Assembly (NCBI GenBank): GCA_944325065.1
Contig: CALUYS010000004.1
Span: 62,001 to 126,000, forward strand
Length of the DNA: 64,000 nucleotides
Direction: 5' to 3'
DNA from: Candidatus Gastranaerophilales bacterium
Lineage (GTDB): Bacteria; Cyanobacteriota; Vampirovibrionia; Gastranaerophilales; Gastranaerophilaceae
This document shows, one piece after another, positions 1 to 64,000 of this stretch. The notes below the pieces were generated by a model. It had not been told where the DNA came from. It saw only the letters and a list, made by a program, of their open reading frames with translations, and searched no databases. Numbering within the stretch: the stretch's first letter is position 1; each line of letters opens with the position of its first letter. A program made the position numbers and the translations under genes.

Positions 1-52
1 AATTATTTTTGTAATAGAATAAGACTTATATAAATAAAAAGGGGGAATTTGT

Positions 53-940
53 GTGAATACTATCGGAAATGTTTTAAATGTTTATACAAAAAGTATTCTA
101 GTCAAACTATTGCAAATGGAGTACTATTTTATGAAGCTACAAAAAAAGTAAATCAAGATTATAAGAAAAAACAAGAAGCAGTTGCCGAGGGTACAATTGT
201 TTTTCTTAATTTTATAAGAAACATTCAACTAAAACAGATGCATTCTAATACACCATCATTAATACAAACAAAACAACACATTTTTAAATTAAATAAAGTT
301 TTAAATGGTTCACAAATTCAATATTTGGATAATAAGGCTAAAAAAAATTTAAATGAGTTCAATGAAAAACCTTTTATCATAGTAACTCCTAATGAAAAAA
401 AACATATAGTTTCAGATAATGATATAAAAGCACTTATTATTATTGCTTTTTGCAAAAAGTTTAATATTAAAAGTAATAATGTAAAAGAATTAGAAAACAA
501 AATTATTGATTTAAATAAAAATGGTGACGGCAAAAAAATTAATTGTTCAACGGCTAAAGTCCATTTTCGTTTAATATATAATTTTATAAATATACTGATA
601 AAAAAAATTATAGCAAAAAAGATTTTTTATCATCGTTTGGTAAAAATAAGCTAAATACAATAAGATAGAAAAGTTAAGGAAAGAAAACCAACGATTAACG
701 CAAGAAGGACATGATAAACCTTTGGAAAGACCAATGGCTGAAAATTTAGGTAAAATTGTTTTATATAATGAAAAACTTAATATGATAAAAAAAGAAATGA
801 AAAAATTACACTCACAAAAGTGTCTAAAAGCTCCTATTAAAGAAATTAAACCACAGCAAATATCTACAGCTACTGTACAAGATAATATGGCAAAAGAAGC
901 TGCGATTATATTAACAAATATGAAAAATGAAAAACAATAA
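53..940 (+). pseudogene. Frameshifted lineage-specific hypothetical gene
   Basis: Coding character can be followed through this stretch only by changing frame. A GTG at 53 sits 7 bases after GGGGG (41-45) and begins VNTIGNVLNVYTKSI, then that frame closes. A second frame carries about 160 codons from roughly 100 to 580. A third frame around 582-665 reads DFLSSFGKNKLNTI, with the SFG tag seen in other proteins here. A fourth stretch, open from 650 to 940, reads EKLRKENQRLTQEGHDKP and continues as a charged helical tail. The simplest reading is one gene broken by about three small indels. The alternative is two separate genes, one from TTG at 49 to 654 and one from about 722 to 940. I recognise no family or function. 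Confidence 0.45.
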
Positions 941-950
941 AAATTTATTA

Positions 951-3560
951 TTACTTATTCCCAACAATTGATATAATCATATTGTCATTAAAATATTTAT
1001 TTGCAATTAAAATGATATCTTTTGCTGAAACTGAGTTTATTAATTCAATATATTTTTTATCAAATTCAAAGCCGCGACCTGAAGTTTCAAACCAAGCTAA
1101 TGTTGCTGCTTTTTTACCATTTGTTTCAAGCGAAATAATATAATTACCAATAATTTTTTCTTTAGCTTCATTTAATTCTTTATCTAAAACAAATTCTGTT
1201 TTTATTTTTTCGACTTCTTTTAATAATTCATTTTTTGAGTATTCTAAAGTTTGAGGCTTTGTTCCTATATAAACTGCAAAAAGTCCGCTATTTAAATTTG
1301 CGACATAAGTTGATCCGATTTGGTAAGCAAGTCCTTGAGCATCTCGCAAATTAACAAAAAGGCGTGAGCTCATACCATTGCCTAAAATGGAATTTATAAC
1401 CTGAATTGTTGCCCAATCTTTTTGATTTGTTACTCCATCTGTTTTCCATCCTATTGCAATCCAGCTTGTATTTGTGTCTTTTTTTGTATTAATACATTTT
1501 TTTTGTAAAGTTTTTGTAAATAATTTTTGATAACTTTTTAAATCAATTTCTTCTCCTTGTTTATTTTCAAAAAGTTTTGTAAAATAATTAATACAAGTTT
1601 GTTCATCAACATTGCCATTTATTGATATAACAAGATTTTTTGGATAGAATAATTTATTATAATAGCTTATTACATCATTTGTACTAATTTTATTTAAAGT
1701 TTTCTCTAAAATTTTTCCAGTATTATTATATGGAGTATATTGCCATATTGCATTTTTAAATTCTTCAAACATAACACTTGACGGAGTATCTCGTTGCGTT
1801 TTTATAGAGGTTAAAAGTTCCCTTTTTATCTTTTCTATTTCAAAAATATCAAATTTAGGATTATTTATAACTTCATTCAATAGTTCAAATGCTTTATTCA
1901 ATTCATTTTTTGTAGTCTGAACTGATATTGTAAAGGTATCTGATGTTAATGAAGGAATAATAGAAATCCCATTTTCTTCCATAATCTCGGATAGTTCAAT
2001 ATAACTATAATTTTTTGTTCCTTTCATTAAAGAAGCAGCTAAAATATTTCCAACCCCAGGAATTTGTTCTGTGAAAACACCACCAGCATCCATAATTTGA
2101 ATAGCTACTATATCATTATCTGTATTTTTATTAATTAATAAAATACTACCATTTGGTAATTCGTATTTACTTATTGTGTCGACTTTTTTTATTAGTTTTG
2201 CTTGTAAATTGTTATTTTCTTTTTTATGTTTAATATTTGCAATAGGATGTTCATTTGAACATTTATTTCCCTTTGGAATAATTATTGATGTTACACTTTT
2301 ATTTAGGTCAAGATACTTGTTTGCAACTCGTTTAATATCATTTGATGTAACCTTTTTTATGTCTTCAATGTAATTTGAATATAAAGATAAGTCATCGGAT
2401 ACAACTGAAATATATCCAAGTTCATTTGCAATATTTGAAACTGACTCACGTGAATAAAAAACATCTTTTTCAATAATTTTTTTTGCTCGGCTTAATACTT
2501 CATTTGATACATTTATTTTTTTTATATTTTCGATTTCTTTTTTTATTGATAAATCAAGTTTATCAAGTTTTTCTTTATCAAAAGTTGCATAAATTAAAAA
2601 TAAACCGTCGTCTTTTGAGGATGAATTTCTTGAGGTGATTGAATTAGCAAGTTGTTTTTGTTCCTTAATATTTTGGTATAATATTGAACTTCTACCATCA
2701 CCTAGAATAACAGATAAAACATCAAGAGCATAGCTGTCATTATTGGTTGGTTTAGTACCTTTAAAACCTAAAATATAATAACCTGTTTGTACATCAAGTT
2801 CTTTATTTATAACAATTGGAGCCTTTGGAGCATTGTCAACTTTGTATGTTTTTGGATAATATTTATCAGATATTTTTTTGTTAAAAGTTGATTTAAGTAA
2901 ATCAATAATTTTCTTTTCATCAATATCACCTACAATGACAGTTGTCATATTTTGTGGGACGTACCATTTATTATAAAAATCGAACATTTCTTCTTGAGTA
3001 ATTTTTTCAATAATTTCTTTTTTACCTATTACATCGTAACGATATGGATGTGTTTTATAAAATCCCGAATTAAAATTTTTATATAAAATATTTTGAGGAT
3101 TATCAAGTCCACGGGATATTTCTTCAATAACCACTTTACGTTCTTTTTCCAACTCGTGACGAGGGAAAAGTGGATTTAAAAGCATGTCTTCATGCATTTT
3201 TAAAGCAAGTTCAAAGTCTTTTGATGGAATAGTAATATAAAAATGGGTATAATCCTTGCTTGTCGCAGCATTAATAACGGCACCTTTTGATTCTAAAATT
3301 CTATCGAACTCACCAGCCTGATAATTTTTTGATCCTTTAAAAAACATATGCTCCAAAAAATGTGCTATACCATTATTTTTATCGTCTTCATTGATTGAAC
3401 CGGTTTTTACCCAAGTGTCTATTGTTACAATAGGATTTGTATGGATAGGTTTTATTATAAATGTATGACCATTTTCAAGTTTGAATGTTGTAAAATCAGC
3501 ACAAAAGACCATATTAATATTTAAAAATACAATAAGTAAAGCAAAAAATATCCTTTTCAT
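951..3560 (-). CDS. Secreted M16 family zinc peptidase (two-unit, pitrilysin-like)
   Basis: This 869-residue protein has a hydrophobic signal peptide (residues 1-20) and two consecutive M16 units. The N-terminal unit carries the inverted zinc motif HFLEH (H67, E70, H71) with the distal glutamate at E146/E147, the usual spacing of about 76 residues. The C-terminal unit (from about residue 450) lacks the motif, as is normal for the non-catalytic half. M16 enzymes degrade peptides inside a closed chamber made by the two units. The start is supported by AGGAG directly upstream. It is predicted to act outside the cytoplasmic membrane. The substrate cannot be read from the sequence. Confidence 0.9.
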   Translation of the reverse strand: MKRIFFALLIVFLNINMVFCADFTTFKLENGHTFIIKPIHTNPIVTIDTWVKTGSINEDDKNNGIAHFLEHMFFKGSKNYQAGEFDRILESKGAVINAATSKDYTHFYITIPSKDFELALKMHEDMLLNPLFPRHELEKERKVVIEEISRGLDNPQNILYKNFNSGFYKTHPYRYDVIGKKEIIEKITQEEMFDFYNKWYVPQNMTTVIVGDIDEKKIIDLLKSTFNKKISDKYYPKTYKVDNAPKAPIVINKELDVQTGYYILGFKGTKPTNNDSYALDVLSVILGDGRSSILYQNIKEQKQLANSITSRNSSSKDDGLFLIYATFDKEKLDKLDLSIKKEIENIKKINVSNEVLSRAKKIIEKDVFYSRESVSNIANELGYISVVSDDLSLYSNYIEDIKKVTSNDIKRVANKYLDLNKSVTSIIIPKGNKCSNEHPIANIKHKKENNNLQAKLIKKVDTISKYELPNGSILLINKNTDNDIVAIQIMDAGGVFTEQIPGVGNILAASLMKGTKNYSYIELSEIMEENGISIIPSLTSDTFTISVQTTKNELNKAFELLNEVINNPKFDIFEIEKIKRELLTSIKTQRDTPSSVMFEEFKNAIWQYTPYNNTGKILEKTLNKISTNDVISYYNKLFYPKNLVISINGNVDEQTCINYFTKLFENKQGEEIDLKSYQKLFTKTLQKKCINTKKDTNTSWIAIGWKTDGVTNQKDWATIQVINSILGNGMSSRLFVNLRDAQGLAYQIGSTYVANLNSGLFAVYIGTKPQTLEYSKNELLKEVEKIKTEFVLDKELNEAKEKIIGNYIISLETNGKKAATLAWFETSGRGFEFDKKYIELINSVSAKDIILIANKYFNDNMIISIVGNK

Positions 3561-3690
3561 TTTTGTCTCCTGAATAAATTATATTATATTACATATATTT
3601 TATCATAATTTTTATAATGATAAAGATTCCACTTATATATATATACACCTAGATAATGATTTTTTCTACAAAAATATGTAAAGTTACGAT

Positions 3691-4503
3691 ATGAGGATTT
3701 TTATTTTATTAAATTTATTTATTATTTTATTTTTGTCAAATGTAAATGAGGCAAATGCTTATACATTTAGAACATTTGAACCAAACGTACCTATTAATAA
3801 TGGATATCAAAATTATAATAATCAAAATGGTTTTTATAATGTTGAAAATAATGATTATCCAAAACTTACGTTAATTGAAAATACATTATTTAATACAAGT
3901 TATTTAAATGAATCTGTTTATAATCGTTTAAATCGTATTGAGAAAAAATTATTTCGTAAAACATTTGAGAATATGGATTTAGCTTCACGTGTTGATAATG
4001 TAATTAATAATATGGAAAATGGAAATTATTATGGAAATATATCAAAAGCTCAATTAGGTAAAATGGAAATGTTATGTTTTCAAAAAATGTATAAAAAAGA
4101 ACCAATTGAAACTCGGATTCAAAGACTTGAAACTAATGTATTTGGAACTATACAAAGCGGAAATTTAAATAATCGTTTTAAAAACTTAGAATTGGCTATA
4201 AATAATCAACAAGAACAAAACCAATATTATAATAATCAGTATAGTCAAAATAATTATTATCAAAATGGATATGGAATGAATTATAATGGTAATTATCATC
4301 AAAGTTTAGCAAGTAATTTTAAAAATATAATAGGTAACATGTTTAATCCCATGCGTATGACAGGTTTTACTCCGCCTGTTTATAACCCGTTCAATTATTA
4401 TGATGCAAATTATGGAGCTCAAAGATACATACAAGGGACAGGTTATAGAGGGTTTCAAAATAAAAACTATGGAATGGGCTCAGGTGTCAGGGTATTTTAT
4501 TAA
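3691..4503 (+). CDS. Secreted Asn/Tyr-rich protein with two leucine-type repeats
   Basis: This 270-residue protein starts with a signal peptide (about residues 1-23, ending NEANA). It then has a low-complexity Asn/Tyr stretch and two related segments. The first, around residues 60-110, contains YNRLNRIEKKLFRKTFE. The second, around 128-170, contains IETRIQRLETNVFG. The shared pattern is a glutamate and phenylalanine followed by RL-x-R-x-E-x-x-(L/V)-F. Proteins with such R-L-E-x-x-V-F-G repeats are, as I recall, common in cyanobacteria and their relatives, with unknown function. The C-terminal 90 residues are rich in Gly, Asn and Tyr. No catalytic motif is visible. It is probably an exported envelope or surface protein. 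Confidence 0.7.
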   Translation: MRIFILLNLFIILFLSNVNEANAYTFRTFEPNVPINNGYQNYNNQNGFYNVENNDYPKLTLIENTLFNTSYLNESVYNRLNRIEKKLFRKTFENMDLASRVDNVINNMENGNYYGNISKAQLGKMEMLCFQKMYKKEPIETRIQRLETNVFGTIQSGNLNNRFKNLELAINNQQEQNQYYNNQYSQNNYYQNGYGMNYNGNYHQSLASNFKNIIGNMFNPMRMTGFTPPVYNPFNYYDANYGAQRYIQGTGYRGFQNKNYGMGSGVRVFY

Positions 4504-4568
4504 AATTTAGATTAAAATAAGTATATATAAATAAACTTTTTTCGTTTATAATGAGATAAGAGATAATT

Positions 4569-5618
4569 ATGGAATTAAAAAATATGGAAAAAGTTTTAAA
4601 TGAATTATTGTTAAGTGCAAAGAATGATATAGATAATGCAAATGATATATCAGAAATTGATGAAATTCGCATTCGATATTTAAGTCGTAATTCTGAATTA
4701 ACCAATATAAAGAAGAATTTAAAAAATTTAAGTAATGACGAAAAAAGAATAATAGGGTCATTAGCTAATAAGATTTCAAATTCGATTGAATCTGAGTTAA
4801 AAATAAAACATGATAAGTTGTATACACGTGATTTAAATAAAAAACTTGAGGAAGAGTATATTGACATTACTTTGCCAGGAATAGGACATAAATATGGGAA
4901 ATTACATCCATTAACCCAAACAATAAATGAAATAACATCAATATTTGAAAAGATGGGATATAGTTTGGTTAAAACAGAGGATTCACCTGAAGTTGAAACA
5001 GAATATTTTAACTTTGATATGTTAAATGTTCCTAAAGATCATCCTGCAAGAGATATGCAAGATACTTTTTATACTAATGTAGGTAAAAATGTAGTATTAA
5101 GAAGTCAAACATCAAATTCTCAAATACGAGCTATGATAAATAAGCGACCGCCAATAAAAATTATCTCACCTGGACGTGTTTATCGTTCAGAAGCTGTAAG
5201 TGCAAGAAAAAATAATTTATTTCATCAAATTGAAGGTCTATTAATTGATAAAAATATCACATTTGGAGATTTAAAGGGTACTTTAAATGAATTTATAAGA
5301 TTATATTTTGGAAGTAATCGAAAAACACGTTTTCGTAATAGCTTTTTTCCATTTACTGAGCCATCTGCTGAAGTTGATGTTGAATGTATAATGTGTAATG
5401 GTAAAGGATGTCGTGTATGTTCAGGTCTTGGCTGGCTTGAGGTTTTAGGAGCAGGTATGGTAGATCCAAATGTACTTGGAAATATGAATATTGATACAAA
5501 TGAATATTCAGGTTTTGCATTTGGCATGGGAGTTGAACGTTTGGCAATGTTAAAATGGGCTATTGATGATATTCGATTATTTTATAATAATGATATCCGT
5601 TTTTTAAAACAGTTTTAA
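4569..5618 (+). CDS. pheS: Phenylalanyl-tRNA synthetase alpha subunit
   Basis: This 349-residue protein is the catalytic subunit that charges tRNA-Phe. It has the N-terminal coiled-coil arm (residues 1-90), then the class II aminoacyl-tRNA synthetase core. Motif 2 is visible as PGRVYRSEAVSA with the following FHQIEG. Motif 3 is GFAFGMGVERLAMLKW near the C-terminus. A Cys-rich insert (CIMCNGKGCRVC) precedes GLGWLEVLGAGMVDP, which is typical of many PheS proteins. The length matches the family. The beta-subunit gene pheT does not follow; tRNA-Arg does, so the two subunits must be encoded apart in this genome. Confidence 0.97.
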   Translation: MELKNMEKVLNELLLSAKNDIDNANDISEIDEIRIRYLSRNSELTNIKKNLKNLSNDEKRIIGSLANKISNSIESELKIKHDKLYTRDLNKKLEEEYIDITLPGIGHKYGKLHPLTQTINEITSIFEKMGYSLVKTEDSPEVETEYFNFDMLNVPKDHPARDMQDTFYTNVGKNVVLRSQTSNSQIRAMINKRPPIKIISPGRVYRSEAVSARKNNLFHQIEGLLIDKNITFGDLKGTLNEFIRLYFGSNRKTRFRNSFFPFTEPSAEVDVECIMCNGKGCRVCSGLGWLEVLGAGMVDPNVLGNMNIDTNEYSGFAFGMGVERLAMLKWAIDDIRLFYNNDIRFLKQF

Positions 5619-5666
5619 TTTCTATATTGAACAAAAAGTAATCTCATGATAATATGATTGTATAAA

Positions 5667-5740
5667 GCCTCGGTAGCTCAGTTGGATAGAGCAACCGCCT
5701 TCTAAGCGGTAGGTCATGCGTTCGAATCGCATCCGGGGTA
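5667..5740 (+). tRNA. tRNA-Arg (anticodon UCU)
   Basis: A full cloverleaf folds: 7-bp acceptor (GCCTCGG with CCGGGGT, two wobble pairs), 4-bp D stem with a 9-base loop, anticodon stem ACCGC/GCGGT around loop CTTCTAA, a 5-base variable region, and T arm ATGCG-TTCGAAT-CGCAT. The anticodon TCT reads AGA arginine codons. The 3' CCA is not encoded. It lies 48 bases after pheS and just before an accessory block, but I found no duplicated tRNA end that would mark an integration. Confidence 0.97.
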
Positions 5741-5745
5741 GACTT

Positions 5746-5778
5746 AAAAAAAGGATAAGTTTTTCTTATCCTTTTTTA
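5746..5778. terminator. Bidirectional intrinsic terminator
   Basis: A perfect 9-bp stem AAGGATAAG/CTTATCCTT (5751-5759 with 5765-5773) with a TTTTT loop is flanked by an A-run on the left and a T-run on the right. It can therefore stop transcription from tRNA-Arg on the plus strand and from the Fic gene arriving on the minus strand. Confidence 0.85.
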
Positions 5779-5791
5779 TTTAATATAGATT

Positions 5792-6916
5792 TTATCTAAA
5801 AATATTAATATACTCTTCAAATACATAAAAGCGATTTCTGTTAAACCCAGTTTTTTCGTGCAATATTCCTACTTCTACAAATGCTTTGAGTAGTCCATTT
5901 ACTGTTGCAGGAGTAATTCCAAGCTCTTCACTTACAAGTTTGGAATTAACTTTGGGTTTAGAATATAATAACTCTAGTAATCTTTGACCATTTGTTGCTT
6001 TTTTACCAATTTTAGTTAATTTATTTTCAACATTTTTTTTGAGCTTTATAATTTCATCAAAAGTTTTGATACTGTTTTTTGATGTTTCAATTACTCCTGT
6101 TAAAAAGAATTTGAGCCATTGAGTAATGTTATCATTCTGTTTTACCATTGAAAGCGAATCATAGTATGACATTCTGTTCCTTTCAAAAAAGTCAGAAATG
6201 TATAAAACAGGCTTATTTAATAATCCGGTACTAATCAAATAAAGAATTATTAAAAGTCGCCCAGTCCTGCCGTTTCCGTCTAAAAACGGGTGAATCGTCT
6301 CAAACTGATAATGAGCTATACCAGCTCTGATAAGTTCCGGTACTTGTATGTATTCATTATGCAAAAATTTTTCAATATCACTTAGTAAATCAGGTAAAAG
6401 ATTAGGTTCAGGGGGAATAAAAAAAGCATCCTGTAAAGATGAACCACCAATCCAATTCTGTGTTTTACGGATTTCTCCAGGAGTCTTATGTGTGCCTCTG
6501 ACACCCTGTAAAAGTATTTTATGTGCTTCTTTTAAAAGCCTCATCGAAAGGGGTAACTCATTTAACATTTCTACTGAATAATTAATAGCTTGAATGTAAT
6601 TTTGTACTTCATGCCAATCATCTCTTAATTCAGGTTTTACTTGCTCAACAGGAGATATTGCATCTTCAAAAGTTGTTCTTGTCCCTTCAATTCGATTTGA
6701 ATTTGTAGCTTCTTTTGTTGCATACATCTTAATAAAAAAATCAATATCAGGAATTAAATCAGCATAAGAATTTAGTTTGCCTAACCACAGACTTGCGTTT
6801 TGAAGTAAGCTTGATAATTCTTCTAACTTCCAATTAATATCTTCATTAATAAATGATGGTACAAAAGGCTTGTAACCTTTATGCAAAATATATGTCCCTG
6901 CTTTATATTCTTTCAT
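5792..6916 (-). CDS. Fic family protein with C-terminal winged helix (predicted AMPylase)
   Basis: This 374-residue protein has the Fic active-site motif HPFLDGNGRTGR at residues 209-220, with catalytic H209. Fic enzymes transfer AMP, or less often another nucleotide moiety, to target proteins. A candidate inhibitory helix motif S-N-R-I-E-G lies at residues 73-78. That matches the N-terminal (S/T)xxxE(G/N) class, in which the enzyme silences itself until released. The last 75 residues form a winged-helix-like region (VSEELGITPATVNGLLKAF), so it may bind DNA or regulate its own gene. This is the common Fic-wHTH architecture. The target is unknown. It opens an accessory block containing a methylase and a nuclease, so a defence or stress role is possible but not shown. 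Confidence 0.9.
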   Translation of the reverse strand: MKEYKAGTYILHKGYKPFVPSFINEDINWKLEELSSLLQNASLWLGKLNSYADLIPDIDFFIKMYATKEATNSNRIEGTRTTFEDAISPVEQVKPELRDDWHEVQNYIQAINYSVEMLNELPLSMRLLKEAHKILLQGVRGTHKTPGEIRKTQNWIGGSSLQDAFFIPPEPNLLPDLLSDIEKFLHNEYIQVPELIRAGIAHYQFETIHPFLDGNGRTGRLLIILYLISTGLLNKPVLYISDFFERNRMSYYDSLSMVKQNDNITQWLKFFLTGVIETSKNSIKTFDEIIKLKKNVENKLTKIGKKATNGQRLLELLYSKPKVNSKLVSEELGITPATVNGLLKAFVEVGILHEKTGFNRNRFYVFEEYINIFR

Positions 6917-7464
6917 TATAATTCTGCCATATTTTAGTTTAGATTACTATTGTAAATTATAGCATATTTATAATTTAGTTTCAACGGATTAAGCAATATT
7001 TTCAATCAACCAAGTTCGGAACTCGACAATTCTATGGTAAATTAGTAAAAAGTATGAGGGTTTTTAAACTCGTTTTTTTTATTATATAGATAACAAGGAA
7101 ATAAGCTCTTGTGCATTTTACATTTTTTTTACACAGAGTGGATATTTTTTTTGTTAAAAGAATATTTATTTTTGCAAGCAAAAATTTAAGTTTCGTTTAA
7201 TGCAAAAAATCCAATACAAATTATATGCGAGGTAGATAAATTGTCAATATTTAAATTTGGGATTTATATACGAGTTTACCCTAAATATGAAACATTCGTC
7301 ACTACGAGCTTTAGCGTAGCAACCGTGAAAACTATACTCAACACAAATAAGATAATTGGATTGCCCCAGAAATCAAAGATTTTCTCACAATGACGATAAG
7401 TTTATGTAAAATTGTATATAGTCGCCTTAAATTTTATGTTTTAATAATTTTGTGAGGGTTGAAA
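6917..7464. other. Intergenic region with an imperfect palindromic repeat
   Basis: This is about 550 bases without a supported gene, between the divergent Fic and methylase genes. Around 7057-7081 a weak GAGGGTTT/AAACTC hairpin precedes a T-run and may be a terminator. The right third (7297-7395) is a dispersed-repeat-like palindrome listed separately. The methylase ribosome site GAGGG lies at 7454-7458. I see no RNA gene here. Confidence 0.6.
7297..7395. repeat. Imperfect inverted repeat, MITE-like
   Basis: The left end reads CGTCACTACGAG and runs to GCAACC. The right end, read on the other strand, reads CGTCATTGTGAG and runs to GCAATCC. The two ends are therefore degenerate inverted copies of one module around an AT-rich middle. 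From memory, the CGTCATTGCGAG...GCAATCC module occurs as a dispersed intergenic palindrome in several unrelated bacteria. Its base composition is clearly less AT-rich than the surrounding spacer. Only one copy is visible in this window. Confidence 0.5.
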
Positions 7465-8667
7465 ATGGCGAATGATAATTTGAAAAAAGCAAAAAAAGCC
7501 AAAAATGATGAATTTTATACTCAATGGGCTGATATTGAAAAAGAGATAATGGCATATATTGATTATAATTCTAATGTTTTTAGAGATAAAACGATTTTAC
7601 TCCCTTGTGATGATCCTGAATGGTCAAATTTTACAAAATTCTTTGCTCAAAACTTTGAAGCATTTGGTTTAAAAAAGTTAATTAGCACAAGCTATGCTTA
7701 TGAAAGCAAGAACGTAAATATGCCTTATCAAATTTCATTATTTGAAAAACAAGCACCTCATTTTGATCCTAATATTAATAAGGTAAGAGGCAAGATTTTC
7801 ACTTTAGAAAATGATACGAATCAGAACGGTGTTATTGATATAGAGGATTTAAAATGGCAATATTTAGAAGGCAATGGAGATTTTAGAAGCGATGAAGTTA
7901 AAAAGTTACGGGATGAAGCAGATATTATAATTACGAATCCACCTTTTAGCTTGTTTAGAGAGTTCTTAGCTTGGATTGTCGAAGCTGATAAACAATTTGC
8001 TATTATTGGAAATATGAATGCAATCACATATAAGAAAGTTTTTCCTTTATTGAAAAATAACAAAATGTGGTTGGGAAATAGGTTTAATAGGCGAGTTAAT
8101 GGTAAAAATATGATTTTTGGTGTTCCAAATAACTATCCGATGACTGGAACAGAAGTTGAAATTGACAAAGATGGTCGTAAATATATTGCTGTTGCAGGTA
8201 CAGGGTGGTTTACTAATATAGAACACGGTAGACGTCATCAACCTTTACAGTTAATGACTATGGCAGACAATATTAAGTATAGCAAACATAAAGAAGTCAA
8301 AGGACAGGAATATAAAAAATATGATAATTATAATGCAATAGAGGTTCCTTTTACTGATGCTATTCCTAGTGATTACAATGGTGTAATGGGGGTTCCTATT
8401 AGTTTTCTTGATAAATATAATCCAGAACAATTTGATATAGTTGATTTAGGAATCGTTGGAAGTTGTGAGTTTACTTGTAATAAAAGGATGGAAATACTAG
8501 ACAAACAAGGAAATCCTACTGGTAAATATACATATAATGCAAAAGGAACTCTATATACTAAGTTTAATCCACAGCGAGATAAATACCCTGCATTTAGAGA
8601 TGTTGAAACGGGAGAACTATATTCAAGCATATATGCAAGAATCCTAATCAAGAAAAGAGGTGTCTAA
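7465..8667 (+). CDS. EcoRI-family adenine-specific DNA methyltransferase
   Basis: This 400-residue protein resembles M.EcoRI-type N6-adenine methylases. It has the N-terminal block [15 protein letters not shown], the cofactor-region segment [12 protein letters not shown], the catalytic motif NPPF in [16 protein letters not shown], and a run of family-like blocks after it. It should methylate adenine in a short DNA site using S-adenosylmethionine. ATG at 7465 is chosen because GAGGG (7454-7458) is correctly spaced; a TTG two codons earlier is less likely. Its stop codon overlaps the start of the DUF262-HNH gene by one base, so the two are probably translated together. No separate EcoRI-like endonuclease is present. 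The region is less AT-rich than its neighbours, which fits acquisition by transfer. Confidence 0.88.
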
Positions 8668-9824
8668 TGAAAACAGAATTACACACAAAGTGGACTGTTG
8701 AAGATATATGTAAAGGTTTTGTTTATAATGAGCTTGAGGGCAAAGGCTTATATGGTATGAGTGGCAAGCTTACTATTCAGCCCGAATATCAACGAAATTA
8801 TATCTATGCAGACGGAAAGAAAGATGTAGCTGTTATTGAAAGCATATTAAAAGGCTATCCAATAGGATTGATATACTTTAATAAGAATGGTGAACAACTG
8901 GAAGTACTAGACGGACAGCAGAGAATAACATCATTAGGTCGTTTTGTTACAAGCAAGTTTGCTATAGTTGATAATGGAGTTCCTCAATACTTTAGAGGCT
9001 TATCGGAAGACAAGAAAGCGAAAATCCTTAATACAAAACTGCTTATCTATGTATGTGAAGGAGAAGAATCTGAAATTAAAGAATGGTTTAAGACAATTAA
9101 CATTGTTGGCGTACCTCTGAATAAGCAAGAAATTTTGAATGCTATATATTCAGGAGAATTTACAACTCTAGCAAAAGAAGAATTTAGCAACTCGCAAAAT
9201 ACTTTTGTCAATAAATGGAGTGCTTATATTAGTGGTGTTGTTAATCGTCAAGATTTCTTAGCCTGTGCTTTAGATTGGGTTAGCAAGGGTAATGTTGAAG
9301 AGTACATGTCTAAACATAGACACGATAATAATATAAATGAACTAAAAACCTATTTTAATTCTGTTATAGACTGGGTAGATAGTATATTTATAAATGTTTA
9401 TGATGAGATGAGGGGGTTGGAGTGGGGCAGGCTTTATGAAACATACCATAAGCAACCTTACGATAGCCAAATTTTAGCTAATAAAGTTTTAAAATTGTAT
9501 AATGATGAGTTCATTAGAAACAAAAAGGGCATTTTCGAGTATGTTCTTGGTGGGTGTGTGAATAGCAAACTTTTGGAAGTTCGTATATTTGATGATAGAG
9601 ATAAGAAAACTGTCTATAACAAACAAACAGCAGAAGCTAAAGAAAAAGGAATCTCAAATTGTCCATTATGTGCTTTGGGAAATGATAACAATAAAACTAG
9701 AATATGGCAAATCAAAGAAATGGATGCTGACCATGTTACTGCTTGGTCAAAAGGTGGTGCAACCGATATAAAAAATTGTCAAATGCTATGTAAAACACAT
9801 AATCGAGCTAAAGGAAATAAATAA
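8667..9824 (+). CDS. DUF262 domain protein with C-terminal HNH nuclease
   Basis: This 385-residue protein has an N-terminal DUF262 (ParB-like) domain with the signature DGQQR at residues 82-86 in [16 protein letters not shown]. In GmrSD-type systems this domain binds or hydrolyses nucleotides and controls a nuclease. The C-terminus is a zinc-HNH domain: CPLC (C332, C335), DADH (D355, H356), N370, then C375 and H378. The gene starts inside the stop of the EcoRI-family methylase (TAATG), which points to translational coupling and one function. It may be the restriction partner of that methylase, or a modification-sensing nuclease. It has HNH rather than the DUF1524 nuclease of classical GmrD. 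No third subunit is visible. Confidence 0.85.
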
Positions 9825-9986
9825 ATAAATAAATAAAAATACTATTTTTAACTGACAAAGTTTTGAACTAAACAATTATATGGCATTTTTTGGAAGATTT
9901 TAAATGTTTTTTAACTATTAAATTAGATTATATATATTTTTTTTGAAAAAAAATAAAAAGTAAATACAATGTTTATTATGTTAAAT

Positions 9987-9993
9987 AAGAGGA
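9987..9993 (+). promoter_or_regulatory. Ribosome binding site upstream of UmuC-like gene
   Basis: AAGAGGA is a good Shine-Dalgarno sequence but no ATG, GTG or TTG follows in the polymerase frame. Nine bases downstream is an in-frame ATT (10003). The bases 9995-10005 read ATAGTAAAATT, one base short of an expected ATGAGTAAAATT. Confidence 0.55.
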
Positions 9994-10002
9994 CATAGTA
10001 AA

Positions 10003-11193
10003 ATTATTGCACTTATTGATTGTGATGCTTTTTTTGTATCTTGTGAACAAGCTAGGCATCCTAAACTTAAAAATAAAGCTGTATGCGTTTTAAGTAATAA
10101 TGACGGTTGTATAATTGCTCGTTCAAAGGAAGCAAAAAAACTTGGAATTAAAATGGGAGAGCCTCTTTTTCTTGCTCAAAAAGAACAGGCTGATGTTATT
10201 TATATTTCTTCTGATATTGATTTTTATGAAGAAATGTCAAAACGGGTTATGCAAAAGATTGAAAATTATACGAAAATAGTCGAAAAATATTCAATTGACG
10301 AAGCTTTTGTTGATTTAACTGGTTTAAGGGGGCTTTATCATAAAAGTTATGAAAAAATAGCAAAGATGATAAGGAATGATATATATAATGAACTTAAAAT
10401 ACCTGTTTCAATTGGTATAAGTGCTACAAAAACATTAGCAAAATTTGCTTGTGAGAAAGCTAAATTAAAAGATAGTGGAATTTATTTTATTAAACCTAAA
10501 AATATAACAAAAGAGCTTGAAAATGTGAATGTTGATGAAATATGGGGCATTGGTAAAAATACTTGTGCTCTTTTGAATAAGTTTGGGGTATATAAAGTTT
10601 CTGAATTTGTTAGTTTAACAGACTCTTTTTTAAGAAAATATTTTAATAAACGTAGTATTGAAATGAAAGAAGAATTAAAGGGTAATATTATATACAAAGT
10701 TACAAATGTTACAAAAACTCCTAAATCTATACAAAAAACATGCTCCTTTCCTCAATTTACAAATGATGTAAATTATATTAAAAACTGCTTAAACTTTCAT
10801 ATTCATAGAGCTTGTCGAAAATTGAGAGAACTTAATATGCTAAGTGAAATTGTGACAATTGTTTTAAAGAAAAAAGATTATACATTAATTAAAAAAAAAT
10901 ATTACTTAAATAATGAAACGGATTGGGAGTTTCATATTTCAAATATTATAATAAAACTTTTTGATGAAATTTATAATCCAAATGTATTGTATCGTAGCTG
11001 TGGGGTAATATTGTCTGGATTAAAATTAAATACCTCAAGACAGCTTTCTTTTTTTTCTTTAAATCAAAATACAGATAAAATAAAAAAGCTTGAAAATTGT
11101 ATTGATAGTTTAAATATAAAACATGGAAAATATACATTAAGACCTGGGTTTATTTTTACAAATATACAAAATAAAAAATTTCTTCAAATATAA
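10003..11193 (+). CDS. umuC: UmuC-type Y-family DNA polymerase lacking a standard start codon
   Basis: The reading frame is open from 9985 and its translation begins IIALIDCDAFFVSCEQ, the catalytic N-terminus of Y-family lesion-bypass polymerases with the first metal-binding aspartates. The second catalytic motif YSIDEAFVDLTG follows at about residue 105. Helix-hairpin-helix and little-finger regions come next, and the C-terminus carries a UmuC-like LRPG segment. The first standard start codon is ATG at 10153, which would remove the first catalytic block. I therefore place the start at ATT 10003, nine bases after AAGAGGA. A one-base loss from an original ATGAGT is the alternative, in which case the gene is damaged. 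UmuC normally works with UmuD, which is not encoded nearby. Confidence 0.75.
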   Translation: MIALIDCDAFFVSCEQARHPKLKNKAVCVLSNNDGCIIARSKEAKKLGIKMGEPLFLAQKEQADVIYISSDIDFYEEMSKRVMQKIENYTKIVEKYSIDEAFVDLTGLRGLYHKSYEKIAKMIRNDIYNELKIPVSIGISATKTLAKFACEKAKLKDSGIYFIKPKNITKELENVNVDEIWGIGKNTCALLNKFGVYKVSEFVSLTDSFLRKYFNKRSIEMKEELKGNIIYKVTNVTKTPKSIQKTCSFPQFTNDVNYIKNCLNFHIHRACRKLRELNMLSEIVTIVLKKKDYTLIKKKYYLNNETDWEFHISNIIIKLFDEIYNPNVLYRSCGVILSGLKLNTSRQLSFFSLNQNTDKIKKLENCIDSLNIKHGKYTLRPGFIFTNIQNKKFLQI

Positions 11194-11816
11194 CTATAAA
11201 CAAAATCAAGTGTTTTAAATTTTTTTTAAGTTACATAAATAAAAATATAGAATGTTGTATTTTGTCTAGTTAATATATATAATAAGTATTATATTTACTG
11301 TGGTATTTATCATTAGTTTTTTATTTTGTACAATTAGTTATGAAAATTTGATATAAAAGATTCTAAAATTCCTTTTTTATTTTTGTATAATAAGTGTATT
11401 AAACGTTATAATTGTATAAAGATTCATTTACCTTCAAGAAGTAGGTGATATAGTTTCTTTGTATTTATTTTTTATCGTTGAGTAATTTATTAATTTTTTT
11501 TCATTTTTATACTTAAATAAAATGGACAATAGTCACTAAAACGATTATTAATATACGTTTTAGATTAGTTTTTTAGATTAAAAAACTATTAAATTTTATA
11601 AATAATTTACTATTATTTATAAAAATATTTTTGTGCTTAATATATAAAAATAATTAATATTTAAGTTTGTATATATTTTTCACTTAAATAATTTTATTTA
11701 AGATAATAAAATATATATAGTTCAAGTGTGTAATATTTAAAATTGAAGTAAAAATATTAAATATTGCTGATATGAAAAAAATGTACATAAATTTTAAATT
11801 TCGGTATAATATTTTT
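11194..11816. other. Long AT-rich intergenic region
   Basis: About 620 bases with no supported gene. There are several TATAAT-like boxes (for example near 11386 and 11410), a perfect 9-bp AT-only hairpin at 11566-11588 (TAGTTTTTT/AAAAAACTA), and a short imperfect hairpin near 11430-11450. The last 12 bases include TATAAT at 11805-11810 with TGTACA at 11782-11787, a candidate promoter for the amidase. Nothing matches an RNA family I can name. Confidence 0.5.
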
Positions 11817-13709
11817 ATGATAAAAAAAATATTACAAATAATTATTATACTTTTGCTTTTGTCATTTCAACAAATTTGTTATGCTATAAATGAAATAAAA
11901 ATAACAGATTTTATTTTTGATAATTCAAGTAAAATAATTTTTTTACCAAGTTATAACAATCTTGATGAAATTGAAAAAATAAGTGTTGAAAGCAAAAATC
12001 TCAACAATCCGAAACGAACTTTTTTTGATATAAGTAATTCAATTTTAACAGTTGGTAATATTGTATATAATTTTAAAAATTCGCCTATTGAAAAAGTTGT
12101 ATTAGCACAAAATTCAACTAATCCAAATGTTGTAAGATTGACATTTTATCACGATAATAATATAGATTTATCAAAAGTTGAACTTTTAAAATTAAGAAAT
12201 GGTCTTGTGTTAAAACTTGACGAAATGAATATTCCAAATTCTTGTCTTCATCGTTCATTTAGAGAGGAAAAAAGTTTATCTTCTGATTTTATTGAAAAAT
12301 TGACATTTTTAAAGCAAGTTTCAGATGAAAAAAATGATATATTGGTACAAAATGAAATTACATCGATTATAAATAGACCTGCTCAAGGTATAAAAAAAGT
12401 AGGAAATGAAGCATTAAATAATATTTTTATACCTGATGATACAAAAAGGCTTAGAAGCAAATCCTATATTCAAAAGCTTTCGGTTAGAAATGGTAATATT
12501 TTGCTCAATGGGATTGGGAATATTACAGTTGAAAAACCAATAATATTATCAAATCCATCAAGAATAGCTTTTGACCTGGCAAATGCGGTTGTTGCAAAAG
12601 ATTTAAAGAATAAGACTTTTAATATTTCTCAAAATGAAAAAGTTGTAATTTCTCAATTTGAACCTACAAAAGTACGCGTGGTTATTTATACAGAAAATGT
12701 CAAAGATTATGAAAGTGTTTTTTCTTTTGACCAACAAAGTTTATTAATTGTAAATAAAAATAGAATTTCAAATGTAAAGCTTTCTGATAATATCTCAAAG
12801 TTAAGTTCTTTTACAATTTCGAATTATAATATTGAAGATAAAAATTTAACATTTGAATTTAATAATCCTTGTATTCTTTCATACGTTAGAAATTTGGATA
12901 ATATAGAATTTATAATATATAATGGTAATTTTTCAGATATAACAAAAATAAAAACAACTTTGACTAATTTTTTTAGTGAATCAAAAGTTGAATCATTTGG
13001 GCGTTCGATTATAAAGATAACAATAAATATAAATCCAAATAGTAAAACAGAATTTTTTGAAACGACAAATGGTAAAAAAGCTGTTATTTTAATAAAAAAT
13101 AAAATGTTAAAACCTCAGCCTATAGTTATTCCAAAAGATAATATTAAGGAAACTATTAATGTTCCCAAAAATGTGGATAAAAAATTAATAGTACTTGATG
13201 CAGGTCATGGAGGAAGTGATGTTGGAGCAACAAGAAATGGGATTTATGAAAAGGATATAAACTTAGATGTAACAAATCGTCTAGCTAGAATGCTTACAAA
13301 AAAAGGTTTTAAGATTGTTTTAACAAGAAAAGAAGATGAAACTGTTTCACTTCAAGATCGTGTTGAAATTTCAAATGCAAAACGCCCTGTTTTATTTATG
13401 AGTATTCATGTTAATGCAAGTGTCAATGAAACAGTACGAGGTGTTGAAACTCATTATTGGAAAGATAATAGCATTGATTATGCAAATATCGTACAGAAAT
13501 ATCTTTCAATGATTGATTCACCTAGTCGTGGTGTTTTAAAGTCAAAATTTTATGTGATTAATCACACTGAAGCTCCGGCTGTTCTTGTTGAAATTGGTTT
13601 TATATCGAATGCTCAGGAACGAAATGAATTAATAAGTGATAAACGTAAAGAACAAACAGCTAAAGTTTTAGCTGATGCAATAGTGGAGTATTTAAAAATA
13701 GTAAAATGA
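11817..13709 (+). CDS. N-acetylmuramoyl-L-alanine amidase (AmiC-type, AMIN domains)
   Basis: This protein cleaves the bond between N-acetylmuramic acid and the stem peptide during wall turnover and cell separation. It has a signal peptide (MIKKILQIIII to CYA), beta-rich AMIN-like regions in the first 420 residues, and an Amidase_3 domain from about residue 458. Zinc ligands and the catalytic glutamate are visible in DAGHGG, EKDINLD, SIHVNAS and VEIGFISN. ATG at 11817 is preferred because the signal peptide begins there; an ATG at 11772 would add 15 polar residues. The stop overlaps the murI start by four bases. The amidase-murI order is typical of cyanobacteria. Confidence 0.92.
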   Translation: MIKKILQIIIILLLLSFQQICYAINEIKITDFIFDNSSKIIFLPSYNNLDEIEKISVESKNLNNPKRTFFDISNSILTVGNIVYNFKNSPIEKVVLAQNSTNPNVVRLTFYHDNNIDLSKVELLKLRNGLVLKLDEMNIPNSCLHRSFREEKSLSSDFIEKLTFLKQVSDEKNDILVQNEITSIINRPAQGIKKVGNEALNNIFIPDDTKRLRSKSYIQKLSVRNGNILLNGIGNITVEKPIILSNPSRIAFDLANAVVAKDLKNKTFNISQNEKVVISQFEPTKVRVVIYTENVKDYESVFSFDQQSLLIVNKNRISNVKLSDNISKLSSFTISNYNIEDKNLTFEFNNPCILSYVRNLDNIEFIIYNGNFSDITKIKTTLTNFFSESKVESFGRSIIKITININPNSKTEFFETTNGKKAVILIKNKMLKPQPIVIPKDNIKETINVPKNVDKKLIVLDAGHGGSDVGATRNGIYEKDINLDVTNRLARMLTKKGFKIVLTRKEDETVSLQDRVEISNAKRPVLFMSIHVNASVNETVRGVETHYWKDNSIDYANIVQKYLSMIDSPSRGVLKSKFYVINHTEAPAVLVEIGFISNAQERNELISDKRKEQTAKVLADAIVEYLKIVK

Positions 13710-14518
13710 TAGAAAAAAATAAGTCAATAGGGATATATGACTCTGGCTTAGGTGGTTTGAGTGTATTTAAAGAACTTTTTAATAAGTTAAAAAATGAAAA
13801 TTATATTTATTTTGGTGATACAAAAAATTTACCCTATGGAGATAAAAAAGAGGATGAACTGCTTAAAATTGCTACAAATATTTTCAATATCTTTGAAAGA
13901 ATGAATGTTAAAGCTGTTGTTATGGCTTGTAATACCACAAGTGCTGTTGTTTATGATAAGATTAAAGATAGATATAATTTTAAAATCTATCCAATAATTC
14001 AAAATTTTGCAAAATATATTGCTTCTCAAAATTATGACCGTATTGGTGTTTTCGCAACACATTCAACAATCAAGTCTCATGCTTATATAAAATATATAAA
14101 ACTATACAAAAATGATATAAATATTTTCGAGCATGCTTGCCCAAATTGGGTGAAAATTGTTGAAGAAAATAGTTTTAATGATGAAATCAATCAAAATTTA
14201 ATAAAAAAGGATTTAGAGGAATTGTTAAAATTTAAACCTCAAAAAATTATTTTAGGTTGTACTCATTATCCATTTTTACTTGATAATTTATCAAAATATG
14301 TACAAAGAGATATATTTATAGACCCGGCAAAATGTTTTGTCAATGAAATAATAAATGATTTAACAAAATGTGATTTAATAAACGAACAAGAAAAAGGAGA
14401 GATAACTTGTTATGTGAGCTCAAGCCCAAAATCTTTTTCAAAAAATTCAAAAATATTTGTAGACTTTGATATAACCCCTAAGCTATTTAACGAACAGGAA
14501 TATTTTGTAAAGATATAG
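13706..14518 (+). CDS. murI: Glutamate racemase
   Basis: This 270-residue enzyme makes D-glutamate for peptidoglycan. The family motifs are all present: IYDSGLGGLSV at the start, GDTKNLPYGDK, the first catalytic cysteine in MACNTTSA, and the second in LGCTHYPFL. The length is normal. It overlaps the upstream amidase by four bases (ATGA), so the two wall genes are very likely co-translated. Confidence 0.96.
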   Translation: MIEKNKSIGIYDSGLGGLSVFKELFNKLKNENYIYFGDTKNLPYGDKKEDELLKIATNIFNIFERMNVKAVVMACNTTSAVVYDKIKDRYNFKIYPIIQNFAKYIASQNYDRIGVFATHSTIKSHAYIKYIKLYKNDINIFEHACPNWVKIVEENSFNDEINQNLIKKDLEELLKFKPQKIILGCTHYPFLLDNLSKYVQRDIFIDPAKCFVNEIINDLTKCDLINEQEKGEITCYVSSSPKSFSKNSKIFVDFDITPKLFNEQEYFVKI

Positions 14519-14576
14519 TCAAAAAAAAATATTTATGTTATTTTTAAAATGAGAAGAGTTAATTGAAAGGTAAAGC

Positions 14577-15134
14577 ATGATTTCAGTAAACGATTTAAAA
14601 ACCGGTTTGACGATTGAAATAGAGGGTGTTTTATGGAGTGTAATCGAGTTTTTACATGTAAAACCAGGCAAGGGAGCGGCGTTTGTCCGGACGAAATTAA
14701 AAAATGTAGAAACAGGACAAGTTGTTGAAAAAACATTTCGTGCCGGTGAGAAAGTTGCAAAAGCTATGTTAGACAGACGCATAATGCAATATTTATATAA
14801 AGAAGGAACTGATTATATAATGATGGATAATCAATCATATGAACAGTTAAGTGTTTCAGAAAAAGAAATAGGTGAGGGCATAAAATACTTGAAAGAAAAT
14901 ATGGAAGTATCTGTACTTTTGTATGAAGGTAAAATTATTGGTGTAGATATTCCAAACCATGTTGAGTTAGAGGTTGCTGATTGTCCACCATCTGAAAAAG
15001 GGAATACCTCTCAAGGTGGAACAAAACCTGCAACATTAGAAACTGGTGCTGTTGTAAACGTACCTTTCTTTATTTCAATAGGTGATAAAATTCGTGTTGA
15101 TACCCGCACAAACGAATATTTAGATAGAGTATAG
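14577..15134 (+). CDS. efp: Elongation factor P
   Basis: This 185-residue protein helps ribosomes stalled on proline runs. It begins MISVNDLKTGLTIEI and has the modification loop KPGKGAAF with lysine at the tip, so a lysine-type rather than arginine-type form. The OB-fold domains include the signature KGNTSQGGTKPATLETG and end VDTRTNEYLDR. accB follows after 10 bases; the efp-accB pairing is a hallmark of cyanobacteria and relatives. Confidence 0.97.
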   Translation: MISVNDLKTGLTIEIEGVLWSVIEFLHVKPGKGAAFVRTKLKNVETGQVVEKTFRAGEKVAKAMLDRRIMQYLYKEGTDYIMMDNQSYEQLSVSEKEIGEGIKYLKENMEVSVLLYEGKIIGVDIPNHVELEVADCPPSEKGNTSQGGTKPATLETGAVVNVPFFISIGDKIRVDTRTNEYLDRV

Positions 15135-15144
15135 GTGATAAAAA

Positions 15145-15624
15145 ATGCAATTTGATTTTGAATATGTTGAAAAACTTGTGAAATTGGTTTCAGACAGCAA
15201 ATTGTCAGAGCTTGTTTTGGAAGACAGTGAACAAGCTATTGTACTAAAGAAAAACGAACATCAGGTTATAAGCCAAGTTGTGCCAAATTCAAACATGGCT
15301 CAAATACCATTAGCTTCTGTTGGAGATGTCTCAAATAACTTACAAACAGCAGTTGAGATAAAAGAAGAAGAAGTTAAGGAAAAGCCAAAAGGTAGACCTA
15401 TTACTTCACCTATGGTGGGAACATTTTATAAAGCTCCTTCGCCTGATGCATCACCGTTTGTAACGGTTGGTGATATAGTAGCAACAGGTCAAGTTGTTTG
15501 TATTATTGAAGCTATGAAAATGATGAACGAAATTGAAGCTGAAGTTTCAGGACGTGTTGTTGAGATATGTGTTGCAGATGGACAAAGTGTTGAATACGGA
15601 CAAGTTTTAATGTATGTAGAATAA
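15145..15624 (+). CDS. accB: Biotin carboxyl carrier protein of acetyl-CoA carboxylase
   Basis: This 159-residue protein carries biotin between the carboxylase and transferase halves of acetyl-CoA carboxylase, the first step of fatty acid synthesis. It has a conserved N-terminal helix ([13 protein letters not shown]), a flexible linker, the P-rich entry [16 protein letters not shown], and the biotinylation site EAMKMMNE. It sits 10 bases after efp. A strong hairpin follows before accC. Confidence 0.97.
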
Positions 15625-15630
15625 AAATTA

Positions 15631-15669
15631 AAAATGCACTATAATAAATTATAGTGCATTTTTATTATT
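15631..15669 (+). terminator. Hairpin between accB and accC
   Basis: A perfect 14-bp stem (15631-15644 with 15649-15662) has a 4-base loop and is followed by a T-rich tail. It looks like an intrinsic terminator or attenuator that lowers accC expression relative to accB. The A-rich left arm could also terminate minus-strand transcription. Confidence 0.75.
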
Positions 15670-15698
15670 TATTTTTGGGGGATAAAAGTTTAAAGAAA

Positions 15699-17075
15699 AT
15701 GATAAAAAAAGTTTTAATTGCAAATAGAGGTGAGATTGCGCTTAGAGTTATACGTGCAGCAAAGGAGTTGGGTATAAAAACGGTTGCTGTTTATTCTCAG
15801 GGTGATAGTGAGTCTCTTCATGTTACTTTGGCTGATGAAGCCTATTGTATTGGGCCAAATCAAAGTTCAAAAAGCTATTTAAATATTCCAGCTATTATTT
15901 CAACAGCCTTGATGAGTGGAGCTGATGCTATACATCCAGGATATGGTTTTTTGTCAGAACGTGCTGATTTTGTTGATATTTGTAATGACCACAATATAAA
16001 GTTTATTGGACCATCCTCAAATGCAATGAAGCAAATGGGTGATAAAGCAACGGCTCGCAAAACCATGGTTGCAAATGATGTGCCTGTAACTCCGGGTACT
16101 GATTTAGTTGAAGATATAAATGATGCTATTTTATTTGCTCAAAAAACAGGCTATCCGATAATCGTAAAAGCAACCGCTGGTGGGGGTGGAAAAGGTATGA
16201 GAATAGCAAATAGTGATGCAGAATTAAAAGAAGCTATATCTTTATGCCAACTTGAAGCTAAGAATGCATTTGGAAACTCTGGGGTGTATTTGGAAAAATA
16301 TCTTATAAATCCTCGTCATATTGAGGTGCAAATAATTGCAGATAGCTTTGGTAATGTTGTTCATTTAGGAGAACGTGATTGTTCAATACAAAGGCGTCAT
16401 CAAAAACTTATTGAAGAAGCACCATCTTGTGCTATTGATGAATCTTTACGTAAAAAAATGGGTGAAGCGGCTCGGCGTGCGGCTAAAGCAATAAATTATG
16501 AGGGTGCTGGAACTTGCGAGTTTTTGCTTGATGAAAATAACAATTGGTATTTTATGGAAATGAACACTCGTATTCAAGTTGAACATTGTGTTACTGAAAT
16601 GGTTACTGGTATTGATTTAGTAAAAGAACAACTACTTGTTGCTTCAGGAAAAAAATTATCTTTCTCTCAAGAAGATATAAACATAAAAGGTTGTGCAATT
16701 GAGTGTCGAATTAATGCTGAAAACCCAGATAAAAACTTTATGCCTTGCCCTGGTAAAATTGAAGGATATATTGCCCCAGGTGGTTTTGGGGTGAGAGTTG
16801 ATTCTCATTCTTATACTGGTTATTCTATTCCACCATATTACGATTCAATGATTGGAAAACTTATTTGTTGGGGGAAAAATCGTGAAGATGCAAGAAAACG
16901 GATGCTTCGTGCTTTGGATGAATTTGTTATTACAGGCGTTAAAACAACTATTCCTTATCATAAAAAAGTTTTAAATCATGATGTTTTTATTTCAGGTAAA
17001 TTTAACACTGGTTTTATTGAACAATATATGAATCTTAAAAAAGACAGTTTAGATAAAATTCCAAGCGGTGTTTAA
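15699..17075 (+). CDS. accC: Acetyl-CoA carboxylase, biotin carboxylase subunit
   Basis: This 458-residue ATP-grasp enzyme carboxylates the biotin on AccB. It shows KVLIANRGEIALRVIRA at the start, GYGFLSE, the ATP-binding glycine loop KATAGGGGKGMRIA, ERDCSIQRRHQK, and the catalytic segment MEMNTRIQVEH. ATG at 15699 is chosen because it matches the family N-terminus; the ATG at 15654 lies inside the upstream hairpin. The carboxyltransferase genes accA and accD are not here. Confidence 0.96.
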   Translation: MIKKVLIANRGEIALRVIRAAKELGIKTVAVYSQGDSESLHVTLADEAYCIGPNQSSKSYLNIPAIISTALMSGADAIHPGYGFLSERADFVDICNDHNIKFIGPSSNAMKQMGDKATARKTMVANDVPVTPGTDLVEDINDAILFAQKTGYPIIVKATAGGGGKGMRIANSDAELKEAISLCQLEAKNAFGNSGVYLEKYLINPRHIEVQIIADSFGNVVHLGERDCSIQRRHQKLIEEAPSCAIDESLRKKMGEAARRAAKAINYEGAGTCEFLLDENNNWYFMEMNTRIQVEHCVTEMVTGIDLVKEQLLVASGKKLSFSQEDINIKGCAIECRINAENPDKNFMPCPGKIEGYIAPGGFGVRVDSHSYTGYSIPPYYDSMIGKLICWGKNREDARKRMLRALDEFVITGVKTTIPYHKKVLNHDVFISGKFNTGFIEQYMNLKKDSLDKIPSGV

Positions 17076-17081
17076 ATTAAG

Positions 17082-18098
17082 ATGAAAGATTTAAAAACAG
17101 CGAATAAAGCAAAAAAAATTTTAATAATTCGTCTCGGTGCTATTGGTGATGTCGTCCATAGCACTATTATTTCTACTGCTATTAAAAATAAATATCCTCG
17201 TGATAAAATACATTTTTTAACTTTACCTTATATAAAGGAAATGTTAAAAAATGATTTGAATTTTGAAAAAATATTTGAGTTTGATAACAGAAAAAAAAAT
17301 AATTTGTTTTATTTGTTCAAGCTTGGTTTAGCTTTAAGAAAAGAGAATTATGATGTCATTTTTAATCTGACAAATGCTTTTAGAACTAATTTCATATCGT
17401 TTGTTGCAAATCCTAAAAAAAATATCAAAAGAAGTAAACAGCGTAAAATTGCATTGGATGCTTTTTTTAATGCTGCTTTAAAATTTGATAATACTTTAGT
17501 ATATCCCAAAAATTTATCAATTATATCAGGTCAAATGGAAAAAGATAATATATTAAAAATGCTTAATGATATAAAGCAACCAATTATTATTTTTAACCCT
17601 GGTGGAGAGAATGACAATATTCGTCAAGGTCGAATTTGGCCTTTTGAATATTGGATTGAACTTGGGAATAAACTTTATGAAAGTTTAAATGCTACAATTA
17701 TTATTTCTGGTTCAAAGAATGAGGAATTTGAACATCAAAAATATAAAGCTATAAAAAATGCTATAGTTTTTTCAGGAAAACTAAAATTAAATGAAACACT
17801 TGCTTTATTTTCATTAGCTGATATCGTTATTTCAGGCGATAGTGGTCCTTTACATATGGCATCTTCGCAAAAAAATACTAAAACAATTGCACTTATGGGT
17901 TCAACAGCAAAAATGTGCGATGCTTATGGCGAAAATTGTTATAACATTTATCCAGACAACAATTGTGTTGGGTGTTTTGAAAAAAAATGCAAATATCTTT
18001 TTGAAAAAAATCAAAAGTACACGCCTTGCATGAAAGCCATTTGTGTTGATAAAGTTTTTAATAAAATAAATGAGGTATTAAGAAAACAAAATGTATAA
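17082..18098 (+). CDS. Glycosyltransferase family 9 (heptosyltransferase-type)
   Basis: This 338-residue protein resembles ADP-heptose:LPS heptosyltransferases. It begins with the Rossmann-like ILIIRLGAIGDVVHSTI and its C-terminal half has NPGGENDNIRQGRIWP and GDSGPLHMASS, the family's donor-site motifs. It probably adds a sugar to lipopolysaccharide core, which implies an outer membrane. It follows accC by six bases and overlaps the next gene by eight, so it is likely co-transcribed. A Cys-rich tail (NNCVGCFEKKC) near the C-terminus also occurs in other GT9 enzymes. Confidence 0.88.
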   Translation: MKDLKTANKAKKILIIRLGAIGDVVHSTIISTAIKNKYPRDKIHFLTLPYIKEMLKNDLNFEKIFEFDNRKKNNLFYLFKLGLALRKENYDVIFNLTNAFRTNFISFVANPKKNIKRSKQRKIALDAFFNAALKFDNTLVYPKNLSIISGQMEKDNILKMLNDIKQPIIIFNPGGENDNIRQGRIWPFEYWIELGNKLYESLNATIIISGSKNEEFEHQKYKAIKNAIVFSGKLKLNETLALFSLADIVISGDSGPLHMASSQKNTKTIALMGSTAKMCDAYGENCYNIYPDNNCVGCFEKKCKYLFEKNQKYTPCMKAICVDKVFNKINEVLRKQNV

Positions 18099-19329
18099 TC
18101 ACGAAGTTTTAAAACAATCAGAAAAAATGATTGAACCATATATAAAACAGATTGATGAGATTGAAGTATATAATCAAAATAAAGTTTTAAATGCATTTAT
18201 CGAAAATAAAGTTAGTGCAACTGATTTTTCGTATGTTTCAGGTTATGGGCACGACGATATGGGGAGAGAAAAACTTGATAGAGTTTTTGCTTCAATATTC
18301 AAAACTGAAAAAGCAATAGTGAGAAACCATTTTGTATCAGGGACTCATGCTTTATCTTGTTGTTTACTTGGAAATTTAAATTATGGCGATACGCTTGTTT
18401 CAGTTGCAGGAAGCCCTTACGACACAATGGAAGAAGTTATTGGAAAGCGAGGAACTTCAAAAAATTCTTTGATTGCCAATGGAATAAATTATAAAGAAAT
18501 ACCACTTATTAACGATCAAACTATCAATTATGATGCATTAATAAATACAATTAATGAGAATACTACTATGGTTTTAATTCAACGTTCTTGTGGTTATCAA
18601 CTTCGTGAATCATTAAATATTGATAAAATAAAAAAAATAATAGAAATTGTCAAAATAAAAAATCCTAACTGTATTTGTTTTGTAGATAATTGTTATGGCG
18701 AGTTTGTTGAAAAAATGGAACCAACCGAAGTTGGAGCTGATATAATAGCAGGGTCGTTAATAAAAAATCCAGGTGGTGGAATTGTTGAAACGGGGGGGTA
18801 TATAGCAGGGAAAAAACAATATGTAATTAATGCTTCAGAACGTTTGACAGCTCCTGGGATTGGTGAATATGGAGGTTCAATGCTAAATCAAACTCGGCTA
18901 ATTTATCAAGGCATATTTATGTCCCCTATGGTTGTTGCAAATGCTTTAAAAGGTGCAATTCTTTCCTCTTGTGTGTTTGAGAAAATAGGTTTTGAATCAT
19001 ATCCAAAATATAATGAAACAAGAACGGATATTATTCAAAAAGTGAAGTTTGGACAAGAAGAGCCGTTAAGACATTTTTGCGAAACAATACAACACCTATC
19101 GCCAATCGACTCTTACGTTACTCCAATGCCTGATGATGTTCCAGGATATGACAACAAACTTATTATGGCGGGTGGGTCGTTTATTGAAGGCTCAACTATA
19201 GAATTGTCTGCCGATGGTCCATTAAGACCCCCTTATGTTGCTTATATGCAGGGCGGGTTATCGTATTCTCATGTGAAAATTGCTTTGGGTGGAATATTGA
19301 AACGATTAAATGTAAAAAATTGTGTGTGA
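18091..19329 (+). CDS. PLP-dependent methionine gamma-lyase/aluminium resistance family protein
   Basis: This 412-residue protein matches the fold-type I PLP family once called aluminium resistance protein and now methionine gamma-lyase-like. Recognisable segments are SGYGHDDMGREKLDRVFA, RNHFVSGTHAL, AGSPYDTMEEVIG, and the PLP lysine region AGSLIKNPGGGIVETGGY. The exact substrate is not established for most members. It overlaps the upstream GT9 gene by eight bases and ends just before the pseudouridine synthase gene. Confidence 0.9.
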   Translation: MYNHEVLKQSEKMIEPYIKQIDEIEVYNQNKVLNAFIENKVSATDFSYVSGYGHDDMGREKLDRVFASIFKTEKAIVRNHFVSGTHALSCCLLGNLNYGDTLVSVAGSPYDTMEEVIGKRGTSKNSLIANGINYKEIPLINDQTINYDALINTINENTTMVLIQRSCGYQLRESLNIDKIKKIIEIVKIKNPNCICFVDNCYGEFVEKMEPTEVGADIIAGSLIKNPGGGIVETGGYIAGKKQYVINASERLTAPGIGEYGGSMLNQTRLIYQGIFMSPMVVANALKGAILSSCVFEKIGFESYPKYNETRTDIIQKVKFGQEEPLRHFCETIQHLSPIDSYVTPMPDDVPGYDNKLIMAGGSFIEGSTIELSADGPLRPPYVAYMQGGLSYSHVKIALGGILKRLNVKNCV

Positions 19330-19331
19330 AA

Positions 19332-20078
19332 ATGGCAAGAGAAAATAAAATAAAATCTTTAAAACTTAATAAATATATTGCACAAAGTGGGTTATGCTCC
19401 CGCCGCAAGGCAGACAAGCTTATATTGTCAGGTGTTGTTTTTGTTAATGGTAAGAAAATCGAAAACCTTGGAGAAGTTGTCACTTCAAAAGATAAGGTTG
19501 TTGTTGAGGGAAATTTGATAAAACCTGACAACTTTGTTTATATCCGATTTTATAAACCCGCAGGATATATTACAAGTTCAAATGACGAAAAAGGTAGAAA
19601 AACCATTTATGATATACTCCCAGAAGAATGTAAAAAGCTAAAACCCGTCGGACGTTTGGATAAAGATACTTCAGGTTTGCTAATTATGACAAATGATGGT
19701 GATTTTATAAATTCATTAACACACCCTAAAATCAAAATCCCGAAAGTTTATAAAGTTGTTGTTGAAGGTAAAATGACACGTCAAAAAGTTCTTGAGCTTG
19801 AAAATGGTATCGAAATTGCAAAAGGAAAAATAGCATACGCTCAAGTTGATTATGTTGATGTGCTTGCTGACTCAACTGTTATGCAGATTACTCTTTATCA
19901 AGGGTTAAATCGTCAAATTCGCAAAATGTGCCAAAAAGTCGGTCATAAAGTTGTCTCTTTGAAACGCATTAAACACGCAAATGTTGTGCTTGATGGTTTA
20001 AAACGCGGAGCTTTTAAGTATATTAACCAAAAACAAATTAAAGAAATAGAAGATTATATTAAAAATAGAGCCTCTTAA
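19332..20078 (+). CDS. rluB: RsuA/RluB-family rRNA pseudouridine synthase
   Basis: This 248-residue enzyme isomerises a uridine in ribosomal RNA. It has an S4 RNA-binding domain (LNKYIAQSGLCSRRKADKLI), then the catalytic motif GRLDKDTSGLLIMTNDG with the active aspartate, and NRQIRKMCQKVGHKV near the end. ATG at 19332 is chosen over an in-frame TTG at 19320 inside the previous gene. The RluB identity rests on overall resemblance; RsuA, RluE or RluF cannot be excluded. Confidence 0.88.
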   Translation: MARENKIKSLKLNKYIAQSGLCSRRKADKLILSGVVFVNGKKIENLGEVVTSKDKVVVEGNLIKPDNFVYIRFYKPAGYITSSNDEKGRKTIYDILPEECKKLKPVGRLDKDTSGLLIMTNDGDFINSLTHPKIKIPKVYKVVVEGKMTRQKVLELENGIEIAKGKIAYAQVDYVDVLADSTVMQITLYQGLNRQIRKMCQKVGHKVVSLKRIKHANVVLDGLKRGAFKYINQKQIKEIEDYIKNRAS

Positions 20079-20110
20079 ATAATACATTAAAAAATACTTA
20101 ATCCAGATGA

Positions 20111-20152
20111 TATAATTAACCACTTATATGCGGTAAACTTAAGTTACTTAAG
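20111..20152 (+). promoter_or_regulatory. Candidate promoter and operator of the flagellar operon
   Basis: TATAAT at 20111-20116 is followed by CTTAAG-TTA-CTTAAG at 20138-20152, two 6-base palindromes separated by three bases. Placed about 15-30 bases after the likely start of transcription, this is where a repressor or dimeric regulator could bind. No clear -35 box is visible. Confidence 0.4.
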
Positions 20153-20184
20153 ACATTTTTTATTTAAAGTTGGAAAATACATAA

Positions 20185-20631
20185 GTGAAAAAATTTAAAT
20201 TTAGGTTACAAACAGTACTTGAGTTAAAGTCTAAAATATTGGATGAAAAGTTGATTGAACTTTCTAAAATTCTTTCTCAAATTAAAACTGAGGAAGATAT
20301 TTTAAATCAGTTAGTAGAAAAACAAAATTCTTTAAATTTAGAACTTTTGACTCTTATTTCAAACTGTTCAAATATTAATGTTGAGCAAGTTGTAAATTTA
20401 AGAAATTACTTGCCTCAAATAGAAGATAAAATTAAATCTCAAAAACAGCTTATTAATGATATGAAAAATGTACTTGAAATAAAGCAGGATGAAGTTAATG
20501 CTGCATATCGTGATAAGGAAATTTTGGAAAAGTTAAAAGATAAACAAAAAAAGTCTTATTATCAGGAATTTGAAAAAAAACAAAATAATGAACTTGATGA
20601 TATTACAATATGTAGATATAGTTTCTCGTAA
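20185..20631 (+). CDS. fliJ: Flagellar export chaperone FliJ-like
   Basis: This 148-residue protein is almost entirely coiled coil. It begins KKFKFRLQTVLELKS, the typical FliJ opening. FliJ links the flagellar export ATPase FliI to the export gate. The start codon is GTG at 20185. It is the first gene of a four-gene flagellar run and has weak sequence constraint apart from its N-terminus, so the call leans on context. Confidence 0.8.
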   Translation: MKKFKFRLQTVLELKSKILDEKLIELSKILSQIKTEEDILNQLVEKQNSLNLELLTLISNCSNINVEQVVNLRNYLPQIEDKIKSQKQLINDMKNVLEIKQDEVNAAYRDKEILEKLKDKQKKSYYQEFEKKQNNELDDITICRYSFS

Positions 20632-20658
20632 ATAAAAATATAATTAAGGAATCCATTT

Positions 20659-22455
20659 ATGGCAACAAATGATATTTTTAATTTAAATAATTTATTAAAA
20701 CCTCAAATTTCAAATGAAAATAATTTGAATAATATTTTTGATCAAACTTTTTCATATAAAAAGGATAATTATACAACTAAGATAAATTCTGATTTTTCAA
20801 ATGTTTTTGAAAATGCTAAAAAAAGTGATTTGCTAAGTGAAAAAAGAAAACCATATAATGTAACAAATATATCGGATAGTGAAGAAAAAAACTTTGAAAA
20901 AAAATCATTAAACAAAACTAAAAATAAAAATGTTGATTTTAATTATGACAATAATGAAGGTAAAAGAAAAGAAAATGAGATAAAAAAAGAAAATAGTAAT
21001 ATTGTTAATTGTTCTGAAGTTCTAAATAAAAACATTGAAAAATGTGAAAACATTCAAGAAAATAATAATGTGGAAGAAACTCTTTTAAAAGATGCAACAA
21101 ATATTTATGAAACTTGTAAAGCTAATAAAGACAATGTAAATAATGATATTGGTATAAGTGAGAAGACAACTGTCAAAGAAGAAATTCTTGCTTCTAATTT
21201 GGTTTTTAGTACCCAAAAAGCAAATGAAACAGATAATTTGGCTACTTTTTCTAATAATGAAACTAAAGATATAAAAGATAATAATAATAATAATAATATT
21301 GCCTTAAATTTTGATAAAAACATAGCTAAAGAAGTTCAAAATAGTTTAAAACAAGATTTAGAATTTAATGATGAAGTTAATAATACTTATAAAAATAATG
21401 AAGAACAAAGTTTTTATAATGATTTAACAGTTAAAGCAGATATAAAACTTGATGATACAAAAGAAATAAGTGGTTTAAATTATAAATTAAAAGAGAATTT
21501 TGATGTTTTTAATCTTAATGAAGAACAATTAAATGGAAATCAAGTAAAAATAAAAGATACTCAAGTTAATGAAGTCGATATTCAAAATTTAGATGAAGAA
21601 ATTATAAACAATAATTTTGTTGATTTAGATGAAGTTAACATTAATAAAAATCAGATTTTAAATTTTGAAGATGAAAAAATGTCAGATATTTTAAGTCAAA
21701 ATGATATGGATTTAAATGAATTAAATATAAAAGTGTTAAAAATTAAAACAGATTTAAATTCTTCAAATAACAATAACAATGAATTAAATCAAAATAACCA
21801 AAACTATAGTCAACTGTTTGGTGGAACAAGTGCAAAATATAACTTTGAAAGTACAAATAACATTAGTTTTAATCAGAATATAAAAATTGATAATATTTCC
21901 CAAATAAATGTATCAAGTAAATTCAGTCAAAATGTTAATACAGAAATGATGAATAAAGAAAATATTTTAAATCAAATATCAAATAAATTAGAGAATCTCA
22001 CTGATTCACAAAGTCGGGTTAATATCGTTTTAAGACCCGAAAATTTAGGACGATTGCAGTTGGAAATAGTATCTGATAAAAATGGAGCAATAAGTGCAAA
22101 TTTAACAGCAACAAATGAAAATGTAAAACAATTGCTTGAAAAAAATATTAACGAGTTAAAAAATACATTAAACTCACAGGGTGTAAATGTTAGCAATATT
22201 AATATAAAAATTGAAAATACAAATCAAGCATCAAATAATGGTTTAAATTATCAAAATCAAAATAATGACAGCTTGAATAATTATTTTAGTTTTAATGATG
22301 GAGCTAGAAATAATTTTAATGGTAATAATGAAAATCAAAATTTAAATGAGAAAAATAAAACAAATAGTTTGAAAGAATTAAATCAAAAGTTGAATGAAAA
22401 TTCTATAAATGATACTCAAAAATCAAGTGATAGATTAGTGGATTTAAAAGTGTGA
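20659..22455 (+). CDS. fliK: Flagellar hook-length control protein FliK-like
   Basis: This 598-residue protein has a long Asn/Lys/Glu-rich, disordered N-terminal part and a compact C-terminal domain near residues 445-515. That domain reads RVNIVLRPENLGRLQLEI and GAISANLTATNENVKQLL, the Flg_hook signature. FliK is exported and switches the secretion substrate once the hook reaches its length. The N-terminal part contains AAT repeat runs (near 21281), which could be sites of slippage. Its position between fliJ and flgD supports the call. Confidence 0.88.
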   Translation: MATNDIFNLNNLLKPQISNENNLNNIFDQTFSYKKDNYTTKINSDFSNVFENAKKSDLLSEKRKPYNVTNISDSEEKNFEKKSLNKTKNKNVDFNYDNNEGKRKENEIKKENSNIVNCSEVLNKNIEKCENIQENNNVEETLLKDATNIYETCKANKDNVNNDIGISEKTTVKEEILASNLVFSTQKANETDNLATFSNNETKDIKDNNNNNNIALNFDKNIAKEVQNSLKQDLEFNDEVNNTYKNNEEQSFYNDLTVKADIKLDDTKEISGLNYKLKENFDVFNLNEEQLNGNQVKIKDTQVNEVDIQNLDEEIINNNFVDLDEVNINKNQILNFEDEKMSDILSQNDMDLNELNIKVLKIKTDLNSSNNNNNELNQNNQNYSQLFGGTSAKYNFESTNNISFNQNIKIDNISQINVSSKFSQNVNTEMMNKENILNQISNKLENLTDSQSRVNIVLRPENLGRLQLEIVSDKNGAISANLTATNENVKQLLEKNINELKNTLNSQGVNVSNINIKIENTNQASNNGLNYQNQNNDSLNNYFSFNDGARNNFNGNNENQNLNEKNKTNSLKELNQKLNENSINDTQKSSDRLVDLKV

Positions 22456-22480
22456 GAAAACTTGAGGAGGTAATTAAACA

Positions 22481-23005
22481 ATGGGTTTAAGTTCTGAAAT
22501 AATAAATATGCAAAATCAAACAACAGCAATGCAATCCCAACAAACAAAAACAACGGGAAGTGAACAACAGTATGATCAGGATATGTTCTTGAAGCTTATG
22601 TTAGAGCAATTAAAATATCAAGATCCTTTGGAACCAACAGGTAGTACTGAGTTTTTACAACAACAAGCAATGTTTACTCAAGTAAGTGAATTACAAAAAT
22701 TAAATAGTGAAATTAGTACGAATAATCAACTTGTACAAGGTAGTTTAATGATAGATAAAGAAGTAGTCTTAACAGATCCTTCAAATTCATCAAAAGAAAT
22801 AACAGGGATTGTAACATCAGTTGGTTATAATGGAAGTGAAGCAACAATTGAAGTAAATGGAAAAAGTTATCCTATTTCTTCGGTTAAAACAATAAAATCA
22901 ATGAATTGGGAATATGTTCCACCAAGTGAAGACAACACAACGAATGGTAATGAAGATAATAAAACAAATGATAATAATACAAATAAAACAATTGAGAAAG
23001 TATAA
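22481..23005 (+). CDS. flgD: Flagellar hook assembly (capping) protein FlgD
   Basis: This 174-residue protein has the FlgD N-terminal block QYDQDMFLKLMLEQLKYQDP followed by STEFLQQQAMFTQVSELQKL. FlgD caps the growing hook and lets FlgE subunits polymerise. The start is supported by GAGGAGG upstream. The C-terminus is an Asn/Thr-rich tail instead of the full Ig-like and Tudor-like domains of long FlgD proteins, so this is a short form. Confidence 0.93.
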   Translation: MGLSSEIINMQNQTTAMQSQQTKTTGSEQQYDQDMFLKLMLEQLKYQDPLEPTGSTEFLQQQAMFTQVSELQKLNSEISTNNQLVQGSLMIDKEVVLTDPSNSSKEITGIVTSVGYNGSEATIEVNGKSYPISSVKTIKSMNWEYVPPSEDNTTNGNEDNKTNDNNTNKTIEKV

Positions 23006-23038
23006 ACAAATAGTATTATAATGGAGGAATAAATACTT

Positions 23039-24400
23039 ATGGCACAAGCATTTTTTACGTCAATGGGTGGTATTAATGCAGCACAGTCACAGATTAATGT
23101 AATAGCAAATAACGTAGCAAACATTAACACAACAGGATTTAAATCAAGTAATATGACATTTGAGGATATATACTATATAACAAATTCATCAGGAAGTGCA
23201 CCAACAAAGACATTGGGAGGTACAAATCCGCGTCAGGTTGGTTTAGGAGTGCAAGTAAGTGCAATAAGTAAAAATTTTACACCCGGAACAACAACTACAA
23301 CTGGTCGTAATACTGATATAAATATACAAGGAACTGGATTTTTTTGCGTACAAAATGGTAATGGAGCTATAATGTATACTCGTGCTGGAAATTTTACTAT
23401 TGATGCAAATGGAGTGTTGGTTGATCCAAATGGTAATAAAGTCATAGGCACAAATACGATTTTTGGGAGCCAAGGAAGTGATATACCTGTTAAAATTCCT
23501 ACTTTAATAAAAACAGAAACTGTTCCTAATACTGAAGATATTCTTACAAAAGAATTGAGTAATTTAAATGGAGTTGATATAATAAAAGGTACGTTTACGA
23601 TAACAGCTGATATGCGTCCTTCTGGCGGAGCAATTGATACAACTGCAACAGTTGATATATCAGATTGTACTGATTTAAATGGAGTGATAGCAAAAATTAA
23701 TTCAGCATTAGCAGATGAAGGCATTCCATCAACAGCTTCTATTGTTGATGGGAAAGTAGTTTTTACAAATGACACAACGAAATGTGGTTCTTTAAGTTTT
23801 GGTTCTGGAACGTCAAATTTTGTTTCAGTGGCAGATTTAGCTGGAGCTCAAGCTGCCGCTGATGGTTCTTATTCTTCTCAAGTTCTCGATTATAAACAAC
23901 AAATTTCAATGCCAGATGTAATTGCTGAAGCTCAAGGGCACGAAGATGTTGCTATTTATGAAAATGGAGCCATTGAAGTTACGTATGCCAATGGTGATAA
24001 ATTAACCGTTGTTCTAGATGAAGAAACAAATAAGAATATTTTTAGATACACAACGGCAGACGGTATAATTATTGAAGGTAATGATGTAAAAATAAGTCCA
24101 GATGTATGCCAAGTAGAAAATTTGCAAATACAACTGGCAAAATTTACAAATCCAGATGGTCTTATTCAGGTTGGTTCAAATTTGTTCCAACAAAGTGCTA
24201 ATTCTGGATTACCTTATTATGGTTTTGCTGGAGTGAGTGGCTTAGGAAGTCTTCAAACGGGTGCTTTAGAAGCATCTAATGTCGACCTTGCTGAACAATT
24301 TGCTAATATGATTCAAGCCCAAAGAGCTGTTGAGGCAAATAGTCGTGTTTTCTCAACAACAAACGAGGTGTTAAAAACTCTTGTATATATGGGGCAATAG
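23039..24400 (+). CDS. flgE: Flagellar hook protein FlgE
   Basis: This 453-residue protein builds the flagellar hook. The N-terminal rod motif ANNVANINTTGFKSSNMTF and the C-terminal helix FANMIQAQRAVEANSRVFST with LKTLVYMGQ are diagnostic. The central region includes a long exposed-domain insert (about residues 150-300). GGAGG lies upstream of the start. A terminator follows, so the operon fliJ-fliK-flgD-flgE ends here. Confidence 0.95.
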   Translation: MAQAFFTSMGGINAAQSQINVIANNVANINTTGFKSSNMTFEDIYYITNSSGSAPTKTLGGTNPRQVGLGVQVSAISKNFTPGTTTTTGRNTDINIQGTGFFCVQNGNGAIMYTRAGNFTIDANGVLVDPNGNKVIGTNTIFGSQGSDIPVKIPTLIKTETVPNTEDILTKELSNLNGVDIIKGTFTITADMRPSGGAIDTTATVDISDCTDLNGVIAKINSALADEGIPSTASIVDGKVVFTNDTTKCGSLSFGSGTSNFVSVADLAGAQAAADGSYSSQVLDYKQQISMPDVIAEAQGHEDVAIYENGAIEVTYANGDKLTVVLDEETNKNIFRYTTADGIIIEGNDVKISPDVCQVENLQIQLAKFTNPDGLIQVGSNLFQQSANSGLPYYGFAGVSGLGSLQTGALEASNVDLAEQFANMIQAQRAVEANSRVFSTTNEVLKTLVYMGQ

Positions 24401-24427
24401 CATAAATAATATATTTATATTATAAAG

Positions 24428-24461
24428 AAGGAAGTGAAAATCTAATCACTTCCTTTATTTT
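24428..24461 (+). terminator. Intrinsic terminator of the flagellar operon
   Basis: A 10-bp perfect stem AAGGAAGTGA/TCACTTCCTT (24428-24437 with 24446-24455) has an 8-base loop and a following T-rich run. It closes the fliJ-flgE transcript. Confidence 0.88.
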
Positions 24462-24471
24462 TATATAATAC

Positions 24472-24500
24472 TTGACATAAGTCGATTTTTATTATATTAA
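24472..24500 (+). promoter_or_regulatory. Sigma-70-type promoter of a small transcription unit
   Basis: A perfect TTGACA at 24472-24477 is followed after 17 bases by TATTAA (24495-24500), or after 15 bases by TATATT. It lies directly after the flagellar terminator and reads toward the short unit that ends near 24717. Confidence 0.6.
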
Positions 24501-24538
24501 TAAATAGGAAAATATATACAAAAAATGGAGTGGAAAGT

Positions 24539-24577
24539 ATGGTAAAAGAATATATAGTAATTATTAACTTAAATTGA
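24539..24577 (+). CDS. Possible 12-residue leader or small peptide
   Basis: ATG at 24539 is preceded by GGAG at 24527-24530 with 8 bases of spacing, and the frame encodes MVKEYIVIINLN before TGA. It sits just before the hairpin. The hydrophobic middle gives no clear function. The alternative frame from 24525 encodes a hexapeptide with two tryptophans but has no ribosome site. Confidence 0.3.
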   Translation: MVKEYIVIINLN

Positions 24578-24683
24578 TGAATTTAACAATTAGACACTTA
24601 GCTAATTGTCTAATTTGTCAAGTTTTATTTTAATAATATTAAATCTTTTTCATACTTCCAAATATTCTTAATTCCAGACACAA

Positions 24684-24717
24684 GAGGCTTATCGCATATA
24701 TGAGCCTCATTTTTTTT
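24684..24717 (+). terminator. Intrinsic terminator upstream of mutL
   Basis: A 9-bp stem GAGGCTTAT/ATGAGCCTC with one G-T pair (24684-24692 with 24700-24708) is followed by eight T residues. It ends the small transcription unit and isolates mutL from it. Confidence 0.85.
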
Positions 24718-24811
24718 AATAAAACAGATATAATAGTGTTTTATTTTTTATTTTAAGTTAAAATAATTAAAGATTTATAAATATTTTTCTAGGTTTTGAG
24801 ATTAAATTTTA

Positions 24812-26620
24812 ATGTTCAGGATTAATAAATTATCAAATGACTTAATTAATAAAATAGCAGCAGGAGAAGTAATAGAACGTCCTGCATCGGTTGTTAAAGA
24901 ATTGCTCGAAAATTCTATTGATGCAGACTCAACAAAAGTTGAAATAATAATAAGCAATGATTGTCGAAATATAAGAATTGCAGATAACGGTATAGGTATT
25001 CATCCTGATGATGTTGATATTGCTTTTTTTAAACATACAACAAGTAAAATATCCAAATATGATGATTTATGGGAAATATCATCTTTTGGATTTCGAGGAG
25101 AAGCGTTATCAAGTATTATGTCTATTTCAAAATTAAAATGCATAACAAAGATTGATAATTGTGATTATGCTATAAAAGTTAGTTTTGATGAAAATTTAAA
25201 TCTTATAAAATCTAAAACAGTTTCAAACAGAGGAACTATTTTTGAGATTGATGATTTATTTTATAATGTTCCTGCTCGTTTAAAATTTTTAAAGAATCCA
25301 AAAACAGAGTTTTCATATATTCAACAAATAGTCCAACAAATAGGACTTTCTAATCCTAAAGTTTCAATAACCTTAACTAATGATAATAAGATAGCTTTAA
25401 AAACATTAGGTTCTGGAGATTTATTATCAACAATTAGTGAGTTATATTCAATTAATATATCAGATAATTTACTGGAAGTTAAAAATAAAGATATTTTTAC
25501 AAAAATGAGTTTAGATGGTTATATTTCAAAACCAATATTTGAACGTTCAAGTAAAAAATCAATTAATGTTTTTGTAAACAAACGCCCCATTAAATGTAAG
25601 GTATTCTCAAAAGCTTTGGATTTAGTTTATAAAAATAGACTGCCAAAGGGTAAATATCCTTTTGTTGTTTTGAATTTAACAGTTAACCCAAATGATATAG
25701 ATGTCAATGTACATCCAACAAAAAGAGAGATTAGGTATAATGATCCTAATAAAATATTTAGCTTTATATTTCAAACATTAAATCGGGTTCTTGAAAATGC
25801 AAATTATATGGAACAGGATAATGTTATTTTAAATATTAATGCAAAATATAAACAAAATTTGGATGAAGATGATATTATTGTGACTCAAAAACAAATTGAA
25901 GATAATGCTAAAATTACCTTTTATAGTTTGCTGAATAATAAAAATTATAATAATGATAGGAATATTCAAACTTTACAAACTCAGGAGAATAATCCCAATA
26001 TTTCACTTATTAATAATATTGAAAATTATAAAAAAGAAGAATTATTAAATAATTTAGAAACTGAAAAATTTAAGATTATTGGTCAATTTTTAAATACTTA
26101 TATTATATTTGAAGAAAATGCTAATCTATATATAATTGATCAACATATTGCTGATGAAAGGTATATTTATAATTGTTTAAAAAAGACGAAAAATATATCA
26201 TCACAAATTATACTTATTTCAGATATTTTTGAACCTGAAGTAACTGATTTATCTTTTTTACGCGATAATCAATCTTATTTTGCAAAATATGGATATGAAT
26301 ATATTTTTAAAGATGATAAAAAAATAATATTTAGAAAAATTCCAAGTATTGTTTCTCATATCAAATTAAAAGATATCTTATCACAATTACTTGAACTAAA
26401 AAATGAACAACAAGTTGATATTGAAGAGAAATTGCTTATAACGACATCTTGTAAAGCTGCAATAAAAGCAGGTGACTCTCTTATGCCATGGCAAATGTAC
26501 AATATTGTAAAAAATTGGAAAAATACATCTGATAACTTGACATGTCCGCATGGAAGACCTATTGTTAAAGAGTTTAAAAAGAATGATATTAATGCATTTT
26601 TTAAACGTTCTAATTTATAA
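24812..26620 (+). CDS. mutL: DNA mismatch repair protein MutL
   Basis: This 602-residue protein has the GHKL ATPase domain with IAAGEVIERPASVVKELLEN, ADNGIGI and the lid segment SFGFRGEALSSI. A variable linker follows, then the C-terminal dimerisation domain. That domain has IDQHIADERY, SCKAAIKAGD and CPHGRPIV, the metal-site motifs of endonuclease-type MutL, though the last glutamate of the DQHA(X)2E(X)4E motif is replaced by asparagine. It nicks or coordinates strand removal at mismatches with MutS, whose gene is not adjacent. Confidence 0.95.
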   Translation: MFRINKLSNDLINKIAAGEVIERPASVVKELLENSIDADSTKVEIIISNDCRNIRIADNGIGIHPDDVDIAFFKHTTSKISKYDDLWEISSFGFRGEALSSIMSISKLKCITKIDNCDYAIKVSFDENLNLIKSKTVSNRGTIFEIDDLFYNVPARLKFLKNPKTEFSYIQQIVQQIGLSNPKVSITLTNDNKIALKTLGSGDLLSTISELYSINISDNLLEVKNKDIFTKMSLDGYISKPIFERSSKKSINVFVNKRPIKCKVFSKALDLVYKNRLPKGKYPFVVLNLTVNPNDIDVNVHPTKREIRYNDPNKIFSFIFQTLNRVLENANYMEQDNVILNINAKYKQNLDEDDIIVTQKQIEDNAKITFYSLLNNKNYNNDRNIQTLQTQENNPNISLINNIENYKKEELLNNLETEKFKIIGQFLNTYIIFEENANLYIIDQHIADERYIYNCLKKTKNISSQIILISDIFEPEVTDLSFLRDNQSYFAKYGYEYIFKDDKKIIFRKIPSIVSHIKLKDILSQLLELKNEQQVDIEEKLLITTSCKAAIKAGDSLMPWQMYNIVKNWKNTSDNLTCPHGRPIVKEFKKNDINAFFKRSNL

Positions 26621-26640
26621 AATTAAGGATATAGTTATTA

Positions 26641-27996
26641 ATGAATGAAGAATGTGGTGTTTTTGCAGGTATTTTATTTGATAAAAATGAAAATATCATA
26701 GATAAAACTATCAAATCATTATCAAGCATTCAACATCGTGGGATACAAAGTTGTGGAGTTTGTATTTCTTATTGTGGTTATAATCAAATGCTATTTAAGG
26801 ATAGTGGACTTGTTAGTAATGTTTTTAACTTTCATAAAAAAAAAGATTTTAATGGTAATATGGCAATAGGTCATGTGAGATATTCTACAGTAAACGGTGA
26901 TTTAAGAGAAAATGCACAACCATTAAAAATTAAATTTAAAAACGATTATCTTTATTTGGTACATAATGGTCATATTCCAAATGTTTTGGTGATTAAAAAT
27001 GAGCTTTCTAAAACAGCTAAATTTGAAACACAAACAGATAGTGAAGTTATTTTAATAAAAATTATCTCTGAATTTGAAAAAAATAATTTGGATATAAGTT
27101 TTGAAAATATAGGTAAAGTTTTGTCTACTTTTTTTGATAAAGGTGCTTATTGCTTATGTTTTTTATATAAAGATAAAATTTTTGCATTTCGTGATAAATT
27201 TGGATTTAGACCGTTGTGGTTTTGTCAAACAAATGATGGTTTTTTTGTAGCATCAGAGGATATTGCTTTTAAAGATTTTAATATTGATAAAAAAATTGAA
27301 ATAATGCCAGGTTTTGGAGTTGAGTTGGATTTAAATAATTTTGAAATAAAAAAATTTGATTATTCCCACAAAAAAAAGATGTGTGTTTTTGAACATATTT
27401 ATTTTTCACATATTAATTCAAATATTTTTAATTACAATATATTTGAACAAAGAAAAAAGTTTGGTGAAATAATAGCTAAAAAAAATATAAAATTAAAAAA
27501 CAGATGTGATATTGTTGTTCCTGTTGTAAATTCAGGGATTTGTGCTGCAATTAGCGTTTCTAAAGTTCTTAATTTACCATTAAATTTTGCTATTTTAAAA
27601 AATAAAAAACAAAATCGTACCTTTATTGAGGTTGAAAATTTAAGACATAAAAAAATTGAACAAAAATTTAAAATCAAAAAAGAACTCATCAAAAATAAAA
27701 AAATTATTCTTGTTGATGATTCTATGGTTAGAGGAACTACAGCAAAGAATCTAGTAGGTAATTTATATAAAGCAGGGGCTAAAGAAATACACATGCTTAT
27801 TGCCTCTCCAATGCTAATAAACACTTGTTTGTTTGGTGTTGATATTCGTGATCAAAATGAACTTATAGCTAGTAAATATAAAAATGTTAAAAATCTTTCA
27901 AAAGAACTTGGTTTGACTAGTTTATGTTTTATTGACTTATTCGATATAAAAAACATATATCCCAAAGATGAATATTGTTTTGATTGTTTTTTATAA
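26641..27996 (+). CDS. purF: Amidophosphoribosyltransferase (divergent PurF)
   Basis: This 451-residue enzyme catalyses the first step of purine synthesis. The N-terminal glutaminase begins MNEECGVFAG, so the nucleophile is C5 behind a very short propeptide. The PRPP loop is clear in ILVDDSMVRGTTAKNLV, and the C-terminus ends in YCFDCF, consistent with the iron-sulfur form. Several usually invariant positions differ: VVNSG where PDSG is expected and NRTFI where GRTFI is usual. It starts 20 bases after mutL. The divergence suggests relaxed or altered constraint, or a paralogue. Confidence 0.85.
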   Translation: MNEECGVFAGILFDKNENIIDKTIKSLSSIQHRGIQSCGVCISYCGYNQMLFKDSGLVSNVFNFHKKKDFNGNMAIGHVRYSTVNGDLRENAQPLKIKFKNDYLYLVHNGHIPNVLVIKNELSKTAKFETQTDSEVILIKIISEFEKNNLDISFENIGKVLSTFFDKGAYCLCFLYKDKIFAFRDKFGFRPLWFCQTNDGFFVASEDIAFKDFNIDKKIEIMPGFGVELDLNNFEIKKFDYSHKKKMCVFEHIYFSHINSNIFNYNIFEQRKKFGEIIAKKNIKLKNRCDIVVPVVNSGICAAISVSKVLNLPLNFAILKNKKQNRTFIEVENLRHKKIEQKFKIKKELIKNKKIILVDDSMVRGTTAKNLVGNLYKAGAKEIHMLIASPMLINTCLFGVDIRDQNELIASKYKNVKNLSKELGLTSLCFIDLFDIKNIYPKDEYCFDCFL

Positions 27997-28035
27997 GATA
28001 TATTATGTATTATTATAATATTTAACTATACCAAC

Positions 28036-28958
28036 AAGCAATCGAAACACTACCATTTAAGGTGAAGTAGAATAGCAAGAAAAAGGGAATAGTAGAGATA
28101 AAATAATTTTTGGATATTTATGTTCTAGCGAACTAGATAAAATAACAATACTTGAAGGCGAAGGAATGTTAAGAAGAACAATATTAAAGAGTTAGAAAGA
28201 AGTCCAATTGATATATCAAGAGAATTGAACCGTCAAAAACTCTAAATTACTAAGATAAATATATATCAAAAACAAATGAAAAGAATTACATAAAAATGAA
28301 AGAATCCATATCTGTCATTATTTTTGGTATAAAATTTAATCAAAAATAACTCAAAATATGGATATTTTTCCTCAAAAATAAATTATGGTATTTATTACTA
28401 ATACGCCTAAATGGAAGACAAACAAGAAATGTAGGAAGATTTTCTTATCGTGGAACAGGTAAGAATAAAAATAAATGAATATAAATTAGTTCGTTTTAAA
28501 GCATATAAAATAGAATTAAGAAAAATAAGATGTAAAAAATCAAGTTGTTTAACAGTGATGGTAGATAGATTGAGCCGTAAGACAATTATTGAAAAAAACG
28601 GCCTCAAAAACATCTAACATGACCTCTACATCCATTATTAGAGCTATGAAGCCGTATCGAAATACAGTTAAAAGTATAACATATGATAATGGATGTAAGT
28701 TCTTTAAACATAAAAAAAATAACAAAACGCTTAACATTAAATCATATTTTTGTAAGCCATATGCAAGCTCTGAGAAAGGAACAGTGGAAAATATAAATGG
28801 ACTAATTAGAAGGTTCTTTCCAAAAGGAACAAACTTTGATACAATAACAGAGGAAGAAATCGTGTATGTTGAAAATTGGATTAACAATATACCAATGAAA
28901 GTTCTTAATTATATGACACCTGAACAAGTTTTTCAACTTCATAGTGTTGCGATTGCTT
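28036..28958. mobile_element. Degenerate IS30-family insertion sequence with terminal inverted repeats
   Basis: The left end AAGCAATCGAAACACTA (28036-28052) and the right end TAGTGTTGCGATTGCTT (28942-28958) are inverted copies matching at 16 of 17 positions. Between them lie fragments of an IS30-type transposase in several frames. The element is about 920 bases, near the usual size of about 1.1 kb after internal loss. It sits between purF and a C-terminally shortened PIG-L gene and is no longer able to make an intact transposase. Confidence 0.8.
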
Positions 28959-28963
28959 CTTGA
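28140..28963 (+). pseudogene. IS30-family transposase remnant
   Basis: Fragments in order: KELERSPIDISRELNRQ near 28188-28245 (the IS30 helix-turn-helix block), GRQTRNVGRFSYRGTG near 28415-28460, VMVDRLSRKTII near 28560, and from 28600 a continuous C-terminal part with SITYDNGCKF and YFCKPYASSEKGTVENING, the DDE-type integrase core. It ends IPMKVLNYMTPEQVF, typical of IS30. Stops and frame changes separate the pieces, so the gene is dead. Its last codons run through the right inverted repeat. Confidence 0.82.
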
Positions 28964-28965
28964 AT

Positions 28966-29559
28966 TCACCCATAATTTTTTGTTGCAATTTGTGATGAGT
29001 GAGAGTTTATTTTTTCTAGTTTTTTGCTTATAACAGAACTTATATCCACATAATAATTTGGCATATTTATAGTTGACCACACTTCATAAAATGCTATTTT
29101 GAGATTTTTTTTATATTTCCCCACTTGAAGCAATTTATATAAAAGTAAACTTATTGATTTATGATCTTTATGTTGGTCTAAAATGTATGGGATAAAAATT
29201 ATGTCATAATTTGAAATATCAATATTTTTAAATAATTTAAAACCTTTATTAATTTTTTTGTCATTTAAATCAAACAGTTGGTAATGAATATTTGAGGTTG
29301 CCATAGCTTTTTGCATTTCAACTTTTCGTATTGACTTATCATTGCCATAAGTTAAACAGACAACTTTAAAGTTATCGGGATATAAACTTAAAATTCCTCC
29401 ACAGCCAATACTTTCATCATCAGGATGTGGTGCAATCAAAAGACATTTGTCAATTTGCTTAATTTTTAACTCTATTGGCTTTATATTTACATCTAAAAAC
29501 GGGGTAAATATTTTACTTATTATTGTTTTATATAAAAACTGCATAATATATTTTTTCAT
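28966..29559 (-). CDS. PIG-L family deacetylase, probably truncated at the C-terminus
   Basis: The zinc-binding motif LIAPHPDDESIGCGG and the later DQHKDHKS identify an LmbE/PIG-L type N-deacetylase, a family that removes acetyl groups from amino sugars or related compounds. The protein stops at SHSSQIATKNYG, where family members usually continue with a further 20-40 residues. The stop lies 8 bases from the right end of the IS30 remnant, so insertion probably removed the tail. ATG at 29559 is preferred; an upstream TTG at 29595 is possible and lies near no ribosome site. The function may be lost. Confidence 0.78.
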   Translation of the reverse strand: MKKYIMQFLYKTIISKIFTPFLDVNIKPIELKIKQIDKCLLIAPHPDDESIGCGGILSLYPDNFKVVCLTYGNDKSIRKVEMQKAMATSNIHYQLFDLNDKKINKGFKLFKNIDISNYDIIFIPYILDQHKDHKSISLLLYKLLQVGKYKKNLKIAFYEVWSTINMPNYYVDISSVISKKLEKINSHSSQIATKNYG

Positions 29560-29666
29560 AAAAAAAAATATATAATAAATCCTCTGAATTAACAATAGAC
29601 TAAAAATATATAAATATTTGCAAAAATTGGCACAAAACTTATATATTTTATAAAAAAATAAAATAG

Positions 29667-29675
29667 TGTTATAAT
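29667..29675 (+). promoter_or_regulatory. Extended -10 promoter of the sensory hydrogenase operon
   Basis: TGTTATAAT matches an extended -10 box (TG, one base, TATAAT at 29670-29675), about 48 bases before the first gene. No good -35 box is seen, as is acceptable for this promoter class. Confidence 0.5.
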
Positions 29676-29723
29676 AAAATAAATGAATAAAATAAAAAAT
29701 GTAAAATAAATAAAAAGGTTATT

Positions 29724-29990
29724 ATGTCAAATGAAATAAAAATATGCATGGGAAGTTCATGCTTTGCACGTGGTAATAATGAAAACTTAGAGATTATTGA
29801 GACATATATAAAAGAAAATAATTTAGAAGTAAAGTATGAGCTTGTGGGGTCTCGTTGTGAGAACAAGTGTGAATGTGGTCCTATAATAATAGTTAATGGC
29901 ATTGAATATCATGATGTTACAAAAGAAAAATTGATTGAAATATTAGGAAAAATAAAATATGAACAAACTATTTCCCGTCTATACTCTTAA
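29724..29990 (+). CDS. Thioredoxin-like [2Fe-2S] ferredoxin (NuoE/HydC-like)
   Basis: This 88-residue protein has the spaced cysteines of the thioredoxin-like ferredoxin fold: C8 and C13 in KICMGSSCFARG, then C45 and C49 in SRCENKCECGP (C51 is also present). Such proteins pass electrons between NAD(P)H-linked partners and hydrogenases. It overlaps the HydS-like gene by 32 bases, so the two are co-expressed and probably interact. AAGG lies about 10 bases upstream of the start. Confidence 0.85.
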   Translation: MSNEIKICMGSSCFARGNNENLEIIETYIKENNLEVKYELVGSRCENKCECGPIIIVNGIEYHDVTKEKLIEILGKIKYEQTISRLYS

Positions 29991-31698
29991 AAATGAGTGT
30001 CACGATTGTTATCGTTGTGTTCGAGAATGCCATGTTAAAGCAATAAAAATAAAAGATGGTCATGCTTCGGTATTAAGTGAAAAATGTATTAATTGTGGTG
30101 AGTGTGTTAAATCTTGTCCTTCAAATGCAAAAAGGATAAGATATGACATAAACCGTGTCAAAGCAATAATGTCAAGTGGTAAAAAGTTGTATGTTTCACT
30201 TGCTCCAACTTGGGTTGGTGTGTTTGATTATTCTGCTTCAAAAATGATAGCTATATTAAAAAAATTGGGATTTGAAGCTGTAAGTGAAACAGCATTAGGC
30301 GCTCAAGAGGTTTCAATAAAAACATCAAATATTCTTAATAAAAGTCAAAAAGGGCTTTTTATTTCATCTGCTTGTCCTGTTATTGTTGAATATATTAGAC
30401 TTTATTACCCAAAATTTGCAGAAAATATTGTTCCTATAGCTTCACCCGCGTTAACTCATGCAAAAATGTTAAAGGAAGCTTATGGCAATGATATTGCAGT
30501 TGTGTTTATTGGACCTTGTGTTGCAAAAAAAAGTGAATCAGATAGACATCCAGATCTTATTAATGTTAGTTTGACTTTTGAAGAGCTAAATTATTGGATA
30601 AAAGAAGAGTTTATTGATGTTAACAATCTTAGCCAAAATCAAAATGACAATTTTGTACTTGCCAATTCAAACGAAGGAGCTATTTACCCTATTGAAGGTG
30701 GAATGAATGAAACAATAAAAAAATCAGGTGTTGATGAAAATACTCAGTTATTGAGCATAAGTTCACTCAGCGCATTTGATAAATCAATAAAAAATTTAGA
30801 ACCCCAAAAATTGGATAAAAAAATATTTATAGAAGCACTTGCTTGTTCAGGCGGATGTATTAATGGTCCTTGTATATCAAGTTCTAAATCAAGTATAAAT
30901 ATTACATCCAATATATTGAAAAATATTAAATATAGAAAGAACATTCCTAATGAAGCAAATATTGTTGTTGCTGAAAACTATGAAGCAAAACCCGTTGAAA
31001 ATCATATTTATCCCTTAGATCAAATTGAAGAAGCAATGAAACGTATAGGTAAATACAATGAAGAAGATGAGCTAAATTGTGGTGGTTGTGGTTATAAAAC
31101 TTGTCGAGATCTTGCGAATGCACTTATTTCAGGAGAAGCAGAGCCTTCAATGTGTGTTTCTTATATGAGAAAAATAGCTATGCAAAAAGCAGCTGCAATG
31201 CTTCGTTGTATGCCTTCAGCTATGGTTATGGTTGATAGTAATTTAAATATTATGGAAGCAAATGATTCTTTTATGAAAATGTTTTGTGATGACTCTATGT
31301 ATGAAATTTTAAGCCAGTCAAATGATGGATTAAAAGGTGCTGCAATTGATAGAATTGTGGATTTTGGTGATGTATTTAAGGATGCATTAAAATCAGGTAA
31401 AGATATTCATAAAGAACATCATATAATAAATAATCGTATTTATGATATTTCGGCTTTTACCGTTGAAAAAGGATTACTTGTTGGTGCAATAATAACTGAT
31501 GTTACAAAATCTGAAACAAATCGAGAAAAAATAGCTACAAAAGCTCATGAGGTTATTTCAAAAAATATAGCAATTGTACAAAATATTGCTTGTTTACTTG
31601 GTGAACATATGGTTGAAACAGAGTTACTTTTAAATTCAATAGCACAAGGGTATGATGTTAAAAGTGAAATACAAAATAATGAGGCTTCTGAAAAATAG
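29959..31698 (+). CDS. Sensory-type [FeFe]-hydrogenase with PAS domain (HydS-like)
   Basis: Domains in order: two 4Fe-4S clusters (C14, C17, C20, C24 and C43, C46, C49, C53); the H-cluster domain (about 70-320); an RnfB-like Fe-S motif CGGCGYKTC with C399; and a PAS domain from about residue 408. H-cluster motifs are SSACP (136-140), GPCVAKK (185-191) and ALACSGGC (C296, C300). In L1 the usual proton-relay cysteine is alanine (A138), while the cluster ligand C139 is kept. That substitution and the PAS tail are known from sensory hydrogenases such as Thermotoga HydS. It probably senses hydrogen or redox state rather than producing hydrogen in bulk. The phosphatase gene follows with a one-base overlap. 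Confidence 0.88.
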   Translation: MNKLFPVYTLKNECHDCYRCVRECHVKAIKIKDGHASVLSEKCINCGECVKSCPSNAKRIRYDINRVKAIMSSGKKLYVSLAPTWVGVFDYSASKMIAILKKLGFEAVSETALGAQEVSIKTSNILNKSQKGLFISSACPVIVEYIRLYYPKFAENIVPIASPALTHAKMLKEAYGNDIAVVFIGPCVAKKSESDRHPDLINVSLTFEELNYWIKEEFIDVNNLSQNQNDNFVLANSNEGAIYPIEGGMNETIKKSGVDENTQLLSISSLSAFDKSIKNLEPQKLDKKIFIEALACSGGCINGPCISSSKSSINITSNILKNIKYRKNIPNEANIVVAENYEAKPVENHIYPLDQIEEAMKRIGKYNEEDELNCGGCGYKTCRDLANALISGEAEPSMCVSYMRKIAMQKAAAMLRCMPSAMVMVDSNLNIMEANDSFMKMFCDDSMYEILSQSNDGLKGAAIDRIVDFGDVFKDALKSGKDIHKEHHIINNRIYDISAFTVEKGLLVGAIITDVTKSETNREKIATKAHEVISKNIAIVQNIACLLGEHMVETELLLNSIAQGYDVKSEIQNNEASEK

Positions 31699-32861
31699 TG
31701 TTTATTGATATTGATTGTACGCAAGAAAAGAAATATAATCAAAATGCATATGGAGATTATTTTGTATCAAAAAGATATTGTGATACGGGTAGGCTTATTG
31801 CGGTTTTGTCAGATGGTCTTGGAAGTGGGATTAAAGCAAATATTTTGTCTTGTATGACTGCAACTATGCTTCTTAAGTTTATTGAAGCACAATCTAGTAT
31901 TGAAAATGCTTGTGAAATTGTTATGAATTCACTTCCTGTTTGTCAGGTTCGTAAAATAAGTTATTCAACATTTTCAGCTATTGATATAAGTGATGATGGA
32001 GTTGCAAAAATTGTTGAAGAAGGGAACCCACAATTTTTATGGATACACAATAATAATGTTATGGAACCAGATTATCAATTAATTAACTCTAAAACATTTA
32101 AAAATAGGCATATGCACATCTATAAAATAAAATTAGAAGAAAATGATAGACTGATTTTTTGTTCAGACGGTGTAACACAAGCAGGCTTGGGTACAAAACA
32201 TTTAAAACTTGGTCTTCGTCGAGAGGGGTTAATTGATATAGTTTTAAAAAAAATAAACCAATGTCCTACAATCTCAAGTCGTGATTTGACAAAATATATT
32301 GTAAATGAAGCAAAAAATATAGAAGTTGACCGTCTTGCAAAAGATGATATATCGGCTTGTTCAATATATTTTAGAAAGCCAAGAAGTGCTTTACTATTCA
32401 CAGGTCCACCATATCATAGTGACAAAGATAGCTATTATGCTAATGTTTTTAAAAATTTTGAAGGTAAAAAAGCAATATCAGGTGGCACAACAGCCAATTT
32501 ATTATCTCGTGAGTTAAAAAGACCAATAGAAACAAAATTGACTATTGATTCTGGAAAATTACCAAAAGAATCATATATGGAAGGCGTCAGTCTTGTCACT
32601 GAAGGGATTTTAACGTTAACAAAAGCAAGTGAATACCTTGAAATGAAACCCGTTTGTGTTTGTGATGATGCAGCAGGAAAACTTGTCAAGTTTTTTTTAG
32701 ATTCCGATGTTATAAATTTTATGGTTGGAGCTAAACTTAATCAAGCTCATTACGACCCAAATCTACCTATCGAAATTGAAATAAGAAAAAATATTGTTAA
32801 AAAAATAGCCAAAATTTTAGAAGAAAAATTTTTTAAGCGTGTTTCAATTCAGTATATGTAA
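31698..32861 (+). CDS. SpoIIE-type PP2C phosphatase linked to the sensory hydrogenase
   Basis: This 387-residue protein starts with GTG at 31698, overlapping the hydrogenase stop by one base. Residues 1-230 are a SpoIIE/PP2C phosphatase domain with metal aspartates in AVLSDGLGSG, FCSDGVTQAG and KDDISACS. A second domain of about 155 residues (LLFTGPPYHSDKDSYYANVF onward) has no fold I can name. The probable role is output: the hydrogenase state is passed to a phosphatase that dephosphorylates a serine or threonine on a target such as an anti-anti-sigma factor. No such target is encoded nearby. Confidence 0.85.
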   Translation: MFIDIDCTQEKKYNQNAYGDYFVSKRYCDTGRLIAVLSDGLGSGIKANILSCMTATMLLKFIEAQSSIENACEIVMNSLPVCQVRKISYSTFSAIDISDDGVAKIVEEGNPQFLWIHNNNVMEPDYQLINSKTFKNRHMHIYKIKLEENDRLIFCSDGVTQAGLGTKHLKLGLRREGLIDIVLKKINQCPTISSRDLTKYIVNEAKNIEVDRLAKDDISACSIYFRKPRSALLFTGPPYHSDKDSYYANVFKNFEGKKAISGGTTANLLSRELKRPIETKLTIDSGKLPKESYMEGVSLVTEGILTLTKASEYLEMKPVCVCDDAAGKLVKFFLDSDVINFMVGAKLNQAHYDPNLPIEIEIRKNIVKKIAKILEEKFFKRVSIQYM

Positions 32862-32887
32862 AATTTAATATTAACTATATAATTATA

Positions 32888-32918
32888 TTGACATATCGAA
32901 TTTATTATTTATTATAGT
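32888..32918 (+). promoter_or_regulatory. Candidate promoter for the NTase-like gene
   Basis: TTGACA at 32888-32893 and TATAGT at 32913-32918 are separated by 19 bases, slightly long. GGGAG at 32944-32948 is the likely ribosome site for ATG 32959. Confidence 0.5.
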
Positions 32919-32958
32919 TATATATTTTTGCATTTTAATCCTAGGGAGATAGTGTGCT

Positions 32959-34338
32959 ATGAAAGTTATGGGGACTCAATGTTGTATTGAGAATAATTAT
33001 TTACAAGTTAAAAAAGATAAAATACAAAATTTGAGTATGAATGCTAATTATAAAAAGAAAGTTAATAAAAAGGAACCTTTTGATACAAAATTTTCACAAT
33101 CGTATTTAATACAGCGAAATTTATTACCAATAAAAAAATATCCGTTTAAAAATGGTCGAATTAGTTTTGGTAAACCTGTTTATTTGCCACAATGGGATGG
33201 TTATTCTTCAACATTGGATATTATTCGTTTTATTAGACGATTTGATTTGTTAAAACATGCAAAATACACGGATATTTCAGAAATGTATGAAAAGGATGAA
33301 TATAAAAGAAAAACTGAACTTCACGAAAATAAAGCAATAAGGGCAAAAAATTTTAGTTTTTTGGATGAAATCGGAGACTTTTTTGGTCCTAGGATATTTG
33401 TCAAGTATTATAAAGATTTAACAGGATTTCCTAATTTAAAAGAATCCACACAAAAAATTAAAGATGAATTTAAAAGAACAATTAATGTAGCTTCAACAAA
33501 CACAAATAAAATGTTTGGTATCAATTCACACGTAGCTGATATAGTTACATATGGTTATGATGAAATGTGTTCGGTTGGATTGGGTTATGCATGGCCCGGT
33601 AGTGATTTAGATAAAGCATTTATAATAATAGAAGGTTCAGATAGTTCTTCAAAAGACAAAGAAATTGTTAATCAATATCGTGGGCAATTGTGGGAAAATA
33701 TGGATCAACGAATTTTAAGTATAAATCATTATGCTGCATTTCCAAGTGTTTATACAAAAAAACAAGTTATGGATAATATAGATCTATTTGATGAATATAC
33801 AAAAGATTATACTGAACTTGATAAAATGATAGCATATAGTGCAATTAATCATACAAAAGATCCTATAAAACGAGCTCAATTTAATCTTGAGTTATCGGAA
33901 AAATTACCTCAATATCTTAAAGAAGAGGCTAAAAACTTTGCTTACTTTATTGAAACTCTTCGAGAATGTAATATTTGGACATATGATAAAGCTTGGGATA
34001 AGGAATTATCAGCAAAAATGACAGCTTCAAAGTTTTGTCAAATGTCAAATGTTTCAGGCATAAGATATCATCACAACAAACATAAAGAATCATTCGAATT
34101 AAAGCCAAAGTTGAAAGCTCGTAAAAATGTTGAAAAATCTTTTGAAGATTGGGATAGTAAAAAACAATATAATTTTATTAAAAATATAATTAAAAATATG
34201 TGTGGAGATGGTGAAGAAAACGAATGTTTTATATGTCCTGATGGGACACGACAATTAATGTTGGACGATATGTTAATAGGAAGAATACCTGTTGAAAAGT
34301 ATCCTAAAATTTTGAATTTAAGTGATTTTCAAGATTGA
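32959..34338 (+). CDS. Candidate nucleotidyltransferase-fold protein with SFG tag
   Basis: I do not recognise a named family. The 459-residue protein has a basic N-terminus with a SFG motif at residues 69-71 (GRISFGKPVY), the tag shared by other proteins in this window. Residues 204-218 read CSVGLGYAWPGSDLD, which fits the polymerase-beta nucleotidyltransferase pattern GSx-G-x-A-x-P-x-SD-x-D with cysteine replacing the first glycine; D216 and D218 would bind metal. The rest is helical and charged. A Cys cluster ECFICPDG sits near residue 430. The downstream PHP-domain gene follows after 14 bases. The NTase assignment is inference from one motif. Confidence 0.5.
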   Translation: MKVMGTQCCIENNYLQVKKDKIQNLSMNANYKKKVNKKEPFDTKFSQSYLIQRNLLPIKKYPFKNGRISFGKPVYLPQWDGYSSTLDIIRFIRRFDLLKHAKYTDISEMYEKDEYKRKTELHENKAIRAKNFSFLDEIGDFFGPRIFVKYYKDLTGFPNLKESTQKIKDEFKRTINVASTNTNKMFGINSHVADIVTYGYDEMCSVGLGYAWPGSDLDKAFIIIEGSDSSSKDKEIVNQYRGQLWENMDQRILSINHYAAFPSVYTKKQVMDNIDLFDEYTKDYTELDKMIAYSAINHTKDPIKRAQFNLELSEKLPQYLKEEAKNFAYFIETLRECNIWTYDKAWDKELSAKMTASKFCQMSNVSGIRYHHNKHKESFELKPKLKARKNVEKSFEDWDSKKQYNFIKNIIKNMCGDGEENECFICPDGTRQLMLDDMLIGRIPVEKYPKILNLSDFQD

Positions 34339-34352
34339 TTTTATGAGGTTAT

Positions 34353-35699
34353 ATGCAATTTAATAATTTAATAATAAAATATAATAGTAAAAATTTTCAG
34401 CCATCTTTTAAATCCAAAAACAACAATCAACCGAATTGTGAAATAGACAATGATAAGAATAAAAAGAAAAAAACTATAATTATTTCAACAGCTGTTTCGA
34501 TTCCCTTTGTAACGCTTGGTATAATTTATGGGATAAAATCTCATAAAAAAACAAATATTTATAATGACTTACCTTGTGTTATGCAAAAAAATGAATTTCT
34601 ATCGACTTTAAAAACTAAAAAGAGAGAAAACTACCAAAAAACTACTCAAAATATGGAAAAAGGAATTTTTCAACTTGATTTGCATTCACATTCAAATTAT
34701 TCTGACGGTTATGCAAAAGTTGAGAATATTTTAAATCAAGCTTGCGAATATGGAAATAAAATTTATAATAAAACAGGCAACAAATTTATCTTTGCATTAA
34801 CAGACCACGATTCGGTTGAAGGGGTTATTGAGGCTCTTGAAATTATTAAAAAAGACCCTAAAAAATTCAAAAATATTAAATTTGTGCCAGGTGTCGAGCT
34901 AAGTTTTAATATACTTGATAAGGATATGCAAATTAAATCAGGCGAATTGCTTATACATTGCATTAATCCAAACGATAAGAATATACAAAGTCTGACGACA
35001 AAAACTAAAAATAATCGTAAAATAATGATAGATAAAACGATTGAAAACCTTGGAGTTGGTTATTCTATTAACGAATTAAAAAAATATTTCTTAAAAGATA
35101 ACTATGAAACTTTTGCATATAATTTACATTATCGTGTTCATAATTATGCACAGATAAAAAATCGTGTTAATAAAATGGCAAAGGAGCAAAGTTGTGAGCC
35201 TTGTGAATTATTTGAAAAGTTAATGCAAAAATATGTTTTTGATATAAATGGTAAAAGAAAAATACAAAAACCTAATATAACTTATGAAGGTTTTGATAAA
35301 TTTTTAATAGCAAATAAAATTGAAACTAAAACAAAAGCTTTTGATGAAGAAATTGAAAAGAAATGTCAAAAATATTCTCCAAAAGTTGTTAATGGAAAAA
35401 TTGTGGGAGAAAGCGAAAATAATTTTGAAAAAATTATTGAAACTTTAAAAGATGATAAAAATCTGATTATAGGTTTTGCTCACCCTTACTTTTTTGCAAA
35501 GGATTTGGTTAATCCAAAAGAAACTTTAACATATATGGTTAAAAATTCAAAAGGGTTAATTAAAACAACAGAAAAATTTCATATGGGTTATAGTAACTCC
35601 ATTGATAAGGCTAAAATTGAAGAATGTAATAAAATTCTTGATGATTTAAATTTGGAACCATTGGGTGGATATGATAATCATAAAGCTAATTTTATATAA
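34353..35699 (+). CDS. Membrane-anchored PHP-domain phosphoesterase-like protein
   Basis: This 448-residue protein has an N-terminal tag FQPSFKSK (residues 15-22), a transmembrane segment at about 41-60, and a PHP metal-dependent domain. PHP motifs are DLHSHSNYSDG (H111, H113), LTDHDS (D151-D153), PGVELSFN and FAHPYF, with a final GGYDNHKANF. PHP enzymes hydrolyse phosphoesters such as histidinol phosphate, nucleotides or DNA ends; the substrate here is unknown. An internal insertion (about residues 210-350) is unusual. GAGG precedes the start, and the upstream candidate NTase gene is probably in the same operon. Confidence 0.8.
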   Translation: MQFNNLIIKYNSKNFQPSFKSKNNNQPNCEIDNDKNKKKKTIIISTAVSIPFVTLGIIYGIKSHKKTNIYNDLPCVMQKNEFLSTLKTKKRENYQKTTQNMEKGIFQLDLHSHSNYSDGYAKVENILNQACEYGNKIYNKTGNKFIFALTDHDSVEGVIEALEIIKKDPKKFKNIKFVPGVELSFNILDKDMQIKSGELLIHCINPNDKNIQSLTTKTKNNRKIMIDKTIENLGVGYSINELKKYFLKDNYETFAYNLHYRVHNYAQIKNRVNKMAKEQSCEPCELFEKLMQKYVFDINGKRKIQKPNITYEGFDKFLIANKIETKTKAFDEEIEKKCQKYSPKVVNGKIVGESENNFEKIIETLKDDKNLIIGFAHPYFFAKDLVNPKETLTYMVKNSKGLIKTTEKFHMGYSNSIDKAKIEECNKILDDLNLEPLGGYDNHKANFI

Positions 35700-35820
35700 A
35701 AATATTTGTTATTTATAGATAATAAAATTTTTATTTAAACTTTTTATTTAAAATTTACCTTAAAGAAATAATAAGAACAGAGATAATATAGTCATTAATT
35801 ATATTATAAATAGAGAATAT

Positions 35821-35850
35821 AAAAAAAGAAGCTTAAAAGCTTCTTTTAAA
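35821..35850 (-). terminator. Intrinsic terminator of tRNA-Glu
   Basis: On the minus strand AAAGAAGCTT and AAGCTTCTTT form a 10-bp stem followed by a T-run, directly after the tRNA. The flanking A and T runs mean it may also act on the plus strand for the PHP gene. Confidence 0.8.
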
Positions 35851-35926
35851 TGGTACCCCCAAGGGAATTCGAATCCCTGTCTACACCGTGAAAGGGTGTT
35901 GTCCTAGGCCTCTAGACGATGGGGGC
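35851..35926 (-). tRNA. tRNA-Glu (anticodon UUC)
   Basis: On the minus strand the acceptor GCCCCCA pairs with TGGGGGT. The anticodon stem ACACC/GGTGT surrounds loop CTTTCAC with anticodon TTC, and the T arm contains TTCGAAT. The T-arm and D-arm sequences match bacterial tRNA-Glu. The discriminator base is at 35854, and CCA is encoded at 35853-35851, unlike the tRNA-Arg in this window. Confidence 0.97.
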
Positions 35927-35998
35927 TTAATTCAGTACATATTTATAATAACTAAAGTATACGTTTATGTCAATATATTTTTTATAGTCGTAAATTTG

Positions 35999-36454
35999 TT
36001 ATTTTCTTATTTTAACAACAGCTTTTTTTACAAGTGTTTTTTTCTTATTAGTTTTAATTTGTGGTTTGTGAGCATCGCATGTGTCGAAAATTATAAAATC
36101 ACTTTGCTTAGCTTTTAAATAATTGCAATTACCATTATAAAAAATAATATCCTTGTTTTCATCGTATGGTTGTATTGAAGTTAAATCTTTTTCATTAATA
36201 TTGATAAATCCAAACATTTCTTCACCTTCAATTATATATTGAATATCTATATATTTTTTATGTGATTCAAGTTTACATCTTTCAATTGGTTTTGGATAAT
36301 ATTGTTCAATATTAACATAGATGTTATCATTTATTACGTATTTGCCTTCTTGTATAACTTTTAAATCATTATTTTGTAAAAAAAGTAAACCTTCTTTTAT
36401 CTGTTCACTTAAATTATAGTATATTGAAGCATTTTTAATGTTGTCAAAAATCAT
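35999..36454 (-). CDS. YhcH/YjgK/YiaL family protein
   Basis: This 151-residue protein matches the cupin-like YhcH/YiaL family, members of which act on sugar anomers in sialic acid and related pathways. Key segments are the metal-site region HKKYIDIQYIIEGEE and FDTCDAHKPQI near the C-terminus. AAAGGG lies upstream of the start. It begins 10 bases after the GH3 glycosidase, so the pair likely handle amino sugars released from the wall or environment. Confidence 0.87.
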   Translation of the reverse strand: MIFDNIKNASIYYNLSEQIKEGLLFLQNNDLKVIQEGKYVINDNIYVNIEQYYPKPIERCKLESHKKYIDIQYIIEGEEMFGFININEKDLTSIQPYDENKDIIFYNGNCNYLKAKQSDFIIFDTCDAHKPQIKTNKKKTLVKKAVVKIRK

Positions 36455-36464
36455 TTTTTACCCT

Positions 36465-37532
36465 TTATTTTAAAATGTTCTTTAATTTTATTATTTTATC
36501 GTAAGATAGCTTAATATCATTTTCGTTTATTTTTCCTTGTTTGATGGCATTAACTATTATGTTATAAATTTGCAAAGGTAATTGTGAATTTTCTTCTTGA
36601 AAGTTACAAAAAAGAAGTATATTAACACCTGCATTTATTGCATTGATTATTGTTTCATCTAATGTATAATTATTTTTTATGGCAAGCATATCTAAATCAT
36701 CAGTAATAACAACACCATTAAAATTTAGTTTTTCCCTTAAATAACCGTCTATAGTCTTTTTTGATAACGATGAAGGATATTGAGTATCAAAATTACTATT
36801 ATATGTATGGGCAACCATGACCATTTGATTGGGATTATATTTTAAAAGTGAAATATATGGTTTAAGTTCATTTTTATCCCAATTTTTAGTGGCATCAACA
36901 AAACCTAAATGCGTATCTCCTATTGCACTTCCATGACCTGGAAAATGTTTTAATGTTGTAATTATATTATATTTTTTATGTTCTTTGATAACTATTTTGG
37001 AATAATCAATAACTTTATTATAATCATTTGAAAAACTTCTTTCTTTTTTTGAAATTATTGAATTCTTATTTATACTTAAATCAACACAGGGTGAAAAATT
37101 CAAATTAAATCCTGATTTATATAAATTAAAAGACATATCTTTATATATTTTAGAAGCATTTTTTTTTGTCATATTTGAAACAGATTCAAAACTGGGATAA
37201 TCTTTAAATCCATTGTTTTTATTTAATCTTTGAACATAACCGCCTTCTTGGTCAATTGCAACAAATGGAATGTGCTTTGATTTTGTACTTTTTATCTTCT
37301 TTGTCATTTCATTTAAATTTTTTTTATCTTTAATATTATATTCAAATAAAATAACACCTGAAATTTGATTGTTTTCAATTTGTTTTAAAATAGTTTTAAA
37401 GCCATTGGAATTAACACTATTTCCTTGGTATCCTACGATTATCATTTGTCCTATCATCTCACTTAAAGTTGTACAATAAACATTTGTAGGAAATATAAAA
37501 TAAAAAATTAAAGTAAAAAATATTTTTTTCAT
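36465..37532 (-). CDS. Exported GH3 beta-N-acetylhexosaminidase (NagZ-like)
   Basis: This 355-residue protein has a short signal peptide (residues 1-20) and a glycoside hydrolase family 3 domain. The NagZ-type motif is KHFPGHGSAIGDTHLG, and the nucleophile is in ITDDLDMLAI. NagZ enzymes remove N-acetylglucosamine from muropeptides. E. coli NagZ is cytoplasmic, so the signal peptide suggests action in the periplasm. The YhcH-type gene follows in the same direction. A hairpin upstream (37549-37592) separates it from the previous minus-strand gene. Confidence 0.9.
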   Translation of the reverse strand: MKKIFFTLIFYFIFPTNVYCTTLSEMIGQMIIVGYQGNSVNSNGFKTILKQIENNQISGVILFEYNIKDKKNLNEMTKKIKSTKSKHIPFVAIDQEGGYVQRLNKNNGFKDYPSFESVSNMTKKNASKIYKDMSFNLYKSGFNLNFSPCVDLSINKNSIISKKERSFSNDYNKVIDYSKIVIKEHKKYNIITTLKHFPGHGSAIGDTHLGFVDATKNWDKNELKPYISLLKYNPNQMVMVAHTYNSNFDTQYPSSLSKKTIDGYLREKLNFNGVVITDDLDMLAIKNNYTLDETIINAINAGVNILLFCNFQEENSQLPLQIYNIIVNAIKQGKINENDIKLSYDKIIKLKNILK

Positions 37533-37548
37533 ATTTAGATTTTAACGT

Positions 37549-37592
37549 AAAAAAAATGGCTTGAATATATAAAATTCAAGTCATTATTTTTT
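37549..37592 (-). terminator. Hairpin terminator
   Basis: ATGGCTTGAAT and ATTCAAGTCAT form an 11-bp stem with one G-T pair around an AT loop, flanked by A and T runs. On the minus strand it ends the small hypothetical gene at 37625-37969. Confidence 0.75.
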
Positions 37593-37624
37593 CATTTAAA
37601 AATAAGTATAAACTATGCCTCCTC

Positions 37625-37969
37625 TTATGCAAAATATGCACTAAATACTATGTTAATTGCACCATCGCTTAACCCCATAGATGCAAGTTCATCATATAAA
37701 GATTCAATTAATTGAGTATTTTCTCCAATACGATTTGTTGAAGTCTGATGTTGATTTGCAAAACTTGTAATTTTTGAGCTAATAACAGGTATATTATAAT
37801 TACCGAATGCAGCAAGTCCAGCTAAAACATCATTTGGATTTGCTTGTTGCGTGTTTACCTGTTTCGGTTGACTTTGTATTTCTTGTTTTTCATTGTCCCT
37901 TTGAGTTTGATTGGTACGCCTAGTATAAATACCATAGTTGCCATTTACGTTATTTGAATCAATTCTCAT
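37625..37969 (-). CDS. Small hypothetical protein
   Basis: This 114-residue protein is not recognised. The first 60 residues are polar and Gln/Asn-rich (for example QPKQVNTQQANPND); the second half is more ordered and ends LSDGAINIVFSAYFA. It has no signal peptide or membrane segment. AGGG lies upstream of the start and a terminator follows, so it is probably expressed alone. Confidence 0.55.
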   Translation of the reverse strand: MRIDSNNVNGNYGIYTRRTNQTQRDNEKQEIQSQPKQVNTQQANPNDVLAGLAAFGNYNIPVISSKITSFANQHQTSTNRIGENTQLIESLYDELASMGLSDGAINIVFSAYFA

Positions 37970-38073
37970 TTTCGAACCCTATTTTATCCCTTATCTGCTT
38001 GTTAATGTTATCGACTATTCTTTAATGGAACTTTAGGGATTTTCATTATTTTTTGAAAAAATGTTACAAAACT

Positions 38074-38853
38074 TTATAATTCATATATTATCTCAAAATT
38101 ATTTGAATCAAGTTTTGCTAGATATTTATGAGAATTAGCACGTAAAACATAAGTTTTTATTCCATTTTCTTCATCTTTTAAACGCATTGATATATTTTTG
38201 GATTTTAGTTTTTCATATGTCTTTATTATATTCTTTTCCCCATTTATTGAAAATAAAAGACAATAATTATTATTTTCATCTTTTATAAAAGATAAACTTT
38301 CGTTTGAATTAAAATTTAAATTGGATAATAAATTGGGATTAGTTGATTTCTCTTCTATTTCATCATTTTTTATTTCTTGAATTTGACTATTTTCATTTAT
38401 AGTTTCGAAAGTTGTTTGTTTTTTTAAATCTTCAATTTCATTTAGATTATTTAAATTATAGAGTTTAGTCATATCAAATTTTATGTCAAATTTTGGAGTC
38501 AAATTTTCTTCAATAAACTGGTTAAAGGTTATTGCTAAATTATCTTCAATATTTTTACAAATGAACTCATCATAATGTTTTAATTCGTTATTGTCTTCTT
38601 CTAAATCGTCAAAGTTTATATTTGTTATATCGTTCATAACCTTTTCGACTAAAAATTTTTTAAATTGATTATCATCGTCATTAATCTTCGTTTCGGTTTG
38701 ATTTAAAGAATTGTTATTGTCAATTGGTTTATTATCAACAACTTTATTATTAAAAAGATTAAGTTCTTGAATATTTTCTAAAAAATCTAGAAAATTATCT
38801 TCGTTAATGTTATTTAGCTCACTATTATTAATTTTATTTTGTTCTAATTTCAC
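38074..38853 (-). CDS. Acidic Asn-rich hypothetical protein
   Basis: This 259-residue protein is not recognised. It is very acidic and Asn-rich for 190 residues, then has a compact C-terminal segment of about 65 residues (ENNNYCLLFSINGEKNIIKT, then SMRLKDEENGIKTYVLR) that looks like a small alpha-beta domain. It starts with GTG directly at the stop of the upstream membrane protein gene (TAGTG), so the two are coupled and may form a complex. No signal peptide is present. Confidence 0.6.
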   Translation of the reverse strand: MKLEQNKINNSELNNINEDNFLDFLENIQELNLFNNKVVDNKPIDNNNSLNQTETKINDDDNQFKKFLVEKVMNDITNINFDDLEEDNNELKHYDEFICKNIEDNLAITFNQFIEENLTPKFDIKFDMTKLYNLNNLNEIEDLKKQTTFETINENSQIQEIKNDEIEEKSTNPNLLSNLNFNSNESLSFIKDENNNYCLLFSINGEKNIIKTYEKLKSKNISMRLKDEENGIKTYVLRANSHKYLAKLDSNNFEIIYEL

Positions 38854-39614
38854 TATTTTACCTTCCAGTCTTTTTTTTTTATTACGAAAACAAAAAATAT
38901 TATTAATATTAATATAAGCATAAAACCAATAAACAATGTAAATATATTTTTTAATATAAAGAATTTGATTTTTTTTGTTATTGGAAATTTTATTGGTGAA
39001 TTTTTATACTCAATTAATTTTTTTTCATTCCAATTTAAGTCATCATTATTCCTCCTATCCTCAATATTAAATTTTGAATTTTCAATGCTACTTATATTTT
39101 TTATTATCGGCATAATAGTTGAAGACTTGAATTTTTTTGAGTTTTTTTTAAGATTTGTTACATAATTCTTTACAAATGTAGTTTCTTCGCTGCTATGACT
39201 AGATGATGGTTTATTATAAGTGTTAAATTCAAGCATAACTTGAATGTCTGGATTTGTGTATAGCTTTATTTTGGTATAACCATATATTTTTGTATTTTTA
39301 TTTAGGTATGGTATATACTGAATTTCGATATTTTTAACAAGATTATTGCAATTACACTTTTGTACTTGAAAGTTTGAGGATATATTTGTTAATGGTAAAA
39401 TAATTATTGTTATATCATTATGCTGTTTTATTTCATAGTTTTTTAATGGATTATTAGAATTTATTTTAATACTTATGTTGTTGTTATCATATTCCTTAAT
39501 TAAAATATTGTTTAAAATTGTTTTTTCAATATCCTTTGAATATGAAATTAAATGTAATTGTATAAAAAAAATAAATAGAAAGAATATAAATATTTTATTA
39601 AATTTAGGTTTCAT
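38853..39614 (-). CDS. Membrane protein with exported beta-rich domain
   Basis: This 253-residue protein has an N-terminal signal or anchor (residues 5-25), a beta-rich exported region (about 30-135, containing DITIIILPLTNISSNFQVQK), and a C-terminal transmembrane helix near residues 222-246 with a basic tail. The beta-rich part is reminiscent of AMIN-type domains but I cannot confirm that. It is encoded with the acidic protein downstream (one-base overlap), which could bind its cytoplasmic tail. Confidence 0.6.
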   Translation of the reverse strand: MKPKFNKIFIFFLFIFFIQLHLISYSKDIEKTILNNILIKEYDNNNISIKINSNNPLKNYEIKQHNDITIIILPLTNISSNFQVQKCNCNNLVKNIEIQYIPYLNKNTKIYGYTKIKLYTNPDIQVMLEFNTYNKPSSSHSSEETTFVKNYVTNLKKNSKKFKSSTIMPIIKNISSIENSKFNIEDRRNNDDLNWNEKKLIEYKNSPIKFPITKKIKFFILKNIFTLFIGFMLILILIIFFVFVIKKKDWKVK

Positions 39615-39741
39615 TCATAGATTTTATTTGATTTAAATAAAAATAAAAAAACCTATATTGCTATAGTAAATAGAGTAGTTTTACTTTTTTAATGATTATA
39701 ATATAATAATTTTGGGAAATATAAATTTGAGGAAACTAAAT

Positions 39742-40068
39742 ATGGGCTTAGTTCGTGAAATAACTGATAGTAACTTTGAAAATGAAGTTTTAAAATCACA
39801 AAATATATCGATTGTTGATTTTTGGGCTCCTTGGTGTGGACCTTGCAGAAAAATGAGTGTTGTTATTGATGAAGTAGCAAACGAATTTGAAGGTAGGATA
39901 AATGTTTTTAAAATTAATACCGATGAAAATTTAAAGTCAGCCAAGGAATATTCAATATCAGGCCTGCCAAGCATTCTTATTTTTAAAGGTGGAAAAGCTA
40001 TTGAAAGATTAGTTGGTTTAATGCCAAAAAATACACTTGCAAATAATATAAAAAAATATTTAGATTAG
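39742..40068 (+). CDS. trxA: Thioredoxin
   Basis: This 108-residue protein is a standard cytoplasmic thioredoxin with the active site WAPWCGPCRKM and the cis-proline segment SGLPSILIF. It reduces disulfides in cytoplasmic proteins. ATG at 39742 is chosen because GAGGAAA lies at the right distance; an upstream in-frame start at 39712 would add residues not found in the family. Confidence 0.96.
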   Translation: MGLVREITDSNFENEVLKSQNISIVDFWAPWCGPCRKMSVVIDEVANEFEGRINVFKINTDENLKSAKEYSISGLPSILIFKGGKAIERLVGLMPKNTLANNIKKYLD

Positions 40069-40075
40069 AATAAAA

Positions 40076-40768
40076 TCAATCAAAAAACTTATATTTAAAA
40101 AGAGTAATAATAGCATGGAAACCATCTATCCATGTTATTTTTTTACCTTCAACAAATTTACGCCCATTATATGATATAGGAAGTTCTTTAATTTTAATTC
40201 CTTGTTTCAAAATTTTAGCTGTTACTTCAGGTTCAAATTCAAAACGTTTAGATTTAATCTTCAAATCTTTTATTATTTCATAATTAAAAGCTTTATAACA
40301 GGTTTCCATATCGGTTAATTTTGTATTAAATAAAAGATTTGTAATAAAAGTTAGAAATATATTGCCAAATTTATGAGTTAGACTGAACCCTTTTGAATTA
40401 TTAGCATTTAAAAATCTTGATCCGTATACAACTTGTGCTTCACCATTTAATATAAGTTTAATTAAACTTATGTAGTCATTAGGGTGATATTCTAAATCAG
40501 CATCTTGAATTATAATAATTTGACCTGTTACATTTTTTAAACCGGTAACAATAGCTGCACCTTTACCTTGATTAATATTGTGATGAAATATTTTGTAATT
40601 TTTATTTAAATTAGCTAAGAAATCAAAAGTTCCATCATCTGAAGCATCATCTACAATGATAATTTCTTTTTCTAAATTACAAAAATTAGTTTCTTCAACT
40701 CTTTTTAATACTTCTTCCAAATGTTTTATTTCGTTGAATACTGGGATTATTATACTTATTTTTTTCAA
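40076..40768 (-). CDS. Glycosyltransferase family 2 (polyprenyl-phosphate mannosyltransferase-type)
   Basis: This 230-residue protein has the GT-A opening ISIIIPVFNEIKHLEEVL, VDDASDDGT, and the donor-binding QDADLEYHP. Its length and the region YGSRFLNANN resemble dolichol/polyprenyl-phosphate sugar transferases. There is no membrane segment. The start codon is TTG at 40768 with AAGGA upstream. It converges on trxA. The acceptor is unknown but is probably undecaprenyl phosphate. Confidence 0.85.
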   Translation of the reverse strand: MKKISIIIPVFNEIKHLEEVLKRVEETNFCNLEKEIIIVDDASDDGTFDFLANLNKNYKIFHHNINQGKGAAIVTGLKNVTGQIIIIQDADLEYHPNDYISLIKLILNGEAQVVYGSRFLNANNSKGFSLTHKFGNIFLTFITNLLFNTKLTDMETCYKAFNYEIIKDLKIKSKRFEFEPEVTAKILKQGIKIKELPISYNGRKFVEGKKITWIDGFHAIITLFKYKFFD

Positions 40769-40859
40769 AATATGGTTCCTTAGTTTTTATAATAATATTG
40801 TTATATAATAAAAGTATAGTATAATATAAATATAATTGTATGTGTTATATGGTGTAAAT

Positions 40860-42341
40860 TTGAAGATTAAAATATTTAAAGTAATATTATTAATGACATT
40901 AAGTATAAACTTATTAAGTTCAAAAGTTTTTGCAGTTTCTTCATCTGCTGATATTTTTGAAACGGATAAATTTGTTGATTTAATAACGTTATCCTCATTT
41001 ATTGACTATAATGATGGTATAAATAAAGATTATGGAACAAATAAAGATGTTGTTGATGAATTTAAACTTGCTTGTCAAAAATTTGCACAATCGAATGTAA
41101 AAACGGCTTATCGTGAATTTAATAAACTTATTCATTCTCATGATAATAATGATTTTTTATATTTTAACCTAGCATATGAATTTGCACAAATGGGGCTTTT
41201 TAGTTTAGCTCAAAATTGTATTGTGCAAATTGATGATAGACAAATTTGGGTCAATCAGATTGAAAATTTAAAAAATTGTTATTTCCCATGTGTAACAATG
41301 TCATTGGATGAGGAAATTTACCTTGCCGAATTATATTCGGATATTAACTATAACAACTATTCCGAAGAATCTTTGGATGAATTATCTAAAAACCCAAAGC
41401 TTTTAAAAAAACTTGACTATGCAAATTACATCATGGCACTTGCATATTATAAAAACAATAACTATTCAAAAGCTTTAACTTATATAAATAAAGCAATAGG
41501 TTTTGACAATTCAAACTTACATTATTTATCTTTTAAGGCTCAAATTCTTTCTGATGATAAAAAATATAAAGAAAGTTTAAATATAGTAAATGAACTTTTG
41601 GATAAAAATTTGACTTTAATTAAATTTAACGATAATTTAAATCAACTTAAAGAGTTTAATTTGGCAAAATCTACTCGCAATAAATATAATTCAATGTATT
41701 ATCTTGCAAATTATCATTTTTTGAAAAATGATAGTCAAAAGGCAATTAGAGAATTAAGTTATCTTGTTACAAAGAAGAAGAAATATTATAAAGCTTATAC
41801 GCTAATGGGTTTAATGCATTTTAAAATGGGGAATATTGAAAAAGCTAAAGAAAATTTAGAGCGTTCTTATTTAATTAATAAAAAATATGTACCGACTCTT
41901 GTTGGTTTGGGACATGTTTTTTATATGATTCGTGATTATTCAAAGGCTACTATTTTTTATAAGAATGCAATAAAACAAGATAAGAAGTGTTATCAAGGAT
42001 ATTTAGGTTTAAGTGTTATTGCATTGGAAAATAAAGATATCCAAAACGCTTCAAATTATATTCAAGAAGCTTCTAATATAAAAAGTCAACATTATATTGT
42101 AAATTATATTTATTCAAAAATTGATAAAGATAGAGAAGAACAATATTTAAAAAGTGCATTATCTTTAAATCCAATGTTTATAAAGGGTTGGTTAAATCTA
42201 GCAAGGTTAAAGTTTGATAGTAATCTTCCTGAATTGGCTCAAGATTATCTTTATCCTATTAAACTTATTTCTCCAGATAATGAAGAATACAAGCATTTTA
42301 TAAATACTTTAAATGAAAACAAAAATGTCAATCGGATTTAG
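40860..42341 (+). CDS. Exported TPR-repeat protein
   Basis: This 493-residue protein has a signal peptide (KIKIFKVILLMTLSINLL to KVFA) and tetratricopeptide repeats over most of its length, clearest between residues 180-430 (for example ALAYYKNNNYSKALTYINKA and AYTLMGLMHFKMGNIEKAKE). TTG at 40860 gives the best signal peptide; an upstream TTG at 40836 is possible. TATAAT lies at about 40820. It is likely a periplasmic or membrane-tethered scaffold. It overlaps the convergent gene by four bases. Confidence 0.8.
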   Translation: MKIKIFKVILLMTLSINLLSSKVFAVSSSADIFETDKFVDLITLSSFIDYNDGINKDYGTNKDVVDEFKLACQKFAQSNVKTAYREFNKLIHSHDNNDFLYFNLAYEFAQMGLFSLAQNCIVQIDDRQIWVNQIENLKNCYFPCVTMSLDEEIYLAELYSDINYNNYSEESLDELSKNPKLLKKLDYANYIMALAYYKNNNYSKALTYINKAIGFDNSNLHYLSFKAQILSDDKKYKESLNIVNELLDKNLTLIKFNDNLNQLKEFNLAKSTRNKYNSMYYLANYHFLKNDSQKAIRELSYLVTKKKKYYKAYTLMGLMHFKMGNIEKAKENLERSYLINKKYVPTLVGLGHVFYMIRDYSKATIFYKNAIKQDKKCYQGYLGLSVIALENKDIQNASNYIQEASNIKSQHYIVNYIYSKIDKDREEQYLKSALSLNPMFIKGWLNLARLKFDSNLPELAQDYLYPIKLISPDNEEYKHFINTLNENKNVNRI

Positions 42342-42862
42342 TTTTTTGCATAGTTTATATCAAAACCGAATTTTGTGCAAAATTCGTTGATATTATTATC
42401 ATTTAAATCATACTCGCAGTCATCTTTGAGGTAACTTATCCAGATTTGGTTTGCTTCTGATTGTGTTAAATTAGAAATGTCAATTTTTTTAAGAGTTGTT
42501 TTTGTTATTGTTTGGTCGGTTTGAATATCTTCTGTTTGATTAATTGTTGTTGTATCAACAACAGTTGCATCGGCTGTCGAAGTTTGAGTTTTGCCTAAAA
42601 GTGATTGTTCGCTAGTTTTAGTTTCTGTTTGTGCATCTTTTAATTCAGCAAGTTCTGTTTTTAAATTTTCAAGCTCATTTTTTATTGCATTGAAATCTTC
42701 ATTAGATACTTCAACATTGTCAGATAAATTACTTTCTTTATCATCAACTTTTTCTAAACCTAAAGTTTTGACAAGTACATTTGCTGTTATGCCTGCAAGA
42801 CTTGCACCTGAAATCAAACTAATTGCTTGAATTGCCATGTTTTTAATATTATTGACTTGCAT
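42338..42862 (-). CDS. Hypothetical protein with hydrophobic N-terminus and coiled coil
   Basis: This 174-residue protein is not recognised. A hydrophobic stretch (AIQAISLISGASLAGITANV, about residues 11-30) is followed by a coiled coil (FNAIKNELENLKTELAELKD), a Thr/Gln-rich linker and a C-terminal segment of about 45 residues with acidic character. AGGAG lies upstream of the start. It may be membrane-associated. Confidence 0.55.
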   Translation of the reverse strand: MQVNNIKNMAIQAISLISGASLAGITANVLVKTLGLEKVDDKESNLSDNVEVSNEDFNAIKNELENLKTELAELKDAQTETKTSEQSLLGKTQTSTADATVVDTTTINQTEDIQTDQTITKTTLKKIDISNLTQSEANQIWISYLKDDCEYDLNDNNINEFCTKFGFDINYAKN

Positions 42863-42952
42863 AAAATCTCCTCTTTAAAAAATTTAATCTATATTTTAAT
42901 AAAAGAGATTTATATTTAAAAATTTCAATAATATTCAAAAATGTTACAATTT

Positions 42953-43669
42953 TTAATATGCAATAAATAATCCTTCAAAACAATGATAGAAAAGATAAAC
43001 AGCAAAGAAAATCAAGATTATTCCGCTTATTTTGACAAGCATTTCAGAATATTTTGCACTACTTTTTAAGTTTGTGATAAATGATGTAAATAATCCAGCT
43101 AAAATAATAATGACTCCTTGTCCAAGTGCAAACAAAAGAAGCATTATTGCAGCTTGCCAGATATTTTTGCTTAAACTTGCTGTTGCCATTATTGCAGCCA
43201 AAATAGGTGTTGAACAAGGTGATGCAGCTAAGGCAAAAACCATACCTAAAATAAGTGGAAATAATAAACCCCATTTGCTTGTATTTGAAGGAAATTGTTT
43301 TATTATAGTTGGGTAATTTATTTCCAATATTCCAGATAAACTTAAACCAAATATTAATATTAAACTTGCTAAAAATAAAACAAAATATGTTGGAGCAATG
43401 GAAGCAAAAATATGACCTGTTAATGCACAAATTATACCAATTATTGTTAAGGTTATTGATAATCCTAAAACAAATAAAAGCATATGGATAAAAGTTACAG
43501 TTTTGTTATGTTGATTTCCAGTTACATATGCAACAATAAGTGGTATTATGCCTAAACTGCATGGTGAAATTGATGCAACAATACCTCCTAAAAACGATAT
43601 TAAATATACAAGTATTGTAAAGTTTGAATTATTCAAACTATTATTGAATATGGTGATAAGCTGTTCCAT
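42953..43669 (-). CDS. ccdA: CcdA/DsbD-type thiol-disulfide transporter
   Basis: This 238-residue membrane protein has six to seven transmembrane segments and two conserved cysteines, one in ISPCSLGIIPL and one in ASPCSTPILAAIM. CcdA carries reducing equivalents from cytoplasmic thioredoxin across the membrane. The adjacent gene (14 bases upstream) encodes a membrane-anchored thioredoxin, a natural recipient. Cytochrome c maturation genes are not present here. Confidence 0.93.
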   Translation of the reverse strand: MEQLITIFNNSLNNSNFTILVYLISFLGGIVASISPCSLGIIPLIVAYVTGNQHNKTVTFIHMLLFVLGLSITLTIIGIICALTGHIFASIAPTYFVLFLASLILIFGLSLSGILEINYPTIIKQFPSNTSKWGLLFPLILGMVFALAASPCSTPILAAIMATASLSKNIWQAAIMLLLFALGQGVIIILAGLFTSFITNLKSSAKYSEMLVKISGIILIFFAVYLFYHCFEGLFIAY

Positions 43670-43683
43670 AATGTAATATTTTC

Positions 43684-44082
43684 CTATTTAATTTCGTTCA
43701 AATAAAGCCTTAAGTTATTTTCAGAAACAATACCTTCTGTTTTTCTAACTTCTTTACCTTCTTTATTTATATATATAACAGTTGGAACTACATTAACTTT
43801 ATATTTGCGTATTAAATTTTGGGTATTTTTATCTGTATTTTGAGCATCTATATTTATAAATTTTATATCATTATCATAATCTGGCATAACTTCATTAAAC
43901 AATTTACCCATCTCAATACAATCTTTGCACATTTTAGATGAAAACTTTAAAACCTGTGCCATATTTTGACTGATTTGAGCATTAGCTTGATTTTCAACAC
44001 GTTTATCAATGTTTAATTTTAAACCACCATATATTAACATTGGTAAGATTATAATAGCTAGAATAATTACTATATTTTTCAT
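43684..44082 (-). CDS. Membrane-anchored thioredoxin-like protein
   Basis: This 132-residue protein has an N-terminal anchor (IVIILAIIILPMLIYGG) and a thioredoxin fold with active site C-K-D-C in SSKMCKDCIEM and cis-proline VVPTVIYI. ATG at 44082 is chosen for its AAGGAG ribosome site; an upstream ATG at 44112 adds a polar extension. It precedes ccdA in the same operon, so it probably receives electrons from CcdA on the outer face of the membrane. Confidence 0.88.
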   Translation of the reverse strand: MKNIVIILAIIILPMLIYGGLKLNIDKRVENQANAQISQNMAQVLKFSSKMCKDCIEMGKLFNEVMPDYDNDIKFINIDAQNTDKNTQNLIRKYKVNVVPTVIYINKEGKEVRKTEGIVSENNLRLYLNEIK

Positions 44083-44201
44083 AGTTTTCTCCTTTTTTAT
44101 ATAATATGTCATAAAATATTTGACTATTATTTATATTTAACAATATATATTTATTTTACGTTTTTATAATAACAAAATTTTAAAGATAAACAATTACTCT
44201 T

Positions 44202-44525
44202 TTAGATAGTGTCTTTTGTTCGAATTATAAAATTGTTTAAAGCCTCATCCATATCTTTTGCGTTTGAAAGCATAGTTTCTGTTTTTTTTGTTTTTTCAAT
44301 TATATTTATTGGTTCTTTTAAACTTTTTATATTTTTTATAATTTTCAAAAGGCTATATATTATAAAACCTGAAAATATTACACCACCCATAGCTTTTGCA
44401 AATTTTTTAAAGACATAATTTGTTTCTGTTTGTTTTTTTATAATAGTATTTTCTTTAACCTCAGCAAATGAAAATGACGTTAAAGTAATAAATAAAAAGA
44501 ATATAATTAATATTATTTTTTTCAT
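44202..44525 (-). CDS. Small membrane protein
   Basis: This 107-residue protein has a signal peptide (residues 1-20, ending SFA), a second hydrophobic segment at about 47-64 (GGVIFSGFIIYSLLKII) and a charged helical tail. I recognise no family. It starts six bases after the end of the RNase E/G gene on the same strand, so it may share that transcript. Confidence 0.6.
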   Translation of the reverse strand: MKKIILIIFFLFITLTSFSFAEVKENTIIKKQTETNYVFKKFAKAMGGVIFSGFIIYSLLKIIKNIKSLKEPINIIEKTKKTETMLSNAKDMDEALNNFIIRTKDTI

Positions 44526-44531
44526 AATAAT

Positions 44532-46289
44532 TTAACCCTCAACAAGTTGTGATTGGACTTGAGTTTGATTTTGTTCCTTTTTTGTTTTCCTTGGTTTACG
44601 TATTTTTTTAGGTTTAGAAGTTGTTTCCTCTTCAATTTTAACATCTTTATTAATAATTTTTTCTTCAATTATATCTTCCGGATTTGTTTCTTTTTTAGAA
44701 CTACGTTTTTTTGTTGTTTTTTTAGTTTTTGTATTTGTATTTGTATTTAATATTTCTTTTTGTAGTTCTTTATTTTCAAGAGTATTATTCTGTATATTTA
44801 TCATTTCATTTTCATTATTTAAATTTTGAATTTCAGAATTTTGTATAGAGACTATTTCAGTTGGAATAATTTCTTGAGTTTTAGCCGATATAATGTTAGT
44901 TTCATTTTTTATGTGAGTTAAATTGTTATTTATATTTTGATTATTTTTGTTATTGTTGTTATTATTGTTATCTTCTTTCTGATTACGTTTTTTATTTTGT
45001 TTATTTGTGCTATTTTTAGGAAATTTGACACGAGAAAATTTAGATTGATAAGGATTTTCAGCAATATTTAAATTAGGGTCTGCAAATTTCATTTCTTTTA
45101 ATACGTGACCTGATCCGCCACAGTTTGAACATTTATTAGTAAACATTTCAAGCAAAGATTGTCCTTGACGATGGCGTGTTAATTCAACAAGTCCAAAATC
45201 AGATAATTGACCAACTTGTGGTTTAGCTTTATCATTTTGAAGTACAAGCTCAAGCTCTTCAAGAATTTTAACCTTATCAGAACGACTTGACATATCAATA
45301 AAATCAACAACAATAATTCCACCAATATTTCTTAACTTAAGTTGACGTGCTATTTCATGAACTGATTCAATATTTGTTTTAAAAATTGTTTCATCTTGAG
45401 TTGCTGATGATGTAAATTTCCCACTATTAACATCAATAACAGTTAAAGCTTCGGTTGTTTGTATAAACAAATAACCTCCAGATTTTAAATTAACTTTTGT
45501 CTGTAAAGCTGCTTTTATTTCTTTATCAATTCCTTTATTTATAAGTAAAGGTTCTTTCCCTTTATATTGAGTAATTTGAATATTTTTATCCATATTCCAA
45601 TTTTGAAGAAGTTGATTTGCACGATTTTGAGCAAAAGAAGTATCAACAATAATTTCATCAACATCTTCTGTGCAGACTTCACGAATGACGCGATATAGTA
45701 AATCTTGATCACGATATAAAAGGGATGGAGCTTCATTATTCTCTGCTGCAATAATTATATCATTCCATTTTTCAAGAAGAATATTTAAATCATCCTGAAT
45801 ATCAGTTTCACTCTGATCTTGTGCTTCTGTTCTTATAATAACACCAACACCAACTGGTTTCATAAGACTTACAATAGATTTCAAACGTGCTCTTTCTTGT
45901 GAAGATTCAATTTTTTTACTAACATTAACACCTGTTTCGAAAGGCATAAGAACTAAAAATCTTCCAGGTAAACTTATTGATGTTGTAACTCTTGGACCTT
46001 TATGACCTGTTGGTTCTTTTATAACTTGAACCATAATTTTGGCATTTGGTGATGTTTTTTCTTTTAATGTACCTTTACCAATAATATCCTCTGCGTGTAA
46101 AAATCCCATTTTGCCAATACCAACATCCACAAACGCTGCATCAATACTTGGTAAAATATTTTCAACTTTTGATAGAAATACATCATTTAATAATACATCG
46201 CCTTTGTGAACAAAAAATTCACTCACTTTTTTATCTTCAAGCACGCAAGCTATATTATCACGCTCAGCTATTATTATTGTTTTTGTCAT
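44532..46289 (-). CDS. rne: Ribonuclease E/G
   Basis: This 585-residue endoribonuclease matures and degrades RNA. It has an N-terminal S1 domain (VENILPSIDAAFVDVGIGK), the catalytic metal aspartates in ALTVIDVNSGKFTS and GGIIVVDFIDM, and the zinc-link CSNCGGSG. The last 180 residues are disordered and rich in Asn, Lys and Thr, ending in a basic KKIRKPRKTKKE patch, like the short tails of cyanobacterial RNase E that bind partner enzymes. It follows a radical SAM gene 21 bases upstream, an arrangement also found elsewhere in bacteria. Confidence 0.93.
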   Translation of the reverse strand: MTKTIIIAERDNIACVLEDKKVSEFFVHKGDVLLNDVFLSKVENILPSIDAAFVDVGIGKMGFLHAEDIIGKGTLKEKTSPNAKIMVQVIKEPTGHKGPRVTTSISLPGRFLVLMPFETGVNVSKKIESSQERARLKSIVSLMKPVGVGVIIRTEAQDQSETDIQDDLNILLEKWNDIIIAAENNEAPSLLYRDQDLLYRVIREVCTEDVDEIIVDTSFAQNRANQLLQNWNMDKNIQITQYKGKEPLLINKGIDKEIKAALQTKVNLKSGGYLFIQTTEALTVIDVNSGKFTSSATQDETIFKTNIESVHEIARQLKLRNIGGIIVVDFIDMSSRSDKVKILEELELVLQNDKAKPQVGQLSDFGLVELTRHRQGQSLLEMFTNKCSNCGGSGHVLKEMKFADPNLNIAENPYQSKFSRVKFPKNSTNKQNKKRNQKEDNNNNNNNKNNQNINNNLTHIKNETNIISAKTQEIIPTEIVSIQNSEIQNLNNENEMINIQNNTLENKELQKEILNTNTNTKTKKTTKKRSSKKETNPEDIIEEKIINKDVKIEEETTSKPKKIRKPRKTKKEQNQTQVQSQLVEG

Positions 46290-46310
46290 AAAACTATTTC
46301 CTTCTTACGC

Positions 46311-48809
46311 TTATATTAACACTTCTTTTAAATTTTCATCATAAAATTTTGTTCTTTTTATCTTAAAGCTATAATTTTCTAAATTAGCATTGTTAATAAG
46401 AATATCACAACGAATATTTGGTATATCACTTTGATTTGTTCCTGTTTTTAAAGTAATATAAAGTTTATTATTAATAATTTTTATTTCTTTTAATGATTTT
46501 GCAACTTTTATATTTTGAATTATTTTTTTCTTCTTATTTTCTTTTTTTATCTCAAAATTTTTATCTAAAATACGTTCTTTTATTTTATTTAAAATATTAA
46601 AACTTTCTTCATTTGAAAGTAATTCAATTTCATATTCTGCCCAATCAATTGTTTTATCAAGTGTTTTAGGTTTTTCACTATATATTTTAACATCATCTAT
46701 AATTAAATTTTGACTTGCATTTTTTGAAAGTAAAAGTTTAATATCAGTTTCTTTTATATCATCAAAAATACAAAAATCAAAATATTCACATTCACTTTCA
46801 ATAAATAACCCAAGAGCTTGTGAAAAGGAGATTTTAGGTGTTGGGTTAAAACCATTTGTATAATCAAGGTCAAAATTACATCTATTTAGCATTTTTATAA
46901 TAACATTTTGCATATCAAGATGAGATAAATATTTCAAATCACCTAATTTTTTATATTTTACACGTATTGTTTTAGAAAGTTGACTTATCGTTTGATTTTC
47001 ATTTTCTTTTATAGGTTTAACATATTCAATCTTTTTCGCAAGTTTTTTTCTTACATTTAAATTTTTACAAACGCCACAATTTATACAACCACTTTCACAA
47101 GGCTTTATATTTTGTTCTTGTTCAATTGCAAGTTTATATTGTTCTTTAAACCAATTGTCATCAATTCCGCAACTAATAAATTCCCAAGGTAATTTATCAT
47201 CAAAATTATATTTTTTTGTTGCAAGTTCCTCAAGTTTAAAGCCTGACAATTCATTAATCAAATCATAGTTAAAATTTTCTTCCCAAGATATTAAATATTG
47301 TTCATTTTTATACATTTTGTAAACTAATTCACACAAACTTTTGTCGCCTCTTGCAAAAACAGCTTCAAGTTGGGAGATTTTTTTGCTGTGATAATTAAGC
47401 TTTACTCCTTTTATTTTTGAAATAAGGTTTTTTAGATAAAATATTTTTTCATCAATTGTTTTAAAATTATCTTGTGAAGCAAATTGGAATGGAGTAAATG
47501 GTTTTGGCACAAATATTGATAGGGAAATAGTTATTTTAAGTGGATTTTTTATATTATACTCTTTTCTAATTTTTGTAGATTCATCAACAATAAAGCTTAA
47601 AAGTTGAACCATTTCATCAAGATCTTGAAAAGTTTCAGTTGGTAGACCAACCATGAAATAAAATTTAAAGCTATCAAAATTTTCTTTATAACACTTTAAA
47701 ACAGTATCGACTATTTGCTCTTTTGTAAGGTTTTTATTAATAACCTTTCTCAATCTTTCGCTTCCTGCTTCAGGTGCAAGGGTTATTGTTGCTTTTCTTA
47801 CTTTATTAATACTTTTGGCAATGTTGACTGAAAATTTATCAATACGCTGAGAAGGAAGTGAAATAGATATATGTTTATTATCCAAAGTATCATTTAATTT
47901 TTGAAGAAGTGATTCAATATTTTGATAATCATTTGAACTTAAAGATAAAAGCGAAACTTCGTCATAACCAGTGTTATTAATACATTGTTTAACCAAAGCA
48001 ATAACATCATCAACTTCACGTTCACGAATTGGCAAATTAGTGTGTCCTGCTTGACAAAAACGACACATTCTTCCACAACCTCGACGTAATTCAACAATAG
48101 CTCGATCGTGTATACTTTTTGAATTTGGCACAATTAAATTTATAGGAGCATTTATATTTGTTATTTCGCTTACTCTTTTTTTAACTTTTTTTGTTTTATC
48201 AGTATATTTAGGAGAATAAACACCTTCAATATGACTTAAAATATTAATTATTTCTTCACGTGTTTTGTTTTCTTCTTTTAATTTAGAATATAAATTAAAT
48301 ATTTCTAAATTGACATCTTCACCATCTCCGATAACGAATAAGTCAATAAACTCACTTATAGGTTCAGGATTATATGCACAAGGTCCACCTGCAATTATAA
48401 TTGGAGAATTTTCATCTCGATTTTTATTAAATATTTCAATTCCACCAAGTTCAAGAATTTTCAATATTGTTGGGTAGAAAAGTTCATATTGAAGAGAAAA
48501 CCCAACAAAATCAAAATCTTTTAAAGGTTGTTTACTTTCAAGACCATAAAGAAATTTGTTGTATTTTTTTAATTCTTTAATAAAGTCATTATTTGGTGCA
48601 TAAGCTCTATCACAGAAAATATTTTCATCTCGATTTATTAATTCATACAATAACTTTAAACCAAAATTGCTTGCTCCGATTTCATATACATCAGGAAAAA
48701 CAAGAACAGTTTTGACTTTAGATTTTAAAAAGTCTTTTTTACTTATATTTAACTCATTACCTATATATTGGTAAGGCTTATTTACATTCTTTAATAGTTC
48801 ATATAACAT
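46311..48809 (-). CDS. Radical SAM protein (TIGR03960 type) fused to DUF2344 domain
   Basis: This 832-residue protein has an N-terminal B12-binding-like region (VLVFPDVYEIGASNFGLKLL), a radical SAM core with the cluster motif CGRMCRFCQAGH, and a C-terminal DUF2344 domain (VKYKKLGDLKYLSHLDMQNV, then GFNPTPKISFSQALGLFIES). A Cys-rich segment CESGCINCGVCKNL lies between. Some bacteria encode the two parts as separate genes. The function is unproven; linkage to RNase E/G suggests RNA or ribosome-related modification. ATG at 48809 is preferred over TTG at 48824. Confidence 0.9.
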   Translation of the reverse strand: MLYELLKNVNKPYQYIGNELNISKKDFLKSKVKTVLVFPDVYEIGASNFGLKLLYELINRDENIFCDRAYAPNNDFIKELKKYNKFLYGLESKQPLKDFDFVGFSLQYELFYPTILKILELGGIEIFNKNRDENSPIIIAGGPCAYNPEPISEFIDLFVIGDGEDVNLEIFNLYSKLKEENKTREEIINILSHIEGVYSPKYTDKTKKVKKRVSEITNINAPINLIVPNSKSIHDRAIVELRRGCGRMCRFCQAGHTNLPIREREVDDVIALVKQCINNTGYDEVSLLSLSSNDYQNIESLLQKLNDTLDNKHISISLPSQRIDKFSVNIAKSINKVRKATITLAPEAGSERLRKVINKNLTKEQIVDTVLKCYKENFDSFKFYFMVGLPTETFQDLDEMVQLLSFIVDESTKIRKEYNIKNPLKITISLSIFVPKPFTPFQFASQDNFKTIDEKIFYLKNLISKIKGVKLNYHSKKISQLEAVFARGDKSLCELVYKMYKNEQYLISWEENFNYDLINELSGFKLEELATKKYNFDDKLPWEFISCGIDDNWFKEQYKLAIEQEQNIKPCESGCINCGVCKNLNVRKKLAKKIEYVKPIKENENQTISQLSKTIRVKYKKLGDLKYLSHLDMQNVIIKMLNRCNFDLDYTNGFNPTPKISFSQALGLFIESECEYFDFCIFDDIKETDIKLLLSKNASQNLIIDDVKIYSEKPKTLDKTIDWAEYEIELLSNEESFNILNKIKERILDKNFEIKKENKKKKIIQNIKVAKSLKEIKIINNKLYITLKTGTNQSDIPNIRCDILINNANLENYSFKIKRTKFYDENLKEVLI

Positions 48810-48905
48810 GTATAAAATTTGCAAAAACTCTTTTTCTTACTTAATAAAAGTAATCATAATTTTAATAACATTCTATCATTAAAACAATAATTTTTGCAAC
48901 TTTTT

Positions 48906-49319
48906 TTATATGATAGGTTGAACAATACTTGGACGTAAATTTTCGTATTCTTTAAATTTGACTATACCTATAAATTGTTGTTCAAGATGATCATTGCAAA
49001 CTGGTAAAAAATTTATGCCAAAAAGTTTCATAACGTGAATGGCATCACTTAAAAAGGATGTTGGAAAAGTTGTAATTTTTTTAAAATTACGTTCACTGAG
49101 TATTGTTGATATAGGCATTTCACCAAGTGATTTAACGTTTTTACGAAGTTCATTACGTGAAATATTGCCTTGAATTTTTTTGTTTTTATCGACAATAATT
49201 AAATTTGTAAGTTTATATTTTTTTATTTTTTCAAAAGTTTCACGAATTGTATCCGATTGGTAGGCAAATGCAGGTATATCTTCTATACAATCGCTCACAA
49301 TTTTGTACTCACGATACAT
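48906..49319 (-). CDS. CBS-domain protein
   Basis: This 137-residue protein is essentially two CBS motifs. The first covers about residues 10-65 (DTIRETFEKIKKYKLTNLII, then GNISRNELRK), and the second about 70-130 (FLSDAIHVMKLFGINFLPV). CBS pairs bind adenosine nucleotides and act as energy or ion sensors. No other domain is attached. AAGGAGA lies upstream. The partner is unknown. Confidence 0.85.
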   Translation of the reverse strand: MYREYKIVSDCIEDIPAFAYQSDTIRETFEKIKKYKLTNLIIVDKNKKIQGNISRNELRKNVKSLGEMPISTILSERNFKKITTFPTSFLSDAIHVMKLFGINFLPVCNDHLEQQFIGIVKFKEYENLRPSIVQPII

Positions 49320-49524
49320 TATTAATCTCCTTTATATTGCACTTACATTTTGTTTTCCTAAAGTATAATTTATATTTTAATTAATTCATATCCTCTAAAA
49401 ATGTTATATATTTTTTTTATAATACATTTAATATCCAATTGGCTAAAAATTAAGGATATAAAAATTTGCCTCAAAATTATACAAATGGCATAATGTAGTT
49501 AAGTAGGAATTAGGAAATGTGTTT

Positions 49525-50244
49525 ATGGTAAAAATTTGTAAAAAAATTATTAATATTGCTTTAATTGTCTTATTTTTAAGTAATATAGCTTATTGCGTGG
49601 CAAATGATAGTAATAATAAAACAACGAATTTTAAAGACGGTGAAAAAAGTCAAAGTCTTTATTTTAAAAATTTAAATGATGAGCAATTTGTTCAATTAAA
49701 AAAAATGTATAAGAAAGTAACAGATGAGGAAAAAATAATATATGCTGTTGAGCTTTTATCATCAACTCCTGGTGAGTTTTCGCGTAATGCGATTTTGGGA
49801 AAAAATTTAACTATGAAGCCAATTAAAATAGAATTTAGAAATCTAAGTGAGATGTCGCAAAAACATGCTTCGTTTGACGCTTTGGGTTATAAACGTAAAA
49901 ACAGGCTTTATATTTATATAAATCAAAAACATCAAGATGCTCCGCCAAGTGCTTTAGCTGCTTTGCTAGCTCATGAAGCTGTTCATCAAGATGAGTTTAA
50001 TTCTTTAAACGAAGAAACTTATGCTTGGACTTTGGAAGCTGTTGTTTGGCATAATTTGTCTAAAAAATTTCCAGAAGATGCTAAAGTTATGCATCCTCTT
50101 GTTAATCGAGAAAATACTTTAAAAATGTTACTTGAAAAAGGAAACTTTACCGATAAATATATACGTAAAAGCGTATACTCAAATCCAGGTTATAGCAATT
50201 TAAATAGTCGTTCCCCAGGATTTGAAGATAGTGAAAATCTATAA
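49525..50244 (+). CDS. Secreted protein with HExxH motif (possible metalloprotease)
   Basis: This 239-residue protein has a signal peptide (residues 1-24) and a central ALLAHEAVHQDEFNSLNEE segment containing HEAVH, the zinc-binding HExxH motif; a downstream glutamate could be the third ligand. The surrounding region (KNRLYIYINQKHQDAPPSAL) is beta-rich. I know no specific family, so protease activity is inferred from the motif alone. ATG at 49525 is chosen for its spacing to AGGAAA. A terminator follows at 50285. Confidence 0.65.
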   Translation: MVKICKKIINIALIVLFLSNIAYCVANDSNNKTTNFKDGEKSQSLYFKNLNDEQFVQLKKMYKKVTDEEKIIYAVELLSSTPGEFSRNAILGKNLTMKPIKIEFRNLSEMSQKHASFDALGYKRKNRLYIYINQKHQDAPPSALAALLAHEAVHQDEFNSLNEETYAWTLEAVVWHNLSKKFPEDAKVMHPLVNRENTLKMLLEKGNFTDKYIRKSVYSNPGYSNLNSRSPGFEDSENL

Positions 50245-50284
50245 TATAAAAGTTATTAATTTAATTAACAAAACATAATATAAT

Positions 50285-50316
50285 AAAACCGAAAATTATT
50301 AATTCTCGGTTTTATT
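50285..50316 (+). terminator. Intrinsic terminator
   Basis: AAAACCGAAAATT and AATTCTCGGTTTT form a 13-bp stem with one mismatch and a 3-base loop, followed by a T-rich tail. It ends the HExxH protein gene. Confidence 0.8.
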
Positions 50317-50442
50317 GTATTAAGAAATGTAACAATTGTTATATATTTTTTTTTAAACACTAGTAAAAAAAAATTTTACATGTATTATATGTAACAGTTA
50401 GTTATATTATATTAGATATGAAAAAATTGGGAGAAGGGCATC

Positions 50443-52425
50443 ATGAATGTTTTGTCTTGTTATACTGCAAAAAAAACAGCTGGAAGCAAGGTAGTTCAAA
50501 ATTTGAGAAATTTAGCACCTGAAGGAGTAAAAAAAGTTGGTAATCCAATGGCTCAAAAAGCTTCACAATCACAAGAATTTGATAATCAAGGTCTTGTTGG
50601 TAATATATTAAAAGCAAGTGTTTTAGAGCAATCAAAAGAAGGTCGAAGTTTATTAAATTATTTAGGTAAGGTTGTTACTTGTGGAACAGACTCTGTTGGG
50701 TCAAGAATCGATTTTGATGTAATGGCAAAAAAAGTACCTCAAGCTTATAGTGAATATACAGCAAGTACAACATTGCAAGAAATTGGTGATGCTAAAAAAG
50801 GTAGTAATGATGATGGTTTAATTAGTGTAACTATGCGAAGAAATAAAGGACAACAAAAAGAAACTTTTAATGTTTCGCTTGTTAAAAATGATATACCTGT
50901 AAATGATATTGAAGTTCAAAGAAAAACAACAAATAAAAAAGCGTCTATTTTGGATAACAAAGGTAAATTAATTGCTGTTGTTGAAGACGGTCATTATGTT
51001 TTAATGGGAAATAAAGGTCAATTGACTTCAAAAGATGGAAGCTTAAAAATAAAAGGTAATAAAAAAACAGAAGTTGAAAGACCAAAAGTTAATAAACCGA
51101 CATTTGAAAAATTAAACCCTATGCCATCAATTGGTAAAGGTGGAGAAGTTATAATAGGGCTTCAAAATGGAAGATTCTGTGAAGCTATTATCGATAGTTT
51201 ACAAGAATTTGAACGTAAAATTAACGATGAAGAAATTGTATTACCACAATTTAAAGCACAAAAAGGTGCAAAAACAATGCAAGTTACAATATTGTCAGGT
51301 GGATATGGGTCACGTGCAGAATATACAAACGCATCATCAGAAGGGATTTATCATCACGATACAAAACCTCAAGGAGCTCAAAATACGAAAGGATCTTTTA
51401 GAATGGCAACAGGTTTGACACCTATTGAAACAACGCTTGTAACATTGCATAAAGCAGGAATTCTTGATTGTTCTAAAGGTGTTTTTGGTATTGGAAAAAA
51501 TCTTAAATTTTATAAAAATGATTCAAGTATAAATAAAGGTAATGGCGGTTTTACCTTAAGAATGTATGACAAAATGAAAAAAGAAGGTATGGATTCTATT
51601 TTTGTGTTACCAAATGATTCGGTTTCAAGAATGACAAAAGCAACTACAAAAGCTCAAGCTATTATAAATAGTGGAAATGCAGCAATTGTTATGATTGCAA
51701 GTCAAGTTCCTTGGGAAAAAGCTAAAGGTAATTTCGGTATTATGAAATTAGAAGGCGATATGAATGAAATAAAAGAGTTTGCCGAAAAACCAAAAGAACG
51801 CATTAATGGCTTTATTGATGAAGGCGAAAATTGCTATACGAATACTTTCCAATTTATGGTGCATAAAGATGCATTAAAGGCAATAAATATTTTAGAACCT
51901 TATTTTAAAACAAAAGAAGGTGATAAAGAATCTCGTGATTGGTCAAAACAATTACTACCTGCATTAATGTCTGTTTCTCAATATGAAAAACCTCAAGATA
52001 TGAGAGACCATTTTCTTGATGTTTCAGGTTTAAGAGGCAATAAAGATGCAATTAATGTTTTAGAAGATACTCCTGATGAAATTTTGTTGGAAGCAAGAGA
52101 AGCTTTAAATGGGAAAAAAGTTTATGCTGTAAAATCGAAAGAACCTTGGATTGATGCTGGGCAATTTGATGCAATGTATGATGTTTCCTTAAAAATTGCA
52201 AGTGGTGAATTTGAACTTGAACCTTTTGAAATGGAACACGCTAGACAATCCATTAATCTTGAAACAGGTTTAGTAACTACTTCGCCTGAATTAAAAAAAG
52301 AGGTTGAGCAAAATTACCATATCAACGGTCGTTTTATGGCGGTTGATAAAATGCATAATGTTACAACTCAAGATACCATTGATTTATGTGTGCAAAATGG
52401 TTCTTTGTTTATAGATAAAGACTAA
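50443..52425 (+). CDS. Nucleotidyltransferase-like protein with unusual N-terminal region
   Basis: This 660-residue protein has a C-terminal part (about residues 277-600) resembling sugar-phosphate nucleotidyltransferases: SGGYGSRAE at 285-293 corresponds to the glycine-rich nucleotide loop, TKP near 307 to the conserved lysine-proline, and FVLPNDSVS to the metal-binding aspartate region. The N-terminal 270 residues are unlike any enzyme I know; they include a beta-rich stretch (about 125-210) and basic segments. The start has GGAGAAGG upstream. It lies alone between terminators and a convergent gene. Sugar activation is likely, but the substrate is unknown. Confidence 0.7.
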   Translation: MNVLSCYTAKKTAGSKVVQNLRNLAPEGVKKVGNPMAQKASQSQEFDNQGLVGNILKASVLEQSKEGRSLLNYLGKVVTCGTDSVGSRIDFDVMAKKVPQAYSEYTASTTLQEIGDAKKGSNDDGLISVTMRRNKGQQKETFNVSLVKNDIPVNDIEVQRKTTNKKASILDNKGKLIAVVEDGHYVLMGNKGQLTSKDGSLKIKGNKKTEVERPKVNKPTFEKLNPMPSIGKGGEVIIGLQNGRFCEAIIDSLQEFERKINDEEIVLPQFKAQKGAKTMQVTILSGGYGSRAEYTNASSEGIYHHDTKPQGAQNTKGSFRMATGLTPIETTLVTLHKAGILDCSKGVFGIGKNLKFYKNDSSINKGNGGFTLRMYDKMKKEGMDSIFVLPNDSVSRMTKATTKAQAIINSGNAAIVMIASQVPWEKAKGNFGIMKLEGDMNEIKEFAEKPKERINGFIDEGENCYTNTFQFMVHKDALKAINILEPYFKTKEGDKESRDWSKQLLPALMSVSQYEKPQDMRDHFLDVSGLRGNKDAINVLEDTPDEILLEAREALNGKKVYAVKSKEPWIDAGQFDAMYDVSLKIASGEFELEPFEMEHARQSINLETGLVTTSPELKKEVEQNYHINGRFMAVDKMHNVTTQDTIDLCVQNGSLFIDKD

Positions 52426-52430
52426 CTTAT

Positions 52431-52841
52431 CTATTCAACCCAGAAATCTCTTAAAACAATTGGGGCATTTAAATTTGTATGATAAAATATCTGCATAATA
52501 TAATGCCCTTTACTTCTTAAAATTATATAATCTGTAAAATATTGTTTATTTCTATTTATTATAAAATCTTTTGTATAAGCTATTGTATAACCTAAAATAT
52601 TTGTTTTATCAGATGTTTTAACAACTTGCACTCGAATAAAATCAAATTCAAATTGTTTGCTAGTTAAAAATGCATAGTATATTGGTTTATTTTCTTCGAA
52701 ACATATATAATCAATTTTATAATTATCTTTTGTTATTGGTTCTTTATTAAATAAAATAATATAATCTTTGTCAAATGAACACCCTGTCAATACAAAAGAC
52801 AAAAAAATCAATAAAAAAGCTTTTTTAAATATTGTCATCAT
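52431..52841 (-). CDS. Putative lipoprotein
   Basis: This 136-residue protein begins with a lipoprotein signal peptide, MMTIFKKAFLLIFLSFVLTG followed by the lipid-modified cysteine (LTGC lipobox, C21). The rest is beta-rich with many aromatic residues and no recognised domain. Its start overlaps the stop of the long TPR gene by four bases (ATGA), so they are co-translated and may work together on the envelope. Confidence 0.8.
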   Translation of the reverse strand: MMTIFKKAFLLIFLSFVLTGCSFDKDYIILFNKEPITKDNYKIDYICFEENKPIYYAFLTSKQFEFDFIRVQVVKTSDKTNILGYTIAYTKDFIINRNKQYFTDYIILRSKGHYIMQIFYHTNLNAPIVLRDFWVE

Positions 52842-54850
52842 AAAGATTTATTTTGGTTTAAATATTTTATTTTATCATTAACAATTTTCTTTAATCCACT
52901 ATCATCTGTTAAAGATACAAATTTTTGATAATTTAATAAAGCTTCATTTTGTTTTTCTATTTTTTCATAACATAACCCCAGACAATAATATCCAAGAGAG
53001 TATTTTTCATTTAAAGAAATAACTTTATTAAATTTTTCAATGGCTTCATTATATTTTTTTTCACTTAATAAGCACAGACCTATATTATAAAATGCATCTT
53101 CACTATTTGGATTATAAATTAATACATTTGAATATTCATTTATAGCTTCGTTTATTTTATTTTGATATTTATAAACATTACCTAATCGTAAATGAGCATT
53201 TTCAAATTTAGGATTTAACGATAAAGCTTTTTTATAATTTAAAATAGCTTCATCATAATTTTTTTCTTTCACATATACATCAGCTAAGTCAAGATAATTT
53301 GCTTCATTATCTTCATCGAGTTGAATAAGTTTAAGATAATTTTGTTTAGACTCTTCAAGCATATTATTATTTTTTTGTGTATTAGCTAAATTAAATATTA
53401 TAAATTTATCATTTGGTTTCATTTCATTAGCTATTTTTAGAATATTAAGTGATTTATTTTTATTACCTGTTTTTTCATATAGTTTTGATAAATTTAAATA
53501 AATATTAATATTTTTATTATTATAACTTAAAGCTTTTTCGTATAAATCAATAGCGGATTTTATATCACCATTTTTTTCAGTATCACAAGCTTTATTTATG
53601 TATGCATTGATGAGCCCATCTTTAATTTTTTCACTATTTTTATTATCTTTTTTCAGATTTTTTTCAAATAAAGCAATAGCATCATCATATTTTTTCCAAG
53701 CACATAAAGCATTGGCTTTATCTATAATTACATCTATATTTGAAGGATTAATCTCAAATGCTTTATCGTAGTATATAATAGCATTTTGGAAATCTTCAGC
53801 AAGATGAAAACTTTTTGCTAATTCATAAGTGTAATCAAAATTATTAACATCAAGACTCAAAGCTTTTTCAAAATAGTTTATCGCATCATTAAATTGTTTA
53901 TTTTTTTGATAAATAGTTCCAAGATTATAATATGCAACTGGATTATTTGGATTTTTTTCAATGTAATCGTTATATTTTTGTATAGCTTTTTCATTATTGC
54001 CGCGAAATGCAAGTAGATTTGCGTAATCAAAACTTAATTCGTGAGCATTTGGATTTATTTTAAATGCATTTTCAAAATTTATTAAAGCTTCATCATAATT
54101 ATTTTGTTTCATATTTGTTAAAGCTAAGTTGCCATAAGATACCCAGTCATTTGGGTTTTTATTAATGGCTTTTTTTAGAAATTCATTAGCCATATCAAGT
54201 TCATTTGTCTTTAGAAGTGCAAGACCATAATTTGAAAATTGTTTAAAACCGTTTGGATTATCTGTATATAATTTTCCATAAACAGCTAATGCATTTTGAA
54301 GGTCATTTATTTTCATGTAACAAGAAGCTAAATTTTCTTGTGCTTCAATATTATCAGGATAATTACTTAAAAACTTTTTATAATAATTAATGGCTTCATT
54401 ATAATTTTCAAGAAAATAAGCTGTATTTGCTAAATTTACATAATTATATGTGTAATCAGGGAATATTTTTAATGCTTCTAAATATGAATTATACGCATTC
54501 AAATAATCATGCTTTAATTCATATACATTACCCACTGAAATATATAAAAAAGAATCGTTAGGTTGTAATTTTAGAGCTTTTTTATATGCATCAAGTGCAT
54601 TTTGCCAATCACCTATTTCAACATAAAGACCGCCTTGTTTTGTATATAGAATTGCTTCCTTAGAGTTAAGTTCAATAGCTTTATTTAAATCATTTATAGC
54701 ATCATAATATTTTTTTTCGCTTTCATTGTTTTGTGCACTTTGAAAATATTTTAAAGCTTCATTTGACATTTTAGCTTCTGTAGAAACGTTATTTATTGAA
54801 AATGCAACTACCGTAAAAGCTAGAGCTATTGTTTTTTTTAAATTTACCAT
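52838..54850 (-). CDS. Long exported TPR-repeat protein
   Basis: This 670-residue protein has a signal peptide (residues 1-26) and then about 17 tetratricopeptide repeats covering nearly its whole length. Each shows the W-x2-LG-x2-Y-type pattern (for example AYYNLGTIYQKNKQFNDAINYF). AGGGG lies upstream of the start. TPR solenoids bind partner proteins. The overlapping downstream lipoprotein is a plausible partner. No catalytic part is present. Confidence 0.88.
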   Translation of the reverse strand: MVNLKKTIALAFTVVAFSINNVSTEAKMSNEALKYFQSAQNNESEKKYYDAINDLNKAIELNSKEAILYTKQGGLYVEIGDWQNALDAYKKALKLQPNDSFLYISVGNVYELKHDYLNAYNSYLEALKIFPDYTYNYVNLANTAYFLENYNEAINYYKKFLSNYPDNIEAQENLASCYMKINDLQNALAVYGKLYTDNPNGFKQFSNYGLALLKTNELDMANEFLKKAINKNPNDWVSYGNLALTNMKQNNYDEALINFENAFKINPNAHELSFDYANLLAFRGNNEKAIQKYNDYIEKNPNNPVAYYNLGTIYQKNKQFNDAINYFEKALSLDVNNFDYTYELAKSFHLAEDFQNAIIYYDKAFEINPSNIDVIIDKANALCAWKKYDDAIALFEKNLKKDNKNSEKIKDGLINAYINKACDTEKNGDIKSAIDLYEKALSYNNKNINIYLNLSKLYEKTGNKNKSLNILKIANEMKPNDKFIIFNLANTQKNNNMLEESKQNYLKLIQLDEDNEANYLDLADVYVKEKNYDEAILNYKKALSLNPKFENAHLRLGNVYKYQNKINEAINEYSNVLIYNPNSEDAFYNIGLCLLSEKKYNEAIEKFNKVISLNEKYSLGYYCLGLCYEKIEKQNEALLNYQKFVSLTDDSGLKKIVNDKIKYLNQNKSL

Positions 54851-54948
54851 ATAAAGGCCCCTAATCTCTTAGTATTTATTTTGACTACTTATACAAATTA
54901 TCTTATTTATTTAAAAAAAAATCAACATTTTTTTATATATATATAAAA

Positions 54949-56106
54949 CTAACAAAAATTTTTAAAAATTAAGTCTATTGTTTTTTTACGTATTATATTA
55001 TCTTCAATAAATATTTCTTCGATTGTTGGTTTTTTTATATTTATATAATTTTCAACAATTTTAAACACAATATAATTAATATCAAAAAAGTTAATTTGTC
55101 CTTTTAAAAAAGCACTATTAGCTTCTTCATTGGCAGCATTAAGGCACAATGGCATTGTTCCGCCTTCTTTTCCAGCTTGATATGCAAGTTTTAAAAGTGG
55201 AAATTTTTCATAATCAGGTTCAAAAAATGTTAAATTTTTACATTTGACAAAGTCAAATGAATTTGTTTTTATGCCATTTACTCTTTCTGGATATGTAAGT
55301 GCATATTGTATTGGAATATGCATGCTAGGAAATCCCATTTGTGCAATTATGCTACCATCTTTATATTCAACTGCACTATGAATAACACTTTGAGGATGAA
55401 CAACAACATTAATATTGTCATAATCTATATTGAATAAATGATGTGCTTCAATAACTTCTAAACCTTTGTTCATTAAAGTAGCAGAGTCAACAGTTATTTT
55501 TTTCCCCATATTCCATTTGGGATGTGCGAGTACTTGAGAAATAGAAGCTTTTTTCATGTCATCTATTGTTTTAAATAGAAAAGGACCGCCTGAAGCTGTA
55601 ATATGCAATTTATTAATAAAAGAGTCACTGTTTCCTTGCAAACATTGTAAAATTGCACTATGCTCAGAATCTATAGGCAGAAGCTCAATTTTATGTTCTT
55701 TTACCAAATCCATGACTATATCACCTGCTTCCACAAGTGTTTCTTTGTTGGCAAGAGCAATATTTATTCCATTTTTTATAGCTTGAATTGTAGGTTTTAA
55801 ACCGATTTTTCCTGAAACCGCAATTACAATAATATCAACTTCGCTATTTGAAGCAAGTTCAATTAAGCCCTCTTCTCCATATAAAACTTTTATGTTTTTA
55901 AATGTTTCTTTAATTTTTAAAGCATCATTTTTATTTTGGATAGATACTACATTTGGATTAAATTTTTCTATTTGAGTTTTTAAAAGTTCAATATTATTAC
56001 CGCAAGATAGTCCTATAACTTGATATTTTTCTTCAAGTTTTTCAATAACTTCAAGTGTTTGAGTCCCTATTGAACCAGTTGAACCTAATATAATTACTTT
56101 TTTCAT
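54949..56106 (-). CDS. dxr: 1-deoxy-D-xylulose 5-phosphate reductoisomerase
   Basis: This 385-residue enzyme makes MEP, the committed precursor of isoprenoids in the non-mevalonate pathway. The NADPH-binding start is ILGSTGSIGTQTLEVIE, followed by LANKETLVEAG, the substrate and metal site LPIDSEHSAI, TASGGPF and HPKWNMGKKITVDSATLMNK. All core residues are present and the length is normal. It is transcribed away from the LCP gene. Confidence 0.97.
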   Translation of the reverse strand: MKKVIILGSTGSIGTQTLEVIEKLEEKYQVIGLSCGNNIELLKTQIEKFNPNVVSIQNKNDALKIKETFKNIKVLYGEEGLIELASNSEVDIIVIAVSGKIGLKPTIQAIKNGINIALANKETLVEAGDIVMDLVKEHKIELLPIDSEHSAILQCLQGNSDSFINKLHITASGGPFLFKTIDDMKKASISQVLAHPKWNMGKKITVDSATLMNKGLEVIEAHHLFNIDYDNINVVVHPQSVIHSAVEYKDGSIIAQMGFPSMHIPIQYALTYPERVNGIKTNSFDFVKCKNLTFFEPDYEKFPLLKLAYQAGKEGGTMPLCLNAANEEANSAFLKGQINFFDINYIVFKIVENYINIKKPTIEEIFIEDNIIRKKTIDLIFKNFC

Positions 56107-56195
56107 AGTAATCTTAGTATATCATCAAGATGAAAAAAAATACTCAAAAAAATTTTTTTGAAGTAAAATAATTATTAAGGACAAAAGGATTTGTT

Positions 56196-57518
56196 ATGAA
56201 AGAACTCAAAAATAAAAGTATTAATCAGTATGATAGATATAATATGTTTAATGAATATCAACAAAATAATAAACAACAACTACAAAAGCCTAAAAAAAGA
56301 TTTTCAAATGCTCTTTTGTTGTTAACTTTTCTTTGCGTACTTATATGCATGCTCGGTGTTGTTTTTGCAATACCTGAATCTGGTGTAATATTTAATAAAT
56401 TACCATTTTTAAAACTTAATAAACCAGAAGAACAAAGTTTTAATCTTCCATTATTTAAGAAACGTCAAAATATATTAATACTTGGTGTTGATAAAAATCC
56501 TGAAGGGGATGACCCTTTTTTGAACACAAGGTCAGATACTATAATCCTTGTTAACATTGATCCGAAACATAGATCAATAAATGCAATTTCAATACCTCGA
56601 GATAGTAAAGTTTATATTGCAGGTGATTATGGTATACAAAAGATAAATTCAGCTCATGCATATGGTGGTGTAGAATTAGCAAAAGAAACTATTGAAAACA
56701 CATTAGGTGTTAAAGTTGATAGGTATATCGCTGTTAATACCGAAGCGGTTGTTCGTCTTGTTGATATTTTAGGTGGTGTGCCTGTTTATGTAGAAAAAGA
56801 TATGTATTATAACGATTATTCAGGCAAATTAAATGTCGGTCTTTCAAAAGGACATCATGTCTTAAACGGCAAGCAGGCTGAAGGATATTTGAGATATCGT
56901 AAAGATGGTTTAGGTGATATAGGACGAACATCTCGACAACAGTGGTTTCTAAGAAATTTGTTAACACAACTTCAAACACCTCAAATAATTACTAAAATAC
57001 CTGAAATTTTGAATTTGATTAATGAATATGTAAAAACCGATATGAGTATGTATGAAATATCAAATTTCGCAGCTATGGCAAAAGATTTTAGTTTAGACCA
57101 TATTGAAGTCGCTACATTACCTGGTGCCCCTTCCAAAAAAGGTGCAATTTCATATTGGATTTTAGACCCCGAACAAACTCAGGAAATGGTTGATAGGCTT
57201 ATATATCGTAAAAAAAATAAAACTGAAGATTTAAACTATAATAAATTAACGGCTGGTATAATATATACATCTTTAAATTCTTCAAAGGCACAGAAAATCA
57301 AAACTGAACTTGAAAACAAAGGCTATACTGTTAACATGATGAGAATGAAACAAGTACCACATGCTCAATTTATTTCTCATCAAAATATTGTTACAAATGA
57401 CATAGCTAATAAAATAAAAAATGAAATACCTGATATTAAAGATTATCAATTTGTATATGACCCTTTAAGAATTTATTGTGTTAATAGTGATTTTACTTTA
57501 ATAATTTCAGAAACTTAA
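56196..57518 (+). CDS. LytR-CpsA-Psr family ligase with LytR_C domain
   Basis: This 440-residue protein has a cytoplasmic tail, one transmembrane helix at about residues 35-58, and an LCP domain (NILILGVDKN, then SDTIILVNIDP, SIPRDSKV and the YLRYRKDGLGDIGRTSRQQ motif). A C-terminal LytR_C domain (LTAGIIYTSLNSSKAQKIKT, residues 345-435) follows. LCP enzymes attach glycopolymers from undecaprenyl carriers to the wall. They occur in Gram-positives and in cyanobacteria, which fits the lineage proposed here. AAGGA precedes the start. Confidence 0.92.
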   Translation: MKELKNKSINQYDRYNMFNEYQQNNKQQLQKPKKRFSNALLLLTFLCVLICMLGVVFAIPESGVIFNKLPFLKLNKPEEQSFNLPLFKKRQNILILGVDKNPEGDDPFLNTRSDTIILVNIDPKHRSINAISIPRDSKVYIAGDYGIQKINSAHAYGGVELAKETIENTLGVKVDRYIAVNTEAVVRLVDILGGVPVYVEKDMYYNDYSGKLNVGLSKGHHVLNGKQAEGYLRYRKDGLGDIGRTSRQQWFLRNLLTQLQTPQIITKIPEILNLINEYVKTDMSMYEISNFAAMAKDFSLDHIEVATLPGAPSKKGAISYWILDPEQTQEMVDRLIYRKKNKTEDLNYNKLTAGIIYTSLNSSKAQKIKTELENKGYTVNMMRMKQVPHAQFISHQNIVTNDIANKIKNEIPDIKDYQFVYDPLRIYCVNSDFTLIISET

Positions 57519-57552
57519 GAAATAATTAAAAAAGAAAAGGAGACATCTTTTT

Positions 57553-58209
57553 ATGGTTTTAGAGTTAATAGAAAAAAGATTTAGTGTAAGAAAATTTAAA
57601 GACAAAAAAGTTGAAGATGAAAAAATTAAAAGTATTTTAAATGCAGGAAGACTAGCACCTTCTTGGATGAACTCTCAACCTTGGCATTTTATTGTTGTTG
57701 ATAATCAAGATAAAAAAGATTTATTAAAAGAGATGTGTATAGGTCAGAAGCACGTTTCACAGGCAAGTCATGTTATTATTATGGTAGCTGATTCTTTAGC
57801 TTTTAATCGTGCAAGGTTTGGTAAAATTCTTAAAGAAGGTGGGAAAGATGAATTATATATTGACATGGTGTTTAAAAATCAGACTTTAAATCCTGCTTTG
57901 CTCGGAGATAGCACTTTGCTTCTTCGCCTTATGGAGCAGACGACTTATGCATTAGCCTATATGACTCTTGAAGCTCAAAATCAAGGGCTTGGATGTTGTG
58001 TTGTAGGTGCTATGATGAATGAATTAACTTGTGCTGATATAAATTTTATTAAAATAATTAAAGAGCAATTTCAACTTCCTGAAGAATATTTTATTACAGC
58101 TGTTTTGACTGTAGGGTATATAGATGATGAAATTAAAATACCTAGGAAACTAAGAAAAGAATTTGATGAAGTTGTTTCATTAAATTCTTTTGGTGAAAAA
58201 TATAATTAA
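57553..58209 (+). CDS. Nitroreductase family protein
   Basis: This 218-residue flavoprotein has the family opening LIEKRFSVRKFKDKKVED, the FMN-binding LAPSWMNSQPWHF, and a later AYMTLEAQNQGLGCCVVGAM. Nitroreductases use NAD(P)H and FMN on various electron-poor compounds; the true substrate is unknown. AAGGAG lies upstream of the start. hisG follows after 27 bases, but no link in function is evident. Confidence 0.9.
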   Translation: MVLELIEKRFSVRKFKDKKVEDEKIKSILNAGRLAPSWMNSQPWHFIVVDNQDKKDLLKEMCIGQKHVSQASHVIIMVADSLAFNRARFGKILKEGGKDELYIDMVFKNQTLNPALLGDSTLLLRLMEQTTYALAYMTLEAQNQGLGCCVVGAMMNELTCADINFIKIIKEQFQLPEEYFITAVLTVGYIDDEIKIPRKLRKEFDEVVSLNSFGEKYN

Positions 58210-58236
58210 TTCATAAATATAAAGGGTTTTAAAAGC

Positions 58237-59103
58237 ATGACAACATTAAAAATAGCAATACCAAATAAAGGTCGTTTATCTGAAAAAATATATGACTTAC
58301 TTAACCGTTCTGGTTTAAAATTTCCTTTAAAAGATGAAAGAAGTTTAACGGTTTGCACGAAGGACAATAAGTATTCAATAATTTTTGTGCGGACGCAGGA
58401 TATCCCTCGATTTGTTGAAATGAATGTTGCTGATGTCGGATTTACAGGACTTGATATTGTTAAAGAATTAAAAAGTGATGTTCAAAAAATAATGGATTTG
58501 GATTTTGGACGTTGTGATATGGTTGTGGCAGTAAAGGAAGAAGATGAATATAGTTGCTCAAAGGATTTACCGCAAAATATAAAAGTTGCAACTTCTTTTC
58601 CTAATATAGCTCGTGAATATTTTGAAAAGTTAGGTAAAAATCCTCAAATTATTGAAGTTTCAGGTGCAACAGAAATAACTCCTCGTTTAGGACTTTCGGA
58701 TGTTGTGGTTGATATTACATCATCAGGAGCTACTTTAAAATCCAATAAATTACGAGTTATTGATAATATTTTATCATCAAGTGCTATAATCATTGCAGCA
58801 AGAAATTTAAATCAAGAAAAACAACAAAAAGTTTCATCACTTATAAGAGCTTTAAAAAGTGTAATTGATTCAAAGGGTAAAAAATATTTAATGGCTCATG
58901 TACCCAAGGAGTCATTAAATAAAATTAAAGAATTTTTACCTGGGCTTTCTTCTCCTACTGTTACATCACTTTTGGATGATGATAAAAATGTTGTAATACA
59001 TGTTGTTGTTGATGAAAATGAAGTTTATGAAAGTATTGATAAATTAAAAAATCTTGGTGGAAGAGGTATTTTGATTATGACAGTTGAACAAATGGTGGCT
59101 TAA
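58237..59103 (+). CDS. hisG: ATP phosphoribosyltransferase, long form
   Basis: This 288-residue enzyme performs the first step of histidine synthesis. It has the opening LKIAIPNKGRLSEKIYDLL, FVEMNVADVGFTGLDIV, the PRPP loop VVDITSSGATLKSNKL, and a C-terminal regulatory ACT-like domain (about residues 205-288) that gives histidine feedback. The long form does not need HisZ. mazG follows after 11 bases. The histidine fusion HisA-HisI-HisE lies 2.4 kb away on the opposite strand; no other his genes are present. Confidence 0.97.
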   Translation: MTTLKIAIPNKGRLSEKIYDLLNRSGLKFPLKDERSLTVCTKDNKYSIIFVRTQDIPRFVEMNVADVGFTGLDIVKELKSDVQKIMDLDFGRCDMVVAVKEEDEYSCSKDLPQNIKVATSFPNIAREYFEKLGKNPQIIEVSGATEITPRLGLSDVVVDITSSGATLKSNKLRVIDNILSSSAIIIAARNLNQEKQQKVSSLIRALKSVIDSKGKKYLMAHVPKESLNKIKEFLPGLSSPTVTSLLDDDKNVVIHVVVDENEVYESIDKLKNLGGRGILIMTVEQMVA

Positions 59104-59114
59104 GAAATTATATC

Positions 59115-59897
59115 ATGAGTGAAAAATATCAAAATTTAATTGAAAGTATAAAAATAATAGAAACTTTAAGAAGTGAAAATGGTTGTAAATGGGATAAAGA
59201 ACAGACTCATAAATCTTTGCGAACCAATATTTTAGAAGAAGCTTATGAAATGGTCGATGCTATTGATAGTTGTGATATTACTAATTTAAAGGAAGAATTA
59301 GGCGATGTTTTGCTTCAGGTTTTGCTTCATTGTCAAGTTGGGAAAGATGATAATATTTTTGATATTGAAGATGTTGCAAAAGTTTTAAATGAAAAACTTA
59401 TACGTCGTCATCCGCATGTGTTTGGTGATGTAAAAGTCAATGACTCAAATGATATTATTAAGAACTGGGAAAAGATAAAAAAAGAAGAAAAAAAAGATAA
59501 AAGAAAATCTTTAATGGATGGGATTTCAAAGGCTCAAAGTGCTTTATTGTCAGCATTAAAAATAAGTAAAAAAGCAGTTTCAGTTGGTTTTGAATGGCAA
59601 AATGAAAGTCAAATTTATGATTGTATAAAAAGTGAGTTTAAAGAATTTAAAGAAGCTAAAAATTATGATGATAAAGAAGAAGAGTTTGGTGATATTTTGT
59701 TTGCTGTTGTTAATTTAGCACGTTATAACAAAATAAATCCCGAACTTGCATTAGTTCGAGCTAACAATAAATTTATTAACAGATTTAAAAAAATGGAAGA
59801 GTTGACAATAAAACCACTTGAAACTTTGAGTTTTGAAGAATATGAGCAATTGTGGAAAGAAGCTAAAATAACTGTTCAAGCAGAAAATAAAAATTGA
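59115..59897 (+). CDS. mazG: MazG-type nucleotide pyrophosphohydrolase
   Basis: This 260-residue protein has two MazG domains. The first includes LEEAYEMVDAID and LKEELGDVLLQVLLH, the second FKEFKEAKNYDDKEEEFGD and LFAVVNLARY. These acidic helices bind magnesium and hydrolyse nucleoside triphosphates to monophosphates. MazG is structurally related to HisE, and its position after hisG is notable, though the function in histidine synthesis is unlikely because a HisE domain is present in the window. Confidence 0.94.
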   Translation: MSEKYQNLIESIKIIETLRSENGCKWDKEQTHKSLRTNILEEAYEMVDAIDSCDITNLKEELGDVLLQVLLHCQVGKDDNIFDIEDVAKVLNEKLIRRHPHVFGDVKVNDSNDIIKNWEKIKKEEKKDKRKSLMDGISKAQSALLSALKISKKAVSVGFEWQNESQIYDCIKSEFKEFKEAKNYDDKEEEFGDILFAVVNLARYNKINPELALVRANNKFINRFKKMEELTIKPLETLSFEEYEQLWKEAKITVQAENKN

Positions 59898-59964
59898 AAT
59901 TAGTCTAAAAAATCACCAATTGGACTATAATGCATTAAGAATATTTGCAATAAACTTTTAAAAT

Positions 59965-61512
59965 ATGAATAAATATTTTAAAAAAATATTAATATTCTTT
60001 TTTATATTTTATTTTTTATTTTCATCATTATTTGATGCTAATGTTTATGCTAAAGAAGATGATTCAGATTGGTATAAGCTTTGGGAAAAAACAGAAGACA
60101 CTTTTAAACAAGAAATTGATGATGATAAAGACCCAAAGCACTGCAGTAAAAAACAAAAAATAATTGATGGTGGCATTGAGAAAAAATATGACTATAATTT
60201 AATTTATACTGATATGCAAGAATGTTTGTGTGTTGCTTTAGAGAATAACTTTCAAATAAAAGTAAATAAGCAAAATAAAGAAATGAATAAGTGGGAATAT
60301 CGTGCAAAACTTGCTGAATTTTTACCAAATATTTATGCAACATTTATGATAGCAAATGTAACAGGTAATTTTTTAGTTGGGAATATATTGCCTCGTGAGA
60401 TAAATGAAGTACCAATTCAAATAAATTATGGAGTTTTATGGAATTTTAACAAGGGGCGTACTATTTTTGAAAGTCGTCAACGCAATGATGTATTTAAAGC
60501 TTCAGGGCATAAACTTGATTTTACTAAAGAACAAACAATTTTAAATACAATGTTAAATTATTATGAGTTATTAAGGTTAAAATTACAACTTGAAATATTA
60601 AAAATAAATCTAGTAGAAACTCAAGAGCAGCTTCGATATACTAAAACATTATATGAATTGGGCTTGGGAACAAAATATGATTTGCTGCGGGCTGAAGTTG
60701 AAGTGGCTAATGCAAATCGTGATTTAGTTATAAACTTAAATAACTTAAGGTTAAAACAGGCAAATCTAGCTAATATTATGGGTATTGATGTAACTTTAAG
60801 TATTTATCCTTCAGAACTTTTTATCGATACAGTAACTTTAGTTGATGAAAATTTAGATTTAAAAACTTTATATGACTATTCAATAAATCTTCGAGAGGAT
60901 ATTAAGGAAAAAGAATTTGATATTAAAGCTTTGGAAGAAGAAAGAAAAACTGTATATAGCGAATTTATACCAGATTTGGCTTTGCAATTTGATCGAGGTC
61001 AAGTTGGTACTGCTCGTCTTGGATTAAGACAAAATGATACTTTATATTTAAAAACCGAATGGCAATTGGGAAGAAATTTAGGTGTAAATTCATATAGTAA
61101 ATTAAAAGCTTACGATGCAAAAATAAAAAGTGCAAAATATGAACTTGAAACTTTAAAGCGTAATATAAAAGAAAGCATTGTTAGCTCATATTATACATCA
61201 CAAGCTAATTTAGACAAAATAAAATATGCAAAAATAGCAGTAAAAGCAGCAGATGAAGGACTAAAAAATGCACTTGCAAGGTATACAATTGGAGAAGCTA
61301 CTTTTTTGGATGTCTTAAATTCTCAAAAAATAAAGACACAAGCAAGAAGTGATTTGATACTTGCAATAATAGACTATAACAAAGCACAAGCACAACTGCT
61401 TTTTGATACGGGATTGATTAATGAATATAGTGCATTAGTGAATTATATTATCCCGCCAAAAGATTGTTATTTTAATATAGAAAATAGCGAATTTAATCAA
61501 AACCAAAGTTAA
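59965..61512 (+). CDS. TolC-type outer membrane channel protein
   Basis: This 515-residue protein has a signal peptide (residues 1-28) and two repeated outer membrane efflux protein units made of long helices and short beta pairs. Visible segments are LIYTDMQECLCVALENN, YNYYELLRLKLQL-type helices around residues 195-245, and YTIGEATFLDVLNSQ near 435. TolC-type channels export drugs, proteins or polymers. No partner pump lies next to it. The protein requires an outer membrane, supporting a Gram-negative cell. Confidence 0.88.
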   Translation: MNKYFKKILIFFFIFYFLFSSLFDANVYAKEDDSDWYKLWEKTEDTFKQEIDDDKDPKHCSKKQKIIDGGIEKKYDYNLIYTDMQECLCVALENNFQIKVNKQNKEMNKWEYRAKLAEFLPNIYATFMIANVTGNFLVGNILPREINEVPIQINYGVLWNFNKGRTIFESRQRNDVFKASGHKLDFTKEQTILNTMLNYYELLRLKLQLEILKINLVETQEQLRYTKTLYELGLGTKYDLLRAEVEVANANRDLVINLNNLRLKQANLANIMGIDVTLSIYPSELFIDTVTLVDENLDLKTLYDYSINLREDIKEKEFDIKALEEERKTVYSEFIPDLALQFDRGQVGTARLGLRQNDTLYLKTEWQLGRNLGVNSYSKLKAYDAKIKSAKYELETLKRNIKESIVSSYYTSQANLDKIKYAKIAVKAADEGLKNALARYTIGEATFLDVLNSQKIKTQARSDLILAIIDYNKAQAQLLFDTGLINEYSALVNYIIPPKDCYFNIENSEFNQNQS

Positions 61513-61517
61513 TAAAC

Positions 61518-62759
61518 TTATTTTGTTCTTGAGGCAAGTTCGTTTAATACATTTTCGATTTTGACATTATTTTGTGCCATTAAAGCTAAAACAAAATAAG
61601 TTAAATCAGCGACTTCCCAGGATAGGGAATCTTCACCATTTTCAAAATCAGTTACTTCCTTTGCTTCTTCCAATATTTTAGAATTTAGAAAATTTCTATC
61701 CTTAAACAACTTTGTTGTAAAGGATTTTTCCGGCATTTTTTCTTTTCTGTCAAGAAGTAAATTGTATAAATTTTGGATATTGAAATTTTTATCACCAAAA
61801 CAAGAAAAACGATTTAAATGGCAAGCATTTCCTATTTGATTTACGGTATAAAGTAAAGTGTCAAAATCACAATCATATCGAGCTGTTAAAAGTTCTTGAA
61901 CATTTCCAGAAGTTTTACCTTTTTCCCATAATTCATTGCGTGAGCGTGAATAATAACAACCAACGCCATCACATAATGATTTTTTTACACTTTCTTCATT
62001 AGAATAAGCAAGCATTAACACTTGTTTTGATTGATAATCCTGAACTATTGTAGGAATTAAACCATTTTGTTTTTCAAAATCTAAAGTTTGAACGAATGCA
62101 TCTTCTAAATTTACCGCATGTGTGTAAATACACATCCCGAGTTGAGTGTGAATATTCAAATGTTGAAGCTTTACTATCTCATCAATTGTAGAAATACCGC
62201 CTGCTGCTGTTAAATCAAGTTTTGTTAAATTTCTTACTTTTTTTATATTCTCGATATCACAACCTTGCATCATGCCTTCTTTTTCAACAACAGTATAAAG
62301 ATATCCAGAACATAAATTCTCAAAACGTTTGATATAATCTTCAACGGTTGCATTGATGGTATTTTCCCAACCGTCGATAGCAATTTTTCCATTTTTTGTG
62401 TCAATTGAAACAAGAACTTTATCTTTTGGCAATTGACACAAAAAATCTTCATTGGCTGCAGTGCCGATTATAATTTTTTTGGCACCATAAGAAATAATAC
62501 GACGAGCTTTCTCAATATCACGAATCCCACCTCCAACACGAATAGTTGAATATGGTAAAGCATGGCAAATATCTTTAATAACTTGTTCATTGTCGCCTTT
62601 ATTCATGGCTGCATCAAGGTCGATAACCGCAACATCACCAAAACGAGCATAATATTTTGCAAGTTCGATTGGGTTTTCATTTGCTTCCAAAACTTTTTCT
62701 TGACCTTGTTTTAGTTGAACAGCTTTACCGCTCATCAAGTCTATACTTGGTATTATCAT
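61518..62759 (-). CDS. HisA-HisI-HisE trifunctional histidine biosynthesis fusion
   Basis: This 413-residue protein joins three enzymes. Residues 1-228 are HisA (ProFAR isomerase) with catalytic D7 in IPSIDLMSG, D120 in VSIDTKNG, and the phosphate loop VGGGIRD. Residues 231-322 are HisI (phosphoribosyl-AMP cyclohydrolase) with YYSRSRNELWEKGKTSGN, DCDFD and CHLNRFSCF. Residues 328-413 are HisE (phosphoribosyl-ATP pyrophosphatase) with E364, E365, E382 and D385 in the acidic helices. Together they do steps 2, 3 and 4 of the pathway after HisG. Bifunctional HisIE is common; joining HisA in front is unusual. All three active sites look intact. Confidence 0.93.
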   Translation of the reverse strand: MIIPSIDLMSGKAVQLKQGQEKVLEANENPIELAKYYARFGDVAVIDLDAAMNKGDNEQVIKDICHALPYSTIRVGGGIRDIEKARRIISYGAKKIIIGTAANEDFLCQLPKDKVLVSIDTKNGKIAIDGWENTINATVEDYIKRFENLCSGYLYTVVEKEGMMQGCDIENIKKVRNLTKLDLTAAGGISTIDEIVKLQHLNIHTQLGMCIYTHAVNLEDAFVQTLDFEKQNGLIPTIVQDYQSKQVLMLAYSNEESVKKSLCDGVGCYYSRSRNELWEKGKTSGNVQELLTARYDCDFDTLLYTVNQIGNACHLNRFSCFGDKNFNIQNLYNLLLDRKEKMPEKSFTTKLFKDRNFLNSKILEEAKEVTDFENGEDSLSWEVADLTYFVLALMAQNNVKIENVLNELASRTK

Positions 62760-62843
62760 ATTTTTCTATACCTCAATAAAAACTTTATATTCTTTATTAT
62801 TGTAGCTTAAATATGAGGTTTTAACAAGAAACTTTATAAAATG

Positions 62844-63275
62844 CTAATCATTTTCATTTAGGATATTAGAATATTTATTTTTCTTTCGGTATATATTCAG
62901 AAGTTCACGTGCATCAAATGAAAACTCTGTTTTAGTATAATATGGATCCTCATCAAAATTGTTAAATAAGTTTTCAATATTTTCATCTACATCATTTTTA
63001 TCTTCATTATGATTATTGTTTAATTCTTTACGACCTTTAATAAGTTCGTCAAAATCTATATAATAATTAACATAGTCGTTTAATAATTTAACTTGTTTTT
63101 CTTTGTTATTCATAGATTTACCTTCTTTTATATTGCTTATAAATATATCTTTTGATAAAGAGTTTAATTTTTCTCCAGCTTTTAATGTTCCAGTAGATCC
63201 AGATTTAGTTTTACAGATCTTAGTCTTATTCATTCCAAAACTAACATTGTTTTTATTATTACCGATTTTTAACAT
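62844..63275 (-). CDS. Hypothetical protein with N-terminal SFG tag
   Basis: This 143-residue protein is not recognised. It begins MLKIGNNKNNVSFGMNKTK, placing SFG at residues 12-14, like other tagged proteins in this window. The rest is charged and mostly helical, with an acidic linker (NEDKNDVDENIENLFNNFDE) around residues 90-110. GGAGGGAG lies directly upstream of the start, so it is well translated. It is near the partial gene that follows on the same strand. Confidence 0.65.
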   Translation of the reverse strand: MLKIGNNKNNVSFGMNKTKICKTKSGSTGTLKAGEKLNSLSKDIFISNIKEGKSMNNKEKQVKLLNDYVNYYIDFDELIKGRKELNNNHNEDKNDVDENIENLFNNFDEDPYYTKTEFSFDARELLNIYRKKNKYSNILNEND

Positions 63276-63357
63276 TTCTCCCTCCTTTATTTATAGTATT
63301 GTTTTTATTATGTTAATAATAATACAATGTTTTTGTGTTGTCAAGAATGTTTTTATT

Positions 63358-64000
63358 TTATTGTTTAGGGAATCTAGCCTCAATATATTTTTCTTTGTCT
63401 GAAAATTTAATATTGTCAATAAATGTCATTAAACCTCCTTGAGGATTAAGATTTAAATTATAAATTTCCTGATTTTCCTCGTCTTTATAAAATATATTAA
63501 ATGTTTGATGTTCGTATTTCCCTTTTTTTGCATCTATACAAGCAGTTAAGTAATAGGTTTGCTCGTCTACTTTAAACTCATGAATCTCAGTATTTCTTAT
63601 ATTGAGTTCATTTACAGCTTTTAGTATATTTCCTAGCTTTTTAACAAATTCGTTAGCTTTGACTAAGTTTTGGCAATTAATTATAGTTATTTTCTCTTTA
63701 GCTTTAGGGGCTCCATTGTGTTCTGTAATTTGGTTTAAAGGAGCTCTAAGCAATATTCTATGTGCAATATGTACAAGTGTTGCATAAGTATTACCATTAC
63801 CTTTACATAGAGTATTTTTAATATTGTTTAATAATTCTATAAATTGCTTTTTTGTTTCTTCGTCTGAGATGTTAATAGTAACAGTTTCATCTTTTTTTTC
63901 CTTTAAAGTTATCTTATTATTATTTAATTCAATAGTACTGTTTTTCCTTCCTTTTGCTTTACTAAAGTTTTCAATAAAGATATTTATATCAGTTATATTA
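63358..64000 (-). CDS. Hypothetical protein, 5' end beyond the window
   Basis: The frame is open from the right edge of the window down to the stop at 63358, about 214 codons, so the gene is partial. The visible protein begins NITDINIFIENFSKAKGRKN, then has TVTINISDEETKKQFIELLN and a C-terminal part containing TYYLTACIDAKKGKYEHQTF. It is charged, with alternating beta and helix-like segments. It lies upstream of the SFG-tagged gene on the same strand and could be related to it, but I recognise no family. Confidence 0.65.
   Translation of the reverse strand, partial: NITDINIFIENFSKAKGRKNSTIELNNNKITLKEKKDETVTINISDEETKKQFIELLNNIKNTLCKGNGNTYATLVHIAHRILLRAPLNQITEHNGAPKAKEKITIINCQNLVKANEFVKKLGNILKAVNELNIRNTEIHEFKVDEQTYYLTACIDAKKGKYEHQTFNIFYKDEENQEIYNLNLNPQGGLMTFIDNIKFSDKEKYIEARFPKQ

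Follow-up and report, generated by a model that had tools for sequence, protein, structure and literature searches.

The M-R gene pair and its surroundings

The window, by which we mean the whole stretch of 64,000 nucleotides that was analysed, comes from contig 4 of an AT-rich host genome of 1.86 Mb. We focus here on two consecutive genes, termed M and R, and on the features found in and beside them, which are the following:

5792 to 6916, minus strand: Fic protein (SoFic-like, from profile matches), divergent and accessory neighbour, also found beside M-R in the genus mate G288
7465 to 8667, plus strand: M, M.EcoRI-family adenine methyltransferase of 400 aa, proposed specificity subunit (PF13651, PADLOC MTase_II)
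7936 to 7947, plus strand: NPPF catalytic motif of M, aa 158-161, invariant in alignments
8074 to 8211, plus strand: putative TRD1, first hypervariable segment of M, aa 204-249 (pairwise identity, location)
8443 to 8631, plus strand: putative TRD2, second hypervariable segment of M, aa 327-389 (pairwise identity)
8665 to 8669, plus strand: TAATG, in which the M stop overlaps the R start, translational coupling (from the ORFs)
8667 to 9824, plus strand: R, DUF262 (GmrSD_N, ParB/Srx fold)-HNH nuclease of 385 aa (PF03235 and PF01844, PADLOC, AlphaFold)
8910 to 8924, plus strand: predicted NTP-binding motif DGQQR of R, invariant in 46 aligned sequences
9660 to 9821, plus strand: zinc HNH domain of R, with C332, C335, D355, H356, N370, C375, H378 and N379 (profile, alignment)

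The start of M is the ATG at 7465, preceded by a GAGGG ribosome site (the ORF listing opens M at the TTG at 7459), and that of R is the ATG at 8667, with an AGAGGTG ribosome site upstream. M matches the PF13651 profile over practically its whole length (E=5e-125, profile positions 1-344 of 345) and carries the NPPF motif, as expected of a member of the M.EcoRI family, and it also matches the MTase_II model of PADLOC (E=4e-92). R matches the GmrSD_N (PF03235, E=7e-21) and HNH (PF01844, E=1e-7) profiles, and the REase_II model of PADLOC, PDLC03418, from position 17 to 372 of 372 (E=3e-81). The pair is thus already recorded, since the PADLOC type II models match both proteins. The NPPF and DGQQR motifs, as well as the C-C/DH/N/C-H-N residues of the zinc HNH, are all intact in the window. 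The fold of R is predicted well by AlphaFold (pLDDT 88.8), and its best neighbours in Foldseek, all weak (E>0.01), are nucleotide-bound ParB, BrxU and the HNH nuclease 4h9d; the match of R to BrxU (7p9k) is weak both by profile and by fold. The DUF262 domain with its DGQQR motif suggests that R uses NTP, unlike a type II endonuclease, which needs none to cut at or near its site. No structure of an M.EcoRI-family protein was found.

The profile search of the host genome found no PF13651 or PF03235 gene other than M and R. An EcoRI endonuclease (PF02963) was not found there by a search that was positive in a genome having one, which agrees with the earlier note, made from the DNA letters, that no EcoRI-like restriction enzyme accompanies the methylase. 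The same note had taken the pair for a single functional unit because of the TAATG overlap, and this is borne out by the near-universal pairing of the two genes described below; an M-R gap of -1 to a few bases also recurs in relatives. It had furthermore read a lower AT content than that of the neighbours as consistent with transfer. The pair does have a GC content of 29-34%, and since that of the neighbouring Fic gene and of the last part of pheS is close to it, composition is a weak proof of transfer. Movement itself is better evidenced by the placement of the module in G288, where Fic, M and R lie together on another contig and the pheS locus is without them. The Fic homologue beside M-R in G288 is 84% identical to that of the window. 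Fic was considered as a third component and set aside: it travels with M-R within the genus, and a close Fic match was found in just one among the other loci.

On the other side of the pair, a UmuC/DinB-like polymerase directly follows R, at about 9990-11193 of the window. Its ORF as listed starts at 10153 and is without the first ~48 residues of the profile; the DNA just 5' of this start looks coding for the missing residues.

Distribution of the pair and of its methylase

The pairing was counted in a nuclease-based census of 80 genomic and 80 viral loci, of which 75 and 74, respectively, had enough upstream sequence. Far from being rare, as it might have turned out when the earlier note proposed such a count of adjacent PF13651 and DUF262-HNH genes, adjacency is the rule: M adjoins R in 71 of the 75 genomic loci and in 72 of the 74 viral ones, and it lies one gene further upstream in the other 4 and 2. 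Not a single R without M was found among these 149 testable loci, and chance co-occurrence is ruled out by the census. The loci bearing R span Bacteroidota, Clostridia, Proteobacteria, Patescibacteria, Anaerolineales, Armatimonadetes and others, and pairs from Actinomycetota appear among complete plasmids. M-R cassettes are frequent in bacterial genomes, in plasmids and in prophages. The genes that are inserted between M and R in some loci are of the Bro-N, RhuM, ORF6N and DUF2806 types (L123/L124, L038, L091 and L075). Genes of these types also sit inside type I operons. Their presence here is sporadic, and they were rejected as core parts.

Viewed from the methylase, with lone and edge cases counted by hand, M is paired in 9 of 11 cases in the host's family, in 18 of the 22 that could be counted in a sample of Bacteroidota, and in all 3 in a sample of another phylum. 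M does not need R, because many methylases of the family stand alone: about 11 do so in cyanobacterial-type families with large genomes, and so do many of the copies in phages. The earlier note had also envisaged a separate cognate endonuclease next to such methylases in most relatives. This is not what was found: among the sampled genomes, where an M.EcoRI-family methylase has a partner at all, it is usually the DUF262-HNH nuclease and not EcoRI. A true EcoRI nuclease, encoded upstream, is the partner of the methylase in one Bacteroidota locus (L299). About ten cyanobacterial-type genomes of the host's phylum (L251-L260) contain a PF13651 methylase, highly conserved and some 340-355 aa long, that has no adjoining nuclease and is probably an orphan, perhaps a regulatory one.

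Variable methylase segments beside a near-constant nuclease

The two proteins of the pair do not vary in the same manner. Over 117 close pairs, much of the M core has a pairwise identity of 0.65-0.8, against 0.17-0.40 for TRD1 and 0.01-0.11 for TRD2 (here aa 331-390 of M), while every ten-residue block of R keeps at least 0.45. The same two troughs of M are found in a distant subfamily (40 pairs), in which the minimum for R is 0.27, in a single block. The identity of R tracks that of the M core (Mantel 0.19, p=0.005), and no correlation was found between R and either TRD, nor between TRD1 and TRD2. Indeed, 297 comparisons share TRD1 without TRD2, and 82 share TRD2 without TRD1.

The replacement is sharpest between close relatives, some of which are known from MAGs or viral contigs. 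R is identical at 389 of 390 residues between L123 and L124 (TRD1 31%, TRD2 15%), and at 385 of 386 between L029 and L030 (TRD1 30%, TRD2 16%); the M cores of both couples are 95-96% identical, and both TRDs have been replaced as blocks. Within the host's family, the window has 96% identity to L263 in R, 93% in TRD1 and 20% in TRD2, and to L261 these values are 95%, 30% and 20%. Similar mixing of TRDs is found on complete isolate plasmids, at an R identity of 71-83%. Two methylases with different TRDs even precede a single R in three loci (L115, L122 and L238). The sampled TRD2 alleles fall into 59 clusters, and that of the window is alone in its own. As a control, six true EcoRI systems were compared: with R at 57-91% identity, their TRD1 remains at 64-95%, equal to or above the conservation of the M core, and their TRD2 motif stays recognisable. 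The sharp block replacement between near-identical cores, which the EcoRI control does not have, rules out that the hypervariable segments are alignment noise.

From their variability, reassortment and location, we infer that the two segments are target-recognition modules. For TRD1, this is supported by the residues W184 and H236 of M.EcoRI, which bracket it; we take these for the residues published as W183 and H235, which contact the DNA. A near-constant R is thus found beside many apparently unrelated TRDs, and no nuclease that has a fixed target of its own can fit all of these methylases.

A second kind of variation comes from simple repeats. Long ones are found in M in 9 of 179 non-redundant pairs and in R in 0 of 179; the pair of the window is without any. 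Five Bacteroidota loci have a tract of G9 or G10 at the same M codons, just 5' of an MGVP motif. M is in frame with G9 (L297, L301, L311), and with G10 it is broken beside an intact R (L306, L312). In appearance, these poly-G tracts are ON/OFF switches; in individual cases, a homopolymer frameshift could be an assembly error. Other repeats lie within EcoRI-type TRD2: AG8 in L267, of the host's family, GA13 in L059, seven GAACA units in L117/L180 and CA21 in L143. Overlapping frames follow the repeat, two in L267 and three in each of the others, and every one of them ends in a TRD2-type C-terminus. Two of the L059 modules resemble the sole TRD2 of other loci (82% to L228, 64% to L202), and L203, with AG10, has both L267 modules but reads the other one. 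Slippage of the repeat would, as we read these frames, change the specificity at the TRD2-repeat loci; no locus or strain was seen in two repeat states among the loci sampled. L203, having a repeat and two frames in a locus without R, is excluded from the 9 of 179, as is the G8 of L091, which appears to lie 3' of the M stop. L138/L353 were rejected as a switch, having a tandem TRD2 copy but no long repeat.

A methylase that may steer its nuclease

The reading we prefer, with a probability of roughly 0.74, is that of a two-gene restriction-modification system in which M would be both the modification enzyme and the sole specificity subunit, and in which R would be steered by M. M would read its target through the two modules, TRD1 and TRD2, and methylate adenine in the host DNA. 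R would have no target recognition of its own and would be recruited to, or licensed at, those unmethylated sites that M has bound; there its DUF262 domain, of the ParB fold, would bind or hydrolyse NTP and its HNH domain would nick or cut. The simplest account would be a restriction complex of M and R. We infer this complex, as well as the NTP step, the cleavage chemistry, the existence of a target sequence and a role in phage defence. The dependence of R on M is suggested both by the near-identical R found beside apparently unrelated M specificities and by the loci in which a frameshifted M precedes an intact R. These same two observations speak against the proposal of the earlier note that R by itself spares DNA methylated by its own methylase, and against a toxicity of R without M.

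The main rival is a licensing of the SspE type, in which R would not be bound to M but would be stimulated by its methyl marks, and would nick unmarked DNA non-specifically. A DUF262 domain with DGQQR and a His-Me finger nuclease are indeed common to R and SspE/BrxU, and a nuclease depending on the activity of M would also tolerate both the changes of TRD and the states with M off and R intact. However, R would then be required to recognise m6A irrespective of the surrounding sequence, unlike SspE with its one fixed modified motif. A pocket for reading modifications was not identified, and the fixed pairing of the genes is explained no better. We consider this rival unlikely.

Quite improbable, in turn, is a conventional type II system, in which R would recognise a short sequence of its own and be blocked there by the methylation of M. 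It is the class in which PADLOC places both proteins, M.EcoRI is itself a type IIP methylase, and R and M are separate proteins. Against it stand the M proteins whose TRDs are unrelated although the R beside them is practically identical, the lack of any hypervariable segment in R, the tandem M-M-R loci, and the apparent M-off/R-intact loci, since these ought to be lethal. True EcoRI systems do not behave as this cassette does. The constant R and exchanged TRDs, set against the EcoRI control, thus indirectly argue against an endonuclease target that is independent of the methylase. Least probable of all is a type IV system like GmrSD or BrxU, in which R would attack foreign modified DNA with M as a passenger or shield: its DUF262 domain and weak matches to BrxU 7p9k are outweighed by a C-terminus that is a zinc HNH and not DUF1524, by its permanent pairing with M in the 149 testable loci, which argues against the cleavage of modified DNA only, and by the diversification of M, which a passenger role does not explain. 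The earlier suspicion that the pair is unlike standard type II and type IV systems is supported.

What is new is the evidence that a two-module methylase may hold the specificity and that the nuclease may follow; we found no open-access paper on the M-R pair (REBASE and subscription journals lay outside the search). The cassette is counted as type II today, and its targets are thus sought under what would be the wrong model. Should the nuclease be steered by the methylase, swapping the TRDs of a small enzyme can be expected to yield new specificities in a predictable way, M.EcoRI can be read as modular, with two recognition modules, and a two-gene system becomes available for testing what DUF262 NTPases do in restriction. 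On balance, and with less assurance than for the steering itself, we also favour a broader reading: two freely reassorting modules would steer a helicase-free, ParB-fold NTPase-HNH effector, and some members would slip among two to three alternative modules, so that the cell would switch its restriction specificity without DNA rearrangement, in a type of restriction-modification not previously separated from the others. The members with a frame-switched TRD2 would then be a new means of varying epigenetic and defence specificity.

As a working label, the system could be called type III (Mod+Res)-like or type I-like, with an unrelated, helicase-free effector. In type III enzymes, the methylase binds the site and is accompanied by one helicase-nuclease subunit (PMC4005696), and the methylase gene of some systems contains simple repeats (PMC3498834, PMC8125046). 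Judged by sequence only, the M-R cassette likewise has two genes, a variable recognition part in the methylase and a constant effector to which the methylase would give its specificity. The effectors differ, Res being an SF2 helicase with PD-(D/E)XK and R a DUF262-HNH protein with no helicase, and so does the methylase, here of PF13651 with two TRDs. With type I (HsdS), it has in common two independently reassorting TRDs and several specificity units per nuclease, but these TRDs lie within the methylase, and neither HsdS nor the HsdR translocase is present, in relatives either. EcoRI has a homologous methylase, and EcoRI-type TRD1 and TRD2 are found as alleles in the cassette; its nuclease is unrelated, its gene order is opposite, and the TRD1 linked to EcoRI is conserved whereas both TRDs are exchanged in the cassette. 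GmrSD, BrxU and SspE (DUF262 and DUF1524) share with R the ParB/Srx-fold NTPase with DGQQR and a His-Me finger nuclease; R differs in its zinc HNH, in being much shorter and in always coming with a methylase. In BREX, finally, the PglX/BrxX methylase holds the TRD and is needed for restriction (PMC12707154), but that system has six shared genes and no DNA cleavage has been seen, compared with two genes and an HNH nuclease here.
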